Assembly (NCBI RefSeq): GCF_028737315.1
Contig: NZ_JAQZAO010000006.1
Span: forward strand, 248,001 to 312,000
Length of the DNA stretch: 64,000 nucleotides
Direction: 5' to 3'
From: Actinomycetospora lemnae
GTDB taxonomy: Bacteria; Actinomycetota; Actinomycetes; Mycobacteriales; Pseudonocardiaceae
Part shown: piece by piece, positions 1 to 64,000 of the stretch
How the letters are laid out: each line of letters opens with the position of its first letter
Numbering within the stretch: the first letter of the stretch is position 1
Program-made: the position numbers and the translations under genes
The notes under the pieces: generated by a model
What the model was told of the DNA's origin: nothing
The model's input: the letters and a program-made list of their open reading frames with translations, nothing else
The model's database searches: none

Positions 1-1233
1 GGTGCGGGCGGGGAAGGTCACGGTGGTGGCCGCGCCTGCGTTGTCCAGGGTGCCGACGGTGGTGGTGGTGCCGTCGGAGAAGCTCAGGGTGCCGCCGGTG
101 ACTTGGTCGGCGGGGTTGGGTCGGTCGTGGAGGACGACGCGGTCGATGGTGACCGGGGTGGGCCAGGTCAGCTCCAGCCACGCTCCGGCGCCCTCACCCG
201 CGCTCGCCCATTCCTTGGTGTAGTCGCCGGGGTAGCCGTCGACGACGCCGTCGACCGCGCGCACGGCGATCTGCCCATCACGAGTGTTCTCCGACGACGC
301 GTTCGCCGTCGCCAATCCGGCCACATTCCCGTTCTCGGGTGGGTTGGTGCTGTCGGACACCTCGTACTGGCGCGGCCACCACTTCTCCTCGGGACGCCCG
401 GCGCACGCAGCGATGCTCCCGCACGTCTTCGAGTCGAAAGCGGCATAGGTCGTGAAGATTCGCGTCTTGGCGTCCAGGTCGGCGCCGGTGACATTCTCCG
501 GCCGGCTCGCGATGGGGTAGCCCACATACCCGGTGAACGTGTGCTGCTGCGCGACGCGCTCCTGGGCGGCCTCGGCGAGGTAGCCGACTGTGTGGTGGTC
601 ACTGTGGTCGCCGTCACCGTACGAGCCGGCGTAGTCGAGGGTCTTGACGTCGGTGGCGCCGGCGGTCTCCATCAGTGCGGCGAGGGTGGCCACCAGCTGG
701 TCCTGGGTGTAGGTCGCCGACCCGTTGACGGCACGAATGCTCGAGATCGCGCCGGTGTAGAGCTTCTGGAGGCTCTGAAAGCCGTAGCGGGACCCTCCGG
801 CGCCATCTAGCCCCCCGTCGGGAAGGCGGAGGAAGACCAGCTCCAGGCCGGAGCGAGCGGCCAGCGATGAGGTGGCCACGCTGCGTCCAGAGACCGTCGT
901 GGTCCCGTTGGACCACGCATTGTCGACCCCGGCCATCGCGGCGTACGCGGCACGAGCGCCGGACTCGCGCGACTGCCAGTACGCGGTGCCCTCGTTCGCG
1001 TCGCCTGCGGTGACGACGACGGTGGTGACACACCGTTCGCTCTGGACGTCGTGGATCAGGTCCGGGCTCTGGAACAGCAGGTCGTCGTCGGGATGGGCGA
1101 TGACGTTGACGACGGAGCCGGCCGGGCAGTCCACGGCTCGCGCGGCGCCCACCAGGGGCCCGAGTAGCGCGAGCACGAGGATGCCGACACCCGCGACTGC
1201 GTACAGCGCAGCACGCGGCGCGCGACGTCTCAT
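1..1233 (-). CDS. Secreted PIG-L family deacetylase, C-terminus cut by window edge
   Basis: The frame is open from an ATG at 1233, preceded by a strong GGAGGAGGT ribosome site, to base 1, so at least 411 residues are present and the C-terminus lies outside. Residues 1-33 form a signal peptide. The zinc-binding AHPDD motif is at residues 46-50 and the second metal motif HSDHH at 210-214, the signature of PIG-L/LmbE N-acetyl-sugar deacetylases. After about residue 300 there is a beta-rich region resembling a galactose-binding-like domain (WLELTWP, VTIDRVVLHDR). It likely de-N-acetylates a secreted glycan. The neighbouring exopolysaccharide genes support this, but the substrate is unknown. Confidence 0.9.
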   Translation of the reverse strand, partial: MRRRAPRAALYAVAGVGILVLALLGPLVGAARAVDCPAGSVVNVIAHPDDDLLFQSPDLIHDVQSERCVTTVVVTAGDANEGTAYWQSRESGARAAYAAMAGVDNAWSNGTTTVSGRSVATSSLAARSGLELVFLRLPDGGLDGAGGSRYGFQSLQKLYTGAISSIRAVNGSATYTQDQLVATLAALMETAGATDVKTLDYAGSYGDGDHSDHHTVGYLAEAAQERVAQQHTFTGYVGYPIASRPENVTGADLDAKTRIFTTYAAFDSKTCGSIAACAGRPEEKWWPRQYEVSDSTNPPENGNVAGLATANASSENTRDGQIAVRAVDGVVDGYPGDYTKEWASAGEGAGAWLELTWPTPVTIDRVVLHDRPNPADQVTGGTLSFSDGTTTTVGTLDNAGAATTVTFPART

Positions 1234-1549
1234 CGGCCGGACCTCCTCCAGAAATGTTCGACGGGTCATCGGCGTGAAGGCGCAGAACGTTATCACCGAG
1301 CGGCATACCTAAAAGTGATGAGAAGATGGTCGACGCTCCGTGCGCACACCATCACCGTCACGATCTCGCTTTCCGGAAGGGCTCGGGCTACGGTGATCCC
1401 GCCAATTCTCAGGTGGTCGACGGCGGGGCGGCGCCGACAATGCCGCGGACGACACCGGGCAGGTCGTGCGACACGCGGGGTCGCAAGGGGGAACAAGTCT
1501 TGATGTCCGACGACGCGCGTGCCAGCGCGCCTCTACGGGGTGTGTTCCC
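1234..1549. promoter_or_regulatory. Divergent intergenic region with minus-strand -10 box
   Basis: This 316-bp stretch separates the PIG-L gene from the membrane-protein pair. The AT-richest part (about 1286-1330) contains TAGGTAT read on the minus strand (1311-1305), a good actinobacterial -10 box that would give the PIG-L gene a leader of about 66 nt. Short open frames here show no recognisable protein. I see no terminator or RNA gene. Confidence 0.4.
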
Positions 1550-2014
1550 GTGATCGCGGCCTGGCTCTTCATCGACGTCCTGCTGGCCGGCGTCCTCGCC
1601 GCGCGGGTGCGGTGGCTGATGCGACGGCGCCTCGCGTCCACCGAGGCCCGCCCCGGTGATCGGCGGCGTGCAGCTGTCCTGCTCGGGCTCGCGGGTCTCG
1701 CGACCTGCGCGCCCGTCCTGGCGGTCACGCCGGCGGCTCCTCTCGTGGCGGTCGCGCTCCTCGTCGCCCCGGGCGCGGCCCTGGTGGCCTTCCGGCCCGG
1801 TGCCGACCTGCTCGACGACGTGGTGGTCGGCGTTGGGATCAGCGTCGCGGTCCTCGTGCTCGGCGGGGTCACGATGCTGGCTCTCGGGACGTGGAACGCC
1901 GAGATGTTCCTGGGCGTCCTCGCGTTCGTCGCCGTGCCGGCACTCGTGTGGCGCGGTGCGGCCCTTCTGCTGACCGGTCCCGGCACCGCGGACCGTTCGG
2001 GGGCGACGGCGTGA
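1550..2014 (+). CDS. Small polytopic membrane protein, unknown
   Basis: I place the start at GTG 1550 (VIAAWLFIDVL), which opens directly into the first membrane segment; upstream in-frame codons are Arg-rich and read like non-coding sequence. The 154-residue product has about four hydrophobic segments (residues ~2-16, 40-60, 62-80, 90-135). Its stop overlaps the GTG of the next gene by GTGA, so the two are translationally coupled and probably work together in the polysaccharide locus. I do not recognise a family. Confidence 0.65.
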   Translation: MIAAWLFIDVLLAGVLAARVRWLMRRRLASTEARPGDRRRAAVLLGLAGLATCAPVLAVTPAAPLVAVALLVAPGAALVAFRPGADLLDDVVVGVGISVAVLVLGGVTMLALGTWNAEMFLGVLAFVAVPALVWRGAALLLTGPGTADRSGATA

Positions 2015-3897
2015 CGAGCCTCATCCGGATGCGGGACGTCACCGCTGAACGGACGGCCGGGGATCGGGACGAGAATCTCAGCCCCGTCACGCCGTTCGGT
2101 CTCGACCCCGGGCGATCCCAATTGGTCCTCGTGGGCCTCGGGCTCGTGCTCTGGCTAATCTCCTTGACCCGGATCGACCTCCGGGGATTGGACGACCTGG
2201 GGCTCGTCTCCGTCCTCCCAGTCACATTCTTCGGTGCGCTGGCGCTGATCGCCACGGCGTTCGCGATCGGCCTCGCGGCGAACTCACGTCGGCGGCTGCT
2301 CGACCTGCACGTCCTGGCCCTGGTCGTCGTGCTCCATGCCACGTCGGCGTTCCTGTTCACGGCGCCCAAGTTCGGTTATGTCTACAAGCACCTCGCAGTG
2401 ATCGACTTTATCCAGCAGTACGGGGTGGTCTACCGCGAAATCGACATCTATCAGAACTGGCCGGGCTTCTTCGCCGCGGCGGCGGTGCTGGCCGACCGGA
2501 CCGGTGTCGACGCCCTGGCCTTCGCGAACTGGGCTCAGCCCTTCTTCGCCCTCGTGGCCGTCCTCGCTCTCCGCTACGTCTTCGGGGGTCTCACGAGAGA
2601 CCACCGCCGGATCGCCGCCGGTCTGTGGGTGTTCGTGCTCGGCGCCTGGCTGCTCCCCACATACCTGTCTCCCCAGTCGATGGGCTACGTGCTCACACTG
2701 CTGGTCTTCGGTGTCGTTCTGCGACACCTGCGTCCTGAGTCGCGATCCGCACAGCCGTCGGGCCTCCCGCTGGCGGTGCCCGCGGCGATCGGGTCATGGT
2801 GGACGCCGCGGGGTCTGCTCGCGACGCTCCGCTCCGTCCCCCGCGACGAGCCGCAGGGTGACGCGCGACCGTTCCCTCGGGTCGTCGCGATCGTGGTTGT
2901 GCTCGCGCTGTCAGCGGCCGTCGTGGTCAGCCACCAGCTCAGCCCGTTCTTCCTCGTCCTGGGCCTGGCCGTCATGGTCGTAGTCCGACGCTGCGACGTG
3001 CGATGGCTGCCCGTGGCCGTCCTGGTGATGACGGTGATCCAGGTCTGGCTGTCGTGGGACTACGTCTCGACGCACCAGACCGTTGTGAGCTTTGATCTCT
3101 GGAACAACGTGCGGGGGGCGCAGTCCGGGAGCCCGAGCGCCGGGTCGGTGGGCCACCAGCTCGTCGGCACCACGGCCCGGGTGGTCAGCCTGCTGCTCGT
3201 GGTCGCCGCGGGAGTTGGGTGGTGGCGTGCCCGCCTCCGAGAGGCCTGGATCCTCGTCCTGGCCCTGACGCCCGTCCTCCTGGTACTGGTCCAGGGCTAC
3301 GGTGGAGAAGGCATTTATCGCATCTTCAGCTTCATGTGCCCGTGGCTGGCGTTCCTGGCAGGCGGGCTCCTGCTCGCACCGGCGGCCGGGTTGCGGCGCC
3401 TGGTGGTCGTCGCCGGTACGAGCATGGTGGCGCTGTTGCTGCTCCTCGTCGCCGCGTTCGGGCTGGACCGGGTGAACGCCATCCAGCCGGAGGAGGTCGC
3501 CGCAGGTCGGTGGTTCGAGACCTACGCTCCGCCCGGAAGCGCGCTCACCCTCCTGAGCTCCAACTTCCCTGCGCCCCAGTCGGCCCGCTACACGCTCTAC
3601 TACTCTGGCGGGGCGCAATGGGGCGCCGAGATCACGAGCAATCCGATGTTCGTCGGACGACGCCTCGGCCCGACCGAGGTCACGGAGATCGTGCAGTCGC
3701 TCAACGCGCTCCGGCAGCCGGGCCAGCACGTCTACCTCGCGTTGGGCCCGAGTCAGGTCGCCTTCGCGGAGAGCTACGGGTATGCCCCCGAAGGGTCTCT
3801 GACGCCGCTTTCCGCCCTGCTCATCGCGGACCCGCGCCTCCAGGTGGTGTTCCACGACGGCGACGCCTGGATCCTCGAGGTCGGGCCGAGCACATGA
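2011..3897 (+). CDS. Large integral membrane protein, possible GT-C glycosyltransferase
   Basis: This 628-residue protein starts at GTG 2011, overlapping the preceding stop. It has roughly 12-13 membrane helices and a soluble C-terminal domain of about 120 residues (from ~510). The extracytoplasmic loop around residues 120-155 (YKHLAVIDFIQ, DIYQNWPGFF) resembles the acidic, aromatic first loop of GT-C transferases that use polyprenyl-phosphate sugars, but I see no decisive DxD/ExD motif. Position next to flippase, GT14 and acetyltransferase genes suggests a role in assembling a surface polysaccharide. A polymerase or ligase function is equally possible. Confidence 0.6.
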   Translation: MTSLIRMRDVTAERTAGDRDENLSPVTPFGLDPGRSQLVLVGLGLVLWLISLTRIDLRGLDDLGLVSVLPVTFFGALALIATAFAIGLAANSRRRLLDLHVLALVVVLHATSAFLFTAPKFGYVYKHLAVIDFIQQYGVVYREIDIYQNWPGFFAAAAVLADRTGVDALAFANWAQPFFALVAVLALRYVFGGLTRDHRRIAAGLWVFVLGAWLLPTYLSPQSMGYVLTLLVFGVVLRHLRPESRSAQPSGLPLAVPAAIGSWWTPRGLLATLRSVPRDEPQGDARPFPRVVAIVVVLALSAAVVVSHQLSPFFLVLGLAVMVVVRRCDVRWLPVAVLVMTVIQVWLSWDYVSTHQTVVSFDLWNNVRGAQSGSPSAGSVGHQLVGTTARVVSLLLVVAAGVGWWRARLREAWILVLALTPVLLVLVQGYGGEGIYRIFSFMCPWLAFLAGGLLLAPAAGLRRLVVVAGTSMVALLLLLVAAFGLDRVNAIQPEEVAAGRWFETYAPPGSALTLLSSNFPAPQSARYTLYYSGGAQWGAEITSNPMFVGRRLGPTEVTEIVQSLNALRQPGQHVYLALGPSQVAFAESYGYAPEGSLTPLSALLIADPRLQVVFHDGDAWILEVGPST

Positions 3898-3905
3898 CCA
3901 GGCCG

Positions 3906-4667
3906 TCAGGACCGGGAGCGGACGCGGACCCAGTCCACGTGCATGGCCGACGGCGCCGGCTCGGGGTTGATCTCCGGGAACCAGTCGAGCTGGATCGCCT
4001 GGTGCATCGGCTTCCGCGGGGAGCGCGAGGCATCGCGATCCTCGAACACGAGGCGCCCGTCGATGAAGGCGCGCACTCCCGAAGCGGTCCACTCCACGGC
4101 ATAGACGTGCCAAGTGGTGATGTCGAGCGGGGTCGCCGACCGGACCCATGTGTTGGTCTCGCCGCCCGACAGGTAGTTGACCTGGGCCTCGTCGCCGTCG
4201 GCGCTCATCTCGGCGTAGTCGATCTCACCGCCGCCGGGCCAGTTGTTGTCGTCCGGCCACAGGAGGAGGACGGGGTGGTATCCCTGGTCCCCTCCGGTCT
4301 CGACCCGCATCCGGGCCTCCCACCGGCCGTAGAGCTGCCCGGGCCAGAGGGCGAGGCCGCCGGTCGTGCCCGACGAGTCGCCGCGGATGGTGAGAACTCC
4401 ATCGCGCACCTCGATCTGCCCCGGGCTGCGGATGCCGTTGCCGTCGTGTCCGGCGCCGTCGTAGACGAGCCAGCGAGCCGTGTCGAGCGTCGGGCCGTCG
4501 AATTCGTCGCCCTGGATGACCGGGCCCCAGCCATGGGGCTCGCCATCGGCCACGTCCTCGGGCCCGTCGAGCATCCAGGTCGCGGCCGTGAGCGTGAGCG
4601 TGAGCGTCAGGACCGCGGCGAGGACGAGTACGCCGCGGGGGAGCCGCAACGGAGATCGGCCACGCAT
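3906..4667 (-). CDS. Secreted glycoside hydrolase family 16
   Basis: The 253-residue product starts at ATG 4667 behind a GGAGGAG ribosome site, and residues 13-31 form an unusual LTLTLTLT signal segment encoded by a three-fold GTGAGC repeat. The GH16 catalytic signature is present as GGEIDYAEM: E148 (nucleophile), D150, E153 (acid/base). The C-terminal jelly-roll strands (WHVYAVEWTASGVRAFIDG) fit laminarinase/lichenase-type enzymes. It should cleave a beta-glucan or galactan outside the membrane and may trim the polymer made by the surrounding locus. It is convergent with the membrane-protein gene, with only 8 bp between stops. Confidence 0.9.
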   Translation of the reverse strand: MRGRSPLRLPRGVLVLAAVLTLTLTLTAATWMLDGPEDVADGEPHGWGPVIQGDEFDGPTLDTARWLVYDGAGHDGNGIRSPGQIEVRDGVLTIRGDSSGTTGGLALWPGQLYGRWEARMRVETGGDQGYHPVLLLWPDDNNWPGGGEIDYAEMSADGDEAQVNYLSGGETNTWVRSATPLDITTWHVYAVEWTASGVRAFIDGRLVFEDRDASRSPRKPMHQAIQLDWFPEINPEPAPSAMHVDWVRVRSRS

Positions 4668-4779
4668 GGTGATCTCCTCCAACGCTCCCGCAAACGTGTG
4701 CGATCGAGTTTACGACTCGTCCACATCTTCCGAGCGCTCCGGGCAACCGAGCGTCTTGACCCGTCGAGGAGGGCTGATC

Positions 4780-5379
4780 GTGAAGAGAAGTGAGAAGGTC
4801 GCGGGGGTCCTGCGGATGCTGCGCGAGGACGGTGCCTGGACCGTCACCTACGGTCTCAGGTTCCTGGTGCTCAACAACATCGCCGGCAGTGTCCTCGTTC
4901 CGCGAGCGGCGCGCATGGCCCTGTACCGACTGATGGGGCTGGACGTACGCACCCCGGACATCGCGAGTGGTGCCACGATCATCGGGCGGGCACCGTTGCG
5001 GATCGGGCCAGGTACCTATGTCAATCGCCGTGCCTACATCGAGTTGGTCGCGCCCGTGACGCTCGGTGAGAGCGTCGGGCTCGGGATCGACGTGATGCTG
5101 GTGACCAGCGACCACCCGATCCTTGAGGACGGGACGTTCATGCGTTCGGCCATGGGCAGGTCGATCCTGATCGGGGACCGGTGCTGGATCTCGTCACGGG
5201 CCGTCGTGCTCCCCGGGGTCACGATCGGCGACGATGTCATCGTCGCGGCGGGCGCGGTCGTCACGCGGGACTGTGCACCGCGCGGGGTCTACGCCGGTGT
5301 GCCCGCCCGCCGCATCAAGGAGCGCGAGATCGCGTCCGAGACGCCAGAGGGCGGTCGCACCGTCTTGGCAGGGAGCTGA
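4780..5379 (+). CDS. Left-handed beta-helix (hexapeptide) acyltransferase
   Basis: The start is GTG 4780 after a GAGGAGGG ribosome site, giving 199 residues. Hexapeptide repeats run from about residue 65 to 185 (IGDRCWISSRAVVLPGVTIG, DDVIVAAGAVVTRD) and end with the typical VYAGVPARRIKERE cap. A WcaF/NodL-like Asp-His pair appears in TSDHPI. The family transfers acetyl or other acyl groups from CoA to sugar hydroxyls, so this enzyme probably decorates the polysaccharide. It is followed after 1 bp by the GT14 gene, as one operon. Confidence 0.9.
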   Translation: MKRSEKVAGVLRMLREDGAWTVTYGLRFLVLNNIAGSVLVPRAARMALYRLMGLDVRTPDIASGATIIGRAPLRIGPGTYVNRRAYIELVAPVTLGESVGLGIDVMLVTSDHPILEDGTFMRSAMGRSILIGDRCWISSRAVVLPGVTIGDDVIVAAGAVVTRDCAPRGVYAGVPARRIKEREIASETPEGGRTVLAGS

Positions 5380-5380
5380 G

Positions 5381-6298
5381 GTGTCCCCGCCGACAGGTGA
5401 AGTGGGCGGTCCCGTCCCGGACCTCGCGTGTGTCGTTCTGACGCACACCGACCCCGTGCACACCCGCCGCTTGATCGAGGCCCTCGACCCGTTCCCGGTG
5501 TTCCTGCACTGCGACATTGCGACGTCGGCTTCGGCGTTCGAGGCGATGAAACGTGACCTACCCGAGCGCTGCCGCGTCCTGCCGAGGATGAACACCGGCT
5601 GGGCCAGGTGGGAGAACGTGGCGGCTGAGCTCATGGGATACCGCGTCGCTCTGGAGACGACCGACGCGACGCACGTCGCACTGCTCAGCGGCAGCGACTA
5701 CCCGCTCGCCTCCACGGACGAGATCCGCTCCCTCCTAAGCCGCCATCTCGGGCGGTCGATCACCCTCACAACACCGATGCCCATAGCGGGGTGGGGGCGG
5801 GATGGTGGGCTATCGCGTCTGCGTTACCGGCACCGCGTGTGGCGCAAGCACATGCTGCGCTTGCCCTTTCCTCGGCGGCTGCCCCGTGACGTCGTGCCGT
5901 CCGGGGGGCCGCAGCACAAGATTCTCGCGCGTGCGCACGCCCGCCAGGTGGTGGACGTCGCCGCCCGGCGACCGGACCTCGTCGCCTTCTGGCGGGACAG
6001 CTGGGTGGCCGACGAGACATTCGTCCCGTCCGTCCTGAACAGCCCGGAGCTGGTGCCCTCTTGGGCAGACGAGCACGTCGCTGAGACGCTGTGGGCGATC
6101 GGGTGGGACGGCCGGCGGCGGAAGAGCCCGCCGTGGTTGACGACCGACCACCTCGACATCCTGGGACGCGCCCGAGCGGGGGAGATCGACGACGGCGTCC
6201 CGAAGTTCTTCGCCCGCAAGTTCTCGACCGACGTCGACACGCACGTCCTCGACCTGATCGACACGGTGTTCCGCGGAACCACGGTCCCGACGTCGTGA
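5381..6298 (+). CDS. GT14 (core-2/I-branching type) glycosyltransferase
   Basis: A GTG at 5381 behind AGGGAG gives 305 residues. The N-terminal LACVVLTHTDPVHTRRLIEAL and the LLSGSDYPL motif (about residues 107-115) are hallmarks of GT14 beta-glycosyltransferases (core-2 GlcNAc-transferase / xylosyltransferase type), which lack a DxD. The conserved second half includes FWRDSWVADETFV, where the acidic residue is the expected base. It is cytoplasmic, has no signal peptide, and probably adds a beta-linked branch sugar. The stop overlaps the flippase start (GTGA). Confidence 0.8.
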   Translation: MSPPTGEVGGPVPDLACVVLTHTDPVHTRRLIEALDPFPVFLHCDIATSASAFEAMKRDLPERCRVLPRMNTGWARWENVAAELMGYRVALETTDATHVALLSGSDYPLASTDEIRSLLSRHLGRSITLTTPMPIAGWGRDGGLSRLRYRHRVWRKHMLRLPFPRRLPRDVVPSGGPQHKILARAHARQVVDVAARRPDLVAFWRDSWVADETFVPSVLNSPELVPSWADEHVAETLWAIGWDGRRRKSPPWLTTDHLDILGRARAGEIDDGVPKFFARKFSTDVDTHVLDLIDTVFRGTTVPTS

Positions 6299-7782
6299 CC
6301 GGGTCGGCCACGACCGCGAGTTCGGGTTCTGCGGCGGGACGGGCTCCTGCGGGTTCCGGTCTCTTCGGGCGCGGCCTGCTGTACGTGGTGGTCTGGTGCC
6401 TACAGGTTGTCGGGTCGACCCTTGTCTCCCCGGTGCTCGCGCACCTCCTTGGTCCCTCGGATTTCGGTGAGCTGTCATCCGCCATCGCCCTGCACCAGGT
6501 GCTGGTCATCGTCGCCGGCCTCGGCATCGATCAGGCCCTCGTACAGCAGCGGGCCGAGGACGGCGACGACCGGTCGGCCCGAAGACTGATCACGATCGGT
6601 ACGGCGTTCGCCCTGCTCATGACGAGTGTCGCCGCTGTGACAGCCCCGGTGTGGAGCACCTTCCTGGGGTTTGCCGGGGTCTCGAGCCTGCTCGTCGCGA
6701 CCCTCCTCTGGACCGTTCCCGCCGTCGCCGGTCAGATGATGCTGGCGCTACTGCTGAGCCAGGACCGCTTCCGACCTTTCGCGTTGGTGAGCCTGGTGGC
6801 TGCGGTTGGCGGGCAGGTCGTCGGGATCGGGCTCCTGGTCGGGCTCGCGCGGGACGCCGGCGTCTACGCCTGGGGCGGCGTCGTGAGCCAGTTCGCGGCG
6901 ATGGCCCTCGGTATCGTCCTCACCAGGCCCGCATTTCGAGGCGTCGTCGACTCGGCTCTCGTCCGAAGGACGCTCGCTCTCGGGCTCCCACTGACGTTGA
7001 GCATGCTGTCGATGTTCGTGCTCAACATGGGCGATCGCGTCGTCATCCAGCGCATCCTCGGCCCGGCGGAGGTCGGGCGCTACCAGGTCGCTTACATCGT
7101 CGGCTACGTCGTGGTGATGCTCGTCGGGTTCACCAGTCAGGCATGGAGCCCCCGCATCGCGGGCATCGCCGACCGGGCACGCCGATGGGCTCTGCTGGGG
7201 CGTGCCCGCGACGAACTCTACGTCCTGCTCGCGCCGGTGATCCTGGGCGTCACCCTCGCCGCGCCCCTGCTGCTACGCATCGTGGCGCCCGAGAGCTTCC
7301 GGCCCGAGGGCCTCGTGGTGGTGGTCTTCCTCGTCGCGCTGTCGGCGTATCCGTTCGCTGCGAGCGGCGCGAGCGGTAGAGCCCTCGTCACCGAACGCCG
7401 CACGCGGCCGATCGCGGTCCTGACTGGGGTGGCCGCCGTCCTCAACATCGCGATCAACATCGCACTCCTGGACCGGTTCGGCATCGTCGCTGCCGCAGGC
7501 GGAACATTGGTCGCCTTCGCGATCCAGGCACTCCTCCAGCGGAGGGCCGTTCCCGGAATTGCGCCCCTGCCGCGTACGCCGTTGCCCGTGCTCCTGGGCA
7601 TTGTGGTGGTCACCGCAGTCAGCGCCGCCTCGACTCAACTGCCGCAGACACCGACCTGGAACCTGGTCAAGTTCGCCCTGGCCGTTGCCTGCGTGCCCTA
7701 CTTCGTGCTCCGCCTACGCCGCGCGCAGCGGTTGCCCGACGCCCGCGGAGCCGTCGATCCTCCGGCGGGTCCCCCGGACTGA
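6295..7782 (+). CDS. Wzx-type polysaccharide flippase (MOP superfamily)
   Basis: The 495-residue product starts at GTG 6295, overlapping the GT14 stop. It has about 12-14 membrane helices from residue 24 onward and the family pattern of an early amphipathic segment (LAHLLGPSDFGELSSAIA) and mid-protein LNMGDRVVIQRILGPAEVGRYQVAY. These are typical of polysaccharide_synt/MATE-like lipid-linked oligosaccharide translocases. It should flip undecaprenyl-linked repeat units made by the upstream transferases. It is convergent with the SGNH gene; the stops are 5 bp apart. Confidence 0.88.
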   Translation: MTGSATTASSGSAAGRAPAGSGLFGRGLLYVVVWCLQVVGSTLVSPVLAHLLGPSDFGELSSAIALHQVLVIVAGLGIDQALVQQRAEDGDDRSARRLITIGTAFALLMTSVAAVTAPVWSTFLGFAGVSSLLVATLLWTVPAVAGQMMLALLLSQDRFRPFALVSLVAAVGGQVVGIGLLVGLARDAGVYAWGGVVSQFAAMALGIVLTRPAFRGVVDSALVRRTLALGLPLTLSMLSMFVLNMGDRVVIQRILGPAEVGRYQVAYIVGYVVVMLVGFTSQAWSPRIAGIADRARRWALLGRARDELYVLLAPVILGVTLAAPLLLRIVAPESFRPEGLVVVVFLVALSAYPFAASGASGRALVTERRTRPIAVLTGVAAVLNIAINIALLDRFGIVAAAGGTLVAFAIQALLQRRAVPGIAPLPRTPLPVLLGIVVVTAVSAASTQLPQTPTWNLVKFALAVACVPYFVLRLRRAQRLPDARGAVDPPAGPPD

Positions 7783-7787
7783 GTCGA

Positions 7788-8480
7788 TCACCCGAGGCGG
7801 TCCGCGACTGCGGCGGCCAGCATGGCATGGCCCTCGGGCGTGGGGTGCATGCCGTCCTCCTGCATCGGCAACCGCAGGTCCAACAAGGGTATGTACCGTC
7901 GATCGGCGCGGTCAGCTGCCTCGTGGAGGATGTCGTCGATCCTCTCGGCGCCCCCGACGCGAGGCAGCGTCACCGGCCCGAGGACGACGACCTCCGGAAC
8001 GTCGGCCACAGCCTCAAGTAGCTGATCGGCGGCGGCCGCGAGCGCCGCGCTGTCCGTTTCGAGGTCGTTGAGGCTCCCCTGCACGACGATCGTGCGCGGC
8101 CCGTGGGCGAGCACCTCGGGGATGCGGTTGAGGTAGTAGGAGTCGCCGCACGGGCCACCAGACGTGAGTCCAGAGTTCCCGACGCCGTCGACGTAGGTCG
8201 TCCAATGTCGGGCGAGACCGAGCCGGGTCGCCCAACCCTCGGTGGCCGCATGCCGGAGGCCGTACCCGGCGGTGTAGGAGTCCCCCAGGACCACGACGGC
8301 CCGGTCGCCCTGGGTGACCGCGTAGGCAGGTCGCAATTCGTTGCCTTGCTCACGACTGAGCTGGCAACCGTCGGTGCTCCGGACGTCTGCCGGCCTCGTA
8401 CACGAGGTGCTCCCGGCCAGGAGGACGAGCGTCACGAGAGTGGCGGTCAACCAGGAGCGATGACGTCCCCCACACGACAT
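7788..8480 (-). CDS. SGNH/GDSL hydrolase lipoprotein
   Basis: The 230-residue protein has a lipoprotein signal ending in LLAGSTSC, so it should be anchored outside the membrane. Block I is VVLGDSYTAGYG with the catalytic Ser, and block V is EDGMHPTPEGH with the catalytic Asp-x-x-His. Block III is GSLNDLE with Asn. These esterases remove acetyl or acyl groups from glycans or lipids. Lying back to back with the flippase operon, it could deacetylate the polymer that the acetyltransferase at 4780 modifies. The start is ATG 8480. Confidence 0.85.
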   Translation of the reverse strand: MSCGGRHRSWLTATLVTLVLLAGSTSCTRPADVRSTDGCQLSREQGNELRPAYAVTQGDRAVVVLGDSYTAGYGLRHAATEGWATRLGLARHWTTYVDGVGNSGLTSGGPCGDSYYLNRIPEVLAHGPRTIVVQGSLNDLETDSAALAAAADQLLEAVADVPEVVVLGPVTLPRVGGAERIDDILHEAADRADRRYIPLLDLRLPMQEDGMHPTPEGHAMLAAAVADRLG

Positions 8481-8650
8481 CTGCCCAGCTTTGCACGCTC
8501 AGCAGAGCCGGCTCCTGCTCCTCGCGTCGCGCGGGCAGCCGGGGCGCCCAGTGCTGCCGGTGGTCGACTGCCCCGCGCACGGCCGCTCGCGCCCGATCAA
8601 CCGCCGCGATCAGAACTCCGTTGGCCCGCAGCCTAATGGGAGCGCACCGG

Positions 8651-8830
8651 CCGTCGTGCGGTTCGCTGGTGTCCGAGCCGCCGGTGGGGTGAGCACTGCA
8701 GGGGCCAGGCCTTTGAGGTCTAGGGCTAGATCGTGCCCCTCGTCGGTGGGCGAGGAGTTCGTAGGGGCTGGTGGGATGTCGTGCCCGGCCGACGCGCCGT
8801 GAGCACTGATCCATTAGGTCGCACCCGTTC
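8651..8830 (+). ncRNA. Bridge RNA (guide RNA) of the IS110 element
   Basis: The RNA ends are approximate. Three parts can be seen. (1) A 5' stem-loop at 8658-8681: GCGGTTCG pairs with CGAGCCGC around an 8-nt loop. (2) A target loop closed by AGGGGC (8700-8705) and GCCCCT (8735-8740), containing GGGCTAG (8723-8729), complementary to core plus right flank CTAGCCC at 10124-10130; AGGCCT (8707-8712) is a weak left-target guide. (3) A donor loop with GTGGGATGTC (8771-8780), identical to the right end at 10115-10124, and CCATTAGG (8811-8818), complementary to the left end at 8632-8639. The order matches IS110-group bridge RNAs. Confidence 0.75.
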
Positions 8831-8851
8831 TCCTCCAGACTCACCGGATCG

Positions 8852-10102
8852 GTGCGAGCGAAGGAGAGGCTGGTGCTGTTCGTCGGAGACGACTGGGCCG
8901 AGGATCATCACGACGTCGAGATCGTCGACCAGGCCGGGCAGCGGCTGGCGCGGCGGCGTCTTGACGAGGGAGCGGCCGGCCTCGCGGCGCTGCACGCGCT
9001 GATCGGCGACCATCTCGACCCGGACGCGGAGTCCGACCAGGTGCTGGTCGGAATCGAGACCGACCGCGGGCCGTGGGTGCAAGCCCTGCTCGCTGCGCGC
9101 TATGTCGTCTATGCGGTCAACCCGCTGCAGGCCGCCCGCTACCGGGAACGCCACGGGGCCTCGGGCGCGAAGAGCGATCCCGACGACGCGCACGTGCTGG
9201 CCGAGCTGGTGCGCCTGGACCGGGACCACCATCGCCCGATCGCCGGTGACTCGACGGTCGCCGAGCACGTCAAGGTCGTCGCCAGGGCCCATCAGTCGAT
9301 GATCTGGTCGCGGCAACGACAGACCAACACGTTGCGTTCGATGCTGCGCGAGTACTACCCCGCTGCTCTGGCCGCGTTCGACGACCTCGCCGGGCGTGAC
9401 GCTCTCGCGGTGCTCGCGCTGGCACCGACCCCGGCCCAGGGCCGGCGCTTACGCGGGGCGCAGGTCGAGAAGGCACTGCGCGCCGCCGGCCGCCAGCGCA
9501 ACCTCTCCGCGGCCGCCCAGCGCATCGTGCAGACGCTGCGCGCCGAGCAGCTCGAGGCCCATCCCGGGGTGGTGGACGCCTACGCCGCGAGCGTGAAGGC
9601 ACTGGTCGCGGTGATCGGCGAGCTCGCCCGCCAGTGCGAGGTCCTGCGAGGCGAGGTGCAGGCGGGTTTTGGGCGGCACCCGGACGCTGAGCTCTACCTG
9701 TCCCAGCCCGGGCTGGGATCAGTGCTCGCCGCCCGGGTGCTCGCCGAGTTCGGAGACGACCCCACCCGCTACGCCGACGCGCGGGCGCGCAAGAACTACT
9801 CCGGCATGGCCCCGGTCACTCGCGCCTCGGGCAAGACCCGGGTCGTGCTCGCCCGCCATGCCCGCAACCGGCGCCTGGCCGACGCGCTCTATCAGCAGGC
9901 CTTCGCCGCCCTGAACACCTCACCCGGCGCCAGGGCCTACTACGACGCTCACCGCGCCCGCGGCAACACCCACCACCAAGCCCTGCGAGCCCTCGCCAAC
10001 CGGCTTGTTGGCATCCTGCACGGCTGCCTACGCCACCAACGTCCTTACGACGAGGCCACCGCATGGCACCTCGAGGACAACACCACCCCAGCCGCAGCTT
10101 GA
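8852..10102 (+). CDS. IS110-family DEDD transposase/recombinase
   Basis: This is a full-length 416-residue recombinase starting at GTG 8852. The N-terminal RuvC-like DEDD domain shows D13/D14 (FVGDDWAE), E69 (GIETDRGP) and D109 with D111/D112 (KSDPDDAH). The C-terminal Transposase_20 domain carries NYSGMAPVTRASGKT, with the candidate nucleophile S326. The family joins circular donor DNA to a target through a bridge RNA encoded next to the gene. The roughly 220-bp non-coding part lies upstream of the gene, placing it in the IS110 rather than IS1111 group. No frameshift is seen, so it is probably active. Confidence 0.93.
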   Translation: MRAKERLVLFVGDDWAEDHHDVEIVDQAGQRLARRRLDEGAAGLAALHALIGDHLDPDAESDQVLVGIETDRGPWVQALLAARYVVYAVNPLQAARYRERHGASGAKSDPDDAHVLAELVRLDRDHHRPIAGDSTVAEHVKVVARAHQSMIWSRQRQTNTLRSMLREYYPAALAAFDDLAGRDALAVLALAPTPAQGRRLRGAQVEKALRAAGRQRNLSAAAQRIVQTLRAEQLEAHPGVVDAYAASVKALVAVIGELARQCEVLRGEVQAGFGRHPDAELYLSQPGLGSVLAARVLAEFGDDPTRYADARARKNYSGMAPVTRASGKTRVVLARHARNRRLADALYQQAFAALNTSPGARAYYDAHRARGNTHHQALRALANRLVGILHGCLRHQRPYDEATAWHLEDNTTPAAA

Positions 10103-10106
10103 CCGC

Positions 10107-10991
10107 TTACGACCGTGGGATGTCTAGCCCCAGGTGCCCACGGAGCTCGGAGACCACGGCGTCCGGCGCCTCCTCGGGCAGGAAGTGCCCGGCGTCGAGC
10201 GGCCCGCCGCGCACGTCGTCGGCCCACTGCCGCCACACCGCGAGCGGGTCGTACCAACGGTGCACGGCCCCGGTCGCGCTCCACAGCGCGAGGACGGGGC
10301 AGCGCAGGTGATGGGCGCCGCGGTCGGCCTCGTCGTGCTCGACGTCGGCGGTGGCGGCGGCGCGGTACTGCTCGCAGATGGCGTGCACGCGGTCGGGGTC
10401 GCGGAAGGTCGCGGTGTAGCGCTCGCGCAGCCACGGGGAGAAGACGGACGGGTCGTCGGACCAGCTGTCGAGCATGTGGTCGACGAACGTGCCCGGCGCC
10501 CCGAGCACGAGCTGCTCGGGCACCGGCGCCGGCGCGGCGAGCATCGACCAGACCCAGTAGCCCAGCGCGAACTCGCGGTCGGCGCGGGCGAAGGCTTCGG
10601 CGGTCGGGACGACGTCGAGGACGGCGAGGCGGCGGACGTGGTCGGGGTGGTCGAGGGCCATCCGGTAGGCGCAGCGGGCGCCGCGGTCGTGGCCGGCGAC
10701 GGCGAAGCGCTCGTGGCCCAGCGCCCGCATGACGGCGAGCTGCTCGGCGGCGAGGGCGCGCATGGAGTGGTCGCCGGAGGTCCCGACGCCGCTGGCGCCG
10801 TAGCCGCGCAGATCGGTGGTGACGACGGTGTGGTCGGCGGCGAGCGCGGGCGCGACGTGGCGCCACATCAGGTGGGTCTCGGGGATGCCGTGCAGGAGCA
10901 GCACCGGCGGCCCGGAGCCCCCGACACGCCCGTGCACGGTGGTGCCCCCGACGCGCACATCGACGACGTCGAAGCCGGGGAAGAGCGACAC
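10107..10991 (-). CDS. Alpha/beta hydrolase of the fluoroacetate-dehalogenase/epoxide-hydrolase type, C-terminus replaced by IS110
   Basis: The 294-residue protein has the oxyanion loop HGIPET, DLRGYG at 60-65, and the nucleophile D102 in GHDRGAR, with R103 and R106 spaced like the carboxylate-binding arginines of fluoroacetate dehalogenases; the catalytic His is in GHFLPEE. The cap has YWVW (145-148), whereas fluoroacetate dehalogenases have YWHW, so the halide-pocket His is Val. The last six codons (DIPRS and stop) come from the IS110 right end; without the insertion the frame would end GCGPTEF at 8610. Activity on epoxides or other haloacids is possible. Confidence 0.85.
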   Translation of the reverse strand: MSLFPGFDVVDVRVGGTTVHGRVGGSGPPVLLLHGIPETHLMWRHVAPALAADHTVVTTDLRGYGASGVGTSGDHSMRALAAEQLAVMRALGHERFAVAGHDRGARCAYRMALDHPDHVRRLAVLDVVPTAEAFARADREFALGYWVWSMLAAPAPVPEQLVLGAPGTFVDHMLDSWSDDPSVFSPWLRERYTATFRDPDRVHAICEQYRAAATADVEHDEADRGAHHLRCPVLALWSATGAVHRWYDPLAVWRQWADDVRGGPLDAGHFLPEEAPDAVVSELRGHLGLDIPRS

Positions 10992-11076
10992 GCGAGGACC
11001 TCCTCCGGTGGACGAGGCCGCGAGGAGCTCCGAGGGACGCGGCGTCCAGCACGCCCTGAATCAGCCTAGGGCCGAG

Positions 11077-12033
11077 TCAGGTGCTGCTCCAGAACCGCGG
11101 GCCAGCGTGGATGCCGGCCGGAGCGCTGAGGGCGATCGGCGCGGTCGGTGGGTCGACGGCGGCGCCGTGGCGGTCATCCGGTGTCTTCGACATCAGGGGA
11201 GTGACGGCCGCGGGCCGCGACGCCACCAGCCCGACGCGCGCGTAGGCAACGAAGAGCAGCGCGCTGAGGGCATCGACGAGCACCCAGAGGACCGTGCCGT
11301 TCACCGGGTCCCAGTTGTTGAGGCCGTGCAGGAGCGCGGGGAACGCAATGCCCAGCCCCGCGAGTGCCAGGAAGGACCGCGGCTCTCGGTACTGGGCCGC
11401 CAGGCCCACGAAGTACCCGGCCATGCCGGCCCACACGGCGTGGACGACGGGCCCGGCGACGAAGCGCCACACGAGCACCATCGCGCCACCGCGGCCGAGG
11501 TCGCTGGGCATGTACTCGACGGCGTACTTCACGGCCTCGGCGGCGCCGAAGGCCAGTCCGCTGACGGCTCCGAGGAAAAGCGTGTCCCGAGGCACCAACA
11601 CGCGGTGCCGATGCACGAAGACCAGCAGCACCACGGGCAGCGCCTTGGCGAGCTCCTCCGGGATGCCGACAGCCAGGACACTCTGGAACAGGTTCTCGGT
11701 CCCACCGCCCAGCAGCTGCTCGAGCCAGATGGCCAGCGGCATCTCGATCACGAGCGCGAGACCGACGACCTGCGCGAGCAGCGCACCGTGGACGTTGCGT
11801 GGACGCACCAGAACCCAGAGCACGAGGAACCACGCAGCCGCGAAATATGCCGCGAAGACGGTGGCCTCGCCACGGTGGGTGGAGTCGTCGAAGAGCACGA
11901 GCGCCAACGGCGGCGTCGCCACGAGCGCGACGAACAGCCACGTCGTCCAGGCCCGCAGGGCGGGGTGACGCAGCCAGGCGCGGAAGGGGAAGAGCACCGA
12001 CAGGTCGGGCAGGCGCGGGGCGGGCGAGGTCAT
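11077..12033 (-). CDS. PrsW-like intramembrane metalloprotease
   Basis: I use ATG 12033, which has GGAG nine bases upstream, giving 318 residues. Nine or so membrane helices carry the PrsW (CPBP-related) motifs: PEELAKALP with the Glu pair, GLAFGAAEAVKY, and two His motifs, VVHAVWAGMAGYFVG and LLHGLNN. Families of this kind clip anti-sigma factors or other membrane proteins. The C-terminal 60 residues are hydrophilic. It lies 28 bp downstream of the zinc-ribbon gene on the same strand, so they may be co-transcribed and the protease may act on such single-pass proteins (inference). Confidence 0.85.
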   Translation of the reverse strand: MTSPAPRLPDLSVLFPFRAWLRHPALRAWTTWLFVALVATPPLALVLFDDSTHRGEATVFAAYFAAAWFLVLWVLVRPRNVHGALLAQVVGLALVIEMPLAIWLEQLLGGGTENLFQSVLAVGIPEELAKALPVVLLVFVHRHRVLVPRDTLFLGAVSGLAFGAAEAVKYAVEYMPSDLGRGGAMVLVWRFVAGPVVHAVWAGMAGYFVGLAAQYREPRSFLALAGLGIAFPALLHGLNNWDPVNGTVLWVLVDALSALLFVAYARVGLVASRPAAVTPLMSKTPDDRHGAAVDPPTAPIALSAPAGIHAGPRFWSST

Positions 12034-12061
12034 CGGGGTTCTCCGGGCTGCGGTGTCGGGC

Positions 12062-12892
12062 TCAGGAGCGGGGGACGGAGGCACCGGACGGGCCGGCGGT
12101 GTGGGAGAGGCGCTTGGCGTAGCAGTCGTCGGCGGCGAAGCCCTGCGCGTCGCACCACGCGTTGGCGCCCGCGGCGGTGGTGAAGCCCTGGCCGCTGATG
12201 ACGACCCAGTAGTCGCTCTCGCGGTAGGTCGACCAGTCGCCCGACCACAGCAGCAGCGCGCCCGGGTAGGACGCCGCGAGTGCCTGGTAGTGCGCGTAGA
12301 TCGAGGCGGAGTCGTAGGTGGTGCCGTTGTCGACGGTGCCGGCCCGCTTCGAGGACAGCTGCGGCACCCACATCCCGTCGAGGCTCTCCACCGAGGCGCT
12401 GCTGGCGTCGGCGGTTGCCTGCAGCGCGCTGCTCGAGCCGGAGGCCGGGCTCGGCGTGACGGTCGTGGTGCCGGGCGCGACGGTCACGGTGACCGGCGCG
12501 GGTGCCGGGGCGGCGGTGACGATCGGGGCGACGGTCGAGGCCGGGCGCAGCAGCACCACGGCGACGGCACCGACGATCGCGAGCACGACGACCGCGGCGG
12601 CCGCGACGATCCAGGGCGCCGACGAGGAGCGGGCGGGCACGGGCGCGGGCATCGGCGCTCCCGGCACCGACACGACCGGCTGCGGCTCACGCGGCGGCGG
12701 CGCCGTGACCGGACGCGGCGGCACCGTCATCAGCGGACGCGGCGGCACCGTCATCTGCGGACGCGGCGCCGGCCGCACGACCGGACGCGGCCCGCCCGCC
12801 CCCACCAGCACCGGCGCCGGACGCCGCGCTCCACAGGCCAGGCACATCGGCACGTCGGCGATCAGGTTCGCCCCACAGCCGCACCGCTCCAC
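12062..12892 (-). CDS. Zinc-ribbon, proline-rich, single-pass membrane protein
   Basis: The 276-residue product has an N-terminal zinc ribbon (C4, C6, C17, C20: CGCG, CLAC), a Pro/Arg-rich cytosolic linker with the repeat MTVPPRP, one membrane helix (about 94-114, WIVAAAAVVVLAIVGAVAVVL), a Pro/Thr-rich stalk and an extracytoplasmic domain (about 160-265) with YDSASIYAHYQAL and SDYWVVISGQGF that looks like a SPOR-type fold. Such proteins can sense or bind cell-wall glycan. It is transcribed away from a similarly built protein at 13100. The precise role is unknown. Confidence 0.75.
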   Translation of the reverse strand: MERCGCGANLIADVPMCLACGARRPAPVLVGAGGPRPVVRPAPRPQMTVPPRPLMTVPPRPVTAPPPREPQPVVSVPGAPMPAPVPARSSSAPWIVAAAAVVVLAIVGAVAVVLLRPASTVAPIVTAAPAPAPVTVTVAPGTTTVTPSPASGSSSALQATADASSASVESLDGMWVPQLSSKRAGTVDNGTTYDSASIYAHYQALAASYPGALLLWSGDWSTYRESDYWVVISGQGFTTAAGANAWCDAQGFAADDCYAKRLSHTAGPSGASVPRS

Positions 12893-12997
12893 GTCATCCC
12901 CCGACGATCTCGAGGCCGCCCCGACGCGGCCCGCATGGCCACGACATCGCCGGGCACGTCGCGCCGTTACCGCTGGTCAGGACGATTCAGCTCGCGC

Positions 12998-13012
12998 CAC
13001 CCGAACGAGTGG
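12998..13012. promoter_or_regulatory. 15-bp dyad CACCCGAACGAGTGG, copy 1
   Basis: The sequence CACCCGAACGAGTGG lies 88 bp before the start of the gene at 13100 and recurs exactly at 39929-39943, about 100 bp before another membrane-anchored protein gene. The core CAC-N-CG-AA-CG-N-GTG has dyad symmetry, so it looks like a protein-binding operator. The regulator is not known to me. Confidence 0.45.
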
Positions 13013-13099
13013 TCGGCCTGTAACGACCTCCCCGCCCCGTGCGACACCGCCGGCATCCGCACGCCACCGACGGCGTCGGAGACGTCGGGGGAGACCGAG

Positions 13100-13762
13100 A
13101 TGAGCAGCGACACCGAGCCCCGTCCGCAGGCCGGGCCGCCCCGCGCGTCCGAGGACGCGCCGACCACGGCGATCCCGCGACCCACCGGCCCCTGGACGCC
13201 GTCGCCGGTCGTCCTCGGCCCGCCGCGCGGTCCTCACGGACCGCAGCCGATGTGGCAGGGCCGACCGCCGCTCTGGTCGGTGCCGCCCGCCGGACTCGGG
13301 ACGGCCGCTCCCATGCCCACCCCGCCGGCTCGCTCGGGGATGCGCGCCGGGTGGGTCGTCATCGCGATCGTCGCGGCCATCGCTGCGGTCGCGCTCATCG
13401 GGACCGTGGCCGCGAACCGGACGATGACCGTCACCGGCTCGGTGACGATCTACGGCATGTACGGCGCCGTCTCGCCGGGCTCGTCGTGCTCGAACACCGC
13501 CGTCACCGGCATGCCGGTGACGATCCACGACGCGGCCGGTGATCTTGTCGGCACGGCCACGCTGACCGGTTACGGCACTGCCCGCAACACGTGGAGCTCG
13601 TACTCCTATGGCTACGCCGACAGCTGCCAGTACGCCTTCACGATGTCCGACGTCGCGGCGTCCGACCACTACCTCGTCAAGTCCGGCCGGAGCAACGGCG
13701 ACGGCGTCGGCTTCACGCGCGAGGAGATCGAGAGCAACGGCGCCCACATCACCCTGCGGTAG
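13100..13762 (+). CDS. Membrane-anchored protein with extracytoplasmic beta domain, unknown
   Basis: The start is ATG 13100 after GGGGGAG. Of 220 residues, the first 75 are Pro-rich and cytosolic, one helix follows (about 79-101, GWVVIAIVAAIAAVALIGTV), and the rest is an extracytoplasmic domain rich in Thr, Tyr and Ser with two Cys (SSCSN, DSCQY) that could form a disulfide. Strand-like segments (MTVTGSVTIYG, MPVTIHDAAGD) suggest a small beta sandwich. It is divergent from the zinc-ribbon gene and shares its overall build. I do not recognise a named family. Confidence 0.75.
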   Translation: MSSDTEPRPQAGPPRASEDAPTTAIPRPTGPWTPSPVVLGPPRGPHGPQPMWQGRPPLWSVPPAGLGTAAPMPTPPARSGMRAGWVVIAIVAAIAAVALIGTVAANRTMTVTGSVTIYGMYGAVSPGSSCSNTAVTGMPVTIHDAAGDLVGTATLTGYGTARNTWSSYSYGYADSCQYAFTMSDVAASDHYLVKSGRSNGDGVGFTREEIESNGAHITLR

Positions 13763-13788
13763 CGGTACCCGCGTCCCGAGGACACGGA

Positions 13789-13995
13789 TCAGCTTCTTTG
13801 CCACCGGCAGAGCGGGGCAACATTGCTGCTCAGCCCTGTCCGGCCATCCAGGACGCCACGGCTGCCACGAAGTCCTCGCGCTCGCCGGGTCGGGTCTTCC
13901 CGCCGGACCTGGTCGGCCGCGGCCTCCGACCGCAGGAATGCCAGGTCGTCGCCGATGGCACGGAGCAGGCGTTCGACCCGGACCTCATCGACCAC
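13789..13995 (-). pseudogene. Remnant of a HEPN (DUF86-like) gene
   Basis: Starting at GTG 13995, the first 34 residues (VDEVRVERLLRAIGDDLAFL) look like the first helices of a DUF86/HEPN ribonuclease toxin, but the sequence then turns into Arg-rich, non-family residues and stops after 68, about half the usual 130-140. The catalytic RxxxxH motif is absent. It overlaps the end of the nucleotidyltransferase remnant, the usual order of MNT/HEPN pairs. I call it a degraded partner; the match rests on about 30 residues only. Confidence 0.45.
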
Positions 13996-14367
13996 GGCGC
14001 ACGCTCTCGAGGAACTCCCGCCGGCTGCGCTCGATCCGGGGCAGCTCGTCGAGGTAGATCTTCCGCGTCGTGGCGGTCCAGCGCACCCGAGCTGGCGGGT
14101 CGTCGTCGAACAGCACGACGCCGTGCAATGCGATCCGCCCCGCGATCTCCAGGGAGCGGTGTCCAGGACCAGGAGGTCGACGTTCGCCGGGAGCAGGACC
14201 TCGAACGACGCGGGCGCCGCACCGCCCCACCACCCGGCGACGTCGACGTCGGAGTCGGGCTTCGCCGTGCCGTCCGCGCGGCTGCCGTGCACCAGCGCGA
14301 ACCGAGCGCCCGCCTCCCGCAGGGCGGCCACGATCTCCTCCCGCAGCGGCGCAGGGACGGCGGTCAC
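13985..14367 (-). pseudogene. MNT-domain nucleotidyltransferase, frameshifted
   Basis: From GTG 14367 the frame encodes a MNT/MNT-like nucleotidyltransferase with the GS-x10-DxD signature (GSRADGTAKPDSDVDV), the antitoxin half of MNT/HEPN systems. After VDLLVLDTAP the homologous reading (EIAGRIALHGVVLFDDDPPA) continues in another frame, so one base is missing near 14153 in a short G run. In that second frame the protein ends YLDELPRIERSRREFLESVRRGR at 13985. It could be decay or a sequencing error. Confidence 0.7.
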
Positions 14368-14446
14368 GGCGGCGAGTGTGGCATGCCTGCGTGTCGACCG
14401 AGTTCGTTCAACACCCCGCTCCACTGGTGTCCCCGCGGCCACGGGC

Positions 14447-15406
14447 TCACGACCCCTTCCCCACCCTCCGGATCGTGTCCCGCCCGAAGGCCTGCCACAG
14501 CATCCGCGGCGTCACGAGCGCGTAGGGGATGGCCGCGTGCGGGTCGACGATCGCCGGCAGGGGCCGGGGCTCGGCGAGGGGCTCCGGGGCGCTGGGGCCC
14601 CCGGTGACGTGACGCAGGGCGACCGCGGCCGAGGACGCGATGGCGCCCGCGGCGTGGTGGAGGAACCCGCGGTCCTCGCGGGCGAGCACGCCGAGCAGGC
14701 GCGCCAGGGCCCGTCGGCGGGGCTCGTCGAGGCCGTTGACCACCCGGGCGACGGCCGACGTCACCCGCCCCGACCACCGCACCCGCGCGAGGTCGCCGAT
14801 CCCGCTGACCGCCACGTCCGGCGGCGTCATCTCCGCGCGCGTGAAGGGGCGACCGTACGCCGTGGCCGCGAGCTCGGCGCAGTAGTAGCTCGGCGCCTCG
14901 TCCGAGGCGGCCCAGACCTCGGCGACGCGGCGGGCGGCGGCGAAGAGGCGCTCGGCGCGGTCGTGGTCGGACGACTGCAGCTCGATGGAGCGCAGCGCCG
15001 CCGCGACCGTCACGAGCTTGACCACCGAGAACGACGCCGCCTCGCCGCGGCGGGGGCGGAAGCGGGCGAGGTGGTCGAGCGCCCGGGACCGCAGGTCGTC
15101 GGGCATGGCGACCGTGTAGAGGTCGCGATGGGGCCGGAACTTCTCGAACGCGTCCCAGCGCACGCCGCCGAGCTCGACGCTGCCGGGGAGCCGGCGGGTG
15201 AGGGCGCTGGCGAGGTGGGTGGCCGGTCCGTCGCGACCGTCGACGCGCACGGCGATCCCCGAGTGGGAGAAGCACGTGCCGTCGAGCAGCTGCATCATCC
15301 GGCCGAGGGGCTCGCCGGGAATCTGGGTGACCAGGAGTAGGTCACCGGGACGAACATCTCGTGGATCCGTGACCCCGAGGGCCGTAACCTTCGAGGCTCC
15401 CGTCAC
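14447..15406 (-). CDS. Permuted papain-like (YiiX/NlpC-type) hydrolase
   Basis: I choose GTG 15406 (MTGASKVTALGV), which avoids overlap with the divergent regulator; no clear ribosome site helps, so the start is uncertain. In 319 residues the order of the catalytic residues is His first (FSHSGIAV, H48) and Cys later (SYYCAELAATAYG, C176), the circular permutation of YiiX/G6R-like enzymes. RPGDLLLV near the N-terminus is also typical. Related proteins cleave amide or thioester bonds in lipids or peptidoglycan. The C-terminal 130 residues are helical with no recognised domain. Confidence 0.75.
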   Translation of the reverse strand: MTGASKVTALGVTDPRDVRPGDLLLVTQIPGEPLGRMMQLLDGTCFSHSGIAVRVDGRDGPATHLASALTRRLPGSVELGGVRWDAFEKFRPHRDLYTVAMPDDLRSRALDHLARFRPRRGEAASFSVVKLVTVAAALRSIELQSSDHDRAERLFAAARRVAEVWAASDEAPSYYCAELAATAYGRPFTRAEMTPPDVAVSGIGDLARVRWSGRVTSAVARVVNGLDEPRRRALARLLGVLAREDRGFLHHAAGAIASSAAVALRHVTGGPSAPEPLAEPRPLPAIVDPHAAIPYALVTPRMLWQAFGRDTIRRVGKGS

Positions 15407-15428
15407 GGACCGTGCTGATGGAGGGACA

Positions 15429-18400
15429 ATGTCGATCTCGCCGGCGCCGGAGCTCCGCATCCGGGTGTTCGGCGAGGTCAGCATCGAGGGCGCCTCCGGG
15501 GCGGTCGGTCACCCGGGGCGCCGGCTACGGACCCTCCTGGCCGTGCTCGCCGCGGCCTGCCGGGGCACCGTCGCGGTGCCCGCACTCATCGACGAGATCT
15601 GGGGCGCCGACCTCCCCGAGCGGCCGGACGCTGCGCTGCAGGTGCTGGTCAGCCGCCTGCGTCGGGAGGCGCCGGACCCCGACTCCCGCCTGCCGATCCC
15701 GCCCATCGGCGAGACCTACCGCCTCGACCTCCCCCGCGAGGCCGTCGACCTGCACCGCTTCCACGACGCCGCCGCGGGCGCCCTGGCCCCGGACGCCGAT
15801 CGCGCCACCGTCCTCGAGAACGGCCGCCGAGCCCTGACGACCTGGCGCGGCGAGCCGTTCGCCGGCACCCCGGTCGGGCCGCGCCTGGACGCCGAGCGCA
15901 CCCGCGCCCTCGATCGCCGGCTGCGGCTCCTCGAGCGCCTGGGCGCCACGCTGCTCGACCTCGACCGGCCCGACGAGGCCGTCGACCTCGTGCTCGCCGA
16001 CCTCTCCGCCGACCGCTCCCACGAGCGCCTCGCGGTCGTCGCCGCCTCCGGGCTGCACCGCCAGGGGCACACCACCGAGGCCCTCGAGGTCCTCGCCGCC
16101 ACGCGCCGGACCCTGCGCGACGAGTACGACGTCGACCCCGGCCCGGAGATCGAGGACCTCGCCCGCCGCCTCCAGACGCCCGCTCCACAAAGCCGGCCGA
16201 GACCCACCCTCCTCGGCCGCGAGGACGAGCTCGGCGTCGTCCGCTCCCTGCTCGAGACGCCGGGCAGCGGCGCGGTCCTGCTCGTCACCGGCGAGGCCGG
16301 CATCGGCAAGACCGCCCTCCTGACCGCCGCGCGCGCCGAGGCCCGGGCGCACGGGGTGGTCGTCGGCGGCGGGACCTGCGACGCCGACGCGCCGCCGTGG
16401 TCCGCCTGGGCCGAAGCGCTCGCCGACCTCGGCGCCGACCCCGTCCACCCCGGGGACCCCGCCCCCGGCCGCGCGCTGCGGGATCGTCTCGCCGCCCGGC
16501 GCTGCCCGGTGCTCGTGACGATCGACGACGCCCACCTGGCCGACTCGGTCACCCTCGCCGCACTGCGCGGACTCGCCCGCGCCGGCCTGCCCGTCGGCGT
16601 CGTCGTGCTCGTCGCCGGCCGCGAGCCCGACGCCGAGGTCCACCCCGCCTGGGGCGCGACCCACGCCGAGCTCGCGCTCCTCGAGGACGTCCGCGACCTG
16701 CGCCTGCCCGAGCTCCCGCGCGCCACGGTGCGGGGCCTCGTCGTCCGGGACCTGTCCGGGCTCGCGCCCGACGGCGCGGAGCGGGTCGCGGCGGCGCTGT
16801 GGGAACGCACGCACGGGCACGCCCTGCACGTCGCGGCGCTGATCGAGACGCTCTCCGGTCTCGACGAGCCCGACGGGGAGAAGGCGTGCGACGAGCTCGC
16901 CACCGTCATCCCCGGGCGCCTGCGTCCGCTGCTGTCCCACCAGCTCGCCGGGCTGGCGCCCGCCGCGCGGGACGCCCTGGAGGGGCTGGCGGTGCTCGCC
17001 CCGCTCTCGCTCGCCGAGCTCGGGACGGTCGTCGGCGGCACGCCGCGGACGCTGTCGACGCTGCTGCGGGCGGCCGCCGACCGGGGCCTGCTGGCGGCCA
17101 CCGCGGACGGCTTCGCCTTCCGGCACGCCCTGACCCGGGACGCGGTGCTCGACGCCGTCCCCCCGGCGACCGCGCAGGCGCTGCACCACGCCCGGTACGA
17201 GGTGCTGGTCGCGGCCGGGGACGCCGAGCCCTTCACGCTGCTGCGCCACGCCGCGGGCGCGGGCCCGCTGGTCGAGGCGCGGGATCTGGGCGACGCCCGG
17301 CTCGCGGCGGGCATCGCGGCGTACGGCCAGGGCGCGCTCGACGAAGCCCTCGCGCAGCTCGACGCGGTGCTCGAGACCTCGTGGCCGAGCACGCTCGCCC
17401 TGCACCGGGGGCTCGTCCTCGAGGCCCTCGGGCGGCACGAGGAGGCCGACGAGGTGCTCGACGAGGTCGTCGAGCAGGCTGCCGCACTCGCCGCGGTCGA
17501 CGAGGGCGAGCCCGCGGCGCACCGACGCGAGATCGACGACGCGGTCGTCGCCGCCGTGGGTCACGACGCCATGGGCATCAGCGTGGCCGGACGCCCCCGA
17601 CGCGCCCGGCGCCTTCGGCGTACCCGCGGGCTGCCGCTGTCGAACCGCCAACGGGCCGAGGTCCTGCGCAGCCTCATCCTCGAGGAGGAGCAGCTCCACG
17701 GGGACGTCGGCGACCCCACCGCCCTGCCCGAGCTGCTCGCCCTCGCCGCCAGAGGGTTCGACGACCGGCGCCTGCTCGCCGGCGTCCGGGTCCTCGAGGC
17801 CAACCACCTCGTCGACGCGCCCGTCCCCGCCACCCAGCGGCTCGCCGTCTGCGAGCAGGCCTGCAGCCTCGCCGCCGAGGCCGGAGACGACGCCGTCTGG
17901 TTCGAGGCGGAGGAGCTGCGCATCGCCGCCCTGCTCGCCACCGGGCGCCAGGACGAGGCCCTCGCCGCGCGCCGCGACCTCGAGCCGCTCGCCGTCGACC
18001 GCCACCGTCCGCGGACGATGTGGATGGTCTCCCTGCTCGACGCCGGCCTCGCCCTCGCGCGCGGGGACACCGTCGAGGCCGACGAGGCCGCGCTCGCGGC
18101 GATGACGCGCGGCCAGGAGCTCGGGCTCCCCGACGCCGTCGGCGCCTACGGGGTGCACCTGCTCGTCCGGCACCTGCTCGGCGGCACGCTGCCCTCGCTC
18201 CAGGGCCTGCCCGCCGGCGCGGCGACGATGTATCCGCTGGTCGCAGCCTGGTCCGCGGCCGCCGCGGTCGACGCCGCCGTGGGGGAGGACCTCACCGGCG
18301 CCGCCGCCCACCTCGCCGACTGGCACCGCAAACGGGAGGGACGCGCCGGCGCGCTGTTCGACCGGCCCGGCCTCTGCCTCGCCGCGTGCGCGGCCTTCGC

Positions 18401-18749
18401 GCTCGGCGACGTCCCGACCGCCGAGGTCGTCCGCCGCGACCTGCCGCCCGACCCCGGCGCGGTGGTGGTGGTCGGCATCGGCTCGGCCACCTTCGGGCCG
18501 ATCGCGCTCTACCAGGGGCTCGCCGCCGCCGTGCTCGGCGAGCGCGCCGAGGCCCGCAAGCTCCTTGCCCAGGCCGCGGCCGTCGCCGACGGCCTCGGCT
18601 GGGCGCCCTGGGCCGAGGCCGCCCGCACCTTCAACCGCGTCGTGCGCAGCCACGGCGGGGGAGGAGCGGGGCGTCCGACAGCAGACCCCAGGGTCCCCCC
18701 GACCCTGCCGCCGGACGCCCGTCCGCTCGGGCTGCTCCCGCCGTCCTGA
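15429..18749 (+). CDS. SARP-family regulator with AAA/STAND ATPase domain (AfsR-like)
   Basis: The start is ATG 15429 after GGAGGG. The 1106-residue protein begins with an OmpR-type winged-helix domain (about 5-95, RIRVFGEVSIEG), then a BTAD domain (100-255), a P-loop ATPase (TGEAGIGKT at ~286-294; VTIDDAHLAD as Walker B) and a long TPR-like helical tail. It lacks a C-terminal LuxR domain. SARPs activate pathway genes, often for secondary metabolism, after sensing a cofactor or protein through the ATPase/TPR part. A TAACCT -10 box lies at 15385-15390. No biosynthetic cluster sits beside it; the target is unknown. Confidence 0.88.
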   Translation: MSISPAPELRIRVFGEVSIEGASGAVGHPGRRLRTLLAVLAAACRGTVAVPALIDEIWGADLPERPDAALQVLVSRLRREAPDPDSRLPIPPIGETYRLDLPREAVDLHRFHDAAAGALAPDADRATVLENGRRALTTWRGEPFAGTPVGPRLDAERTRALDRRLRLLERLGATLLDLDRPDEAVDLVLADLSADRSHERLAVVAASGLHRQGHTTEALEVLAATRRTLRDEYDVDPGPEIEDLARRLQTPAPQSRPRPTLLGREDELGVVRSLLETPGSGAVLLVTGEAGIGKTALLTAARAEARAHGVVVGGGTCDADAPPWSAWAEALADLGADPVHPGDPAPGRALRDRLAARRCPVLVTIDDAHLADSVTLAALRGLARAGLPVGVVVLVAGREPDAEVHPAWGATHAELALLEDVRDLRLPELPRATVRGLVVRDLSGLAPDGAERVAAALWERTHGHALHVAALIETLSGLDEPDGEKACDELATVIPGRLRPLLSHQLAGLAPAARDALEGLAVLAPLSLAELGTVVGGTPRTLSTLLRAAADRGLLAATADGFAFRHALTRDAVLDAVPPATAQALHHARYEVLVAAGDAEPFTLLRHAAGAGPLVEARDLGDARLAAGIAAYGQGALDEALAQLDAVLETSWPSTLALHRGLVLEALGRHEEADEVLDEVVEQAAALAAVDEGEPAAHRREIDDAVVAAVGHDAMGISVAGRPRRARRLRRTRGLPLSNRQRAEVLRSLILEEEQLHGDVGDPTALPELLALAARGFDDRRLLAGVRVLEANHLVDAPVPATQRLAVCEQACSLAAEAGDDAVWFEAEELRIAALLATGRQDEALAARRDLEPLAVDRHRPRTMWMVSLLDAGLALARGDTVEADEAALAAMTRGQELGLPDAVGAYGVHLLVRHLLGGTLPSLQGLPAGAATMYPLVAAWSAAAAVDAAVGEDLTGAAAHLADWHRKREGRAGALFDRPGLCLAACAAFALGDVPTAEVVRRDLPPDPGAVVVVGIGSATFGPIALYQGLAAAVLGERAEARKLLAQAAAVADGLGWAPWAEAARTFNRVVRSHGGGGAGRPTADPRVPPTLPPDARPLGLLPPS

Positions 18750-18770
18750 CGCACCCCCCTCGTCAGGACG
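18742..18770 (+). terminator. Hairpin terminator after the SARP regulator
   Basis: CGTCCTGACG (18742-18751) and CGTCAGGACG (18761-18770) form a perfect 10-bp stem around a C-rich 9-nt loop. The stop codon of the regulator is inside the left arm. There is no U-tract, as is common in high-GC actinobacteria. Confidence 0.7.
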
Positions 18771-19322
18771 ACGGTCGCGATCACCCGTGGCCCCGGACCC
18801 CGAGTGGAGGCCGGCCGCGTGGGTCCGCGAGATCGACACTGCCTCGCCTCCTCCGCCGCCCAGGCCCCGAGGTCCGTGACGCAGAGCAAATCCCGTCTCG
18901 CTTTCACGGACCTTTCGGGCTGCGCCGGACGGGACGGCGAGGACTCGGCCGAACGGCCCCATCAATCCACCGTGCCGAGGCGTGTCACGGCCTTCGTGCG
19001 GCCGCCCGTGCTAGATGCCCCATCACCCATTGGAGGGGTACGAGGAGATCGTCCTGGCCCTGATCGTCGAGGCTCGGAGCGTTACTCGAACGCGATGCGA
19101 CCTAGACCACATGGCGCTGAACGGGTGAATAGACGTCATAAGGAGCGGCGCGTCGTCACGACACGCCGTGAAAGCCGAATGCTCAGTGTGTAACGGCCCG
19201 GCCAAGGTCACGCGATAGCGGGACAACAGCGCCGGGTTCGAAGTTCAACAAAGAGCTCCCCCCGGCGTGGCAGTCGGCCGGACGGCCTCTCACCGTCCGT
19301 CGTCAACCGGGGGGACCGCGAA
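18771..19322 (+). promoter_or_regulatory. Long leader/promoter region of the second exopolysaccharide cluster
   Basis: About 550 bp without a recognisable gene. GC content drops locally around 19000-19200. A near-perfect hairpin sits at 19146-19168 (CGGCG, GTCGT pairing with ACGAC, CGCCG with single mismatches). Probable -10-like AT-rich segments occur around 19105-19140 (CCTAGACC, ATAGACGTCATAAGG). The size and hairpin suggest a regulated leader for the capsule operon, but no known riboswitch class is evident. Confidence 0.4.
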
Positions 19323-20837
19323 GTGAGCAGTGGCGTCGACATAGCGGAATCGATCGAGTCGGCCGTCCGCCGACCCCTTCCTCGCACGCAGCGTGACCAG
19401 CTGTCCGTCGTGCGGGAGCGCCCGCTCACTCTGGTCCCGGCGCAGCGGCCGATCTCCTCGATCACCCCGCAGCCTCTGCCCGCTGCTCGCCCACTGGTCG
19501 GCATCCGGGCGGGGCACGGGATCGCTGCGTGGATGGTCGTCCCGCCGGTCGACGGCGTCATGCTGCTGCTACCCCTGCTCTGGGCTCCGCTGAACACCAA
19601 GGCGATCTTGCTCATGGCCGCGGTCGCGATGGTCGTCCTCAACGGCACGGGCCGCTTCCGCGCTCGCCTGCACCTCAGCGTGCTGGACGAGCTCCCCTCC
19701 CTGGTCGGCCGCCTGCTGACGGCTGCGGCCATCGTCGGCACGCTCTTCGCCCTGTGGAACACGCAGCAGGAGGTCGCGCCCTTCCTCGCGATGATGCTGG
19801 GCACCGTCGGCCTGGTCATCGCCGGCCGCGTCGTGACGACGCAGCTCATCCTCACGGCGCGCAAGCGTCGGGTGGTCGCCCACCCGACGATCATCATCGG
19901 CGGCGGCGCCCGCGCCGCGGAGATGGCGACGCTGCTGCAGCGCTACCCGCAGTACGGCCTCGCGCCCGTCGGTTTCGTCGACGACGGCCTCACGTGCCCC
20001 GCCACGGCGGTGCTGCCCCGACTCGGGCGTGTCGACGACCTGGACCTGGCGGTGGCCGCATCCGGCGCCGACGTGATCCTCATGGCCGACGGTGACGTCT
20101 CCGAGGCCGAGCTCCTCGACGTCGTGCGCCGTCCCGACTGCCTCGACTGCGACCTGCTGGTCATCCCGCGGCTGCCGCAGTTCCACACTCAGGCCGGAGT
20201 GGTCGATCACATCGGCTCGGTGCCGGTGATGCGCATCCGTACCCCGAAGCTCGAGGGGCCGGCCTGGGCCGTGAAGCGAGCGTTCGACATCGTCGTCAGC
20301 GGCTTCCTGCTCCTGCTGCTGGCGCCAGTGATGACGGCCTGCGCGATCGCCGTGCGCTGGGAGGGCGGCCCGGGCGTGATCTTCCGGCAGGACCGGGTGG
20401 GCCGTGACGGCCGGCTCTTCTCCTGCCTGAAGTTCCGCTCGATGAAGCCCGCGACGTCGGCGGAATCGGCCACGCAGTGGAATATCGCCAACGACCACCG
20501 CGTGGGGCCGGTGGGCAAGGTCCTCCGTCGCTCGTCGCTCGATGAGCTCCCCCAGCTGTGGAGCATCCTCAAGGGCGACATGACCCTGGTCGGCCCGCGT
20601 CCCGAGCGCCCCCACTTCGTCAGCAAGTTCTCGACGGAGATCGAGCGCTACGACCACCGCCACCGCGTCCGCGCCGGGCTCACGGGCCTGGCTCAGGTCA
20701 GCGGCCTGCGTGGTGACACCCCGATCACCGACCGGGCCCGGTTCGACAACTACTACATCGAGAACTGGTCGCTCTGGCTCGACGCCAAGGTCCTCCTGCG
20801 GACCTTCGGCGAGGTGCTCTTCGCCAGGGGCCGCTGA
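19323..20837 (+). CDS. Polyprenyl-phosphate glycosylphosphotransferase (WbaP/EpsE type), intact copy
   Basis: A GTG at 19323 behind GGGGGGAC gives 504 residues. After ~60 hydrophilic residues there are four membrane helices (about 60-180), a Rossmann-like CoA-binding-type domain (IIIGGGARAAEMATLL), then the bacterial sugar transferase domain from about residue 315: FDIVVSGFLLL, the KFRSM motif, LRRSSLDELPQL, VGPRPERP and SGLRGDTPITDRARFDNYYI. The enzyme moves a sugar-1-phosphate onto undecaprenyl phosphate, the first step of capsule repeat-unit synthesis. It is followed by a second, related copy. Confidence 0.93.
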   Translation: MSSGVDIAESIESAVRRPLPRTQRDQLSVVRERPLTLVPAQRPISSITPQPLPAARPLVGIRAGHGIAAWMVVPPVDGVMLLLPLLWAPLNTKAILLMAAVAMVVLNGTGRFRARLHLSVLDELPSLVGRLLTAAAIVGTLFALWNTQQEVAPFLAMMLGTVGLVIAGRVVTTQLILTARKRRVVAHPTIIIGGGARAAEMATLLQRYPQYGLAPVGFVDDGLTCPATAVLPRLGRVDDLDLAVAASGADVILMADGDVSEAELLDVVRRPDCLDCDLLVIPRLPQFHTQAGVVDHIGSVPVMRIRTPKLEGPAWAVKRAFDIVVSGFLLLLLAPVMTACAIAVRWEGGPGVIFRQDRVGRDGRLFSCLKFRSMKPATSAESATQWNIANDHRVGPVGKVLRRSSLDELPQLWSILKGDMTLVGPRPERPHFVSKFSTEIERYDHRHRVRAGLTGLAQVSGLRGDTPITDRARFDNYYIENWSLWLDAKVLLRTFGEVLFARGR

Positions 20838-20856
20838 TCCCGGCCGCCCCGTCGGG

Positions 20857-20888
20857 CTGCCCGCTCCTCCTCGAGGCGGAGCGGGCAG
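20857..20888 (+). terminator. Hairpin terminator between the two sugar transferases
   Basis: CTGCCCGCTCC (20857-20867) pairs perfectly with GGAGCGGGCAG (20878-20888) across a 10-nt loop, 20 bp after the stop of the first sugar transferase. It implies that the second copy has its own promoter in 20889-21112. Confidence 0.7.
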
Positions 20889-21112
20889 ACCGTCCCCCCT
20901 TCGAGCGATCGTCGGTGTGGTCCCTACCCTCGGTGGCCTACCGTCCGGGACCGACATCCCGAAGGGGGTCACGGAGTGGTCTCGGACTGATCGGGGAATG
21001 TAACTGCCCGCAGTCTCGACGAGCCGGCCCGCCGCCGTGCACGTCTCGTCGCGGCTCGGGGGTTGGGGGCGCCTTCGCGGGCGCTCAGCAGGCGGACATG
21101 GGGGGTCTTGCC

Positions 21113-22579
21113 GTGGGGAATCGGTCCGGTGCGCTCGCCGCGCGCTGGTGGGGGGACGACGCACCCGCCACGCACCTGCACAGCGTGCGGGAGTCCGAGT
21201 ACCTAGGAGCGCAGCCGCCGAGGAACCCGAAGCCGCTCGCCGGCACCCGGTCGGCCCGCGGCCTCGAGGCATGGATGCTCGTCGTCCCGGTCGACGCGGC
21301 CACGCTGCTCGCGCCGGTGCTCTGGGCCCCCCACGCCTTCCCGGCCCTCACGGCCCTGTCGGTCGTGTCGATCGGCCTGCTCGTCGGCCGCGGCCGTTAC
21401 CGGGCCAAGCTCCACCTCTCCGTGCTCGACGAGCTCCCGGGTCTCGTCTCGCGAGGTCTCATCGCGACAGCGATCGTGGCTCTCGCGTTCGTCCTGCGGC
21501 ACGACGCAATCGCTGCCATCGACTTCCTCGGCCTCGCCGCCACCAGCATCGGACTCCTCGTCGCCGGCCGGTTCGTCACCACGGCCGTCATCCTCAACGC
21601 GCGTCGGCGCGTCGTCGTCGCGCACCGCACCGTCCTCATCGGCGGCGGCGAGCTCGCGGCCGAGATGGCCACGCTGCTCGAGCGGTACCCGCGCTACGGC
21701 CTCTCGGTGGCTGGCTTCGTCGACGACGGCGACCGCTGCGACGCGTCCTTCGTCACGTCGCATCTCGGAGCCATTGACGACCTCGAACTGGTGGTCGCGG
21801 CCAACGACATCGAGGTTCTGCTGGTCACGGAGGGCAAGTTCGACGAGCTCCAGCTCCTCGACTACGTCCGCAAGCCCGACTGCGCGTCCTGCGACCTGCT
21901 CGTGGTGCCGCGGCTGCACGCCTTCCACACTCAGACTGGCCTCTCCGACCACGTCGGATCGATCCCGGTGATGCGGATCCGCAACCCGTCACTGTCCGGC
22001 GTCGCTTGGCGCATCAAGCGAGCCTTCGACGTGGTGGTGTGCGCTGCGGCCCTGCTGCTCCTGTCGCCGGTCCTCCTGGCGTGCGCCCTCGCTGTAAGAC
22101 TCGAGGGCGGTCCGGGGATCATCTTTCATCAGGAGCGCGTGGGCCGCGACGGCCGAACCTTCGAGTGTTTGAAGTTCCGGTCGATGAAGCCGACCACGCA
22201 AACCGAATCGGCGACGCAGTGGAACATCGGAACGGACAAGCGTGTCGGGCCGATCGGAAAGATCATCCGGCGGACCTCGCTCGACGAGCTCCCGCAGCTG
22301 TGGAACATTTTGCGTGGTGACATGACCCTCGTTGGCCCACGCCCGGAACGGCCACACTTCGTGGAGAAATTCTCGGCCGAGTACACGCGGTATGCCTATC
22401 GGCACCGCGTCCCTTCCGGCCTGACTGGGCTCGCACAGTAAGTGGATTACGCGGAGATACTCCAATATCTGATCGCGCGCGATTTGACAACTACTACCAT
22501 CAAGAACTGGTCGTTGTGGCTGGACACGAAGATCATTGCTCGTACGTTGTCGGAAGCGGTACTCGCAAAAGACCGATAA
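21113..22579 (+). pseudogene. Second polyprenyl-phosphate glycosylphosphotransferase, broken by two indels
   Basis: This paralog aligns along its whole length with the copy at 19323. I use GTG 21113; ATG 21098 is an alternative. All catalytic motifs through ERPHFVEKFSAEYTRYAYRHRVPSGLTGLAQ are in frame, then a TAA at 22439-22441 appears because one G is missing (CAGTAAGTGG instead of CAGGTAAGTGG). The homologous tail SGLRGDTPISDRARFDNYY follows in the next frame, an extra C at 22497-22498 shifts the frame again, and the tail ends at TAA 22577-22579. As written, about 45 conserved residues are lost, so it is probably inactive unless these are assembly errors. Confidence 0.8.
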
Positions 22580-22605
22580 AATAATCTGGCTGTTAGGAGG
22601 CCTGC

Positions 22606-23775
22606 GTGGCTCGTGCCGTCGTCGTCGCCCATGACTGGACAATCAAATATGCAGGTTCCGAGAGGGTAGTTGAACAACTGCTCGAACTGTACCCCGATGC
22701 GCCTCTGATAACCTCAGTCGCCGCTGATCCGCCGCTGCCCTTTCTCCAGAATCGTCAGGTGCGCAAGTCGCCGCTGCAGCGCGCGCCCCGCGCGTCCAAG
22801 AACTACGAGTACTACCTCCCAGTGATGCCCCTCGCGTGGCGCATGGTCGGACAAGTATCCGAAGTCGACGCAGTCGTAAGCAGCAGTCATGCGTGCGCAC
22901 ACGCCATTCGAGTGCACCCGCATGTTCCTCAATTGAACTATTGTCATACGCCGATGCGCTACGCGTGGGATTTCGAGAGTGAGAAGCACAGATTTCCCGT
23001 CGGATCGCGAAGCCTTGCCAAGCAGCTGATGCGTGCCTTCCGGCGGTGGGACAGACGGAAGGCTCAGACCGTAACAAAGTATGTAGCGAACTCGAGCGCA
23101 GTGGCTACACGGATAGAGAAATTCTACGGTCGCGCTGCAAGTGTTATTCATCCGCCCGTTGACGTGGACTACTTCTCGCCGACGACCGGCTCCAAGATTC
23201 ATGAGCCGTACTTCCTTTACGTCGGACGGCTCGTCTCGTACAAGCGTGCAGATCTCGCGGTAGAGGCGTTCGCCGATCTACCGTACCGCTTGGTGGTCGT
23301 AGGCGAAGGGCACCTCAGTGCGCGGCTTCGGGCTACCGCAACCCCCAATGTGTCATTTCGAGGAGGTGTTTCGAAATCAGAGTTGAGAGAGCTCTATCGT
23401 CATGCGACGGCGCTGGTCTTCCCTGCAGACGAGGATTTCGGCATCACAATGGCAGAAGCGATCGCCTGCGGCACCCCGGTGATCTCGCTCGCCCGAGGCG
23501 GAGCCCTCGATATTGTTGAACCAGGTCAGAATGGTTGGCTGATGGAGCGCCCGACTTCTAGCGCGCTGGCGCACCTAGCGAGGGTCGCTGTCGAGAGCAG
23601 CCTACCAGCGACTGAAGTTAGTAGTTCGTCTCAACGATTTGCACCAGCTGTCTTCAAAGAGAAGATGGCGGCGGCAGTAGAAGAGATGATCGCGGGGTAC
23701 CGGCGGGGGGCAAGCATCGGTGCGCCGAGGTCGGGCGGGCCACCCGCGAGGTGGGAGGTGCAGGCGGATGCCTGA
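22606..23775 (+). CDS. GT4 family glycosyltransferase (mannosyltransferase-like)
   Basis: GTG 22606 follows TAGGAGG and gives 389 residues. The GT-B fold is visible: an N-terminal acceptor domain (VVVAHDWTIKYAGSERVVEQ) with CHTPMRYAWD, and a nucleotide-sugar domain with YFLYVGRLVSYKRADLAVEAF and the E-x7-E motif PADEDFGITMAEAIACGTPVI. It resembles WbaZ/WbdB-like mannosyltransferases that use a GDP- or UDP-sugar. It is the first intact gene of the low-GC cassette, and its end overlaps the Wzz gene by 8 bp. Confidence 0.9.
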   Translation: MARAVVVAHDWTIKYAGSERVVEQLLELYPDAPLITSVAADPPLPFLQNRQVRKSPLQRAPRASKNYEYYLPVMPLAWRMVGQVSEVDAVVSSSHACAHAIRVHPHVPQLNYCHTPMRYAWDFESEKHRFPVGSRSLAKQLMRAFRRWDRRKAQTVTKYVANSSAVATRIEKFYGRAASVIHPPVDVDYFSPTTGSKIHEPYFLYVGRLVSYKRADLAVEAFADLPYRLVVVGEGHLSARLRATATPNVSFRGGVSKSELRELYRHATALVFPADEDFGITMAEAIACGTPVISLARGGALDIVEPGQNGWLMERPTSSALAHLARVAVESSLPATEVSSSSQRFAPAVFKEKMAAAVEEMIAGYRRGASIGAPRSGGPPARWEVQADA

Positions 23776-25354
23776 CAATGGACCCTCACGTGTAGCACCT
23801 CCAACTGCCGACGGCACCGGCCGAAGGAGCCCTCGTCACGGCGCGACGGATAGCCCTACGCAGCAGCTTGGGCCCATTGACGGCACCGCCCGCGCGCCCG
23901 GCTTTCTGGCCGAGCGGTATATCCCAGACAGCACCGACCGACGTTTCAAGCCTGTAACTGTAAGCGACGTCGCTCGTCGGTGGCGGACGGTCTTGGCATG
24001 CGCACTTGTTGCCCTACTTGCTGGGACCGCCTACCTAGTGCTTGCGGGTCCAGGTTACACATCTCGGGCGAGCCTCTTGTTGGCTTCGACCAACCCCTCG
24101 GAGTCGTCCGGCCAGGAGACGAGGGCCGACCTCGAGACGGAGTCGCGAGTGGTGGTCTCCGAGCCGATCCTTGCCGCGGCGGGCCGAGGGGTAGGCGCCG
24201 ACTTCAGGGAACTCGCCGACTCTGTCGAAGCAACGCCGATCACCAACACTCGAATACTGCAGCTCACCGTGAGGGGGCCCACGCCCGAAGAGGCGATGCT
24301 CCGGACGGAGGCCATACTCAACATCTATAGGTCTGAGCGAGTCAAGGCGCAGCAGACCGAGATTGACCAGTACCGAGAATACGTTGCTCAAGAGTTGGCC
24401 AGGAACCAACAAGCGCGGGACAACGCGAGAGTGAATGCGGGCACACAATCAACCTTGGATGCTCAGCGGTCTCAGCTCCTGACGGACCTCAGTATTGTCG
24501 AGGGGGCGGCCCGCTCTAGGACGGGCGGTGTCTCCGTTATCGATCCTCCACAGGCTCCTTCATCGTTCTCGTTCTACCTACTAGCGGCCATACAGAGTAT
24601 GCTGGCAGCAGGAATTGGCGGTGTGATCGGTGTCGCCATTATTGTTGCACGACTCTCCACGAGTATGTTCGTCGAGACGGAGCGTCAGCTCAGTAGCGTC
24701 GTAGGTCTTCCGGTCCTCGCGCGCGTCGATAGAAGCGAGCTGACAAAAAAGTGCGAAGATCAAGGTGAAGAGCCGTCGAATGTCCTCGATTCGAAGGGCT
24801 TGGATGCCGTTCGACGAGCTCTCACTTTAGCCAGGTCCCGTACGCATGTTCTTTGCAGCGTTGGTGAGACGAACGTAAACAGACTAGCGGCGCTGAATGT
24901 GGCGCTCGGCACGGCGGCTCGCGGCCGCTCGGTCGTCTTGTTCACGACAATGAACTTTCCTGAAGCCGACGAGATGCTGAATGCGGAGAACGCACCCGCT
25001 GCTGGACTTGCCGGCTTGAGTCGAGGCTGGACCAGTGTCCGTGAGATTGCGCTACCTCCTGAGCGAACCTCCGTCGCGAACCTTTGGTTCGTACCGAGGA
25101 ATCCGGACGACGACAATGTTGCGTTGCTCGCGGTGCCCGAAATTCAGCAGGCCTTCTTGGAGTGCTCGCGATGGTGGGGTGTCTGCTACATAGCGTGCGT
25201 AGCCGAAGATCTACCACTGCTGGGAGACGCAGCTAAGGCGGTGGTCCTACTCGTTGACCTAGGCAGCACCGACGAAGCGGCGCTCCGGGAGACCGTCCGT
25301 GGACATCACGCAGCTGGACACGAACTGGTCGGATTCGTTGTGGCCGAAGGTTAG
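23768..25354 (+). CDS. Wzz-type chain-length protein with P-loop-less kinase-like domain
   Basis: ATG 23768 overlaps the previous stop; 528 residues. A Wzz domain spans about residues 60-300, with helices at ~75-95 and ~275-298 bordering a coiled-coil periplasmic part (QTEIDQYREYVAQELARNQQ). The C-terminal ~200 residues follow the layout of a BY-kinase, yet the Walker A position reads CSVGETNVNRLAALN with no GK[ST], there is no Walker B pair, and no tyrosine tail. It probably sets polymer length by structure alone, and any kinase activity would have to come from another protein. It sits between GT4 and the polymerase. Confidence 0.8.
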   Translation: MPDNGPSRVAPPTADGTGRRSPRHGATDSPTQQLGPIDGTARAPGFLAERYIPDSTDRRFKPVTVSDVARRWRTVLACALVALLAGTAYLVLAGPGYTSRASLLLASTNPSESSGQETRADLETESRVVVSEPILAAAGRGVGADFRELADSVEATPITNTRILQLTVRGPTPEEAMLRTEAILNIYRSERVKAQQTEIDQYREYVAQELARNQQARDNARVNAGTQSTLDAQRSQLLTDLSIVEGAARSRTGGVSVIDPPQAPSSFSFYLLAAIQSMLAAGIGGVIGVAIIVARLSTSMFVETERQLSSVVGLPVLARVDRSELTKKCEDQGEEPSNVLDSKGLDAVRRALTLARSRTHVLCSVGETNVNRLAALNVALGTAARGRSVVLFTTMNFPEADEMLNAENAPAAGLAGLSRGWTSVREIALPPERTSVANLWFVPRNPDDDNVALLAVPEIQQAFLECSRWWGVCYIACVAEDLPLLGDAAKAVVLLVDLGSTDEAALRETVRGHHAAGHELVGFVVAEG

Positions 25355-25356
25355 CA

Positions 25357-26760
25357 TTGACAGTACCGCAGGACGTGAGCAGCAACTACGGCCAAGGCAA
25401 CTGCGCGGGTCGTGATGTGCTGCAGTCGAAGTCGACGTTGTCCGAGAAGCCGTGGGACGCTGCTCTCTTGACGAAAGCGCGGCGAGGTCTGCCGTTCCTG
25501 GCGGCCGCCCTTGCGGGTGTGGTGTCGTCGATCTCTGCCCTTGGGGCACTCGTACTTGGAGTAGGGCTGTCCACGATACTCGTCGGAGTGTTCTGGCCCG
25601 GGATGCTCGCGGCGCTGGTTCTACCGGTCGCGTTCTTGACCTATCGGGTCGGCCCGGAGTCGCTCAGCATCAGTGTCGCCGACTTGGCTCTGTTGGTCGT
25701 GCTGGCAACTCTAGCTACGCGGGTTGCCGTGGTGCGTGGCTTGACCCTACTCTGGCTGGTACTTAGCTTGTACCTGGCTCTAATGGCTGCTCCGGTGCTT
25801 GCGCATCCAACGCTGGGCGCGATAGCGGAATATGCCCACCGAGTATTCTTAGTTGTCGGTTCTGTCCTGGCTGGCGCGATTTGCGCCAACCGACGGGGCC
25901 AGATTGTCGCGCTTCGCCTCTTCATCCTGGTAGCGGTTACCTTTTCGATTGCGGCGGATGTACAAGCATTCTCTTTGGAAGGTGGGCCAGCGTATCCCCT
26001 TGGCGTCACCAAGAATCATGCAGGCGGGTTGATCTCTATTGGGATTCTCCTGCTCCTGCTCCTGCCGAGGATGTTGCCTCGAGCACCGAGGCTATTGGCT
26101 CTCGGCGTTCTGTTCAGCGGACTGCTGTCCACCCAAGCGCGCGCGGGGATCATCGCGTTGGCAGTTGGAGTCGCCTACGTATGCGTGGTCAGTGCTGCTC
26201 AGCGTCGCCGACTGATGTTTCCCCTTATAGGGGGCGGGATTCTTGCGGTCACGTCCGTTCTGTCGTTGGAAGCGGAACAAGAGGTTCCGGCGGATGTGTC
26301 CCTGAGCTCAACAACCGAACGACTGTCGTACTGGGAGCACGCCCTTGGCGACTGGAGTCGAGCGCCCTTTCTTGGGAACGGGTTGAAGTACTACTTGGAC
26401 CCAGAGGTTAACTTCCCGGTGCCATTCACCGAGGAGTTTCCAGATGGCGGTCCACCTAATCCCCATAACATCCTGGTCCAGACCTTAGCTGAATCGGGAG
26501 TGGTAGGCCTGCTAGCTTTCGTGGGGCTCGTCATCGGAGTAGTTGGTGTCGTTCGCCGTGGGAAAGGTGAATATGCTCTGGCGGCAGAAGCCACTCTGTT
26601 GGCGACCGTCTTCATGGGTGCCTTCGATATATTCTGGCTCGCTGGTAGGACGGTTGTTCCTTTCTTCCTAGTTGGCGTGGCGCTATCGCACCCAATTGGA
26701 CTCGGACGTACTCCGCACGCGGATGACCGTACGCAGAGGACGTGGAAGAGTGCCTCCTGA
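25357..26760 (+). CDS. Wzy-like O-antigen/capsule polymerase
   Basis: TTG 25357 with GAAGG just upstream is my start; GTG 25375 is in frame too. The 467-residue protein has about 12 membrane helices and the large extracytoplasmic loop plus motif of the O-antigen ligase/polymerase family (FPDGGPPNPHNILVQTLAE, residues ~362-380, followed by SGVVGLLAFVGLV). It should join undecaprenyl-linked repeats outside the membrane. Its place between Wzz and Wzx supports a polymerase rather than a ligase. Confidence 0.85.
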   Translation: MTVPQDVSSNYGQGNCAGRDVLQSKSTLSEKPWDAALLTKARRGLPFLAAALAGVVSSISALGALVLGVGLSTILVGVFWPGMLAALVLPVAFLTYRVGPESLSISVADLALLVVLATLATRVAVVRGLTLLWLVLSLYLALMAAPVLAHPTLGAIAEYAHRVFLVVGSVLAGAICANRRGQIVALRLFILVAVTFSIAADVQAFSLEGGPAYPLGVTKNHAGGLISIGILLLLLLPRMLPRAPRLLALGVLFSGLLSTQARAGIIALAVGVAYVCVVSAAQRRRLMFPLIGGGILAVTSVLSLEAEQEVPADVSLSSTTERLSYWEHALGDWSRAPFLGNGLKYYLDPEVNFPVPFTEEFPDGGPPNPHNILVQTLAESGVVGLLAFVGLVIGVVGVVRRGKGEYALAAEATLLATVFMGAFDIFWLAGRTVVPFFLVGVALSHPIGLGRTPHADDRTQRTWKSAS

Positions 26761-28024
26761 AGCGCCCTCTGGAGTGAGGCGGGCCAGCTGGATGCTGGTG
26801 GATCAGGTAGCCTCGAGCTTCACGAACTTCCTCGCTTCTATCTCAGTCGCCCGCTTGGCAACGACTTCCGAGTTCGGTTCGTTTAGTGTTGCCTTTGCCG
26901 TCATTTACGCGCTCCTAGAGTTGCTCCGGCCGCTGGCGCTGGAACCGCTCCTGGTCAGGTTCAGCGGAGCAGCCGGTGACGACCTTCGCCGGGCCTGCAG
27001 AGGCGCGATCAGTACGGGCGTCGGTGTGGGCCTGGGCGGGTCACTGGTTCTGTTGATCTGCGCCACGCTGGCAGGTCCCACCTTGTCGAGCTACTTGCTC
27101 GTCGGGGGTTTCGCAGTCTTGGTCGTTCTGGTTCAAGACTCGTGCCGGTTCTGCTTAGTTGCAGCGGGACGTACAAGGGCGGCCGCCTTTAATGATGGTC
27201 TGTGGGCGATTCTTGCACTTGCTGGCGTCGTCAGCGTCTGGGCTGCCGGCTGGGGACCAGTGAGTGCCATGTTGGCCTGGGCTACTGGAGGTGCAGTCAG
27301 CGCAGTTGTAGGGCTTCTACAGACAGGCGTATGGCCAAGCTTCGCTAGTTGCGTTCAGTGGCTGCGATCCAACCGCCATCTGGCGCCACGTTTTGTGCTC
27401 GAGTACCTCCTCGACGCTGGGGGGCTTCAACTGGTCTTGCTTCTTGTGGGTGTGATCGGCGGGCTGGCTGCGCTGGGCGCGCTAAATGGCGCTAGGCTTC
27501 TACTAGGTCCGGTCGGCATTCTCTTCCTAGCGATGTCTGGCTTCGCGATAAGTGAGGGTGCGAAGTCTCGCGACACTGGAGATCATCGGCTAGTGAAGAA
27601 GCTTGGTGGACTAGCTGGCCTACTAGCGGTGCTCCCCATAGCATGGAGCCTGGTTTTGATTGCTCTCCCACCTGCCGCAGGCGCCGCGATTCTGGGAGAT
27701 ACGTTCGCTTCAGCCCGTGAGATACTCCTGATCCTTGCGCTCTATTGGGCTGCGCGAGGTGCGTTGCTAGGGGCGAAGATCGCGTTTCGCGTATCTGGAA
27801 GCGCGCGAACTAGTCTTCGTGTCATGGCGATCTCGTCTCCCGTCGTTGCGGTTGCGAGTGTTGGCGGGGCCCTTGTGGCTGGCGGTCTCGGGGCGGTCGT
27901 TGGTCTCGCGGGCGCTTCGACTGTGAGCGCGATCTACTCGCTGAGCAAGGTGAGGTCTCAGTTTCCACCTTGCTTGGGCGGGAGCGGTCGGGAGCCGCTG
28001 TCACGTAGCGACGGGCTGAACTGA
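26750..28024 (+). CDS. Second Wzx-type flippase
   Basis: I use GTG 26750, which overlaps the polymerase gene by 11 bp; ATG 26723 is an alternative. The 424-residue protein has about 12 helices and the MOP-family opening WMLVDQVASSFTNFLASISVARLATTSEFGSF split across helices 1-2. It is a different branch from the flippase at 6295, so the window holds two independent repeat-unit export systems. GC is visibly lower than in that gene. Confidence 0.82.
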   Translation: MPPEAPSGVRRASWMLVDQVASSFTNFLASISVARLATTSEFGSFSVAFAVIYALLELLRPLALEPLLVRFSGAAGDDLRRACRGAISTGVGVGLGGSLVLLICATLAGPTLSSYLLVGGFAVLVVLVQDSCRFCLVAAGRTRAAAFNDGLWAILALAGVVSVWAAGWGPVSAMLAWATGGAVSAVVGLLQTGVWPSFASCVQWLRSNRHLAPRFVLEYLLDAGGLQLVLLLVGVIGGLAALGALNGARLLLGPVGILFLAMSGFAISEGAKSRDTGDHRLVKKLGGLAGLLAVLPIAWSLVLIALPPAAGAAILGDTFASAREILLILALYWAARGALLGAKIAFRVSGSARTSLRVMAISSPVVAVASVGGALVAGGLGAVVGLAGASTVSAIYSLSKVRSQFPPCLGGSGREPLSRSDGLN

Positions 28025-28039
28025 GGAGGGAGAACTTTG

Positions 28040-29044
28040 GTGGCTGATGTTGACGTGTCGGTAATCGTACCAACCTACAACCGAAAGGCGGCGCTCAAGG
28101 CCTGCCTGCGATCGCTTGATGAGCAAACGGTCGCGGCTACTTTTGAAGTGGTTGTAGTTGACGACGGTTCTACCGATGGTACTGTCGCGTCACTCGTAGG
28201 ATACGAGTCTCGCTTCGAGCTGTATGTCATTGCAGCCGAGCATCTTGGACCTTCTAACGCTCGCAACCTCGGTATCTCGAAAGCTAGGGGTAGGATTCTG
28301 GCGTTCACCGAGGATGATGTCGTGGTTGGGCCTGAGTGGCTAGAGCGCTCTCTGCGGTATATCGATTCGGGTGCGGACGTTGTAGATGGTCGGACCGTAT
28401 ACGTCGGCACCGACCGCTCCGTCCGCAGGTTCGAGGATGACGCTACGAGGCCGCCGGCATTCATCCCTTGCAATCTGGTTCTTCGTCGCCAAGTCTATGA
28501 CGCTGTGGGCGGGTACGATCCAGCCTTCTTTGACAGCGTCCGCGGTCTCTATTTTCGTGAAGATAGCGATTTTGCTTTTAGAGTTTTAGATGCGGGATTC
28601 GATGTGCGAGTGGCGCCAGACGTCGTCGTCGAGCATCCGGTTCAATTTGTTAGCTTCCGCGATGCAACCCGGCACACGAGGCGATACGAGCTTGATGCGC
28701 TACTTCACAAGAAGCATCGAGTGCGCTATCGGCGGTCGATAGAGATGCGAAATCTGGGAAGGTTTACTATCCCTCGCCCGATGCACTATGTGTGTCTTAT
28801 CTACGGTTTGAGCATCCTCTCTGCCGTCGTGTCGACTATACTGGGACGTGGTCGGAGTACGATTACATGTGCGGTACTTGCCTGGGGGTGCTCGACCCTT
28901 TATAGATTTCGCTATCAAGGCCCGCGCGCGCTGCGGCCCCGATTCGACCGCGAGTCTGCTGGCTTCCTGGTGCTCCCCGGGGTGTACTTGTACTCGATCT
29001 GCCGCGGAGCTCTGCGCTATAGGTCTTTCGGCGTTCTTCGGTAG
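28040..29044 (+). CDS. GT2 family glycosyltransferase
   Basis: GTG 28040 lies behind GAGGAGGG; 334 residues. The GT-A core shows VSVIVPTYNRKAALKACLRS, VVVVDDGSTDGT, LGPSNARNLGIS and the catalytic TEDDV (DxD-like) at about residues 92-96, then YDPAFFDSVRGLYFREDSDFAFR, the usual acidic acceptor motif. Two hydrophobic segments near 255-290 suggest membrane attachment. It is the last gene of the cassette and is followed by a hairpin. Confidence 0.9.
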   Translation: MADVDVSVIVPTYNRKAALKACLRSLDEQTVAATFEVVVVDDGSTDGTVASLVGYESRFELYVIAAEHLGPSNARNLGISKARGRILAFTEDDVVVGPEWLERSLRYIDSGADVVDGRTVYVGTDRSVRRFEDDATRPPAFIPCNLVLRRQVYDAVGGYDPAFFDSVRGLYFREDSDFAFRVLDAGFDVRVAPDVVVEHPVQFVSFRDATRHTRRYELDALLHKKHRVRYRRSIEMRNLGRFTIPRPMHYVCLIYGLSILSAVVSTILGRGRSTITCAVLAWGCSTLYRFRYQGPRALRPRFDRESAGFLVLPGVYLYSICRGALRYRSFGVLR

Positions 29045-29077
29045 AGGGCTAGACCGCGTTGCGGCTGGTCGAGCCCT
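29045..29077 (+). terminator. Hairpin terminator at the end of the low-GC cassette
   Basis: AGGGCT-A-GACC (29045-29055) pairs with GGTC-G-AGCCCT (29067-29077), 10 of 11 bp, around an 11-nt loop. It begins directly after the stop of the GT2 gene. Confidence 0.65.
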
Positions 29078-29676
29078 GAGGGAGAGCCTGCAAATGGGCG
29101 CCTGCATCTCGTGCTGGCTCCTCAAACCACAAGGCTGCTAAAGTGGACGAGATTCGGCGTATTGCTGCTTTGCGTCAGACTAGACCCCGTAGGCTCTCGC
29201 TCTCAGGTAGCTCTTATCGTGTCAGTCGTCCTTCCCAGCAGGGGCTTCGCGGCCAGCATGGGTACGGCCTCGTTGTGTCGCTTCCCTACTAGGCGCCGAA
29301 AGACACGTTGTGGTAGGTGGTTCGCAGCCGCACGCAGCGCATCTTCAGGGCGGCAACAGGAACGGCTGAGAGAGCAGATTGAGTCGGGACCGAGATTGGC
29401 GGGTGGAAGCTCAAGCATGGACGTCTGGAGGCCGATGAGGAGGTTCATCGGGGGAGGTAGGCAATGGGTTGTGCGCGCGGACCGGGACGTGTTGCGGGCG
29501 TAAGGCTTCACACTGGTTGGCGACGGCCTGTTAGCGCAGGTCGTTGAGGTTGTTCTGAGGACCGGCTCGTCGCGCCGTCCTCTCCGAGCCGGCGCGGTGG
29601 CAGTGGCGCCGGGGGCGTCCGGTGAGGTCCGCGCGGAGGCCGAGGCTTCGTCGCGGCGCGTTGGGCGGCCTCACTG
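29078..29676. other. Apparently non-coding junction, possible gene remnants
   Basis: About 600 bp between the GT2 terminator and the HNH gene. The left 430 bp still have lower GC. One frame ending at 29503 has a plausible coding texture near its end (QQERLREQIESGPRLAGG, MDVWRPMRRF), but the upstream part does not, and no family is recognised. A second frame from about 29142 stops after about 50 codons. I read this as decayed cassette sequence. No repeat or integrase was found. Confidence 0.35.
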
Positions 29677-31740
29677 TCAGAAGGGCGGCTCGTCCGGGAG
29701 GTCGGTGCGCGACGTCCGGGCTCGCGGCGCGCGCTGCAGGGTTGTGGCGGCCTTCGGCGCGACCTTGGTGAGCCAGTCGGGGTCGGGTGGCTCGGGGTGG
29801 TCGTCCCACCCGTCGTCTGGCAGGGGTCGCGGTTGCGCGGTCGGGCAGGGCGTGGGCAGGGGCTCGAGGACGCGGCGGGGCGCGGTGGTGTGGGTGACGC
29901 CAGCGCGGGTGCGGATGACGAAGCGACCGGGCGCGGGCTGGCGGACCCGCCAGCCGCCGTGGTGCTTGGCGCGGTGGTGGTGTTGGCACCAGGCGCCGAG
30001 GTTCCACGTCGCGGTGGGCCCGCCGACGGCGTGGTCGCGGGTGTGGTCGAGGTCGGCGCGGTGGGCGGACCGGCGGCACGCGGGCGCGACGCAGTGGCGA
30101 TCGCGGGTGCGGGTCCAGCGGTCGACCTCGACGCCGGGGCGTCGTCGGGCCCATTCGTCGAGGCCGGCGTCGGCGTCGGGTGGGCGGCCAGGTCGGTCGT
30201 GGTCGTGGCGGCCGCGCTCGGCGAGACGCTGCTGGAGCTCGGTGAGCAGCGGCGCCCAGACGCCGTGGTCGTCGGGGCGCAGGCCGGCGAGCACCGTCGT
30301 CGGGACCTGGAGCTCCACGATCGCGGCGGTGCGTCGACTGCCGTGCCCCCGCGTCCGGTGCCGGCCGCGGGGGCCGGGATGTCGCGCGGGGCGGCGGCGG
30401 GCGAGCAGGACCTGGTCGAGCCGGCCGTCGGGGTCGGTGAGCACGACGCGCCACTCGCCGTGGCGGTGGCCCCACAGCAGCGCGCGGGCGTCGTGGGGGA
30501 GGACCGCGCCGTAGCCGGTGACGCTGCCCGGGAGCTCGTCGAGCCCGAGCGCGGTGGTGAGGCGCAACCGGACCTCGACGGAGCCCTGACGCAGACAGCC
30601 CGGCGTGCGGTCGAGGGCCGCAGGTGGCATCGCGGGCCCGGGCGGCTCCGGATCGTCCGGGAGGCCGGGCAGCTCGAGTCGACCCTGCCCGGGCGTCGGG
30701 CGGCGGGACGAATCGGCAGGAGCGTCGTCGGCAGCGGGGCCAGCGTCTCCGTCGGGGTCGAGGGGCCCGTCGTCGGGGCTGTCGCCCGGCCCATCGTCCG
30801 GGTCGTGGCCGGGGTCGTCGTCGGGCCCGTCCTTGTCGTCGCCGCCCTCGTCGTCGGACGGCTCGGCGGGCCGATCCTCCGTGGGGGACGGCTCCGCGTG
30901 GTACTCGGCGGCGAGCAGGAGCGCGATGTCGCGGTCGGTCATGCCGGCGGTGGAGCCGTCGAGCAGCCGCATCCCGACCTGGAGGCGCAGCGCCCCGATC
31001 GGCGTGAGCACCCCGAGGTGGCGCACCGCCGCGGCGAGCGCGTCGATGCGCGCCTGGGAAGCGATGCCGTCGGGGGTGGGCGCGTCGCAGAAGGACAGGT
31101 TCGCGGTGCCCGACGGGTTGGGCGACAGCAGCACCCTCGCCCGCGACTCGGCGCGCTTGCGGCGCCGCTCGGCCCAGTCGGGATCGAGGGCGAGCACGAC
31201 CTGCTCGAGACGCTCGCGCAGCGCGCCCACCGGTAGCTCCGGCGCCTCGGGCAGCACGAGGCGGCAGGCGGCGTGGGCGTGGTCGTCGGACAGGTCGCTG
31301 GTCCACTCGCAGAACGTGCGGGCCTTGGGCTCGTCGATGCGGCCCTCGTGGAGCGCGTCGCCGACCTCGGGCAGGCGGACCAGCAGGTCGTCGGCCAGGT
31401 CGAGCTTGCGCGCCGACATCGTGCGTGACCAGCCCAGCAGCCCCGAGACCTCGTCGCCGGAGAACTCGTCGAGCCCGGAGCGCCGCTCGGTGCGCGCGGC
31501 CTCGGCGCGACCCAGGTGGTGCAGCGCCTCGAGCAGCTGCGCGGTGGCCCGGCTCTGCAGCTGCCAGCGGGCGCGCACGTAGGCCGCGAGGTCTTCCCCC
31601 GTGAGCGACGCCGGCGCGACCTCGTCGAGCCGGTCGACCAGCCGCGCGTCGAGCGCGCACTCCGGCAGCTCGGCCGCCAGGCCGGGCCGCAGGTCGTGGT
31701 CGATGCTCACGTCGATGACGGTAGAGCCCACCCCCGACAA
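29677..31740 (-). CDS. DUF222 / 13E12-repeat HNH endonuclease
   Basis: The frame begins at TTG 31740; GTG 31731 and 31710 are equally possible starts, since no ribosome site decides. Of up to 687 residues, about 30-260 form DUF222, 285-345 is a very acidic Asp/Gly/Pro spacer, and the C-terminal HNH is clear: RDRHCVAPACRRSAHRADLD, HTRDHAVGGPTATWNLGAWC, QHHHRAKH. The zinc Cys pair and the DH motif are intact. These multi-copy actinobacterial proteins are often linked with mobile DNA; their biological role is not settled. It borders the imported cassette. Confidence 0.88.
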   Translation of the reverse strand: MSGVGSTVIDVSIDHDLRPGLAAELPECALDARLVDRLDEVAPASLTGEDLAAYVRARWQLQSRATAQLLEALHHLGRAEAARTERRSGLDEFSGDEVSGLLGWSRTMSARKLDLADDLLVRLPEVGDALHEGRIDEPKARTFCEWTSDLSDDHAHAACRLVLPEAPELPVGALRERLEQVVLALDPDWAERRRKRAESRARVLLSPNPSGTANLSFCDAPTPDGIASQARIDALAAAVRHLGVLTPIGALRLQVGMRLLDGSTAGMTDRDIALLLAAEYHAEPSPTEDRPAEPSDDEGGDDKDGPDDDPGHDPDDGPGDSPDDGPLDPDGDAGPAADDAPADSSRRPTPGQGRLELPGLPDDPEPPGPAMPPAALDRTPGCLRQGSVEVRLRLTTALGLDELPGSVTGYGAVLPHDARALLWGHRHGEWRVVLTDPDGRLDQVLLARRRPARHPGPRGRHRTRGHGSRRTAAIVELQVPTTVLAGLRPDDHGVWAPLLTELQQRLAERGRHDHDRPGRPPDADAGLDEWARRRPGVEVDRWTRTRDRHCVAPACRRSAHRADLDHTRDHAVGGPTATWNLGAWCQHHHRAKHHGGWRVRQPAPGRFVIRTRAGVTHTTAPRRVLEPLPTPCPTAQPRPLPDDGWDDHPEPPDPDWLTKVAPKAATTLQRAPRARTSRTDLPDEPPF

Positions 31741-31804
31741 CGTTGTTGATCACAGATCGCGGTGGTGACCGGCGGCGGGGAGACCGCCGGCCGGCGGCCG
31801 GGCG

Positions 31805-32244
31805 TCACCGCCCGACCGCCGGGGAGGCGTCCGGACCGCACACGTCGGCGGTGCGGACCTCGACCTTGCCGACCCGCACGTCGCCGTCGCGGTGCACGAC
31901 GACACCGCCGGTGATGGTGCGGGCCACGTCGTCGCATTCAGCCCCGACCCCCACCGCGATGGGGGCCGGAGCCGGTCCCGGCTCCGCCTCGGGGGCCGCC
32001 ACGAGCACGAGCCCGGCGACGATCCCGACCCGGCCAGCGCCGCGGCGGCGCCCAGGAGGACCTCCCGGGAGAGGGAACGACGCGCGTCGGCCACCACGGC
32101 CCGCCACGGCCCGCGATCCAGCGGGGCGGCGATGGCCTCGGTCCTGACCGCGTCCGGGCCCGGCACGGCGTGGACGGGACCGACGGCGTGGCCCGGCACG
32201 AAGGTGTCGGCGGTGTGCAGCGAGCCGGCCCGGACGTGATCCAT
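31805..32244 (-). pseudogene. Small membrane protein gene with one frameshift
   Basis: ATG 32244 has a good GGAGGGGGA site. The N-terminal 66 residues (MDHVRAGSLHTADTFVPGHA to SREVLLGAAAALA) are in one frame; the hydrophobic segment and the rest (VGIVAGLVLVAAPEAE, GGVVVHRDGDVRVGKVEVRT) are in another, ending at 31805. The total of 440 nt is one short of a multiple of three, so one base is missing near 32028-32035, in a GC run. If restored, it would be a single-pass protein of about 146 residues with a small extracytoplasmic domain. Function unknown. Confidence 0.6.
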
Positions 32245-32311
32245 GATGGGTCCCCCTCCGCCCGAGTCCGGGCGTTCCTGTGGAGACCCGATCGGCCTCC
32301 GTCGGGGAGGA

Positions 32312-32317
32312 ACGCTA
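32312..32317 (-). promoter_or_regulatory. -10 box TAGCGT for the small membrane protein
   Basis: Read on the minus strand, CCTAGCGTT gives the same TAGCGT hexamer seen in the catabolic promoters at the right of the window. It would start a leader of about 60 nt before ATG 32244. No clear -35 box is visible. Confidence 0.4.
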
Positions 32318-32513
32318 GGCAGCGGATCCGCCGCGACCCATCCCCGAGCGTGGGGGTGGTCGGTGCTCGGCCGGCGATCCGGCGGTGCGTACGGGAGGGG
32401 CCTGACCAGCGATTCCTCTCGTCGGCAACCCCTGGGCTCGGGGGTCGTCCCGGACCCGCCCGATGACCACAGTCCGTCGCGTCGCACCACTCCGACCGCG
32501 AAGGCAGGTCACC

Positions 32514-33320
32514 ATGTCCGCGATCACCAGCACGAGACTCGCCCGAGGGATCGTCGCCGCCGTCACCGCCGCGCTGCTCGTCGGCGGTGCCGGCCCGGCC
32601 GCCGCCGACGACACCGAGAACAGGAGCTACCCCGGCTGCCCTCTCCTGCTCGAGGGCCAGACGAGCAGCTGCGTCGAGAGGCTGCAGCGCGACCTCAACG
32701 CCGTCGACCCCGACTACGCACTGCCCGAGACCGGGTTCTTCGGACCGGCGACGCGGACGGCCGTGCTGGACTTCCAGGGTTGGCGCCGACTGCCCGCGGA
32801 CGGCAACGTCGGGGGTCTCACGGCGGACGCCCTGGCGCGGGAGGTCGGCGAGCCCGGGGAGGCCGGACCTACCGAGCCGCCGCCGGACTCGTGCCGGGAG
32901 GGCGACCGGGACCAGGCGACCGAGCTCGCGGATCGAGGGTTCACCACGGTCCGGGAGCAGACCCTGCGGGGCGGCGCCTACGACGGGCTCACGGTGTCGG
33001 TCCGGGCGTCGGACACGATGCCTGGCTGCGCCTGGGGCCTGATCTCCGCGCAGGACGACCCGCTCAGCCTCGAGGTGCACGAGGTCTGGGTGGACCGGTC
33101 CCTCGACGGCGGCGCCACGTGGGAGCAGCAGCCGGAGACGACCACGCAACTGTTCTCCGGGGTGACACACACCGGGGTGTACGACGCCACCGGGCCCGTG
33201 TCGATCCGCGTGTGCGGCGTGAGCTACCACCAGCCGCTGAGCGCGCCGTCGGGGGAGCCGCAGTACGAGGTCCCGGACCAGAGCCCGTACGTCTGCACCG
33301 GCTGGTGGACCCAGGGCTGA
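32514..33320 (+). CDS. Secreted peptidoglycan-binding-domain protein
   Basis: ATG 32514 gives a clean signal peptide (to AAADD, about residue 33); an upstream in-frame ATG at 32463 is less likely. Of 268 residues, about 38-115 form a PG_binding_1 domain (CVERLQRDLNAVDPDY, TGFFGPATRTAVLDFQ, DGNVGGLTADAL). The C-terminal 140 residues hold paired Cys and Trp-rich strands with no known domain. The protein likely binds cell-wall glycan. The next genes encode a kinase whose outer domain could be part of the same surface function (inference). Confidence 0.8.
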   Translation: MSAITSTRLARGIVAAVTAALLVGGAGPAAADDTENRSYPGCPLLLEGQTSSCVERLQRDLNAVDPDYALPETGFFGPATRTAVLDFQGWRRLPADGNVGGLTADALAREVGEPGEAGPTEPPPDSCREGDRDQATELADRGFTTVREQTLRGGAYDGLTVSVRASDTMPGCAWGLISAQDDPLSLEVHEVWVDRSLDGGATWEQQPETTTQLFSGVTHTGVYDATGPVSIRVCGVSYHQPLSAPSGEPQYEVPDQSPYVCTGWWTQG

Positions 33321-33494
33321 GGCACCGAGACCGTCGGGTCGCGCCAGGGCCGCGAACGCCTGGATCGATGCTCCGTTCGACTGACTTCGGTCGGACGATG
33401 CGCGTGACCCTCCGTTGTGGCTAACGGCGACACCGAGATGGGCGATGCCCCCGCGGACACCGGTTCGGAACCGACGCCGCGGGGGGCGCACACC

Positions 33495-35288
33495 ATGGAG
33501 AACGAGCCGTTCGGCGACTACGTCCTGCAGGAGCTGCTGGGACGCGGCGGCATGGGCGAGGTGTTCCGGGCCTACGACACGAAGCGCAAGCGCACCGTGG
33601 CCCTCAAGCGCCTCCCGGCCGTCCTAGCCCGGGACGACACGTTCCGCCGGCGATTCCGCACGGAGTCCGAGGTCGCCGCGCGCCTGAACGACCCGCACGT
33701 CCTCCCGATCCACAACTTCGGCGAGATCGACGGGCGGCTGTTCATCGACATGCGTCTGGTCGCGGGCTCCGACCTCGCCGCGCTGCTGAGCCGCCGCGGA
33801 CCCCTCGAGCCGGCGGTGGCGGTCGACGTGCTCGCTCAGGTCGCGAGTGCGCTCGACGCCGCGCACCGGGACGAGCTGGTCCACCGCGACGTGAAGCCGT
33901 CGAACGTGCTCCTCGTCCTCGACGAGGCGGATTCCGAGATCGGCTTCGCCTACCTCACCGACTTCGGCGTCGCCCAGGTCGGCGGGGAGGACACCTCGCT
34001 GAGCACCACGAACGCAGTGGCCGGGACCCTCGACTACATCGCGCCCGAGCGGTTCACCAGCCGCCGGGCGGGCCACCGCGCCGACATCTACTCCCTCGGC
34101 TGCGTCCTGTACGAGATGCTCACCGGCGACCGGCCGTTCCCGGTGCAGAGCCTCCCCGAGGCCCTGCACGCGCACATCTACCTCCCGCCGCCGAAGCCGT
34201 CGGACGCCGTGCCCGGCGTGCCGGCGGGGTTGGACGCCGTCGTGGCCCGCGCCATGGCGAAGTCGCCCGACGACCGCTACCCGACCTGCGCCGCCATGGC
34301 GGCGGACGCGCGCGCCGCGCTCGCCGGCCGGCAGGTCGAGGACGGTGTCGGACCGGCGGTCCTCCCGGAGGCGCTCATCCCGACGGCCGACCCGGCGCCG
34401 GCTGACGTGCGAGCGGCCGCCGCGCCCTCGACGCTGCCCCCCGCGAGCGGAGCAGAACCCGAGGACGCGAGGGGTATCGAGCAGGACGCCGCGGGGCCGG
34501 GGCTCGGCGCCACCCCCGCCGCGGCCGCCTCGACGGGCGACGCCGCACCCGCACCGAAGCCGGCGGTGTCGCCCGACGCGCCGACGGCCCGACCGCCGAT
34601 GGCACCCGCCGCGCCCCCACAGCCACCGGCGCCGGTGTCCCCCGCGCGCCCGCGGCGCCGGCCGCTCGCGACGGCGGCCGCGGCCCTCGGAGCGGCGGCG
34701 GCCATCACCGCCGCCGTCGTCGTCGTCGACTACGTCGCCTCGCCCGGGGAGAGCCGCGCCGACACCGTGACGGCGGAGGTCGCGCCGGCGCCGGCGTCGG
34801 TGCCGGCAGCGCCGGTGGCGGCGCCCATCCCTGCCGTCGACGGGGTCTTCGCCGGCCGGACCAGCAACAACGAAATCACCGTCGCCGTCGCCACGAGGAA
34901 CGGCCAGGTGGCCGCCTACATCTGTGACGGCGAGTCCGTCGAGGCATGGCTGGACGGTGACATCCAGAACCGCGAGGTCCGCCTCCGCAACGCCAAGGGC
35001 GCCGTGCTCTCCGGAACGGTCACCGACGAGGCCGCCTTCGGGACGATGACCGTCGGTGGTCGCACGCTGCCGTTCTCCGCCCAACTGGCACCCGCGCCGG
35101 CCGGCCTCTACGAGGCGCGGTCGGAGAACACCCGCACCGGCTGGATCGTGCTGGCCGACGGCTCGCAGGTCGGGCTGAGCCAGACCAACGGGGTCTCGAC
35201 GCCGGCACCGGCGCTCGACCCGGCGACCGGGACCGCGCAGGGTCCGAACGGGCCGATCCAGGCGGTCGCGCTGACCGGCGCCGAGTGA
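33495..35288 (+). CDS. Transmembrane Ser/Thr protein kinase
   Basis: I take ATG 33495, which has a GGGGGG run at the right distance; GTG 33417 would add 26 residues. The 597-residue protein has a complete Hanks kinase domain: GRGGMGEV at 16-23, K38, HRDVKPSN at 130-137, DFG at 156-158 and APERF. A Pro/Ala linker of about 120 residues leads to one membrane helix (~397-420) and an extracytoplasmic domain without PASTA repeats (FAGRTSNNEITVAVATRNGQ). It should phosphorylate cytosolic targets; the FHA protein 12 bp downstream is an obvious candidate. Confidence 0.92.
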   Translation: MENEPFGDYVLQELLGRGGMGEVFRAYDTKRKRTVALKRLPAVLARDDTFRRRFRTESEVAARLNDPHVLPIHNFGEIDGRLFIDMRLVAGSDLAALLSRRGPLEPAVAVDVLAQVASALDAAHRDELVHRDVKPSNVLLVLDEADSEIGFAYLTDFGVAQVGGEDTSLSTTNAVAGTLDYIAPERFTSRRAGHRADIYSLGCVLYEMLTGDRPFPVQSLPEALHAHIYLPPPKPSDAVPGVPAGLDAVVARAMAKSPDDRYPTCAAMAADARAALAGRQVEDGVGPAVLPEALIPTADPAPADVRAAAAPSTLPPASGAEPEDARGIEQDAAGPGLGATPAAAASTGDAAPAPKPAVSPDAPTARPPMAPAAPPQPPAPVSPARPRRRPLATAAAALGAAAAITAAVVVVDYVASPGESRADTVTAEVAPAPASVPAAPVAAPIPAVDGVFAGRTSNNEITVAVATRNGQVAAYICDGESVEAWLDGDIQNREVRLRNAKGAVLSGTVTDEAAFGTMTVGGRTLPFSAQLAPAPAGLYEARSENTRTGWIVLADGSQVGLSQTNGVSTPAPALDPATGTAQGPNGPIQAVALTGAE

Positions 35289-35300
35289 GGCGGCCGACCC

Positions 35301-36116
35301 GTGACCGCTGAGCCCCTCGTCGGGGATGCCCTGGCGCGCGTGGCGGGCACCGACGGCCACAGCGCGGTGCTGACCGCCCGTCGCCACCTCACCATCGGCC
35401 GCGACGCCGGCTGCGACATCAGCTTCCCGCAGGAGGCGCGGCTGTCACGCCGAGCCGTGCACCTCTCCTGGAACGGGTTCGGGGTCGTCATCGCCAACGT
35501 CAGCCGCACCCACGGTCTGACCGTGACCGCCGCCGCCACGACCGCCCGCCTGCCCAGCCGGTCGGCGTCCGGACCCACCACCGGCTTCTTCCTCGCGAGT
35601 GGCACGGCCACCATCGCCGGGCCGTCCTGGCCGGGCTCGCCGTTCCTCGTGACCGTCGAGGTGGGTGGGGGTGAGGTCGCCGCCGGCAGCGCGCTCAACG
35701 TGGCCCTCTCCACGACGCACCAACCGTTCCGCCTGAGGACCGACACCAAGGAGTTCCTCACGGCGCTGATGCTCTGCCGACCGCGGCTGGAGGATGCGGC
35801 GGCCGCCGTGACGCCGCTGCCGGTCCCTCAGCTCACCCGGCAGATCCTCGAGGTCACGAACAGCTGGCACCTGGTGCGCGAGTTCGATGTCGACGAGTCG
35901 GTGCGCAAGACGCTGACCGGTCGCGTCCACGAGCACCTCAAGGGGCTGCGGGCGAAGGTGCTGCGCCACGGCCTGGTACCCGAGGGCACCGCCCTGTCGC
36001 CCGCCGCGCTCGTCGAGGTCCTGGTCGCGAGCGAGGCGCTCACGCCGGTGCACCTCGAACTGCTCACCGACGACGCGTGGCTCGAGTGGCAGGAGTCCCA
36101 GTGGTGGGAGAGGTGA
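35301..36116 (+). CDS. FHA-domain protein
   Basis: GTG 35301 lies 12 bp after the kinase gene. In 271 residues, about 25-105 form an FHA-like fold (LTIGRDAGCDISFPQEARLSRR followed by VHLSW), with the conserved GR and SxR core of phosphothreonine binding; the usual terminal NGT is replaced by SRTHGLTV. The C-terminal half (170-270) is helical and resembles DNA-binding or docking helices (LTRQILEVTNSWHLVREF). It probably reads the phosphorylation state set by the adjacent kinase. Confidence 0.78.
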   Translation: MTAEPLVGDALARVAGTDGHSAVLTARRHLTIGRDAGCDISFPQEARLSRRAVHLSWNGFGVVIANVSRTHGLTVTAAATTARLPSRSASGPTTGFFLASGTATIAGPSWPGSPFLVTVEVGGGEVAAGSALNVALSTTHQPFRLRTDTKEFLTALMLCRPRLEDAAAAVTPLPVPQLTRQILEVTNSWHLVREFDVDESVRKTLTGRVHEHLKGLRAKVLRHGLVPEGTALSPAALVEVLVASEALTPVHLELLTDDAWLEWQESQWWER

Positions 36117-36233
36117 AGACGGCCCCACGGCTTTAGCGCGAGACCGTCGACGACTTCGCGCGATCGGGTCTCCCGGAGATCGTCCTTGTGTCACGCTCCG
36201 GGCGACCCTGTGACGCGCGGGAGGGGGAGGTGC

Positions 36234-36887
36234 GTGGACGAGCGGCGGTGGGGCTGTGCGGGGCTGAGCGACGAGGAGTTCGAGCAGTTCGCCGTGTCGG
36301 CTCCGTCGCGGCCTGCTCCGGTTGCCTCGAGGTCCCGGACCGACGTCGTCCACGTCGAGCTCGACCCGGTGCGCGTGGCCGTGGTCCAGGACTGGCAGGC
36401 CACGGTTGACCCGCGTCGGTTGGGCGGCGAGGTCGTCGTGGCGACGGGGCGGGCGGTGGCGCGGGCGCTGGAGCAGAGCCGGCACGCCCCGCCGACCCCG
36501 CCGATGGAGCCAACCGCTCCCGACCTCGCCCCCTGGCAGGGCTCGCTCGCGCGCCTGCTCGCCGAGGCTCGTCGAGACCGCGACCGGTACACGGCCGCGG
36601 CGGCGTCGTTGGCGCACCGGGTGGTGATGCGGAGAAGCGCGGGCGGGCACGTGGCCGGGACCGCGGGGGGCGGGGTGGTCACCGCGGTGGAGGTCGACGT
36701 GGCGTGGGCCGGCGGCGCCCAGGTGCGCGACCTCGAGCACGAGCTCACCGACGTGCTCGCCGGGCTGCGTCGGGACGCCGTACCCGAGGCGCTGCGTCAC
36801 GCACCGTCGCACCCGGCGGCGGTCGCGCTCCGGCAGCTCGCGGCGGACCCCGCCCTGCTCGTCCGGGCGGCCGGGATGCGGCCGTGA
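36234..36887 (+). CDS. YbaB/EbfC-like protein associated with WXG proteins
   Basis: GTG 36234 after GAGGGGGAGG; 217 residues, no signal or membrane segment. The section around 55-90 (DWQATVDPRRLGGEVVVATG) resembles the strand-and-helix core of YbaB/EbfC nucleoid proteins, which in actinobacteria often sit beside type VII secretion substrates. The assignment is by pattern and context. Its stop overlaps the start of the next gene (GTGA). Confidence 0.5.
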   Translation: MDERRWGCAGLSDEEFEQFAVSAPSRPAPVASRSRTDVVHVELDPVRVAVVQDWQATVDPRRLGGEVVVATGRAVARALEQSRHAPPTPPMEPTAPDLAPWQGSLARLLAEARRDRDRYTAAAASLAHRVVMRRSAGGHVAGTAGGGVVTAVEVDVAWAGGAQVRDLEHELTDVLAGLRRDAVPEALRHAPSHPAAVALRQLAADPALLVRAAGMRP

Positions 36888-37207
36888 CCTCCCCCGAGGA
36901 GGGCGTCGACGTCGAGCTCGAGGCGCTGCGCGCCGACGCGGCGGTGTGGCGCGGCGCCGCCGGCGAGCTCGAGCGACGCCGACCGCACGTGCAGGGGATG
37001 CTCGTCGCGCCGGCGGCGTTCTCGCTCTGGGGAGTCGACGCGGGCCTCGACCGGACCTACGAGGAGGTCCGCGCCCGGATGGAGGCGCTGCTCGACCAGG
37101 GCGGGCAGACCTTCTCGGCGCTCGCCGACACCCTCACCGCCGCCGCGGACACGTACGACCGCGAGGACGCGGCGGGCGCGCACCGGTTCCGCGCGGGCGA
37201 CGGGTAG
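36884..37207 (+). CDS. Small helical WXG100/EspC-like protein
   Basis: GTG 36884 overlaps the upstream stop; 107 residues. Two long helices are predicted (about 5-40 and 55-95) with a short turn that includes LWGVDAGLD, and the tail TAAADTYDREDAAGAHRF matches the C-terminal helix of EspC/ESX-type proteins. A strict WxG is absent. With the next gene it may form a heterodimer exported by a type VII system encoded elsewhere. Confidence 0.55.
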   Translation: MTSPEEGVDVELEALRADAAVWRGAAGELERRRPHVQGMLVAPAAFSLWGVDAGLDRTYEEVRARMEALLDQGGQTFSALADTLTAAADTYDREDAAGAHRFRAGDG

Positions 37208-37213
37208 GTCGCG

Positions 37214-38023
37214 GTGACGGTCGTCGACGACGCGCGCGCCGAGTTCGAGGAGCTCCGGCGGGGGATCCGCGAGTTCTTCGCCGCGGTCGACGACGCCCTG
37301 CGCGAGGCCGCAGTCGCCCCCGTCGGCACTCCGGGCAGCCCGGGCGGGCCGGTGTTGATCTCGCCCGAGCTGATGGAGGCGATCCGCCAGGGGGTCCGGG
37401 ACATCCAGGCGCAGGTGCAGCCGCTGCTCGACCGCGTCCAGCAGCTCGTCGACCAGCCCGGCGACCCCGAGCGGCTGCGCCAGGCGGCGATGGGCTGGCA
37501 GGTCATCGGCAACGACCTCGGCACGACGGCGGGCACCGTCGGTCTCGACCGGATGCGCGCGACCATCGAGTGGGAGGGCAGTGCCGCGGCGGCCTACCAG
37601 GCCCTCGTGCCGCGGCAGGGCGCCCAGCTGACCGCGATGAAGGCCCAGTGCCTCGCCCTGGCGACGTCGCTGAACGCCCTCGCCGACCAGATCGAGGCGT
37701 TCTGGTTGGCGATCGTCGCCGCGCTCGTCCTCCTGGGCTTCACCTTCGCCGCGGCGGTCGTGGCGGCGGTGTCCGTCGTCGGCATCCCGGCGGCCATCGG
37801 CGCCCTGCTCATCGCCGTCACGGGTGGTGCCTCGGCGATCGCGATCGCCGTCCAGCAGCTGAACGCCATGACCGATCGCATCGCGACCGAGCAGCGGGCC
37901 ATGGCGCAGTCGCTCCACGACGTCGGCGCCACCTGGCCCGCGCCGAACCCGACGGCCTCCGCGGCGATGGCCGACGCGAGCGTCACCGACGGCGACGGCG
38001 CGGAGTGGAGGCCGAACCGGTGA
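37214..38023 (+). CDS. Long WXG-type protein with membrane segments
   Basis: GTG 37214; 269 residues. Helical N-terminal part, then IEWEGSAAAAYQALV with the WXG motif at W120-E121-G122, continuing as a typical WXG100 second helix. Two to three hydrophobic segments follow (about 163-210). This layout (helical hairpin plus membrane part) is common for toxin-less type VII-associated proteins in Pseudonocardiales. It overlaps the next gene by 4 bp. A secreted effector role is possible but there is no toxin domain. Confidence 0.65.
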   Translation: MTVVDDARAEFEELRRGIREFFAAVDDALREAAVAPVGTPGSPGGPVLISPELMEAIRQGVRDIQAQVQPLLDRVQQLVDQPGDPERLRQAAMGWQVIGNDLGTTAGTVGLDRMRATIEWEGSAAAAYQALVPRQGAQLTAMKAQCLALATSLNALADQIEAFWLAIVAALVLLGFTFAAAVVAAVSVVGIPAAIGALLIAVTGGASAIAIAVQQLNAMTDRIATEQRAMAQSLHDVGATWPAPNPTASAAMADASVTDGDGAEWRPNR

Positions 38024-38484
38024 TCGCTCCCGAGGAGGAGTGGGAGTGGGTCGGCGAGCACCGGTCCGGGCGCATCCGTGCCGTGGCGGCCGTCGTCGCC
38101 GTGGTCACCGGGGTGGCCGCCGTCGTCACCGTCGTGCTGCTGCTCCGGGCCTACGGTCGGATGCCGACCTTCTCGTCGTACCCGCCCGGCCCGCTGTACC
38201 TGGTCTTCGGGCTCTTCGCCCCGTTCGCCCTGCTGATCTCCGCGTACGGGGCGCTCCTGCTCCGGCGGTGGGCGCGGGAGGGCTTCCTCCTGCCGAGCGG
38301 GGTGGTCCGTGCGCGGCGCGGCTCGATCGCCTGCGTCCTCGCCGGCCTCCTCGCCCTGGGCGGGACCACCCTGGTGACCCGTCCGCCGTTCGACGACCTC
38401 GCGCTGGTCACCCTGCCGGCGGTCGTCATCACCGTCCTCCTGGCGGTGCTGTACGCCCCGCTGCTCCGTCGCCCTCGCGATTAG
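38020..38484 (+). CDS. Four-helix membrane protein, unknown
   Basis: GTG 38020 overlaps the WXG-type gene stop; 154 residues with four membrane helices (about 20-43, 60-85, 103-118, 125-146). A short acidic/aromatic N-terminus (EEEWEWVGEH) is cytosolic. It is the last gene of the kinase/FHA/WXG run and may be an accessory membrane factor. No family recognised. Confidence 0.65.
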   Translation: MIAPEEEWEWVGEHRSGRIRAVAAVVAVVTGVAAVVTVVLLLRAYGRMPTFSSYPPGPLYLVFGLFAPFALLISAYGALLLRRWAREGFLLPSGVVRARRGSIACVLAGLLALGGTTLVTRPPFDDLALVTLPAVVITVLLAVLYAPLLRRPRD

Positions 38485-38491
38485 GGCTGCG

Positions 38492-39466
38492 TCACGGACC
38501 GCCGACCGCGAGCGGGGCGTCCGGGGTGCGGACCGGCTCGCGGAGGCCGAGCTCCTCGGCGGCCCGGTCGGCCATGGCCTGCTCGCCGAGGGCGTTGGGG
38601 TGCACGACGACGGGGTTGGTGCCGGCGACCGCGGGCTCGACCCAGCGGGTGCCGATCGGCTGGCAGGCGTCGTGGCCCTGGGACGCCGCGGTGACGTCGA
38701 CGTAGGTCACGTCGGTGGCCTCGGCGGCGCGGCGGACGGCGTCGTTGAGGGTGGCCTGGATGTCGTTGATGTACGGGACGTCGCCGCGCGCGACGGGCAT
38801 GACCGGGTAGCAGCCGTCCTCCTCGGGGAGGATCTGCAGGTAGCCCGCGATCGCGATCCGCGCGTCGGGCGCCGCGGCCTTGACCGTCTCGAGCGCCTCG
38901 ACCAGCGACGGGTACGTGACGTCCTCGATGGTGTCGGTGAACCGGTCGCCGTTCTGCTCCTCGCAGGGGTTGCCCCTACCGAGGGTCAGTGCCGCCGCGG
39001 TCGTGCAGGCCTGGATGGTGCCGATGAAGACGCCGCTGTCGTTGCCGCCGATCGTCATCGTCACGACGTCGGTCGACGTCGAGAGCGCCTCCACCTGCGG
39101 CGGGACGCCGGGGTACTGGGCCTCGGTGAAATGCCGGGTCTCGGCCGCGCCGCAGGAGACGTCGGTGAAGGCGTCGCTCTCGATGCCCCAGCGCGCGGCG
39201 AGGACGTGGCCCCAGTTGCGGGCCGACTGCAGGCACTGCGGCGGCGCGCCGGGCGCGGGCGGCAGGACGCCGCTCCCGGCGCTGTAGCTGTCGCCCATGT
39301 TGACGTACTCGACGACGCCGGTCCCGCCGCCGTTGCCGCCACCACCGCCGCCGCCTCCGGGACCGTCGCCGTTGTCCGCGAGCGCGGCCGGGAGGCCGAG
39401 AGCCGTCAGGCCGACCGCGGCGACCAACGTGACGAGTCCGCGCCGCAGGGGTCCGATCGGTGCCAC
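38492..39466 (-). CDS. Secreted SGNH hydrolase (lipase/esterase)
   Basis: ATG 39466; a 324-residue protein with a signal peptide (cleavage near ALADN, residue 30) followed by a poly-Gly stretch. Block I NMGDSYSAGSG has the Ser, block III TIGGNDSG the Asn, and block V HPNALGEQ the His. Three Cys pairs suggest disulfides. It fits the Streptomyces-type extracellular lipase/esterase group. It converges with the preceding operon, 8 bp between stops. Confidence 0.9.
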   Translation of the reverse strand: MAPIGPLRRGLVTLVAAVGLTALGLPAALADNGDGPGGGGGGGGNGGGTGVVEYVNMGDSYSAGSGVLPPAPGAPPQCLQSARNWGHVLAARWGIESDAFTDVSCGAAETRHFTEAQYPGVPPQVEALSTSTDVVTMTIGGNDSGVFIGTIQACTTAAALTLGRGNPCEEQNGDRFTDTIEDVTYPSLVEALETVKAAAPDARIAIAGYLQILPEEDGCYPVMPVARGDVPYINDIQATLNDAVRRAAEATDVTYVDVTAASQGHDACQPIGTRWVEPAVAGTNPVVVHPNALGEQAMADRAAEELGLREPVRTPDAPLAVGGP

Positions 39467-39711
39467 CGTGTGCCCTTCCGCCGGCCCGGTTCACCGTCGG
39501 CGCGGCGCGATCGCGCCGCCGGAGGGCCGTCTGTGATCCGGACAACGAGCGGATCACGCGGACGTCACGCGATCGGAGTACGACTGAGGGGGTTTCGGGT
39601 CGGGGGCGCGGCGTCGGCGTGGCGGACACGGCGGGTCGCGGCCCGTAGGCCAAGGTGACTCGACCGCGGTCGCGCTCGTGCGCCGGGGACGCCGTCGAGG
39701 TGAGGAGTGGC

Positions 39712-39894
39712 ATGCGCCAACGCCGCGGTCTCTCGTTGGGGACCGTTCTCTACCTGATCATCGGTGTGGTCGTGGCCCTGTCCAACGGCTACGGGATCAC
39801 CGACTTCTCCTCCTTGCTGTCCTTCCTCCTGGCCATGTTCCTGTGGCCCCTCGTCCTGCTCGGGATCGACCTCAACATCAATCTCGGGGCCTGA
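39712..39894 (+). CDS. Small two-helix membrane protein
   Basis: ATG 39712 is preceded by GAGGAG. The 60-residue product has two hydrophobic helices (about 9-25 and 31-50) and ends NINLGA. Compact, well spaced and with a good ribosome site, so I accept it as real; function unknown. Confidence 0.6.
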   Translation: MRQRRGLSLGTVLYLIIGVVVALSNGYGITDFSSLLSFLLAMFLWPLVLLGIDLNINLGA

Positions 39895-39928
39895 GCGTCA
39901 CCGGTCCGCCGTCCCATGACGGTCGGAT

Positions 39929-39943
39929 CACCCGAACGAGTGG
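39929..39943. promoter_or_regulatory. 15-bp dyad CACCCGAACGAGTGG, copy 2
   Basis: An exact second copy of the 15-mer at 12998-13012, here about 100 bp before ATG 40045. A short hairpin (CGTCAT, loop TCCG, ATGACG at 39963-39978) lies just downstream. Both copies precede genes for single-pass proteins with low-complexity regions. Confidence 0.45.
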
Positions 39944-40044
39944 CTACTTCTCCGTAGCAATCCGTCATTCCGATGACGATGAGTGGTCGAGCGAGACCCA
40001 CACGGGGTCCGACCGCTCAGTGCTTCGGTGGACGGGGGATGGCC

Positions 40045-40800
40045 ATGAGCGAGGCAGAACGCCCGCGCGGACCGGTGTTCGTGGACGCGACGGGACGGCG
40101 CCGCCGCGGGGTGACGGTGATCGGCTACCTCGGGGCCTCGGCGGCCACCGCGTACCTCGCGGCCTTCGGGATCACGCTCGGCTCGAGTGCCGGGTCGCTG
40201 CACACGACCGGCGCGGCGCTGACGCCGAGCCCGGCCACCGTGGACGAGGGCGTCGACGACGCGTCCGATGAGCCGATCGAGGGCGCCGGGCCTGTGGTCG
40301 AGGTGGCGGACACGCAGGACCACGGGTCGCGCCCGGTGCCGCACCGCGAGCGGGACGCGGCCGACCGCGTCGTCGCCGCGCCGGCTCGGTCCTCGCTGGT
40401 GCCGCTGCGGGACGTCACGCCGCGGGCGGCGGCGGGCGCGCCCCGGCCGGCGGCCGCCCCCGCGCCCGCGGTTCAGCCCCGGCCGAGCGCCGCTTCGACG
40501 CCGGGCACGACGGGCGGCTCGACCGCCGGCGGCACCGGCACGCCGTCGGGCGGGCCGTCCTCGGGCGGGTCGTCCCCGGGCGGCACGACCACGGGCGGCG
40601 GCGCCTCCAGCGGCGGCAGCACGGGCAGCGCGACCGGCGGCAGCACGGGTGGCACGACCGACGGCGCGACCGGTGGCGGGACTCCGTCCACGGGCACCCC
40701 GACGCCCGGAACCACGGGCACCGGGAGCACCACCACCCCGACGCCCAGCACCACGGTGACCGACCCGGCCACCGCCGACGTGCTCGCCATCGGGGCGTGA
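40045..40800 (+). CDS. Gly/Ser/Thr-rich membrane-anchored protein
   Basis: ATG 40045 is placed by the upstream GGGGGAT; ATG 40039 is close by. Of 251 residues, 25-45 form a membrane helix (VIGYLGASAATAYLAAFGIT), and from about residue 150 the chain is almost only Gly, Ser, Thr and Pro (GGSTGSATGGSTGGTTDG). It looks like a cell-wall-spanning stalk. Its stop overlaps the GTG of the large synthase gene, so it is probably a partner of that enzyme, perhaps guiding the polymer through the wall. Confidence 0.65.
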   Translation: MSEAERPRGPVFVDATGRRRRGVTVIGYLGASAATAYLAAFGITLGSSAGSLHTTGAALTPSPATVDEGVDDASDEPIEGAGPVVEVADTQDHGSRPVPHRERDAADRVVAAPARSSLVPLRDVTPRAAAGAPRPAAAPAPAVQPRPSAASTPGTTGGSTAGGTGTPSGGPSSGGSSPGGTTTGGGASSGGSTGSATGGSTGGTTDGATGGGTPSTGTPTPGTTGTGSTTTPTPSTTVTDPATADVLAIGA

Positions 40801-43043
40801 GCGTGTCCCGTCACCGCTCCGCGGCACCTCCCGCCCGCGGCCTCCCGCCGGTGCGCCACCCGCACCGCGCCCCGACGACCGACTCCGGATGGCGCCGGCT
40901 CCGTCCCCGCCCCGCCGTGCTGTTCGTCGTGGTCGCGCTGTTGATGTTCGGCTCACTGCTGCTGGTGCACGGGCTCGCCCGGTCGCAGGTCGGGGTCGAC
41001 GCCACCGGTGCGCACCAGGGCACGCGGGCCCACGACGAGGTCCCGGCGGCGATCACCGACGGCGGGCCGGTCGTCGACGCCCGCGGCGAGACGCCGGTGA
41101 GCGCGCGGATGCCGGCGCGCACGATCTCGCTGACCTTCGACGACGGCCCCGACCCGACGTGGACCCCGCAGGTCCTCGAGGTGCTGCGCCGCCACCAGGT
41201 GCCCGCGACCTTCTTCGTCGTCGGCTCGATGGCCGCCCAGCACCCCGACCTGCTGCGCGACATCCGCGCGGCCGGCTCCGAGGTCGGCGTGCACACCTTC
41301 ACCCACCCCGACCTGTCCGCGGCGTCGGACCTGCGCATCGACCGCGAGCTCTCCGAGACCCAGCTCGTGCTGGCCGGCGCGCTGGGGGAGTCGAGCTACC
41401 TGCTGCGCCCGCCGTACTCGTCGACCGCCGACGCGGTGGACAACGACGCCCTGCGCTCTTACCGCGCGGCCGGCGCCGACGGCTACGTCACCGTCCTCTC
41501 CGACGTCGACAGCCGCGACTGGGAGCGGCCCGGAGTCGACGCCATCGTCCGCAACTCGACCCCGGCGCACGGCGCGGGCGGGATCGTGCTGCTGCACGAC
41601 GCGGGCGGCGACCGGTCCCAGACCGTGGCCGCCCTCGACCGCCTCATCCCGGAGCTCAAGGCGCAGGGCTACCGGTTCGCCACCCCGGAGGCCGCGGTCG
41701 GCCTGCCGCTCGACAACCAGCCCGTCAGCACCGTCGACCACCTCCTGGGCAGCGTCCTCATCGGCCTGGTCGCGATCGCCGGGGTCGTCGTCGACGCCCT
41801 GACGTGGCTGCTGGTCGTGGTCGGCGTCCTCGTCGTCGCGCGGCTGGTGCTGATGCTCGTCGTCGCCGTCCGCCACCACCGTCGCCGGCACCGGCCCGGG
41901 TTCTCGTGGGGGCCGCCGGTGACCGCGCCGGTGTCGGTGATCGTCCCGGCCTACAACGAGAAGGAGAACATCGCCGCGACCGTGCGCTCGCTGGTCGCCT
42001 CGACGCACCGGGTCGAGGTGATCGTCGTCGACGACGGCAGCACCGACGGCACCGCGGAGATCGTCGAGGGGCTGCGGCTACCGGCCGTGCGGGTGATCCG
42101 GCAGGTCAACGGCGGCAAGCCGGCGGCGCTGAACACGGGCATCGCGCACGCGCGCCACGAGCTCATCGTCATGATCGACGGCGACACCGTCTTCGCGCCG
42201 GAGACCGTCGGGCGGCTCGTGCAGCCGTTCGCGGACCCGGCGGTGGGGGCGGTCGCGGGCAACGCCAAGGTCGCGAACCGCGGCGGGCTGCTCGCGCGCT
42301 GGCAGCACATCGAGTACGTCATGGGCTTCAACGTCGACCGCCGCGTCTACGACGTCCTGCGCTGCATGCCGACGGTCCCGGGCGCGATCGGGGCGTTCCG
42401 GCGGCGGGTGCTGCTCGAGGTCGGCGGGGTCAGCGACGACACCCTCGCCGAGGACACCGACCTCACGATGGCGATCTGCCGCGGCGGCTGGCGCGTGGTC
42501 TACGAGGAGACCGCGAAGGCCTGGACCGAGGCGCCCGCGACCCTCGGCCAGCTGTGGCGACAGCGCTACCGGTGGAGCTACGGGACGATGCAGTCGATGT
42601 GGAAGCACCGGCGCGCGGTGCTCGAGTCGGGCGCCTCGGGTCGCTTCGGGCGCGCGGGGCTGGGGCACCTCGCGGTGTTCCAGGTGCTGCTGCCGCTGCT
42701 CGCGCCGCTGGTGGACATCTTCCTGGTCTACGGGCTGCTCTTCCTCGACCCCGTGACGACGCTGGTGGCGTGGTCGGCGGTGCTCGGGGTGCAGCTCGCG
42801 GCGGCGGTGATCGCCTTCCGTCTCGAGCGCGAGCCGCTGGGGGTGCTGTGGCTGCTGCCGCTGCAGCAGATCGTCTACCGGCAGCTGATGTACGCGGTGG
42901 TGATCCGGTCGGTCGTGACGGCGGCGGGCGGCATCCGGCTGGGGTGGCAGAAGCTGCGGCGCGTGGGCGGGCTCGAGGTGCACCTGGCGTCGCCGCCGCC
43001 GGAGCGCCCTCCTCAGCAGCTCGTGGTGCTCAGGCGAGGCTGA
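40797..43043 (+). CDS. Fused NodB polysaccharide deacetylase - GT2 synthase
   Basis: GTG 40797; 748 residues. One helix (41-60) precedes an outer NodB deacetylase domain (~105-300: SLTFDDGPDP with D115/D116, HTFTH at 166-170, LRPPYS, LLHDAG with H267). Helices at ~315-358 lead back to a cytosolic GT2 domain (VSVIVPAYNEKENI, VDDGSTDGT, DGD at 461-463, AEDTD, QRYRW at 589-593), then two to three more helices. This is the processive-synthase layout of chitin/hyaluronan/PNAG synthases with a deacetylase on the same chain, so it likely makes and deacetylates a GlcNAc-type polymer. Confidence 0.9.
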   Translation: MSVSRHRSAAPPARGLPPVRHPHRAPTTDSGWRRLRPRPAVLFVVVALLMFGSLLLVHGLARSQVGVDATGAHQGTRAHDEVPAAITDGGPVVDARGETPVSARMPARTISLTFDDGPDPTWTPQVLEVLRRHQVPATFFVVGSMAAQHPDLLRDIRAAGSEVGVHTFTHPDLSAASDLRIDRELSETQLVLAGALGESSYLLRPPYSSTADAVDNDALRSYRAAGADGYVTVLSDVDSRDWERPGVDAIVRNSTPAHGAGGIVLLHDAGGDRSQTVAALDRLIPELKAQGYRFATPEAAVGLPLDNQPVSTVDHLLGSVLIGLVAIAGVVVDALTWLLVVVGVLVVARLVLMLVVAVRHHRRRHRPGFSWGPPVTAPVSVIVPAYNEKENIAATVRSLVASTHRVEVIVVDDGSTDGTAEIVEGLRLPAVRVIRQVNGGKPAALNTGIAHARHELIVMIDGDTVFAPETVGRLVQPFADPAVGAVAGNAKVANRGGLLARWQHIEYVMGFNVDRRVYDVLRCMPTVPGAIGAFRRRVLLEVGGVSDDTLAEDTDLTMAICRGGWRVVYEETAKAWTEAPATLGQLWRQRYRWSYGTMQSMWKHRRAVLESGASGRFGRAGLGHLAVFQVLLPLLAPLVDIFLVYGLLFLDPVTTLVAWSAVLGVQLAAAVIAFRLEREPLGVLWLLPLQQIVYRQLMYAVVIRSVVTAAGGIRLGWQKLRRVGGLEVHLASPPPERPPQQLVVLRRG

Positions 43044-43875
43044 ACCGATCGCCGGCGAAGTCCCACGTCAGGGGCGTGTCCAGGTCGAAGCGCCGCTCGC
43101 GCAGCAGCGTCTCGAGGGTGTCGACGCGGGGGATCGACTCCCGCCACACCTCGGTGGTCTCCTCGTTCGCCGGGTCCTGCAGGTGGGCGCGGCGGACCTC
43201 GAGGAACCGGCCGAGCCAGGTGGCGGGGTCGGGCTGGGCGCCGGTCTCGGTGATCAGCGCCTGGAGACCGTCCGGGCCGCCCCGCCCGTGCTGCACGGCG
43301 GTGTCGAGCACGACGAGCTGGCCCAGGCCGGTGACCTGTCCCGCGCCGCGCGCCAGGTCCAGGGCGGGGCGGAAGTAGAGGTCGTCGTAGATCGCGTCCT
43401 GGGCCTGGTCGAGCCGCGGGTCGGTCTGCGACGTCGAGCGCCACACGTCCTCGAAGCCGTCGAGCCCCCGCGTGCTCGAGCCGCCCCCGGCGGCGTCGAT
43501 GCGCTCGAGCGGTCGCACGAACCGGGTCAGCGGCGTCGCCCCGCCGGCGCTCGCCTCGTAGCGCCGCACCACGAGCAGGAGGTCGTGGGTGCCGCTGGTG
43601 AACCCGGCGCGGCCCGCCGTGATGCCCCGGCCGTCGCCGAGGCGCTGGGCCTGCGCGTAGGGGAGGTCGACCGTCGAGTTCTCGAACGTGCTGATGACGG
43701 CGTCGGCGACCCGGCGGCGCTGGGGGTCGAGGAGCCCCTCGGGGCGGGCGGCGACCGCGTCCGGGGTGCTGCAGGCACCCAGGGCCACCGCCGCCAGCGC
43801 GCTCCCGACCAGGAAGCCGCGGCGGTTCGTCCTCACGCGGGGACCCGCTCGATCACCGGCGACACCGTAGGCCAT
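43030..43875 (-). CDS. GH46 chitosanase, Tat/lipoprotein-type export signal
   Basis: The 281-residue protein carries TNRRGFLVGSALAAVALGAC, combining a twin-arginine motif with a lipobox (C35). GH46 features are clear: STFENSTVD with the acid E65, LGDGRGITAGRAGFTSGTHD with the base D81, and the second half YDDLYFRPALDLAR and GLGQLVVLDTAVQHG. GH46 enzymes cut chitosan. It converges with, and overlaps by 14 bp, the deacetylase-synthase gene, so it is a natural candidate for trimming that enzyme's product. The start ATG 43875 lacks a good ribosome site. Confidence 0.85.
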   Translation of the reverse strand: MAYGVAGDRAGPRVRTNRRGFLVGSALAAVALGACSTPDAVAARPEGLLDPQRRRVADAVISTFENSTVDLPYAQAQRLGDGRGITAGRAGFTSGTHDLLLVVRRYEASAGGATPLTRFVRPLERIDAAGGGSSTRGLDGFEDVWRSTSQTDPRLDQAQDAIYDDLYFRPALDLARGAGQVTGLGQLVVLDTAVQHGRGGPDGLQALITETGAQPDPATWLGRFLEVRRAHLQDPANEETTEVWRESIPRVDTLETLLRERRFDLDTPLTWDFAGDRFSLA

Positions 43876-44046
43876 CGAAGGGAGCAGCGGGAGCCGCGGG
43901 GTCGAACGGTGTCACCGCTTCGTGATACCACCGCTGCCCCGATCGAGGCGCAGAGGCCTCATGATGGGCTACATCTCGTCACGGGGGGTGACGGGCGGGG
44001 AGGGGTCGCCCGGCGGCCTCGAACGGCCGTGGGGGCGACCGTGGCG

Positions 44047-44292
44047 ATGTCGACGCTGTGGTGGGTACTGGTGGCCGTCGTGGCCTGGTTCGCCGTCGGC
44101 CTGGTCATCGCCCTCGTCGTGGCCCGGGTCCTCGCGCACGTCGAGGCCGACGAGCGCGGGACGTCCCGCACGCAGCGCCGGCTGGGCGAGCCGGAGGATC
44201 CCGACGTGCCCGCCCCGCGTGACGGGGCCCACGACGAGGCGGAGGAAGCCGCTCACCGCCGGTCGCGCGGGCAGGCGCCGACCGGCGAGTGA
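44047..44292 (+). CDS. Small single-pass membrane protein
   Basis: ATG 44047 follows GGGGGCG; 81 residues. One N-terminal helix (about 3-25, LWWVLVAVVAWFAVGLVIAL) and a charged cytosolic tail rich in Glu, Asp and Arg. No family recognised. A strong hairpin terminator follows. Confidence 0.55.
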   Translation: MSTLWWVLVAVVAWFAVGLVIALVVARVLAHVEADERGTSRTQRRLGEPEDPDVPAPRDGAHDEAEEAAHRRSRGQAPTGE

Positions 44293-44298
44293 GGCATG

Positions 44299-44337
44299 CC
44301 CGGCTCCGGCGGCTCCCCCCGAGCCGCCGGAGCCGGG
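44299..44337. terminator. Strong bidirectional hairpin terminator
   Basis: A perfect 17-bp stem, CCCGGCTCCGGCGGCTC (44299-44315) with GAGCCGCCGGAGCCGGG (44321-44337), and a 5-C loop, lies between the convergent small membrane protein and VOC genes. Confidence 0.85.
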
Positions 44338-44445
44338 AACGCGGAGCCGGTGCCGACGCCCCCCCGACGTCGTCCCCGCGACACGCCGCCCTGCGCCCCC
44401 CAGCGCCTCTCGGACGTGTGCACCGCGCTCCGCGGCCAGCTGGAC

Positions 44446-44844
44446 TCACACCCCCACGTGCACCAGCACCAAGGGGACGTCGTCCGGATCCCGGAACACG
44501 AGGTAGGCGTACGGCTCCGGCTCGGCGACGTCGACGACGCCGCCGTGCGCGACCCCGAGGCCGTCGAGCCACGTCGCCCAGGCGTCGAGCTGCCTCCGGC
44601 TCGCCACCGAGAAGGCGGTGTGGCTGCAGCGTCGGCCGAGGGCCGGGGCCTTCAGCTGGATGGCGACCCCGGACTCCGGGTCGGAGAGCACGACCGTGTC
44701 CGGCCCCTCGTCCTCCGGGCACGGCGCGGACGTCCGGGTCAACCCGAGCACCCGCTCGTACCACGCCGCGCTGGTGTCGACGTCCGTGATCGCCGGGGAG
44801 TAGTGGTGGAAACCGGCGAACTGCGGCCGTTCGGTGCCGATCAC
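44446..44844 (-). CDS. VOC-superfamily (glyoxalase/dioxygenase fold) protein
   Basis: I use GTG 44844, spaced well from GGGAGG; GTG 44868 is also in frame. The ~132 residues form two beta-alpha-beta-beta-beta units: FAGFHHYSPAITDVDTSAAW, YERVLGL, then HTAFSVASRRQLDAW and YLVFRDPDDVPLVLV. Metal ligands would be a His (HHY), Glu (VAIQL region) and the second His (CSHTAF). Substrate cannot be inferred. It sits alone, convergent with the preceding unit. Confidence 0.8.
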   Translation of the reverse strand: MIGTERPQFAGFHHYSPAITDVDTSAAWYERVLGLTRTSAPCPEDEGPDTVVLSDPESGVAIQLKAPALGRRCSHTAFSVASRRQLDAWATWLDGLGVAHGGVVDVAEPEPYAYLVFRDPDDVPLVLVHVGV

Positions 44845-44915
44845 CGCTCCCACCTCCCCGTCGAGCACCTTCCGTGTTCGTGGATCACTCTGACGGGTGA
44901 CGGTTGAATGCGGTA

Positions 44916-47681
44916 CTAGGGAGGTCCCTCACCCGCATCTCGACGGCGCGTGAACTCCGCGGCCAGCTCGGTCCGCGAGCGCACGCCGAGCTTGCGGTAG
45001 ATGCGCGTCAGGTGGGCCTCGACGGTCTTGCGCGAGACGAAGAGCGCCGACGAGGTCTCGACGTTCGAGAGCCCCTCGGCGACGGCGCGCGCGACCTGGA
45101 ACTCCTGCGGGGTGAGCGACTCGAGCCTGTTCTCCTCCGCCGCCTCGGGCGCGGCGCCGCGGTGCCCGGTCGCGGCGAGCTCCGTGCGGGCGCGCTCGAC
45201 CCAGGGTCGGGCGCCGAGCGCGGCCAGCGCGCCCTCCGCCTCGAGCAGCAGCGGGCGGGCCGCGCCGGGACGCCGCCAGCGCCGGCGGACCTCGGCCTGG
45301 GCGAGCAGCGTCCGGGCGCGCTCGTACGGGGCGACCAGACGGCCGTGGGCCCGGTGCGCGGCGGCGAACCAGTGCTCGGCCTGCTCGTGGTCGTCGGCGA
45401 GCAGGCCGCGCCCGCGCGCCGCCATCGCCTCGGCGTACGCCGACCCGGTGCGCTCCGCGTGTCCGGCGACCCAGGCCACGACGTCCTCGGCGGCCGCCCG
45501 GTCGCCACTGCGGGCGGTGGCGTCGACGAGGTCGCCGGCGAACGGGATGGCGACGTCGCAGACGGACCCCTGGCGCTCGACGAGGGTGCGGGCCCGCGTG
45601 AGGTGGGCCAGCGCGGTCGGGACGTCGGCGGCGGCGAGGGCCGCGGCACCGAGGGCGGCCGCGGCGTAGCCGTGGAGGCTCGCGACGCCGAGGGAGCCGG
45701 CGATGCGCAGCCCCTCCTCGGCGTGCTCGCGGCTCGTCTCGACGTCGCCGCGGGCGGCCTCGAGGCGGGCCAGGAGCGTCAGGCCGAAGGCCTTGCTGTG
45801 GCGCTGACCGAGCTCGTCGGCCCACGCCACGGCCTCCGTGACGTCGGCGTACGCGGCGGGCCAGCGTCCGGCCCACCAGTCGATCTCGCCGCGCACCCCG
45901 AGGGCGTAGGCCAGGAGCAGCGGAGCGCCGGCCCGCCGCGCGGTGTTCGCGACGGGGCTGACGAGACGGCGCCCGTCCTCGGGTCGCTCGAGGTAGATGG
46001 CGGCCTGCGCGCCGCCGGCCAGCGCCGGCGCGTCCCAGAGCGGGTCGGCGTCGTCGGCGCGGCGGAGGAAGTCGTCGAGCAGGGCGTTCGCCTCGTCCCA
46101 CCGTCCGCGCAGCGTGTAGGTGTGGCAGATCTCGGTGAGCGTCACGATGTCGACGTCGCTGGTCAGGGCCCGCGCGCGGTCGGCCACCGACTCCGCCTCG
46201 CGCAGCCGCGCCAGCATGGTCAGCGGCATGATCGCCTCGCCGTGGAGGCGCACCGCCGCCCGCGTGTTGAAGGGCCGCACGGCGTCGGCGGTCCGGAGGG
46301 CGAGGTTCACCGCGCGCGTCGGGTCGAGCCAGGTCAGCGTGCGGGAGCGGACGACCTCGACCTCGGCGGCGAACGCGACGTCGTCGCGGATGGCGAGCGC
46401 TTCCTCGCACCAGCGGACCGCCTGCTCGGCACCTCCGGACAGCGACGAGTCGGTGGCCGCGGCGAGCAGGCGTTCGGCGCGCACCGCCGGGTCGGTGGTG
46501 AAGTCGGCGGCCCGCGCCCAGGTCCGTGCGGCGGCGAGGAGGCCCGCGCGCAGCCGGGCGGTGTGCGCGGCCTCGACGAGGCGGGCCGCGAGGTCGTCGT
46601 CCGGGGGCTCGCGCGCTTCGGCGAGGTACCAGACGGCGAGGTCGGGCGGGGCGTGTCGGGCGAGGCCGTCGAGCACGCGGCGGCGCAGGCTGCGCGAGGT
46701 CCGGGCCGCGACCAGGGGCCGGAGCAGGCCGTGGCGCAGGCACGCCTCGTCGCCGTCGCGCGTCACGAGCCGCCGGCGTTCGGCGGGGACCAGGTCGTCG
46801 TCGGCGATCCCGAGGTCGGCGAAGACGGGGTCGAGCTGCTCGCGGGACGTGGTCCGGCCGAAGGCGAGCACCGCCAGCGCGGCCCGGCTCGCGGGCGGCA
46901 GCGCGTCGATCGCGGCCGACCACGTGCGCTCGAGCGCCGAGCCGGGCGGCAGCGCCGGCGTCGCGGCGTCGGCGGCGACGAGGAGCTCGGGGCCGGCGGC
47001 CCGCGCGATCTCGACGACGGCGAGCGGGTTGCCCGCGCACCGCTCGACGATCGTCTCCACGACCCGCGGCGACGCCCGCACCGGCAGCGCCGCCACGAGC
47101 GCCCGGCTCTCGTCGGGGGTCAGGGGGCCGAGCTCGATGGTCGGCAGCCGCCACACCGCGGGGTCGACGGGCACCTCGGAGCGCACCGACAGCAGCAGCG
47201 CGATCCGTTCCGTCCCGAGACGCCGGGCGACGAACAGCAGGATCTGCTGGGAGGGCGCGTCGATCCACGGGAAGTCGTCGACGACGAGCAGCAGCGGCTC
47301 GTCGTCGGCCGCGGCGGCGAGCGTCCCCAGCGCGGCGGTGCAGACCGCGAGCGGGCTCTCGACGACGCCGGGGCGCAGCGCGAGCGCGATCTCGAGCGCC
47401 TCGCGCTGCACGTCGGGCAGCCCGTCGGCGTGCTTCATGAGGGGGAGGAGCAGGTCGGCGACCGCCGCGAACGGGAGCGCCGCGTCGCCCTCGACCCCGA
47501 CCGTGCGCAGCACCCGGCGCGTCGACGCCGCCGCGACCTCGTCGAGCAGCGTCGACTTGCCGCTGCCCGGCTCGCCGGCGAGGACCGTCACGGTGCCGTC
47601 GCGCCGGCGCGGGTCGACGGCGTCGGCGAGCTCTGCGCGCTCGTCGGCGCGGCCGATCACCTCGGGCTGCTCGGCGTGCAC
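44916..47681 (-). CDS. LAL-type LuxR-family regulator (MalT-like ATPase)
   Basis: A 921-residue protein with an N-terminal P-loop (LAGEPGSGKSTL, residues ~34-45), Walker B LLVVDDFPW, a long helical TPR-like middle and a C-terminal LuxR HTH (LTPQEFQVARAVAEGLSN, then VSRKTVEAHLTRIYRKLGV at about 878-896). LALs respond to a small ligand and ATP. It is a large solitary gene and could be the activator of the dyad sites at 56.4-63.1 kb, but nothing here proves this. Confidence 0.92.
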   Translation of the reverse strand: MHAEQPEVIGRADERAELADAVDPRRRDGTVTVLAGEPGSGKSTLLDEVAAASTRRVLRTVGVEGDAALPFAAVADLLLPLMKHADGLPDVQREALEIALALRPGVVESPLAVCTAALGTLAAAADDEPLLLVVDDFPWIDAPSQQILLFVARRLGTERIALLLSVRSEVPVDPAVWRLPTIELGPLTPDESRALVAALPVRASPRVVETIVERCAGNPLAVVEIARAAGPELLVAADAATPALPPGSALERTWSAAIDALPPASRAALAVLAFGRTTSREQLDPVFADLGIADDDLVPAERRRLVTRDGDEACLRHGLLRPLVAARTSRSLRRRVLDGLARHAPPDLAVWYLAEAREPPDDDLAARLVEAAHTARLRAGLLAAARTWARAADFTTDPAVRAERLLAAATDSSLSGGAEQAVRWCEEALAIRDDVAFAAEVEVVRSRTLTWLDPTRAVNLALRTADAVRPFNTRAAVRLHGEAIMPLTMLARLREAESVADRARALTSDVDIVTLTEICHTYTLRGRWDEANALLDDFLRRADDADPLWDAPALAGGAQAAIYLERPEDGRRLVSPVANTARRAGAPLLLAYALGVRGEIDWWAGRWPAAYADVTEAVAWADELGQRHSKAFGLTLLARLEAARGDVETSREHAEEGLRIAGSLGVASLHGYAAAALGAAALAAADVPTALAHLTRARTLVERQGSVCDVAIPFAGDLVDATARSGDRAAAEDVVAWVAGHAERTGSAYAEAMAARGRGLLADDHEQAEHWFAAAHRAHGRLVAPYERARTLLAQAEVRRRWRRPGAARPLLLEAEGALAALGARPWVERARTELAATGHRGAAPEAAEENRLESLTPQEFQVARAVAEGLSNVETSSALFVSRKTVEAHLTRIYRKLGVRSRTELAAEFTRRRDAGEGPP

Positions 47682-47732
47682 GGCACCTCCTCACGGTGCA
47701 TCTTCCTGCGTGGCGGGGCGGGAAGGACAGGC

Positions 47733-48344
47733 TCAGGCGCCGGTGGCGCGGAAGGTCACCGACGTCCGGCGGCCGTCCACGGGCCCGTCGACGGCGTGGA
47801 GCGGCCGCCCGTCCTCGACGCCGGCGAGCCCGGGCCCGCGGAGCAGGACGAGGCTGCCGGCGTCGGCGTCCCAGGCGCGGAGGGTGGTGCCCGCGCGGTC
47901 GGAGCACTGCCGGAGCACGGCCGAGCCCTCGGCGGTGAGGACGGCGACGAGGTGGCGGTGGCGCCGCCCGTCGAGGTGGGTGGAGATGCCGCCGCTGCCC
48001 GGGGCGTAGCGCTGGATCGTCACCTCGTCCGGCCACCAGGCGTCGATGCCGGGCACTCCCGACACCCGGACGGCGTCGACGAGGGCGGTCCGCAGGGCGT
48101 CGACGACGGGCCGGCGGCCGACCTCCTCGCCGGCCAGGACGAGGTACTCGCCGTCCTGGCGCACGCCGTGGGGGCCCTCGACCGCCGGCAACGGGGCGTA
48201 GCGCTCGGCGTCGACCTCGGCGAGCAGGGCGCGGCGCAGGTCCTCGGGGAGCACGCCGGGCTCGTGCGCGGCGCCGTCGTCGGTGGTGCGGCGCAGCACG
48301 GGGCCGAGGTCGCGGGCCAGGCGCGCGGTGCCGGGGGGCGTCAT
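47733..48344 (-). CDS. AlkB-like 2-oxoglutarate/Fe(II) dioxygenase
   Basis: 203 residues. The iron-binding HxD (STHLDGRRHRHL) and distal His (PLHAVDGPVDGRRTSVTFR), with the 2OG-binding Arg pair near the end, match AlkB-type enzymes; VTIQRYAPGSGGI is the typical strand before HxD. Family members demethylate nucleic acids or oxidise other substrates. The N-terminal PGVLPEDLRRALLAEV fits AlkB as well. Not in an evident operon. Confidence 0.8.
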   Translation of the reverse strand: MTPPGTARLARDLGPVLRRTTDDGAAHEPGVLPEDLRRALLAEVDAERYAPLPAVEGPHGVRQDGEYLVLAGEEVGRRPVVDALRTALVDAVRVSGVPGIDAWWPDEVTIQRYAPGSGGISTHLDGRRHRHLVAVLTAEGSAVLRQCSDRAGTTLRAWDADAGSLVLLRGPGLAGVEDGRPLHAVDGPVDGRRTSVTFRATGA

Positions 48345-48404
48345 CGTGCCGGGCTACCCAGCCGGACGGCACGGTTGCAGCCCGGTCGACGCGGATGCGA
48401 ACAC

Positions 48405-49154
48405 CTACTCCGTCACCAACCGCACGATCGCCACGAGCCCCACGATCACGATCACCGCGCGCAGCACCGTCGGGGAGAGGCGCCGGCCGATCCTCGCCCC
48501 GAGCAGGCCGCCGATCGTCGAGCTCACGGCGAGGATCGCGACGACCGGCCAGCTGATCGGCGCGACGACGGCGTAGACCGCGCCCGCGACGACGTTGACC
48601 ACCGCGGCGAGGACGTTCTTGTAGCCGTTGAGCCGCTGCAGGGGCTCGGTGAGCAGGAGGCCCATGACGCCGACCAGCAGGATCCCCTGGGCGGCGGTGA
48701 AGTACCCGCCGTAGACGCCGACGAGGAAGATCAGCGGGTAGAGCGGCCAGGTGCGGCGGGACGCGGCCGGGGTCCGCGCGAGCCGGCGGGTCAGCACCGG
48801 CTGGACCACCACCAGCACCAGGGCGATCGCGACCAGGAACGGCACGATCGTCTCGAACGCGTCCTCGGGCAGCGACAGCAGCAGCGCCGTGCCACCGACC
48901 GCGCCGAGCGCCGAGCACACCGACCACGTCACGAGCTGTCGACGCGCGCCGGTGATCTCGCGGCGGTAGCCCCACGCGCCGGTGATCGAGCCCGGGACCA
49001 GGCCGATCGCGTTCGACGTCGTCGCCGTCACCGGCGGGTAGCCCAGGGCGACGAGCACGGGGAACGTGACGAGCGTGCCCGACCCGACCACCGTGTTGAT
49101 GGTCCCCGCCCACACGCCGGCGACGGCGATGAGCACCGCGTGCCAGAGCGTCAC
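48405..49154 (-). CDS. TauE/SafE-type sulfite/anion exporter
   Basis: GTG 49154; 249 residues with about 8 helices and the two family repeats GVWAGTINTVVGSGTLVTFP and GVYGGYFTAAQGILLVGVMG. Such permeases move sulfite, sulfoacetate or related organic anions. A -10 box TAGGGT (minus, 49166-49161) puts the transcription start at or next to the GTG, so the mRNA may be leaderless. Confidence 0.88.
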   Translation of the reverse strand: MTLWHAVLIAVAGVWAGTINTVVGSGTLVTFPVLVALGYPPVTATTSNAIGLVPGSITGAWGYRREITGARRQLVTWSVCSALGAVGGTALLLSLPEDAFETIVPFLVAIALVLVVVQPVLTRRLARTPAASRRTWPLYPLIFLVGVYGGYFTAAQGILLVGVMGLLLTEPLQRLNGYKNVLAAVVNVVAGAVYAVVAPISWPVVAILAVSSTIGGLLGARIGRRLSPTVLRAVIVIVGLVAIVRLVTE

Positions 49155-49160
49155 GCCGGG

Positions 49161-49166
49161 ACCCTA
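49161..49166 (-). promoter_or_regulatory. -10 box of a probable leaderless promoter (TauE gene)
   Basis: TAGGGT on the minus strand ends 7 nt before the GTG start codon at 49154, so +1 falls at about the first base of the codon. No ribosome site is present in the gap. Confidence 0.45.
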
Positions 49167-49207
49167 GGACCGGCCGTCGTGCGCGGCCGGGTGAGGTGAC
49201 GCAGGTC

Positions 49208-49235
49208 TTGACGCGCGCCGACGCCGGACTAGTTT
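49208..49235 (+). promoter_or_regulatory. Sigma-70-like promoter of the MetX-like gene
   Basis: TTGACG (49208-49213) and TAGTTT (49230-49235) are separated by 16 bp, the best -35/-10 pair in the window. Transcription would start near 49242, about 33 nt before ATG 49275. Confidence 0.6.
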
Positions 49236-49274
49236 CCGAGGAAACGATCCGCCCCGGCGACGACGGGAGCGTCC

Positions 49275-50303
49275 ATGCCGATCCCCACCGACCACCAGCT
49301 CTTCGAGCTCGGCGACGTCGTCCTCCAGGACGGCCTGACGCTGCGCGACGCGAAGCTGGCCTACCAGACCTACGGCACGTTGAACGACGACAAGAGCAAC
49401 GCCGTCGTCTACCCGACCTGGTACTCGGGCCGGCACACCGACAGCGAGTGGCTCATCGGCACCGACAAGGCGCTCAACCCGGACGAGCTGTTCATCATCG
49501 TGCCCAACATGCTCGGCAACGGGCTCTCGTCGTCGCCGAGCAACACCCCGCCGCCCTACGACCGCGCGCGGTTCCCGCACGTCACCTTCTACGACCAGGT
49601 CGAGTGCCAGCACAAGCTCGTCACCGAGCACTTCGGGATCGAGTCCCTGCGGCTCGTGACGGGGTGGTCGATGGGTGCGGGGCAGACCTACCAGTGGGCG
49701 GTCAGCCACCCCGAGATGGTGCAGCGGGCGGCGCCGTTCTGCGGGTCGAGCGTCACCAGCCAGCACAACCGCGTCTTCCTCGAGTCGATCACCGCGGCGC
49801 TGCGCGCCGACGCCGCGTTCGCGGAGGGCTGGTACCGGGAGCTGCCGGAGAAGGGCATCCGCGCCTTCGCCCGCGTCTACGCGGGATGGGGGTTCTCGCA
49901 GGCGTTCTACTGGCAGGAGGAGTGGCGACGCCTCGGCTTCTCGTCGCTGGAGGACTTCCTCGTCGGGTTCTGGGAGGGCTTCTGGCTCGACGAGCGCGAC
50001 CCGAACAACCTGCTCGCCATGGCCTGGACGTGGTGGCACGGCGACGTCGGCAACACGCCCGGCTTCGACGGCGACACCGTCAAGGCGCTGAACTCGATCC
50101 GCTGCCCGCTGCTGTCGATGCCCGCGGAGAAGGACCTGTACTTCCCGCCGGAGGACGAGCAGTGGGCCGCCCAGCACATCCCGCGCGGCGAGGTGCGGGT
50201 CATCCCGGGCGTGTGGGGTCACTTCGCCGGCGGCGGGCTGTGTCCCGAGGACACGGAGTTCATCGACCGCGGCCTCCGCGACGTGCTGGCGATGGACCCC
50301 TGA
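49275..50303 (+). CDS. MetX-like alpha/beta hydrolase (homoserine acyltransferase superfamily)
   Basis: 342 residues. Superfamily features: LAYQTYGTLNDDKSNAVVYP, PNMLGNGLSSSPSN, the nucleophile S132 in GWSMGA, an Asp after PLLSMPAEKD and the His in WGHFAGGG. True MetX has NVIGG/GGSMGG variants, so this is the group of MetX-like hydrolases of unclear substrate, not necessarily methionine synthesis. It has its own strong promoter and seems monocistronic. Confidence 0.85.
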   Translation: MPIPTDHQLFELGDVVLQDGLTLRDAKLAYQTYGTLNDDKSNAVVYPTWYSGRHTDSEWLIGTDKALNPDELFIIVPNMLGNGLSSSPSNTPPPYDRARFPHVTFYDQVECQHKLVTEHFGIESLRLVTGWSMGAGQTYQWAVSHPEMVQRAAPFCGSSVTSQHNRVFLESITAALRADAAFAEGWYRELPEKGIRAFARVYAGWGFSQAFYWQEEWRRLGFSSLEDFLVGFWEGFWLDERDPNNLLAMAWTWWHGDVGNTPGFDGDTVKALNSIRCPLLSMPAEKDLYFPPEDEQWAAQHIPRGEVRVIPGVWGHFAGGGLCPEDTEFIDRGLRDVLAMDP

Positions 50304-50359
50304 TCACCCGGTCGGTGACCTGACGCCGCCGGTCGGTCGCGCGCGGGGAGGATGCGCCC

Positions 50360-50869
50360 GTGAGCGACATGCCCGTCGTCCGGTGGGGACCGCTGCGCCT
50401 CGACGTCGAGATCGGCGTCGAGGGCACGGTCGTGCTGATGACGGTGCTGGTGGTCGCGCTCGACGACGGCATCGAGGACTTCGTCGTCGCCGGGCAGATC
50501 GTCCTCGGGCCGCTGATCGCGGCCTTCGCGGCGCACACCTTCGCCAAGTCGCTCGCGCGGCGGGCGCGCGAGGACCTGCCGCCGCCCACGCGGGCGGAGC
50601 TGCGGCACATCCGGTGGCACTCGGCGCAGTTCCTCCTGCTCGGCGTCGTGCCGCTGCTCGTCGTCGTGGTCGGCGGGATCAGCGGGCTCTACGACCCCGT
50701 CACCGCGCTCGACGCCGTCGTCTGGCTGGGGCTGGCGTTCCTGGTCGTCATCGGCGGGATCGCGGGGTGGCGGGCCCGGCGGCGGTGGACCGGCGCGCTG
50801 CGGGGCGCGGTCGGAGCCGGTGTCCTGGGGCTGGTCGTGCTGCTGCTGCGGTTGGTGCTCGAGCACTGA
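50360..50869 (+). CDS. Four-helix membrane protein, unknown
   Basis: GTG 50360; 169 residues with four hydrophobic helices (about 22-36, 46-60, 92-110, 120-165). LEIGVEGTVVLMTVLVVAL-like first helix follows a short polar start. No family recognised. It stands 56 bp after the MetX-like gene on the same strand. Confidence 0.65.
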   Translation: MSDMPVVRWGPLRLDVEIGVEGTVVLMTVLVVALDDGIEDFVVAGQIVLGPLIAAFAAHTFAKSLARRAREDLPPPTRAELRHIRWHSAQFLLLGVVPLLVVVVGGISGLYDPVTALDAVVWLGLAFLVVIGGIAGWRARRRWTGALRGAVGAGVLGLVVLLLRLVLEH

Positions 50870-50902
50870 CGGGTGGCGTGGTGAACACCCGGGGAACGAT
50901 CC

Positions 50903-51256
50903 GTGGCCCGCGCACGTCTAACGCACATGGTGTTCTCGGTCCGGCGTCTGCTGCTGGCGGGCCTGCTCGTCATCGGTGCGGTGATCTGGGTCCGCATCAA
51001 CAAGCCCGTCGAGGGTGAGGTCCTGCTGGAGCTGACCCGCCGGCACGGGGTGACGACGGCCGACCTGCTCGCCCTGGTCATGCTCGCCATGGCCGTGGTG
51101 ATCGCGTGGCCGTCGTGGCGGGGCACCGAGCCGAGGCCCGCCGTCGACCAGCGCTGGCAGTCGACGCCGTTCGAGGGGTCCGGGCAGCCGCCGGCCCCGC
51201 CGACCCGGCCGGCCGACACCCGGCGGACCCCACCCTCGCCCACGCCGCGGCGCTGA
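50903..51256 (+). CDS. Small membrane protein with proline-rich tail
   Basis: GTG 50903 is favoured by GGGGAA upstream; ATG 50927 is an alternative. 117 residues with two hydrophobic segments (about 17-30 and 53-68) and a Pro/Arg-rich tail (PPTRPADTRRTPPSPTPRR). Function unknown. Confidence 0.55.
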   Translation: MARARLTHMVFSVRRLLLAGLLVIGAVIWVRINKPVEGEVLLELTRRHGVTTADLLALVMLAMAVVIAWPSWRGTEPRPAVDQRWQSTPFEGSGQPPAPPTRPADTRRTPPSPTPRR

Positions 51257-51268
51257 CCTCGGCGCCCG

Positions 51269-52048
51269 TCACGCCGGGCGGGCGCGGAACCAGCGTCCCG
51301 AGCGGGTGCCCTCGAGGCGCTCCAGTCCGGCCTCGTCGAACCACGGGCGGGCTCGCTCGGCCGTGACCACGACCCAGCGGCGCGCCACCGCGCGCGCGAG
51401 CGCCACCCACTCCGGGGTCAGGGGCGTGGGCACGGTGTGGTCGCGGGCGAGGGCGAAGCCGTGGTCGGAGGCGCGGGGGTCGGCGAACATCGGGTCGAGC
51501 AGCACGACGTCGACCTGCTCGCCCGCGGCCGCCATCGCGCTCAGCACCGGACGCGAGTCGCCGTGGCGCACGCGCACCGGCGCCGAGCCGACGCGCGGGA
51601 TGGCGCCGGCGAAGCCCTCGGTCGCGAGGATCGCGAGCACGAGGTCGGCCTCGACGCCGAGCACCTCGCCCTCGGGGCCCGCCGCCCAGGCGGCGACGAG
51701 GGCGTCGCGGCCGAGGCCGAGGGTGGTGTCGAGCACCCGGTCGCCGGGGCGGAGCTCGCCGGCGCGCAGGAGCGGGTCGGTGCCGCCGTGGCGCAGGGTC
51801 CGCAGGCGCTTGGCCGCCGTGCCCTGGTGGAACGCCAGCCGCCCGCGCGCCGACTCGGCCACCAGGCCCTCGCTCGTGCACACCAGCGCGGTCGCGGCGT
51901 CGCCCCGGGCCGTCGCCACCGAGCCGCGGTGCCGCTCGACGACGGGCAGGCCCCACGTCGCGGCGAGCCGGTGCGCCTCGTCGCGCAGCGCGTCCGAGGG
52001 CGACTTGCTCGTCGTGACGACGACGCCCGCCGCTCCACCTTGGTCCAC
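51269..52048 (-). CDS. RsmJ-like class I SAM methyltransferase
   Basis: GTG 52048 has AGGA eight bases upstream; 259 residues. Motif I is LDTTLGLGRDAL, the acidic motif VLGVEAD, and motif IV LLDPMFADPRASD with DPMF, close to the DPMYP of RsmJ (YhiQ) 16S rRNA m2G methyltransferases. The N-terminal RGRLAFHQGTAAKRLRTLRH also fits that family. Actinobacterial members are divergent, so the exact substrate is an inference. Confidence 0.8.
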   Translation of the reverse strand: MDQGGAAGVVVTTSKSPSDALRDEAHRLAATWGLPVVERHRGSVATARGDAATALVCTSEGLVAESARGRLAFHQGTAAKRLRTLRHGGTDPLLRAGELRPGDRVLDTTLGLGRDALVAAWAAGPEGEVLGVEADLVLAILATEGFAGAIPRVGSAPVRVRHGDSRPVLSAMAAAGEQVDVVLLDPMFADPRASDHGFALARDHTVPTPLTPEWVALARAVARRWVVVTAERARPWFDEAGLERLEGTRSGRWFRARPA

Positions 52049-52202
52049 GGATCGATCCTGCCCGGCCGGCACGCCCACGCCGTGACGCGACCGCGGCGGC
52101 CGTGGTCGCAGCACCCGGGGTGAGCGCCGTCTCCGGGGTCGCGCCTGCCACGAGGGGCAGACTCGGGGCGTCGGGGAGACCGAGCAGCGGGAGGAGGCGG
52201 CG

Positions 52203-53063
52203 ATGTCCGCGCCGCAGGGAGTGCAGGACGGGCGGGTCTGGCTCATCACGGGGACGAGCAGCGGGTTCGGGCGCGCGATCGCCCGGGCCGCGGTCGCGCG
52301 CGGCGACCGGGTCGTCGCCACCGCGCGACGGGCCGACGACGTCGCCGACCTCGCCGCCGAGGCCCCCGACCGCGTGCGCGCCGCGGCCCTCGACGTCACC
52401 GACGAGGGCTCGGTGCGCGCTGCCGTCGACGCCGCGGTCGCCGCGTTCGGACGGATCGACGTCCTGGTCAACAACGCCGGCTACGGCAGCCGCGGGGCGT
52501 TCGAGGAGTTCACCGACGCCCAGATCCGCGCGCAGTTCGAGGTCAACGTGTTCGGCGCGTTCGCGGTGACGCGGGCGGTGCTGCCGGTGATGCGGGCGCA
52601 GGGATCGGGGCACGTGATCCAGATGTCGTCGCTGGCCGGCGTGCGCTCGGCGCTCGGGGGGTCGGCGTACTCGGCGAGCAAATTCGCGCTCGAGGGCATG
52701 TCCGAGGGGCTCGCGGCGGAGGTGGCGCCGCTGGGCATCAGGGTCACGATGATCGAGCCCGGCCCGTTCCGCACGGACTTCGCCGGCCGCTCGCCCGCGC
52801 GCGCCGAGCCGATGGCGGCGTACTCCGAGGTCCTCGACGAGTCGCGGGCGAAGTTCGCCAAGCTCCACGGCACCCAGCCCGGCGACCCGGAGCGCGCCGC
52901 GCAGGTGGTCGTCCAGGTCGCGGACCTCGCCGACCCGCCCCTGCGCCTGCCCCTGGGCCCGAGCGCGTTCGACAGCATCCGCAGCACGCTGCAGGCGCGG
53001 CTGGCCGAGCTCGACGAGGTCGAGGCCCTCGGGCGCGACACCGACTTCCCGGCCACGGCGTGA
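52203..53063 (+). CDS. Short-chain dehydrogenase/reductase
   Basis: ATG 52203 after GGGAGGAGG; 286 residues. Rossmann motif TGTSSGFG (17-24), NNAG (VNNAGYGSRG), catalytic Ser in MSSLAG and YSASK around 156. It belongs to the classical SDR group that uses NADP or NAD; the length with an extended C-terminus (DLADPPLRLPLGPSAF) is typical of oxidoreductases of unclear substrate. Confidence 0.88.
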   Translation: MSAPQGVQDGRVWLITGTSSGFGRAIARAAVARGDRVVATARRADDVADLAAEAPDRVRAAALDVTDEGSVRAAVDAAVAAFGRIDVLVNNAGYGSRGAFEEFTDAQIRAQFEVNVFGAFAVTRAVLPVMRAQGSGHVIQMSSLAGVRSALGGSAYSASKFALEGMSEGLAAEVAPLGIRVTMIEPGPFRTDFAGRSPARAEPMAAYSEVLDESRAKFAKLHGTQPGDPERAAQVVVQVADLADPPLRLPLGPSAFDSIRSTLQARLAELDEVEALGRDTDFPATA

Positions 53064-53107
53064 CCACCGCGGTGGCGACACCCCCGCACCCCTGACACCG
53101 TGGGTCG

Positions 53108-53536
53108 GTGACGGGACGCCTCGTGGCCGCGCTGGCGCTGTGCCTCGCGCTGGCCGGCTGCACGTCGTCGTCGTTCACCGAGGGCACGTCCGCGTCGCCC
53201 GCGCGCCCCGACGGCTCGCTCGAGGCCGCGCGCACCAAGCTGGGCCTCGTGCAGCAGGACCCCTGCTACACCGCGCGCGACATCGGCCGGCGCTGGCCGC
53301 TGTGCGGGCGGTGGGAGGAGGAGGTCCTGAACGTCGCCAACGCGGCAGCGGCCGCCCGTCCCGACGACCGCGAGGTCACCGACCCGGCCGCGGCGGTGCG
53401 CGCGGGCCACGAGAGCTTCACGCGCGCCGGGTGCGTCGCGGGCACCACGCCCGATCCCGGCGCCTGCGTCGCCGCGGTCGAGGAGACCCGCATCGCCGTC
53501 ACCCGCCTGGCCGGGGGCATCGCCTCGGCGCGGTGA
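53108..53536 (+). CDS. Lipoprotein, unknown
   Basis: GTG 53108; 142 residues. The signal ends with LALAGC (lipobox, C18). The mature part is helical with three further Cys pairs (DPCYT, WPLCGRW, GCVAG, GACVAA), probably disulfide-bonded. A DUF4190-like or other family cannot be assigned. Confidence 0.7.
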   Translation: MTGRLVAALALCLALAGCTSSSFTEGTSASPARPDGSLEAARTKLGLVQQDPCYTARDIGRRWPLCGRWEEEVLNVANAAAAARPDDREVTDPAAAVRAGHESFTRAGCVAGTTPDPGACVAAVEETRIAVTRLAGGIASAR

Positions 53537-53592
53537 CACACGCGGCGCCGGCCGGGTCGACGTCCGCCCGCGGGCGGGCGGATAGTGGAGGC

Positions 53593-54147
53593 ATGGCTGT
53601 GGTCGAGGTCGCCGGTGTGGGGCAGGAGCAGGGGAGCGAGGACCCGGTGCTCCTGCTGCGTGAGCAGGGCGGGGGACGTCGGTACCTCGCGATCTGGATC
53701 GGTGCGCCCGAGGCGACGGCGCTCGCGGCGGCCGAGGTCGCCGCGACCCTCCCGCGCCCGCTGACCCACCGCCTGCTGCTCGACGCGGTCGAGGCGTTCG
53801 GGGCGCAGCTCGTCGGGGTGCGGCTGACGGCGCTGGTGGAGGGGCAGTTCCACGCGGAGCTCGACCTGCGGACCGCCGACGGCGGCTCGCGGTCGGTGTC
53901 GGCGCGGGCGAGCGACGCGGTGACGCTCGCGGTGCACCAGGGCTGCCCGATCGAGGTGTCCGAGGACGTGCTCAGCGAGGCCGCGCTGCCCGCGAACGCG
54001 GTGGCGACGGTCGGCGGTCCCGAGGACGAGCCCGACGAGACCGAGGCGGCGCCGGCGACGTCGGCGGACGTCGAGGACGAGGTCGAGGCCCTGCGGCGCG
54101 CCCTGTCCGAGGCGACGCCGGACGACTTCCGGACCGACGAGGAGTAG
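53593..54147 (+). CDS. Bifunctional nuclease domain protein (DUF151)
   Basis: ATG 53593; 184 residues. The DUF151 core is clear: VLLLREQGGGRRYLAIWIGAPEATAL, PLTHRLLLDAVEAFGAQL and SVSARASDAVTLAVHQGCPI. Members cut RNA and DNA in plants and occur in nearly all actinobacteria with unknown roles. The acidic C-terminal tail (from ~140) is disordered. Confidence 0.88.
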   Translation: MAVVEVAGVGQEQGSEDPVLLLREQGGGRRYLAIWIGAPEATALAAAEVAATLPRPLTHRLLLDAVEAFGAQLVGVRLTALVEGQFHAELDLRTADGGSRSVSARASDAVTLAVHQGCPIEVSEDVLSEAALPANAVATVGGPEDEPDETEAAPATSADVEDEVEALRRALSEATPDDFRTDEE

Positions 54148-54150
54148 GCC

Positions 54151-54178
54151 GGTGGCGGGGCCCGCGGGCCCCGCCACC
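54151..54178. terminator. Perfect palindromic bidirectional terminator
   Basis: A 28-bp perfect palindrome (14-bp arms GGTGGCGGGGCCCG and its complement) lies 3 bp after the DUF151 stop and 8 bp before the stop of the convergent gene. Confidence 0.85.
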
Positions 54179-54186
54179 GAGCAGGC

Positions 54187-54702
54187 TCAGGACCGCTGGG
54201 TCGGGACGAAGACCCCGGCGCCCGGCGGCCGGGCCGCGCGCAGGGCGTCGACGGCGAGCGGTCCGCTCGTCGACGACGGGTCCGCGGACCGGGGCGCGGG
54301 CACCGGCGGCGTCCCCCACGCCGCGACCTGACGGGTGCGGCGCTGCGCGCGCGAGAGGCGGGCGGCGAGCGCCGCCCGCTCGGCCTGCTCCTGCTTCGCG
54401 GCACGACGCTCGCGACGACTCAACCGCGCGGGCGGCCCGGCCGTCGGGATGGGGCCGGCGCCGTCGACGCGTGGTGCCGGGCCCGGCGTCACCGTCGGCC
54501 CGGCGGGGCCGAACGGCCGGATCGTCAGCGTCGTGGCGTCGGAGCCCGGGAGCGGGGCCGGCGGCGCGGGGATCGTCTGCCGGACGGCGAGGGCGATCCG
54601 TCGTGGTGCCGGACGGTCCTGCGTGCGGTCCTGCGTGCTGTCCTGCCTGCTGCCCGACGCGGCGGGCGTGCTGGTCGTGTCGTGACGGTCGTGGCGACCC
54701 AT
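54187..54702 (-). CDS. Disordered basic/proline-rich protein, unknown
   Basis: ATG 54702 after GGAGGTG; 171 residues rich in Pro, Arg, Ala and Gln. A Lys/Arg-rich helix in the middle (SRRERRAAKQEQAERAALAA) is the only structured-looking part. No signal or membrane segment. I cannot assign a function; it might bind nucleic acid (weak inference from charge). Confidence 0.55.
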   Translation of the reverse strand: MGRHDRHDTTSTPAASGSRQDSTQDRTQDRPAPRRIALAVRQTIPAPPAPLPGSDATTLTIRPFGPAGPTVTPGPAPRVDGAGPIPTAGPPARLSRRERRAAKQEQAERAALAARLSRAQRRTRQVAAWGTPPVPAPRSADPSSTSGPLAVDALRAARPPGAGVFVPTQRS

Positions 54703-54959
54703 GGAGCACCTCCGTGCGCTCAGCGCTCCTCGGCACTGAGCTGATCGGCGTAGTGCAGAGTTGCCGTTCGCTCGTGACCCACACTCCTCGTCTCGGTCCG
54801 GAGCAGTTCTCGCTCGTCGGTGTCGGAACGCCCGCGTCCGCCCGCTGGCGCATCCGGAGAGTGACAACGGGTCGGCAGGCGAGCCCGACACGCCGGGCAA
54901 ACGGGTGACAACCGCGGCGTTGTCTGTTCCCTCGATCGAGTCGTCGTGACACTCGGGGA

Positions 54960-56276
54960 GTGGCGAGGGGGCGGGGACAGGCGTGCGCGGAGCCGGTGAA
55001 GGCCTGCGCCGCGGGGCCGGAGCTGCTCGGCGTGCGTGACCCCGACGCCGGAGCGCCCTACGTCGCCCGCCCGGTCGACGACGTCCTCGAGGACGCGTGC
55101 GGGCGGGACCGGCCGCTGGTCGTCGTCACCGGGGAGCGCCTCGCGGGCACCTCGCGCGCGACCCACCGTGCGCTGCGCCGGATGCTGGGCGACCGCCTGC
55201 TGCTGCCCGTCACCGACCCCCACAGCGCCGACCTCGCCGCCGTCCTGCGCGCGGCCCGGGGCATCGCCGCGCGTTCGGGCCCGGTGGTGGTCGTCGCCGA
55301 CGACGCGCCGCCGGCGCTGCTCGACCAGCTCACCGCCGACGTGCACGCCGCGCTCACCCCGACGGTGCGCCTGGTGCTGACGACCCGGCGGACCTTCCTC
55401 GACGCCCACCTGGCCCCCGCGACCCGCGCGCGGCTCGAGGGCGCGCTGGTCACGATGCCCGGCGACCCGCCGATCGGCGAGACCGTCCGGCCGGTGGCGC
55501 GGGCGCACGCCGTGCTCGACCCCGTCGGCTGGTCGTCGCTCGTGCCCCTCGCGCTGCTGCGTGTCGCCGTCGACCACGAGCGCCTCGGCGTCCCGCTCCC
55601 GCTCACGCCCGCCCTGCTCGTCGAGCTCGCCCCGCCCCACCTCGCCGCCCTCGGCGCGCCCGCCACGTCGCCGGGCACGCTGCGCAGCGTCGTGCGCGAG
55701 CTCCTCCGCACCGACCACGGCGGCCTGCGCCTGCTCCACGCGCGCCCGGGCGGGCGCACGCTGGCCGCCGACCGGATGTTCTCGCCCCTCGCCGACCGCG
55801 ACGCCACGGGCTGGGCGATCCCCGAGGACCTCGCCCGCGAGCTGTGGCACCGCCTCGCCCCCGACGACCGGGCGCGCGTCGCCCGCGTGGCGCTGGCCCG
55901 CGGCGACGACCAGGTCGCCCTGTGGCTCGCCACCGGCGTGCCGCCCGACGACCTCGAACCCGAGGCCCTCTACCGGCTCGGCGTCGTGCTCTCCGCGCGC
56001 TCCGCGGCGCACGCCCCGGAGCCGGGCCGGTGGGACGGCGGGGCGCTGCGGTGGCTGACCGCAGCGCTCGACGGCGCCGACGCCGACCTCGTCGACCGCA
56101 TCCGCCGCGCGATGCTCGAGATCGAGGAGCGACGCGAGGGCGACGTGGCCGTCCCGGAGGCCCGCAGGCCCGCCGACGCCGAGGTCGCCCCGGCGGCCGA
56201 CGCTCGGCCTGAGCCCGAGCGACCCTCCTCCCGCCGCCTCATCTACCTGCGGCCGCGGGAGACGAGCCGCTCCTGA
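54960..56276 (+). CDS. STAND-like ATPase relic without Walker lysine
   Basis: GTG 54960 or 54996; up to 438 residues. The region VVVTGERLAGTSRATHRALR (about 54-73) resembles the GxSxAGKTR P-loop of actinobacterial STAND NTPases, but the Lys is replaced (GERLAGTS). A Walker-B-like VVVVADDAP (114-122) and sensor-like LVLTTRRTF follow, then helical repeats (about 270-385). It may bind nucleotide poorly or not at all. The match is by pattern only. It is divergent from the disordered-protein gene and ends near the catabolic cluster. Confidence 0.5.
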   Translation: MARGRGQACAEPVKACAAGPELLGVRDPDAGAPYVARPVDDVLEDACGRDRPLVVVTGERLAGTSRATHRALRRMLGDRLLLPVTDPHSADLAAVLRAARGIAARSGPVVVVADDAPPALLDQLTADVHAALTPTVRLVLTTRRTFLDAHLAPATRARLEGALVTMPGDPPIGETVRPVARAHAVLDPVGWSSLVPLALLRVAVDHERLGVPLPLTPALLVELAPPHLAALGAPATSPGTLRSVVRELLRTDHGGLRLLHARPGGRTLAADRMFSPLADRDATGWAIPEDLARELWHRLAPDDRARVARVALARGDDQVALWLATGVPPDDLEPEALYRLGVVLSARSAAHAPEPGRWDGGALRWLTAALDGADADLVDRIRRAMLEIEERREGDVAVPEARRPADAEVAPAADARPEPERPSSRRLIYLRPRETSRS

Positions 56277-56358
56277 CCGTCGTGATGTGGACGAGCGTGT
56301 CCCGCGACGAGCGCTCGGTCACCGGCGACCTGCGAGCACGTGGGGTGATCTGACGCGG

Positions 56359-56421
56359 TTGGACGAAGCTCCAAAGCCGCGCACGTGCTCGGTCGCGACG
56401 ACCCCTCGGACTTCCTAGCGT
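56359..56421 (+). promoter_or_regulatory. Catabolic regulon promoter 1: dyad plus TAGCGT
   Basis: TTGGACGAAGCTCCAA (56359-56374) is a TTGG-N8-CCAA dyad, and the -10 box TAGCGT (56416-56421) is 42 bp beyond its end. The dyad centre lies about 62 bp before the inferred start. A CACGTG palindrome (56383-56388) lies between. The downstream gene is the acyl-CoA dehydrogenase. Confidence 0.65.
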
Positions 56422-56447
56422 CACCACGTCACGACGAGGGGAGAGGG

Positions 56448-57728
56448 ATGGCCTGGGACTTCTCGACCGAGCCGGAGTTCGCGGCCGAGCTCGACTGGGC
56501 GCGGGCCTTCGTGGAGGAGGAGATCTACCCCCTCGAGGTGCTCGACCTCGACCATGCGTCCTTCCGCCGGCTCGCCGCGCCGCTGCAGGAGCGGGTCAAG
56601 GAGCGCGGGCTGTGGGCGGCGCACCTCGACCCCGAGCTCGGCGGGCAGGGCTTCGGTCAGCTGCGCCTGGGCCTGCTGCACGAGGTGCTCGGGCGCAGCG
56701 AGCTCGCGCCGTTCGTCTTCGGCTGTCAGGCCCCCGACTCGGGCAACGCCGAGCTCATCGCCCTCGCCGGGACCGAGGAGCAGAAGCGCCGCTGGCTCGA
56801 CCCGTTGCTCGACGGGCGCATCCTCTCGGCGTTCGCGATGACCGAGCAGGGCACCGGCTCCGACCCCCGCCAGTTCACGACGCGCGCGGAGCGCGACGGT
56901 GACGAGTGGGTGATCACCGGGCGCAAGTGGATGGTCGGCAACGCCTCGCGCGGCGACCTGCACATCGTCCTCGCCGTCACCGAGCCCGACGCCGACCCGC
57001 ACCACCGCATGTCGATGCTGCTCGTGCCCGGCGACAGCCCCGGCATCCGGGTGCGGGACCTCGGGCTGCTCAACGACCCCGGCGGGGAGAACCCGGTGTG
57101 GGCGCACGGCGAGGTCGTCTACGACGGCGTGCGGGTGCCGGCCGACAACCTCCTCGGCGGGCGCGGCGAGGCGTTCACGCTGGCCCAGCGCCGCCTCGGG
57201 CCCGGGCGCATCCACCACTGCATGCGCTGGATCGGGGTGTGCCGGCGCGCGTTCGACATGCTCGCCGAGCGCGCGGTGTCGATCTCGGTGCACGGCGGCC
57301 CGCTCGCGGACAAGCAGACGGTGCAGAACTGGGTGGCCGACAGCGCCGCGGCGATCGAGGCCGCGCGGCTGCTGACGCTGCACACGGCGTGGCGCATCGA
57401 CCAGGTCGGTGCGCCCGCCGCCCGCACCGAGATCGCGATGATCAAGTACCACGGGGCGCAGGTCCTGCACGACGTCCTCGACCGGGCCGTGCAGATCCAC
57501 GGCTCGCTGGGCTTCACCACCGACATGCCCCTCGAGCAGATGTACCGCTGGGCCCGCGCCGCGCGCATCTACGACGGACCCGACGAGGTGCACCGCGTGA
57601 GCGTCGCCCGCCGCCTGCTGCGCGACTACACGCCCACCGCGACGCCCACCGAGCACGTCCCCACCCGGCGCGCGGCCGCCCTGGCCCGCTTCGCCGAGGT
57701 GCTCGAGCACCCCCTGGAGACGGTGTGA
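56448..57728 (+). CDS. Acyl-CoA dehydrogenase (ACAD10/11-like domain)
   Basis: ATG 56448 sits right behind GGGGAGAGGG; 426 residues. Three ACAD domains are visible: helical N-terminus with GLWAAHLDPELGGQG, the beta domain AMTEQGTGSDPRQFTT (FAD/substrate motif), and the C-terminal helices with QIHGSLGFTTDMPLEQMYRW. Its immediate, overlapping neighbour is an APH-type phosphotransferase; the two activities are fused in ACAD10/ACAD11, which process 4-hydroxyacyl-CoAs through a phosphorylated intermediate. I infer the same use here. Confidence 0.9.
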   Translation: MAWDFSTEPEFAAELDWARAFVEEEIYPLEVLDLDHASFRRLAAPLQERVKERGLWAAHLDPELGGQGFGQLRLGLLHEVLGRSELAPFVFGCQAPDSGNAELIALAGTEEQKRRWLDPLLDGRILSAFAMTEQGTGSDPRQFTTRAERDGDEWVITGRKWMVGNASRGDLHIVLAVTEPDADPHHRMSMLLVPGDSPGIRVRDLGLLNDPGGENPVWAHGEVVYDGVRVPADNLLGGRGEAFTLAQRRLGPGRIHHCMRWIGVCRRAFDMLAERAVSISVHGGPLADKQTVQNWVADSAAAIEAARLLTLHTAWRIDQVGAPAARTEIAMIKYHGAQVLHDVLDRAVQIHGSLGFTTDMPLEQMYRWARAARIYDGPDEVHRVSVARRLLRDYTPTATPTEHVPTRRAAALARFAEVLEHPLETV

Positions 57729-58738
57729 CCCTCGCCGTGGCCGACGGCCTGCAGACCTGGCTCGACGACCACCTCGACGGCACCGGGCCCTGGCGCCTCG
57801 AGCGCCTGACCGGCGGGAACTCCAACGAGACCTGCCTGCTCACCGACGCCGCCGGCGCCTCCTGGGTGCTGCGGCGCCCGCCGCGGCACGCGCTCTCGGC
57901 GTCGGCGCACGACGTCGGGCGCGAGTACCGCGTGCTCAGCGCGCTCGCGGCCGCCGGCGCCCCGGCCCCGCGCCCGGCCGCCTGCTGCGAGGACGCCGAC
58001 GTCCCCGGCGGCCCGTTCCTGGTCATGGAGCACCTGCCCGACGCCGTCTCGATCACCGACACGCTGCCGGCGCCGTGGCCCGACGACGCCGTGGCGACCC
58101 TCGCCGACGAGGTGGTCGACGCGCTCGCGGCCGTGCACCGGGTGGCGTGGCAGGAGGTCGGCCTCGACGGCTTCGGGCGTCCCGACGGGTTCCTCGATCG
58201 CCAGGTCCGCCGCTGGTACGGGCAGTGGGAGAAGATCGCGTGCCGCCCGCTGCCGCACATGGACGAGGTCGCGGCGTGGCTCGAGGACCGGCGCCCCGCC
58301 ACCTTCCGCCCGGGCCTCGTGCACGGCGACTTCCACGTCGACAACTGCCTGTTCGCCCGCGCCGAGCCCCGCCTGCTCGCGGTGATCGACTGGGAGATGG
58401 CGACGATCGGCGACCCGCTGCTCGACCTCGGCCTGCTGCTGGGTTTCTGGGGCGCGCGCGCGGTGGACAAGCCGGCGATGCCCGCCCTCCAGGCCGTGTC
58501 CCGACGACCCGGCGCGCCGCCCGTCGAGCACCTCGTGGCGCGGTACGAGCAGCAGGTCGGGCACCCGGTCGGCGACGTCGCCTACTACCGCGTGCTGGCG
58601 CTGTTCAAGCTCGCCGCGATCGTCGAGGCGGCCTACGCCCAGTACCGCCGCGGCGAGCTCGACACCCCGTACGCCGCGGCGCTCGAGCACGACGTGCCCG
58701 CGCTGCTCGAGGAGGCGTGGTGCGCTACGCGCACGTGA
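57725..58738 (+). CDS. APH-family phosphotransferase (ACAD11 kinase-like)
   Basis: GTG 57725 overlaps the dehydrogenase stop; 337 residues. LTGGNSNETCLL is the nucleotide loop, LVHGDFHVDNCLF holds the catalytic Asp (Brenner motif), and VIDWEMATIGDPLLDLG the metal-binding Asp. Aminoglycoside resistance is unlikely: this subfamily pairs with acyl-CoA dehydrogenases. Proposed role is phosphorylation of a hydroxyacyl-CoA, followed by elimination by the partner. Confidence 0.88.
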   Translation: MTLAVADGLQTWLDDHLDGTGPWRLERLTGGNSNETCLLTDAAGASWVLRRPPRHALSASAHDVGREYRVLSALAAAGAPAPRPAACCEDADVPGGPFLVMEHLPDAVSITDTLPAPWPDDAVATLADEVVDALAAVHRVAWQEVGLDGFGRPDGFLDRQVRRWYGQWEKIACRPLPHMDEVAAWLEDRRPATFRPGLVHGDFHVDNCLFARAEPRLLAVIDWEMATIGDPLLDLGLLLGFWGARAVDKPAMPALQAVSRRPGAPPVEHLVARYEQQVGHPVGDVAYYRVLALFKLAAIVEAAYAQYRRGELDTPYAAALEHDVPALLEEAWCATRT

Positions 58739-58741
58739 GCA
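58728..58741 (+). repeat. 14-mer CGCGCACGTGAGCA, copy 1
   Basis: This 14-mer spans the stop region of the phosphotransferase gene and recurs exactly at 61407-61420, where it spans the end of the ligase gene. Its inverse is at 61447-61460. It contains the palindrome CACGTG. Confidence 0.4.
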
Positions 58742-58752
58742 CGCAGCGCACC

Positions 58753-58817
58753 TTGGGGAGGTCCACAACAGGCCGACAGCTCGGTGGTGCCGCGGGCGGG
58801 TCGGCGCTGGCCAGCAT
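58753..58817 (+). promoter_or_regulatory. Catabolic regulon promoter 2: dyad plus CAGCAT
   Basis: TTGGGGAGGTCCACAA (58753-58768) is the second site. A -10-like CAGCAT (58812-58817) is 44 bp downstream and 7 nt before ATG 58825, so the LLM oxidoreductase mRNA may be leaderless or nearly so. Confidence 0.55.
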
Positions 58818-58824
58818 CGGGAGC

Positions 58825-59856
58825 ATGGATCACGAGGTCGCGTTCGGGCTCTGGTACGACTTCCGCAACCCGGTGCCGGATCGGCCGTTCAGCACCTTCT
58901 ACCGGCAGGTCCTCGACCAGATCGCGTGGGCCGAGGAGCTGGGGCTGGACTCGGTGTGGCTCACCGAGCACCACTTCTGCGACGACGGCTACACGCCCTC
59001 GCCGTTCACGCTCGCGGCGGCGATCGGCGAGCGGACCCGGCGGATGCGGGTGGGCACGAACCTCATCGTCTCGCCCCTGCACGACCCGATCCGCCTCGCC
59101 GAGGACGCCGCGACCGTCTCGCTGCTGACCGGCGGGCGCTTCGACCTCGGCGTCGGCCAGGGCTACTGGGAGCGCGAGTTCGCGGCGTTCGGGAAGAACA
59201 TCAAGAACCGCCCGAGCCTGCTCACCGAGGGCGTCGAGATCATCCGCCGCGCCTGGTCCGGGTCGACCGAGCCGTACGAGGGCAAGCGTTACCGGTTCCC
59301 GGGCCTGCCCGTGACGCCGCAGCCCGAGCAGCCGCCGAAGCTGCTGGTCGGGGCCATGGCCGACCCGGCGATCGAGCGGGTCGCGCGGATCGGCGACGGC
59401 TTCCTGTCCACCCAGAACCACCACCACGCGGTCTACCTCGACGCGCTGGAGCGCCAGGGCACGCCGCGGGAGGAGGGCCGCATCTACGCGGGCCAGTGGG
59501 CGCTCATCGCCGAGGATCCCGAGCGGGAGTGGGCCGAGATCGGCCCGCTGGTGCTCGCCCAGCTCAACACCTACATCGCGTGGGGCGCATTCGGGCCGCC
59601 GGACGCCACGCCCCGCTTCGAGGACCCGGGCCAGATCGTGGCCGCCGGCGCGTTCACGCTCTGGGACCCGGCGACCGCGGTGGAGGAGCTCACCGCGATG
59701 CTCACCGAGCGCCCCCAGATCCGCGACGTGCACTTCTGGGCGCAGCTGCCGGGCGAGTCGGTCGACCACGGTTCGCGGCGCGTCGAGGTGCTGGCGACGC
59801 AGGTGGCGCCCCGGGTCCGCGAGCGGCTGGCGAGCCGGCCCGGAGCCATGGCGTGA
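58825..59856 (+). CDS. LLM-class flavin-dependent oxidoreductase
   Basis: ATG 58825; 343 residues. The luciferase-like TIM barrel shows LGLDSVWLTEHHFCDDGYTPSP, then VGTNLIVSPLHDPIRLAEDAATVSLLTGGRFDLGVGQGY split over strands 3-5, and IYAGQWALIAEDP. It uses FMNH2 or F420; the family includes monooxygenases of alkanes, sulfonates and cyclic terpenes. It lies in the regulon between the ACAD pair and the ligase, coupled by GTGA to the ligase. Confidence 0.9.
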   Translation: MDHEVAFGLWYDFRNPVPDRPFSTFYRQVLDQIAWAEELGLDSVWLTEHHFCDDGYTPSPFTLAAAIGERTRRMRVGTNLIVSPLHDPIRLAEDAATVSLLTGGRFDLGVGQGYWEREFAAFGKNIKNRPSLLTEGVEIIRRAWSGSTEPYEGKRYRFPGLPVTPQPEQPPKLLVGAMADPAIERVARIGDGFLSTQNHHHAVYLDALERQGTPREEGRIYAGQWALIAEDPEREWAEIGPLVLAQLNTYIAWGAFGPPDATPRFEDPGQIVAAGAFTLWDPATAVEELTAMLTERPQIRDVHFWAQLPGESVDHGSRRVEVLATQVAPRVRERLASRPGAMA

Positions 59857-61436
59857 GCGGTGAGCCGCTGCTCGTCACCGCCTTCCTCGACCACGCCCGC
59901 GAGCACGCCCCCGACCGCGCGATCGTCGACTACGTCGACGGCGTGTGCGTGCGCCGCAGCACCTACCGCGAGCAGGACGCGCGCATCCGCCGGGTCGCGG
60001 GCGCGCTCGTGGCGCTCGGCGTGCGGCCCGGCGACCGGGTGGCGACGCTCGCCGGCAACCACCACCGCCACCTCGAGCTCTACCTCGCCGTGCCGCTGGC
60101 CGGCGCCGTGCTGCACACCGTCAACCTGCGCCTCGACCCGGCGGAGATCGCCTATGTCGTCGAGCACGCCGAGGACACCGTGCTGCTCCTCGACGCGGCC
60201 CTGCGCCCCGCCGCGGCGCCCGCCCGGGCCGCGCGGCCGGGGATGCGCGTCGTCGTCCTCGACGGCGAGCCCGAGCCGGGGGAGCTGGCGTACGAGGACC
60301 TGGTCGCGTCCGGGGAACCGCTCGAGGGCCCACCTCCGCGCGACGAGGACGACCTCGCCGCCCTCTGCTACACGACCGGGACCACCGGGGCGCCCAAGGG
60401 CGTCGGCTACTCCCACAAGGCCCTGTCCCTGCACACCATGGCGGCGGGGCTCGCCGACGGGCACGCGCTGAGCCGCCGCGACCGCGTCGTGCACCTCGTC
60501 GCGATGTTCCACGCCAACGCCTGGGGCGTGCCGCTCGCGGCGTTCATGGTGGGCGCCGACCAGGTCCTGCCGGGCCCCCACCCCCGCATCGCCGACGTCG
60601 CGACCATCGTCGAGCGCGAGCGCGCGACCTACCTGGGCATGGTCCCGACGCTGGCGGTCGACCTCGTCGAGCACGTCCGACGCACCGGGACCGACCTGTC
60701 GAGCCTGCGCGCTCTCGTCCTCGGCGGCTCGACGCCGAGCCGGGAGCTGATCCGCGCGATCACCGAGGACCTCGGCGTGCCCGCGTTCCAGGGCTGGGGG
60801 ATGACCGAGACCTCGCCGATGGCGACGTTCTCCGCGCCCGAGCCCGACGCGACCCCGGAGGAGCGGATCGAGCAGGTCCGCACGCAGGGTCGCCTGCTGC
60901 CCGGGCTGCGCTGGCGGCTCGTCGACGAGGACGGGGCGGTCGTCCCGCACGACGGCGTGTCGCGCGGGGAGCTGTGGCTGCGCGGGCCGTGGGTCGCGAG
61001 CTCGTACTACCGGGGCGAGCGGCCGGAGGCGTTCACCGACGGCTGGCTGCGCACCGGGGACGTCGCGGCGATCGACCGCGACGGCCGGCTGCGGGTGGTC
61101 GACCGGGTCAAGGACCTCATCAAGAGCGGCGGCGAGTGGATCAGCTCGCTGGCCCTCGAGGCGGCGCTGCTGGAGGCGCCGGGCGTCGCGGACGTCGCCG
61201 TCGTCGCGGTGCCGCACGAGCGCTGGCAGGAGCGGCCGGTCGCGGTCGTGGTGCCGGCCGGCGACGCCCTCGACCCTGGCGCGGTGCTCGACGCGCTCGA
61301 GGGCCGGGTGCCGCGCTGGTGGCGCCCGGACCGCGTCGAGGTCGTCGACGCCCTGCCCCGCACCAGCGTCGGCAAGGTGGACAAGCGCGCGCTGCGGGGT
61401 GCGCTGCGCGCACGTGAGCAGAAAGAAGTGCTCTAG
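59853..61436 (+). CDS. Acyl-CoA synthetase (FadD-like, ANL superfamily)
   Basis: GTG 59853 overlaps the previous stop; 527 residues. Core motifs: YTTGTTGAPKGVGYSH (about 171-186, P-loop), FQGWGMTETSPM (A5), GWLRTGDVAAID (A7-A8 hinge), DLIKSGGEWIS and RTSVGKVDKRALR with the adenylation Lys. It activates a carboxylic acid to its CoA thioester. The product would feed the dehydrogenase/phosphotransferase pair. Confidence 0.93.
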   Translation: MSGEPLLVTAFLDHAREHAPDRAIVDYVDGVCVRRSTYREQDARIRRVAGALVALGVRPGDRVATLAGNHHRHLELYLAVPLAGAVLHTVNLRLDPAEIAYVVEHAEDTVLLLDAALRPAAAPARAARPGMRVVVLDGEPEPGELAYEDLVASGEPLEGPPPRDEDDLAALCYTTGTTGAPKGVGYSHKALSLHTMAAGLADGHALSRRDRVVHLVAMFHANAWGVPLAAFMVGADQVLPGPHPRIADVATIVERERATYLGMVPTLAVDLVEHVRRTGTDLSSLRALVLGGSTPSRELIRAITEDLGVPAFQGWGMTETSPMATFSAPEPDATPEERIEQVRTQGRLLPGLRWRLVDEDGAVVPHDGVSRGELWLRGPWVASSYYRGERPEAFTDGWLRTGDVAAIDRDGRLRVVDRVKDLIKSGGEWISSLALEAALLEAPGVADVAVVAVPHERWQERPVAVVVPAGDALDPGAVLDALEGRVPRWWRPDRVEVVDALPRTSVGKVDKRALRGALRAREQKEVL

Positions 61437-61460
61437 CACGCGAAAGTGCTCACGTGCGCG
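61407..61460. terminator. Long inverted repeat at the end of the ligase gene
   Basis: CGCGCACGTGAGCA (61407-61420) and its exact complement TGCTCACGTGCGCG (61447-61460) form a 14-bp stem; inside is a second small hairpin, GTGCT-CT-AGCAC (61428-61439). The ligase stop codon lies in the spacer. It can act as a terminator, or as paired CACGTG binding sites. Confidence 0.6.
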
Positions 61461-61469
61461 GAGCGCACC

Positions 61470-61534
61470 TTGGAGGAAGCCACAACGCCCCGGCCGGTGA
61501 CGGCTCCCGGGCGCGCGCCGGCCGCTCCTAGCGT
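61470..61534 (+). promoter_or_regulatory. Catabolic regulon promoter 3: dyad plus TAGCGT
   Basis: TTGGAGGAAGCCACAA (61470-61485) with TAGCGT (61529-61534) starting 44 bp beyond its end. The dyad centre lies about 63.5 bp before the inferred start; ATG/GTG of the hydrolase is at 61576. Confidence 0.65.
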
Positions 61535-61575
61535 CCGCCACGAGACCAGCGGCGGGCAGCGAGCAGGAGGACGAC

Positions 61576-62385
61576 GTGGGACACCTCGAGGTCGAGGACG
61601 GCCGGCAGATCTACTTCGAGCACCACGCGGGGGAGCGCCAGCCGGTGGTGCTCGTGCACGGCTGGGGTGTGACGGCGCGGTCGTGGGACACGGTCGCGCC
61701 GGCCCTGCGCGCGGACGGGCACGAGGTCGTGCTGCTCGACCAGCGCTGCTGCGGGCGCTCCGACAAGGACTTCGCCGACGTCTCGATCGGCGCGATCGGC
61801 GCGGACGTCGCCCGCCTGTGCGAGCACCTCGGGCTGCAGCGCCCGGTGATCAACGGGTGGTCGCTGGGCGGCGCGGTGGCCGTCGACGCCGCCGCCCGGC
61901 TCGGGTCGTCGGCGGGCGGGCTCGTCCTCACCGGCGGCGCCACCCCGCGCTACACGTCGGCGTCCGACTGGCCGCACGGCGGCACCGTCGACGACGTCGA
62001 GGCGGTGCTCGCCGGCGCCGCCGCCGACCGCGCCACCACGTTCAAGGGCGTCGCGCAGGCGGTGTGCGCGGTGCCGGTGAGCAGCGACGTCGTCGACTGG
62101 ATGTGGGGCATGTTCCTCGAGATGGGTCCGCGCGGCGACGACTCGCTGCGCGACCTGGCCGCCCTCGACCAGCGCAAGACGATCGGCACGCTCGAGGTGC
62201 CGGTGCTGCTCCTGCACGGCCGCAGCGACGGGTTCGTGCCGTTCTCCGGGGCCGAGGCGGCGGTGGATCTCTACCAGGACGCCCGGCTCGTCCCCTTCGA
62301 CGGCGTCGGCCACGCCCCGCACATCGAGCAGCGCGACGCCTATCTCTCCGAGCTCCGGGCGTTCCTGGAGCAGACGGGCCGGTGA
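61576..62385 (+). CDS. Alpha/beta hydrolase (chloroperoxidase/esterase-like)
   Basis: GTG 61576 after GCAGGAGG; 269 residues. Catalytic triad: S96 in GWSLGGA, Asp in LLHGRSDGFVPF and His in GVGHAPHIEQ. The VHGWGVTARSWD oxyanion loop fits cofactor-free haloperoxidase-like esterases. Probably hydrolyses an ester or lactone in the pathway. Its stop overlaps the SDR start. Confidence 0.88.
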   Translation: MGHLEVEDGRQIYFEHHAGERQPVVLVHGWGVTARSWDTVAPALRADGHEVVLLDQRCCGRSDKDFADVSIGAIGADVARLCEHLGLQRPVINGWSLGGAVAVDAAARLGSSAGGLVLTGGATPRYTSASDWPHGGTVDDVEAVLAGAAADRATTFKGVAQAVCAVPVSSDVVDWMWGMFLEMGPRGDDSLRDLAALDQRKTIGTLEVPVLLLHGRSDGFVPFSGAEAAVDLYQDARLVPFDGVGHAPHIEQRDAYLSELRAFLEQTGR

Positions 62386-63104
62386 CGATGCGCCGAGGCT
62401 GGCTGGTCACCGGGGGGACCCGCGGCATCGGGCGGGCGGTGGTCGACCACGTCGCGAAGGCCGGCGGCGCCGTCGCGGTCCTCGCGCGCACGCCCGCCAC
62501 CGAGCAGTACACCTCCGACGACGTCCTGGAGATCCCCACCGACGTCACCGAGGGCGCGAGCGTGGCCGCCGCGCTCGCCCGGGCGCGCGAGCACCTCGGC
62601 GACATCGACGTCGTCGTCAACTGCGCCGGCGTGCACCGCGGCGGGCGCATCGCCGACCTCGACCGCGCCCGCTGGGACGAGGTGGTGGCCACCAACCTCA
62701 CCGGCGCCTACGAGGTCTGCCACGCCGCGGTCCCGCACCTCGGCGACGGCGCCGCCGTGGTCAACGTCGGCGCGGTCGTCGGCTTCCGGGGCTTCCCGGG
62801 CGACAGCGCCTACGCGGCGGCGAAGGCGGGGCTGGCGGGCCTCACCCGCTCGCTGGCGGTCGAGCTCGCGCCGGCGGGGGTGCGGGTGAACCTCGTCGTG
62901 CCGGGGTTCGTCGACACCGCCATGACCGCCGGCGTCTCGGCCGCCGCCCGCCGCCGGATCGTCGCCGCGATCCCGGCGGGGCGGACCGGCACCGCCGAGG
63001 AGATCGCCGACGTCGTCGTCGCCGTGGCCGGCGCGAGCTACATGACCGGTGCCGTCGTCCCCGTCGACGGCGGTCTCATGGCGACCTTCGGGGGCACCGG
63101 ATGA
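62382..63104 (+). CDS. Short-chain dehydrogenase/reductase (FabG-like)
   Basis: GTG 62382, overlapping the hydrolase stop (ATG 62388 is possible); 240 residues. TGGTRGIG at 11-18, NCAGVHRGG, catalytic YAAAK (about 145-149) and GRTGTAEEIADVV, TGAVVPVDGG, typical of FabG-type reductases. Likely oxidises a hydroxyl of a ring or acyl intermediate of the pathway. Confidence 0.9.
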   Translation: MTMRRGWLVTGGTRGIGRAVVDHVAKAGGAVAVLARTPATEQYTSDDVLEIPTDVTEGASVAAALARAREHLGDIDVVVNCAGVHRGGRIADLDRARWDEVVATNLTGAYEVCHAAVPHLGDGAAVVNVGAVVGFRGFPGDSAYAAAKAGLAGLTRSLAVELAPAGVRVNLVVPGFVDTAMTAGVSAAARRRIVAAIPAGRTGTAEEIADVVVAVAGASYMTGAVVPVDGGLMATFGGTG

Positions 63105-63105
63105 G

Positions 63106-63170
63106 TTGTGCGGACCTCCAACGGTCACCGGGCAGCGACGTTCCGTCGCCGGCCTCCCCGTTCCTAGCGT
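63106..63170 (+). promoter_or_regulatory. Catabolic regulon promoter 4: dyad plus TAGCGT, leaderless
   Basis: TTGTGCGGACCTCCAA (63106-63121) with TAGCGT (63165-63170) starting 44 bp beyond its end. The hexamer ends 7 nt before ATG 63178, so +1 is at or beside the start codon and no ribosome site is present. Confidence 0.65.
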
Positions 63171-63177
63171 CGAGCCC

Positions 63178-63603
63178 ATGAGCACCGAGACCGCGACCGA
63201 GAGCAAGGAACAGGCCAACAAGGCCGTCGTCACGGAGTTCATGGAGGTGTTCTCCCGCGGCGACGTCGACGCGATCCTGTCGTTCCTCACCGACGACGCC
63301 ACGTGGTGGGTCGCGGGGACGATCGAGGGGATCTCGGGGGAGAAGGACAGGGCCGCGTTCGGCGAGATGCTCGCCGGGCTGTCCACGCTCTCCACGACCG
63401 GCGCGATCGCGCTGACGCCGAAGGCCCTGACCGCCGAGGGCGACCGGGTCGCGGCCGAGACGGAGTCGTACGCCGAGCTCACCAACGGCCGCGTCTACAA
63501 CAACCTCTACCACTTCGTCTTCGAGCTCTCCGACGGCCGCATCCGCCGCGTCAAGGAGTACCTCGACACCGAGCACACCCGCGCCGTCTTCCTCGGCGCC
63601 TGA
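63178..63603 (+). CDS. SnoaL/NTF2-like protein (limonene-epoxide-hydrolase fold)
   Basis: ATG 63178; 141 residues. An alpha+beta barrel of the NTF2-like class: ANKAVVTEFMEVFSRGDVDA, ILSFLTDDATWWVAG and VYNNLYHFVFELSDGRIRRV, then EYLDTEHTRAVF. Members are isomerases, cyclases or epoxide hydrolases. The acidic residues fit a hydrolase or isomerase site but do not decide. Transcript probably leaderless. Confidence 0.82.
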   Translation: MSTETATESKEQANKAVVTEFMEVFSRGDVDAILSFLTDDATWWVAGTIEGISGEKDRAAFGEMLAGLSTLSTTGAIALTPKALTAEGDRVAAETESYAELTNGRVYNNLYHFVFELSDGRIRRVKEYLDTEHTRAVFLGA

Positions 63604-63638
63604 TCCGCTCCTCATCGTCTCGACCGGGAGGTCACCCC

Positions 63639-64000
63639 ATGGACGTCGGCGTCCTGCTCGTCATCCAGAACTGGTTCTCCGACAAGACCGACGAGGAGGT
63701 GTTCCGCTCGGACGCCGAGCTCGGGGTCCTCGCCGAGCAGTACGGCTTCGACTCGGTGTGGGCGGCCGAGCACCACTTCGACGACTACTCGATGTGTCCC
63801 GACAACCTGCAGCTCATGAGCTACCTGGCCGGGCGCACCGAGCGGATCAAGCTCGGCACCGGCGCGGTGATCCTGCCGTGGAACGACCCGCTGCGCGTCG
63901 TCGAGAAGGTCATCATGCTCGACCACCTCTCGGGCGGGCGGACGCTGTTCGGCATGGGCCGCGGCCTGGCCAAGATGGAGTACGAGGCCTTCCGCACCGA
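63639..64000 (+). CDS. LLM-class flavin-dependent oxidoreductase, cut by right edge
   Basis: ATG 63639 has GGGAGGT upstream; 120 residues fit before the window ends. FGFDSVWAAEHH-like QYGFDSVWAAEHHFDDYSM, RIKLGTGAVILPWNDPLRVVEK and SGGRTLFGMGRGLAKMEYEAF are the luciferase-like N-terminal strands. It is the second such enzyme of the regulon and follows the SnoaL gene by 35 bp, probably in one operon. Confidence 0.88.
   Translation, partial: MDVGVLLVIQNWFSDKTDEEVFRSDAELGVLAEQYGFDSVWAAEHHFDDYSMCPDNLQLMSYLAGRTERIKLGTGAVILPWNDPLRVVEKVIMLDHLSGGRTLFGMGRGLAKMEYEAFRT

Follow-up and report, generated by a model that had tools for sequence, protein, structure and literature searches.

Does the IS110-group element in this stretch of the Actinomycetospora lemnae genome choose its site with an RNA of its own, and do the letters of that RNA account for where the element sits? 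The window analyzed here is the whole stretch of DNA, 64,000 nucleotides long. The initial annotation, made from the letters alone, had described a guided IS110 element with a target loop ahead of a donor loop and CT as the core. This central inference was supported by the covariation of guides and flanks across 51 guide sets. We estimate at roughly 95% the probability that the element is an insertion sequence of the IS110 group with a bridge RNA, encoded in its long left end, that guides target choice. The evidence consists of the anatomy of the element, a conserved RNA structure, guides and flanks that change together, and the uninterrupted site of one relative.

In the mechanism that we propose, the target loop would pair with the genomic site through its two guides: the left one would bind the bottom strand to the left of CT, and the right one the top strand, beginning at CT and continuing to the right. 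The donor loop would pair with the junction GTGGGATGT-CT-AATGG, which the two ends form in the excised circle. By analogy with IS621, the recombinase would hold both DNAs on the RNA, cut beside CT, and exchange strands, and the outcome would be an element between two copies of CT with no other duplication. From the same analogy we infer transcription of the RNA, for which IS621 has a promoter spanning the junction of right and left ends, formation of the circle, the chemistry of cutting and exchange, and activity of the window copy.

Element anatomy and recombinase

The window copy is a single-copy insertion sequence of the IS110 group. CT stands at both borders (8633-8634 and 10124-10125), and the element proper measures 1,491 bp when one CT is counted to the element and the other to the target. 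The noncoding left end is long (219 nt, 8633-8851) and the right end short (10103-10123), as in the IS110 group; only 21 nt separate the stop codon from the right border, so that a downstream noncoding region of the IS1111 type is absent. The host genome (6.06 Mb in 30 contigs) matched the element DNA at two further places, both at 66% identity. On the minus strand, the end of a frame at 10107-10991, which by eye looks like an alpha/beta hydrolase, was replaced by the insertion, and its last residues are now read from the element.

The recombinase carries RuvC-like DEDD and Tnp domains (PF01548, E 2.7e-31; PF02371, E 1.7e-14; both above cut-offs), and among solved structures its sequence finds the chains of IS621 and ISCro4. 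In the alignment, D14, D109, D112, and S326 lie opposite D11, D102, D105, and S241 of IS621, if the chain carries two extra residues; the roles of the catalytic residues of IS621 are given in the available text of PMC11208158. The catalytic D, E, D, D, and S of the IS110 group thus appear to be present, with Glu69 assigned by motif only, as the alignment places it three residues off. The features of the element are collected in Table 1.

Table 1. Coordinates of the element, its predicted bridge RNA, and the flanking target, numbered from the first letter of the window
Feature	Positions	Strand	Remark
Whole IS110 element, including both CT core copies	8633..10125	+	
Left target flank CCCGCAGC	8625..8632	+	Left-guide matches 4/8
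Left end, right donor CTAATGG	8633..8639	+	Pairs with right donor guide
Conserved 5' stem	8645..8671	+	8645-8651 pairs with 8665-8671
Bridge RNA region matched by covariance model R1	8668..8820	+	Window copy is one of 12 training rows
Target-binding loop	8691..8736	+	Closed by GCAC 8693-8696 / GUGC 8733-8736
Left target guide GCAGGGGC plus core C	8698..8706	+	8705..8700 against target -1..-6, z 4.9 to 10.2
Hairpin within target loop, AGGCC/GGUCU	8707..8721	+	8707-8711 pairs with 8717-8721
Right target guide GGGCUAG (core plus five bases)	8723..8729	+	8727..8723 against target +1..+5, z 4.3 to 11.6
Left donor guide GUGGGAUGU plus core C	8771..8780	+	
Donor-loop inner stem	8781..8806	+	GUGC 8781-8784 / GCAC 8803-8806
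Right donor guide CCAUUAG	8811..8817	+	
Handshake base of donor loop	8818	+	Pairs with C8632, the target base before the core
IS110 recombinase, 416 aa	8852..10102	+	GTG start, intact frame; Pfam DEDD_Tnp_IS110 and Transposase_20
Right end, left donor GTGGGATGT	10115..10123	+	
Core plus right target flank CTAGCCC	10124..10130	+	Right-guide matches 7/7
Donor sequence GTGGGATGT-CT-AATGGGAGC			

A conserved bridge RNA upstream of the recombinase

Genome contigs were scanned for relatives, and from the 352 obtained we retained the best 80. DNA matches occurred in 17 of the 18 genomes of the genus (own counted, many of them short) and, at E 1e-6, in 64 of 390 genomes of the family, own counted. The search with a covariance model that the initial annotation had suggested bore it out: a model built from 12 copies, the window copy included, and run on 90 sources matched 89 (not L022; L023 weakly, E 0.025). 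The RNA was found in all of the best 80 of the 352 relatives, nine of them training rows and 71 not; among these 80, the RNA of training row L038 recurs in L039, L040, and L094, a contig end truncates L036, and the RNA of L090 is displaced from its gene.

Across 25 copies, the 5' stem had 94.7% of cells paired and both-side changes in four of its seven pairs, and the closing helix of the target loop had 100% of cells paired, with both-side changes in two pairs, one sequence each. The hairpin within the target loop showed both-side changes in four of five pairs at 88.8% of cells paired, its outermost pair being unpaired in 12 of the 25. The inner stem of the donor loop was paired in every copy but is invariant, and therefore gives no evidence of covariation. 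Jointly, the four helices had 95.4% of cells paired and a covariation of 0.367, against 0.135 when shuffled and 0.043-0.105 when slid. Folded alone, the window copy was no more stable than shuffles (z 0.72), and a search of 8000-11000 against Rfam (E up to 1) returned no bridge-RNA family and only the Ms_AS-4 antisense inside the gene. These patterns point to a bridge RNA with a conserved 5' stem, a target loop, and a donor loop, which by comparison with IS621 would be transcribed and which in full probably starts near 8640.

The stems also bear on the idea that the sequence ahead of the recombinase gene codes for protein, with the guide matches as by-products. Open reading frames do overlap the region on both strands; against this, relatives differ there by indels of many lengths, and changes in both arms preserve the stems. 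We regard a coding origin as the least credible explanation considered here.

Two elements of the initial annotation did not survive the comparison. A 5' stem-loop had been placed at 8658-8681, and its hairpin (8659-8665/8674-8680) pairs at 7/7 in the window copy and at 0-6/7 in the other 24, so that as a conserved 5' stem it is complete in only one of the 25. AGGCCT, taken as the left target guide, lies in the covarying hairpin of the target loop, and both helix covariation and the column scan described below reject it; the real left guide is GCAGGGGCC at 8698-8706. The corrected placement of left guide and hairpin agrees with the target loop published for IS621, which in the available text of PMC11208158 consists of a stem, the left guide, a stem loop, and the right guide.

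Guides and genomic flanks change together

Element ends were located with the donor guides alone (left at least 6/7, right at least 9/11), and the target loop was never used. End location succeeded for 76 of the 89 covariance matches; 69 had both flanks, and these held 51 distinct guide sets, each represented by its first row in order of model score. The 76 rows, the window copy included, span 1,466-1,543 bp, except for L098 at 1,610, whose right end is probably miscalled. Seven of them lack a full flank (L046, L071, L072, L074, L075, L010, and L110); the left match of L046 was 1/8. Of the 13 dropped matches, seven failed at the right end (L041, L021, L061, L108, L087, L003, and L002), L021 because an internal deletion put that end outside the searched stretch, and six at the left, four at contig starts (L049, L111, L005, and L036) and two with the right donor guide broken or missing (L090 and L023). 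By eye, the right guides of dropped rows fit at 5/5 in L021, L111, and L005 (the last with a guide from contig piece L023) and at 4/5 in L061, L108, and L049, and L002 and L003 fit on the left at 8/8, although the right end of L003 was not found and that of L002 is uncertain. Over all 69 rows, the left match was at most 4/8 in 19 and the right match 4/5 or 5/5 in 64; the single right match of 1/5 was L098, outside the 51.

Among the 51 guide sets, the right guide matched its own flank at a mean of 4.43/5, compared to 1.70 when shuffled, and the left guide at 5.25/8, compared to 2.62; none of 10,000 shuffles was as high in either case, though the shuffles ignore relatedness of copies. Match frequencies from -8 to -1 were 0.33, 0.41, 0.55, 0.63, 0.76, 0.78, 0.88, and 0.90, against shuffled values of 0.27-0.32, except 0.63 at -1; those from +1 to +5 were 0.98, 0.94, 1.00, 0.92, and 0.59, against 0.26-0.49, with background from +6. 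The best-kept positions were thus +1 to +4 (0.92-1.00) and -1 to -4 (0.76-0.90), while -8 did not rise above background (its value was reached in 4,165 of 10,000 shuffles) and -7 was weak (reached in 157). The left guide in register matched at 0.657, against 0.327 shuffled; the other registers from -4 to +3 gave 0.27-0.34.

We also scored each RNA column against each target position. The ten best-scoring pairs comprised nine at guide positions plus the handshake base described in the literature: 8727, 8726, 8725, and 8724 complementary to +1 to +4 and 8818 complementary to -1, and 8705 to 8701 with the same letters as -1 to -5. For the handshake pair, the observed frequency was 0.90 and the expected 0.68 (z 6.9); its counterpart in IS621 is RNA position 166 with target position 7, according to the available text of PMC11208158. 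Guide positions 8700 (-6, z 4.9) and 8723 (+5, z 4.3) ranked only 12th and 20th, and off-guide pairs were intermixed with ranks 12-20, such as 8765 against +2 (z 5.7); we took these for reflections of shared ancestry.

Such off-guide scores are what one would expect if the protein chose the site and the likeness of RNA and flank were coincidence or inheritance from a common target, and it also suits that explanation that right flanks often begin with A and that -1 is mostly C, where the shuffled match is already 0.63. It does not predict that flank and guide letters change together in the guide register, from -1 to -6 on the left and from +1 to +5 on the right, with other registers near shuffled values, nor that related recombinases with different guides occupy correspondingly different sites. 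Because shuffling ignores descent, we compared related copies directly: among 139 pairs (not mutually independent) of at least 78% DNA identity and with different guides, own flanks fit better in 131, five tied, and three were reversed. Within the reach of these comparisons, the contrary evidence named in the initial annotation, copies whose guides do not follow their flanks or empty sites that put the ends elsewhere, did not emerge. The target guides covary with the genomic flanks, and choice by the protein is very improbable.

The closest pair was the window copy and a copy in A. lutea, 94.5% identical over 1,233 bp, in which both guides and flanks differ (GCAGGGGC/AGCCC and GCAGGCAC/AGCGC, respectively); own guides fit at 19/26 and swapped guides at 15. 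Because the A. lutea copy was pieced together from two contig ends, we treat this row as inferred.

The strings quoted in the initial annotation were all in place: GTGGGATGTC at 8771-8780 and 10115-10124, GGGCTAG at 8723-8729 as the reverse complement of CTAGCCC at 10124-10130, and CCATTAGG at 8811-8818 as that of CCTAATGG at 8632-8639. These matches go beyond chance, as the same columns match in relatives with other letters. The donor guides hold as first read, except for the eighth base of CCATTAGG, which is complementary because 8818 pairs with target base C8632, as the handshake, and not with the left end. Across relatives, the donor guides match the element's own ends, a result that is partly circular, as the ends were located with them; L009 has a matching change in donor guide and end, and L006 likewise, plus one mismatch.

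The insertion site of the window copy

The right target guide GGGCTAG, proposed from the start and covarying at +1 to +5, fits its own right flank at 5/5, and the same five letters occur in one of the 50 other right flanks. The left guide fits at 4/8 (5 with G-U pairs); against the 50 foreign flanks it averages 2.60 and nine reach 4, so that the left arm of this copy alone is not significant. The corrected guide therefore bears out the first impression of a site imperfect on the left. We also tried to explain the weak arm by reading the left guide out of register, and the best shifted run in the window copy was 4; shifted runs of at least 5 occurred in three of 51 guide sets against 1.66 expected, not significant as a class.

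A left guide that drifted after insertion would now specify a site absent from its own genome, and indeed no place there comes within one mismatch of the 15-base guide target; the best 14 have two mismatches, and 378 places have up to three (1,258 for the reversed pattern). Weak left arms are nonetheless common, at most 4/8 in 13 of the 51 guide sets. Moreover, GCCTAGCCC has five other copies in the genome, compared to 262 for its reversed control, and the left arms at those places reach 4, 4, 4, 3, and 3 of 8; the occupied site is therefore as good as any of them. In 6 Mb there are thus about six places of this sort, and the one occupied by the window copy is not inferior to the others. Later drift of the guide is unlikely, though it deserves more weight than the other alternatives.

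Uninterrupted sites

Among the 17 other genomes of the genus, we did not find the empty site of this insertion. The left neighbor region had no match in them at E 1e-10. The right neighbor matched nine of the 17. In the four closest genomes the match starts 27-37 bases into the flank, and in several more distant ones the offset is 2-46 bases; in none of the nine does the match run on into the left flank. A stray 38-base match to the left flank in L148 lies inside its match to the right flank.

In L078, an uninterrupted stretch aligns without gaps to the joined flanks of the relative L058, junction included (97 of 122 bases identical, 20 of the 122 lying right of the junction), with CG where CT would stand. 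This stretch supports the placement of the borders, and the absence of duplication beyond the two cores rests on this counterpart of L058, rather than on an empty site of the window copy. In the host genome itself, contig C24 carries an uninterrupted third copy of the repeat of the two 66% relatives, reading CCGCGAGC-CT-CGACG; by eye, the left guide of those two relatives fits it at 8/8 and the right guide of L003 at 5/5.

Comparison with known systems

The mechanism has already been published, as the bridge RNA of IS621 and as seekRNA, and the window copy is a new example and not a new system. According to the available text of PMC11208160 and PMC11208158, it shares with IS621 an IS110 recombinase with DEDD and Tnp domains, an RNA from the long left end, a 5' stem, a target loop and a donor loop, a CT core, and a handshake base, as well as a left guide for the bottom strand, a right guide for the top strand, and a stem loop between the two target guides. 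It resembles the seekRNA-guided IS110 elements, in which a noncoding RNA upstream of the transposase gene guides the site and sites are element-specific, and it has the IS110 layout, unlike IS1111 elements, where the RNA region is usually downstream, inverted repeats are subterminal, and the guide order is reversed (both as set out in the available text of PMC11187229). ISCro4 (chain 9t56_A), compared by its protein alone, shows a recognizable though distant sequence relationship to the recombinase, strongest over the Tnp domain. In the literature searched, we found no paper that treats both Actinomycetospora and IS110.

Some differences from IS621 were also apparent. The right target guide extends five bases beyond the core, whereas that of IS621 is shorter and longer ones are reported for other orthologues, and the distal left positions count little in this branch, with -8 at background and -7 weak. 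The right donor guide seems contiguous over seven bases; in IS621, as described in the available parts of the same two papers (PMC11208160 and PMC11208158), nine RNA bases pair discontiguously with seven DNA bases, and two are flipped out. In the donor scan, RD+4 paired with 8812 at 1.00 (expected 0.60, z 8.6) and RD+5 with 8811 at 0.96 (expected 0.57, z 6.3), while off-guide pairs in the same scan reached z 6.7, nearly as high. A contiguous right donor pairing is thus a possible departure from IS621, and a partly circular one, since the same seven bases had served to find the left ends. It is favored because the left target guide also fits at left ends found in this way, and because the six failures at the left were four contig starts and two broken or missing guides.

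Taken further, the branch may have a geometry unlike that of IS621, with contiguous seven-base pairing at the right donor, a five-base right arm that is strict over its first four positions, and distal left bases that hardly count, so that guides would turn over between close copies, and with two relatives whose left guide is applied with a shift of one base. We advance this tentatively, at somewhat less than even odds.

Raw sequence is thus enough to recognize, in a distant actinobacterial branch, the bridge-RNA rules established in an Escherichia coli element. The comparison yields 51 natural pairs of guide and site, mismatches included, together with a covariance model for the branch. While the known mechanism is unchanged, the position-wise conservation may aid the choice of recombinases for genome engineering.

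Relatives with apparent breaks or deletions, or with guides out of register

The closest relative of the window element was found in A. lutea in two pieces (L023 and L005, on contigs C17 and C73 of genome G007). An apparent break, located within the target loop where the right guide reads CTAG, separates these pieces, and both contig ends carry other sequence there. The break is perhaps a second insertion, into the guide itself. In another IS110 relative (L021/L007, on contig C34 of genome G004), both ends and the guides are retained, and the recombinase gene has an apparent large internal deletion.

Guides out of register and insertions into a common stretch were also observed among the relatives. 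The left guides of loci L045 and L048 match their flanks over 8 and 7 consecutive bases, respectively, each in a register shifted by one base. L058 and L078, two IS110 relatives from Mycobacterium species, differ in their guides and occupy two positions of one common stretch of ~120 bp.

Relatives in the A. lemnae genome and the adjoining frame

Loci L002, L003, and L157 lie within the A. lemnae genome itself, on contigs C30, C26, and C24, respectively. The two relatives at 66% identity, L002 and L003, are each inserted in a copy of a palindromic repeat; a third copy, on C24, is uninterrupted and, by eye, matches the L003 guides in both arms.

Adjoining the window element is a frame that, by eye, appears alpha/beta-hydrolase-like. 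Its last codons come from the right end of the element, and relatives differ in their C-terminal ends.

An Rfam match antisense to the recombinase gene

In the Rfam search, the Tnp portion of the window recombinase gene gave an antisense match to Ms_AS-4 (RF02464), an actinobacterial sRNA. An antisense match within the recombinase gene was likewise obtained for 17 of the 20 relatives searched. Either this is an antisense RNA of this IS110 branch, or the Rfam family is tracking conserved coding sequence.

Positions and sequence of features in the window and in relatives
Feature	Position	Strand	Sequence
Ms_AS-4 match	window 9703-9784	minus	
Frame adjoining the element	window 10107-10991	minus	
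L021/L007 DNA matches	query 1-526 and 892-1493		
Left flank of the 66% relatives in the palindromic repeat			CCCTTGACCGCGAGC
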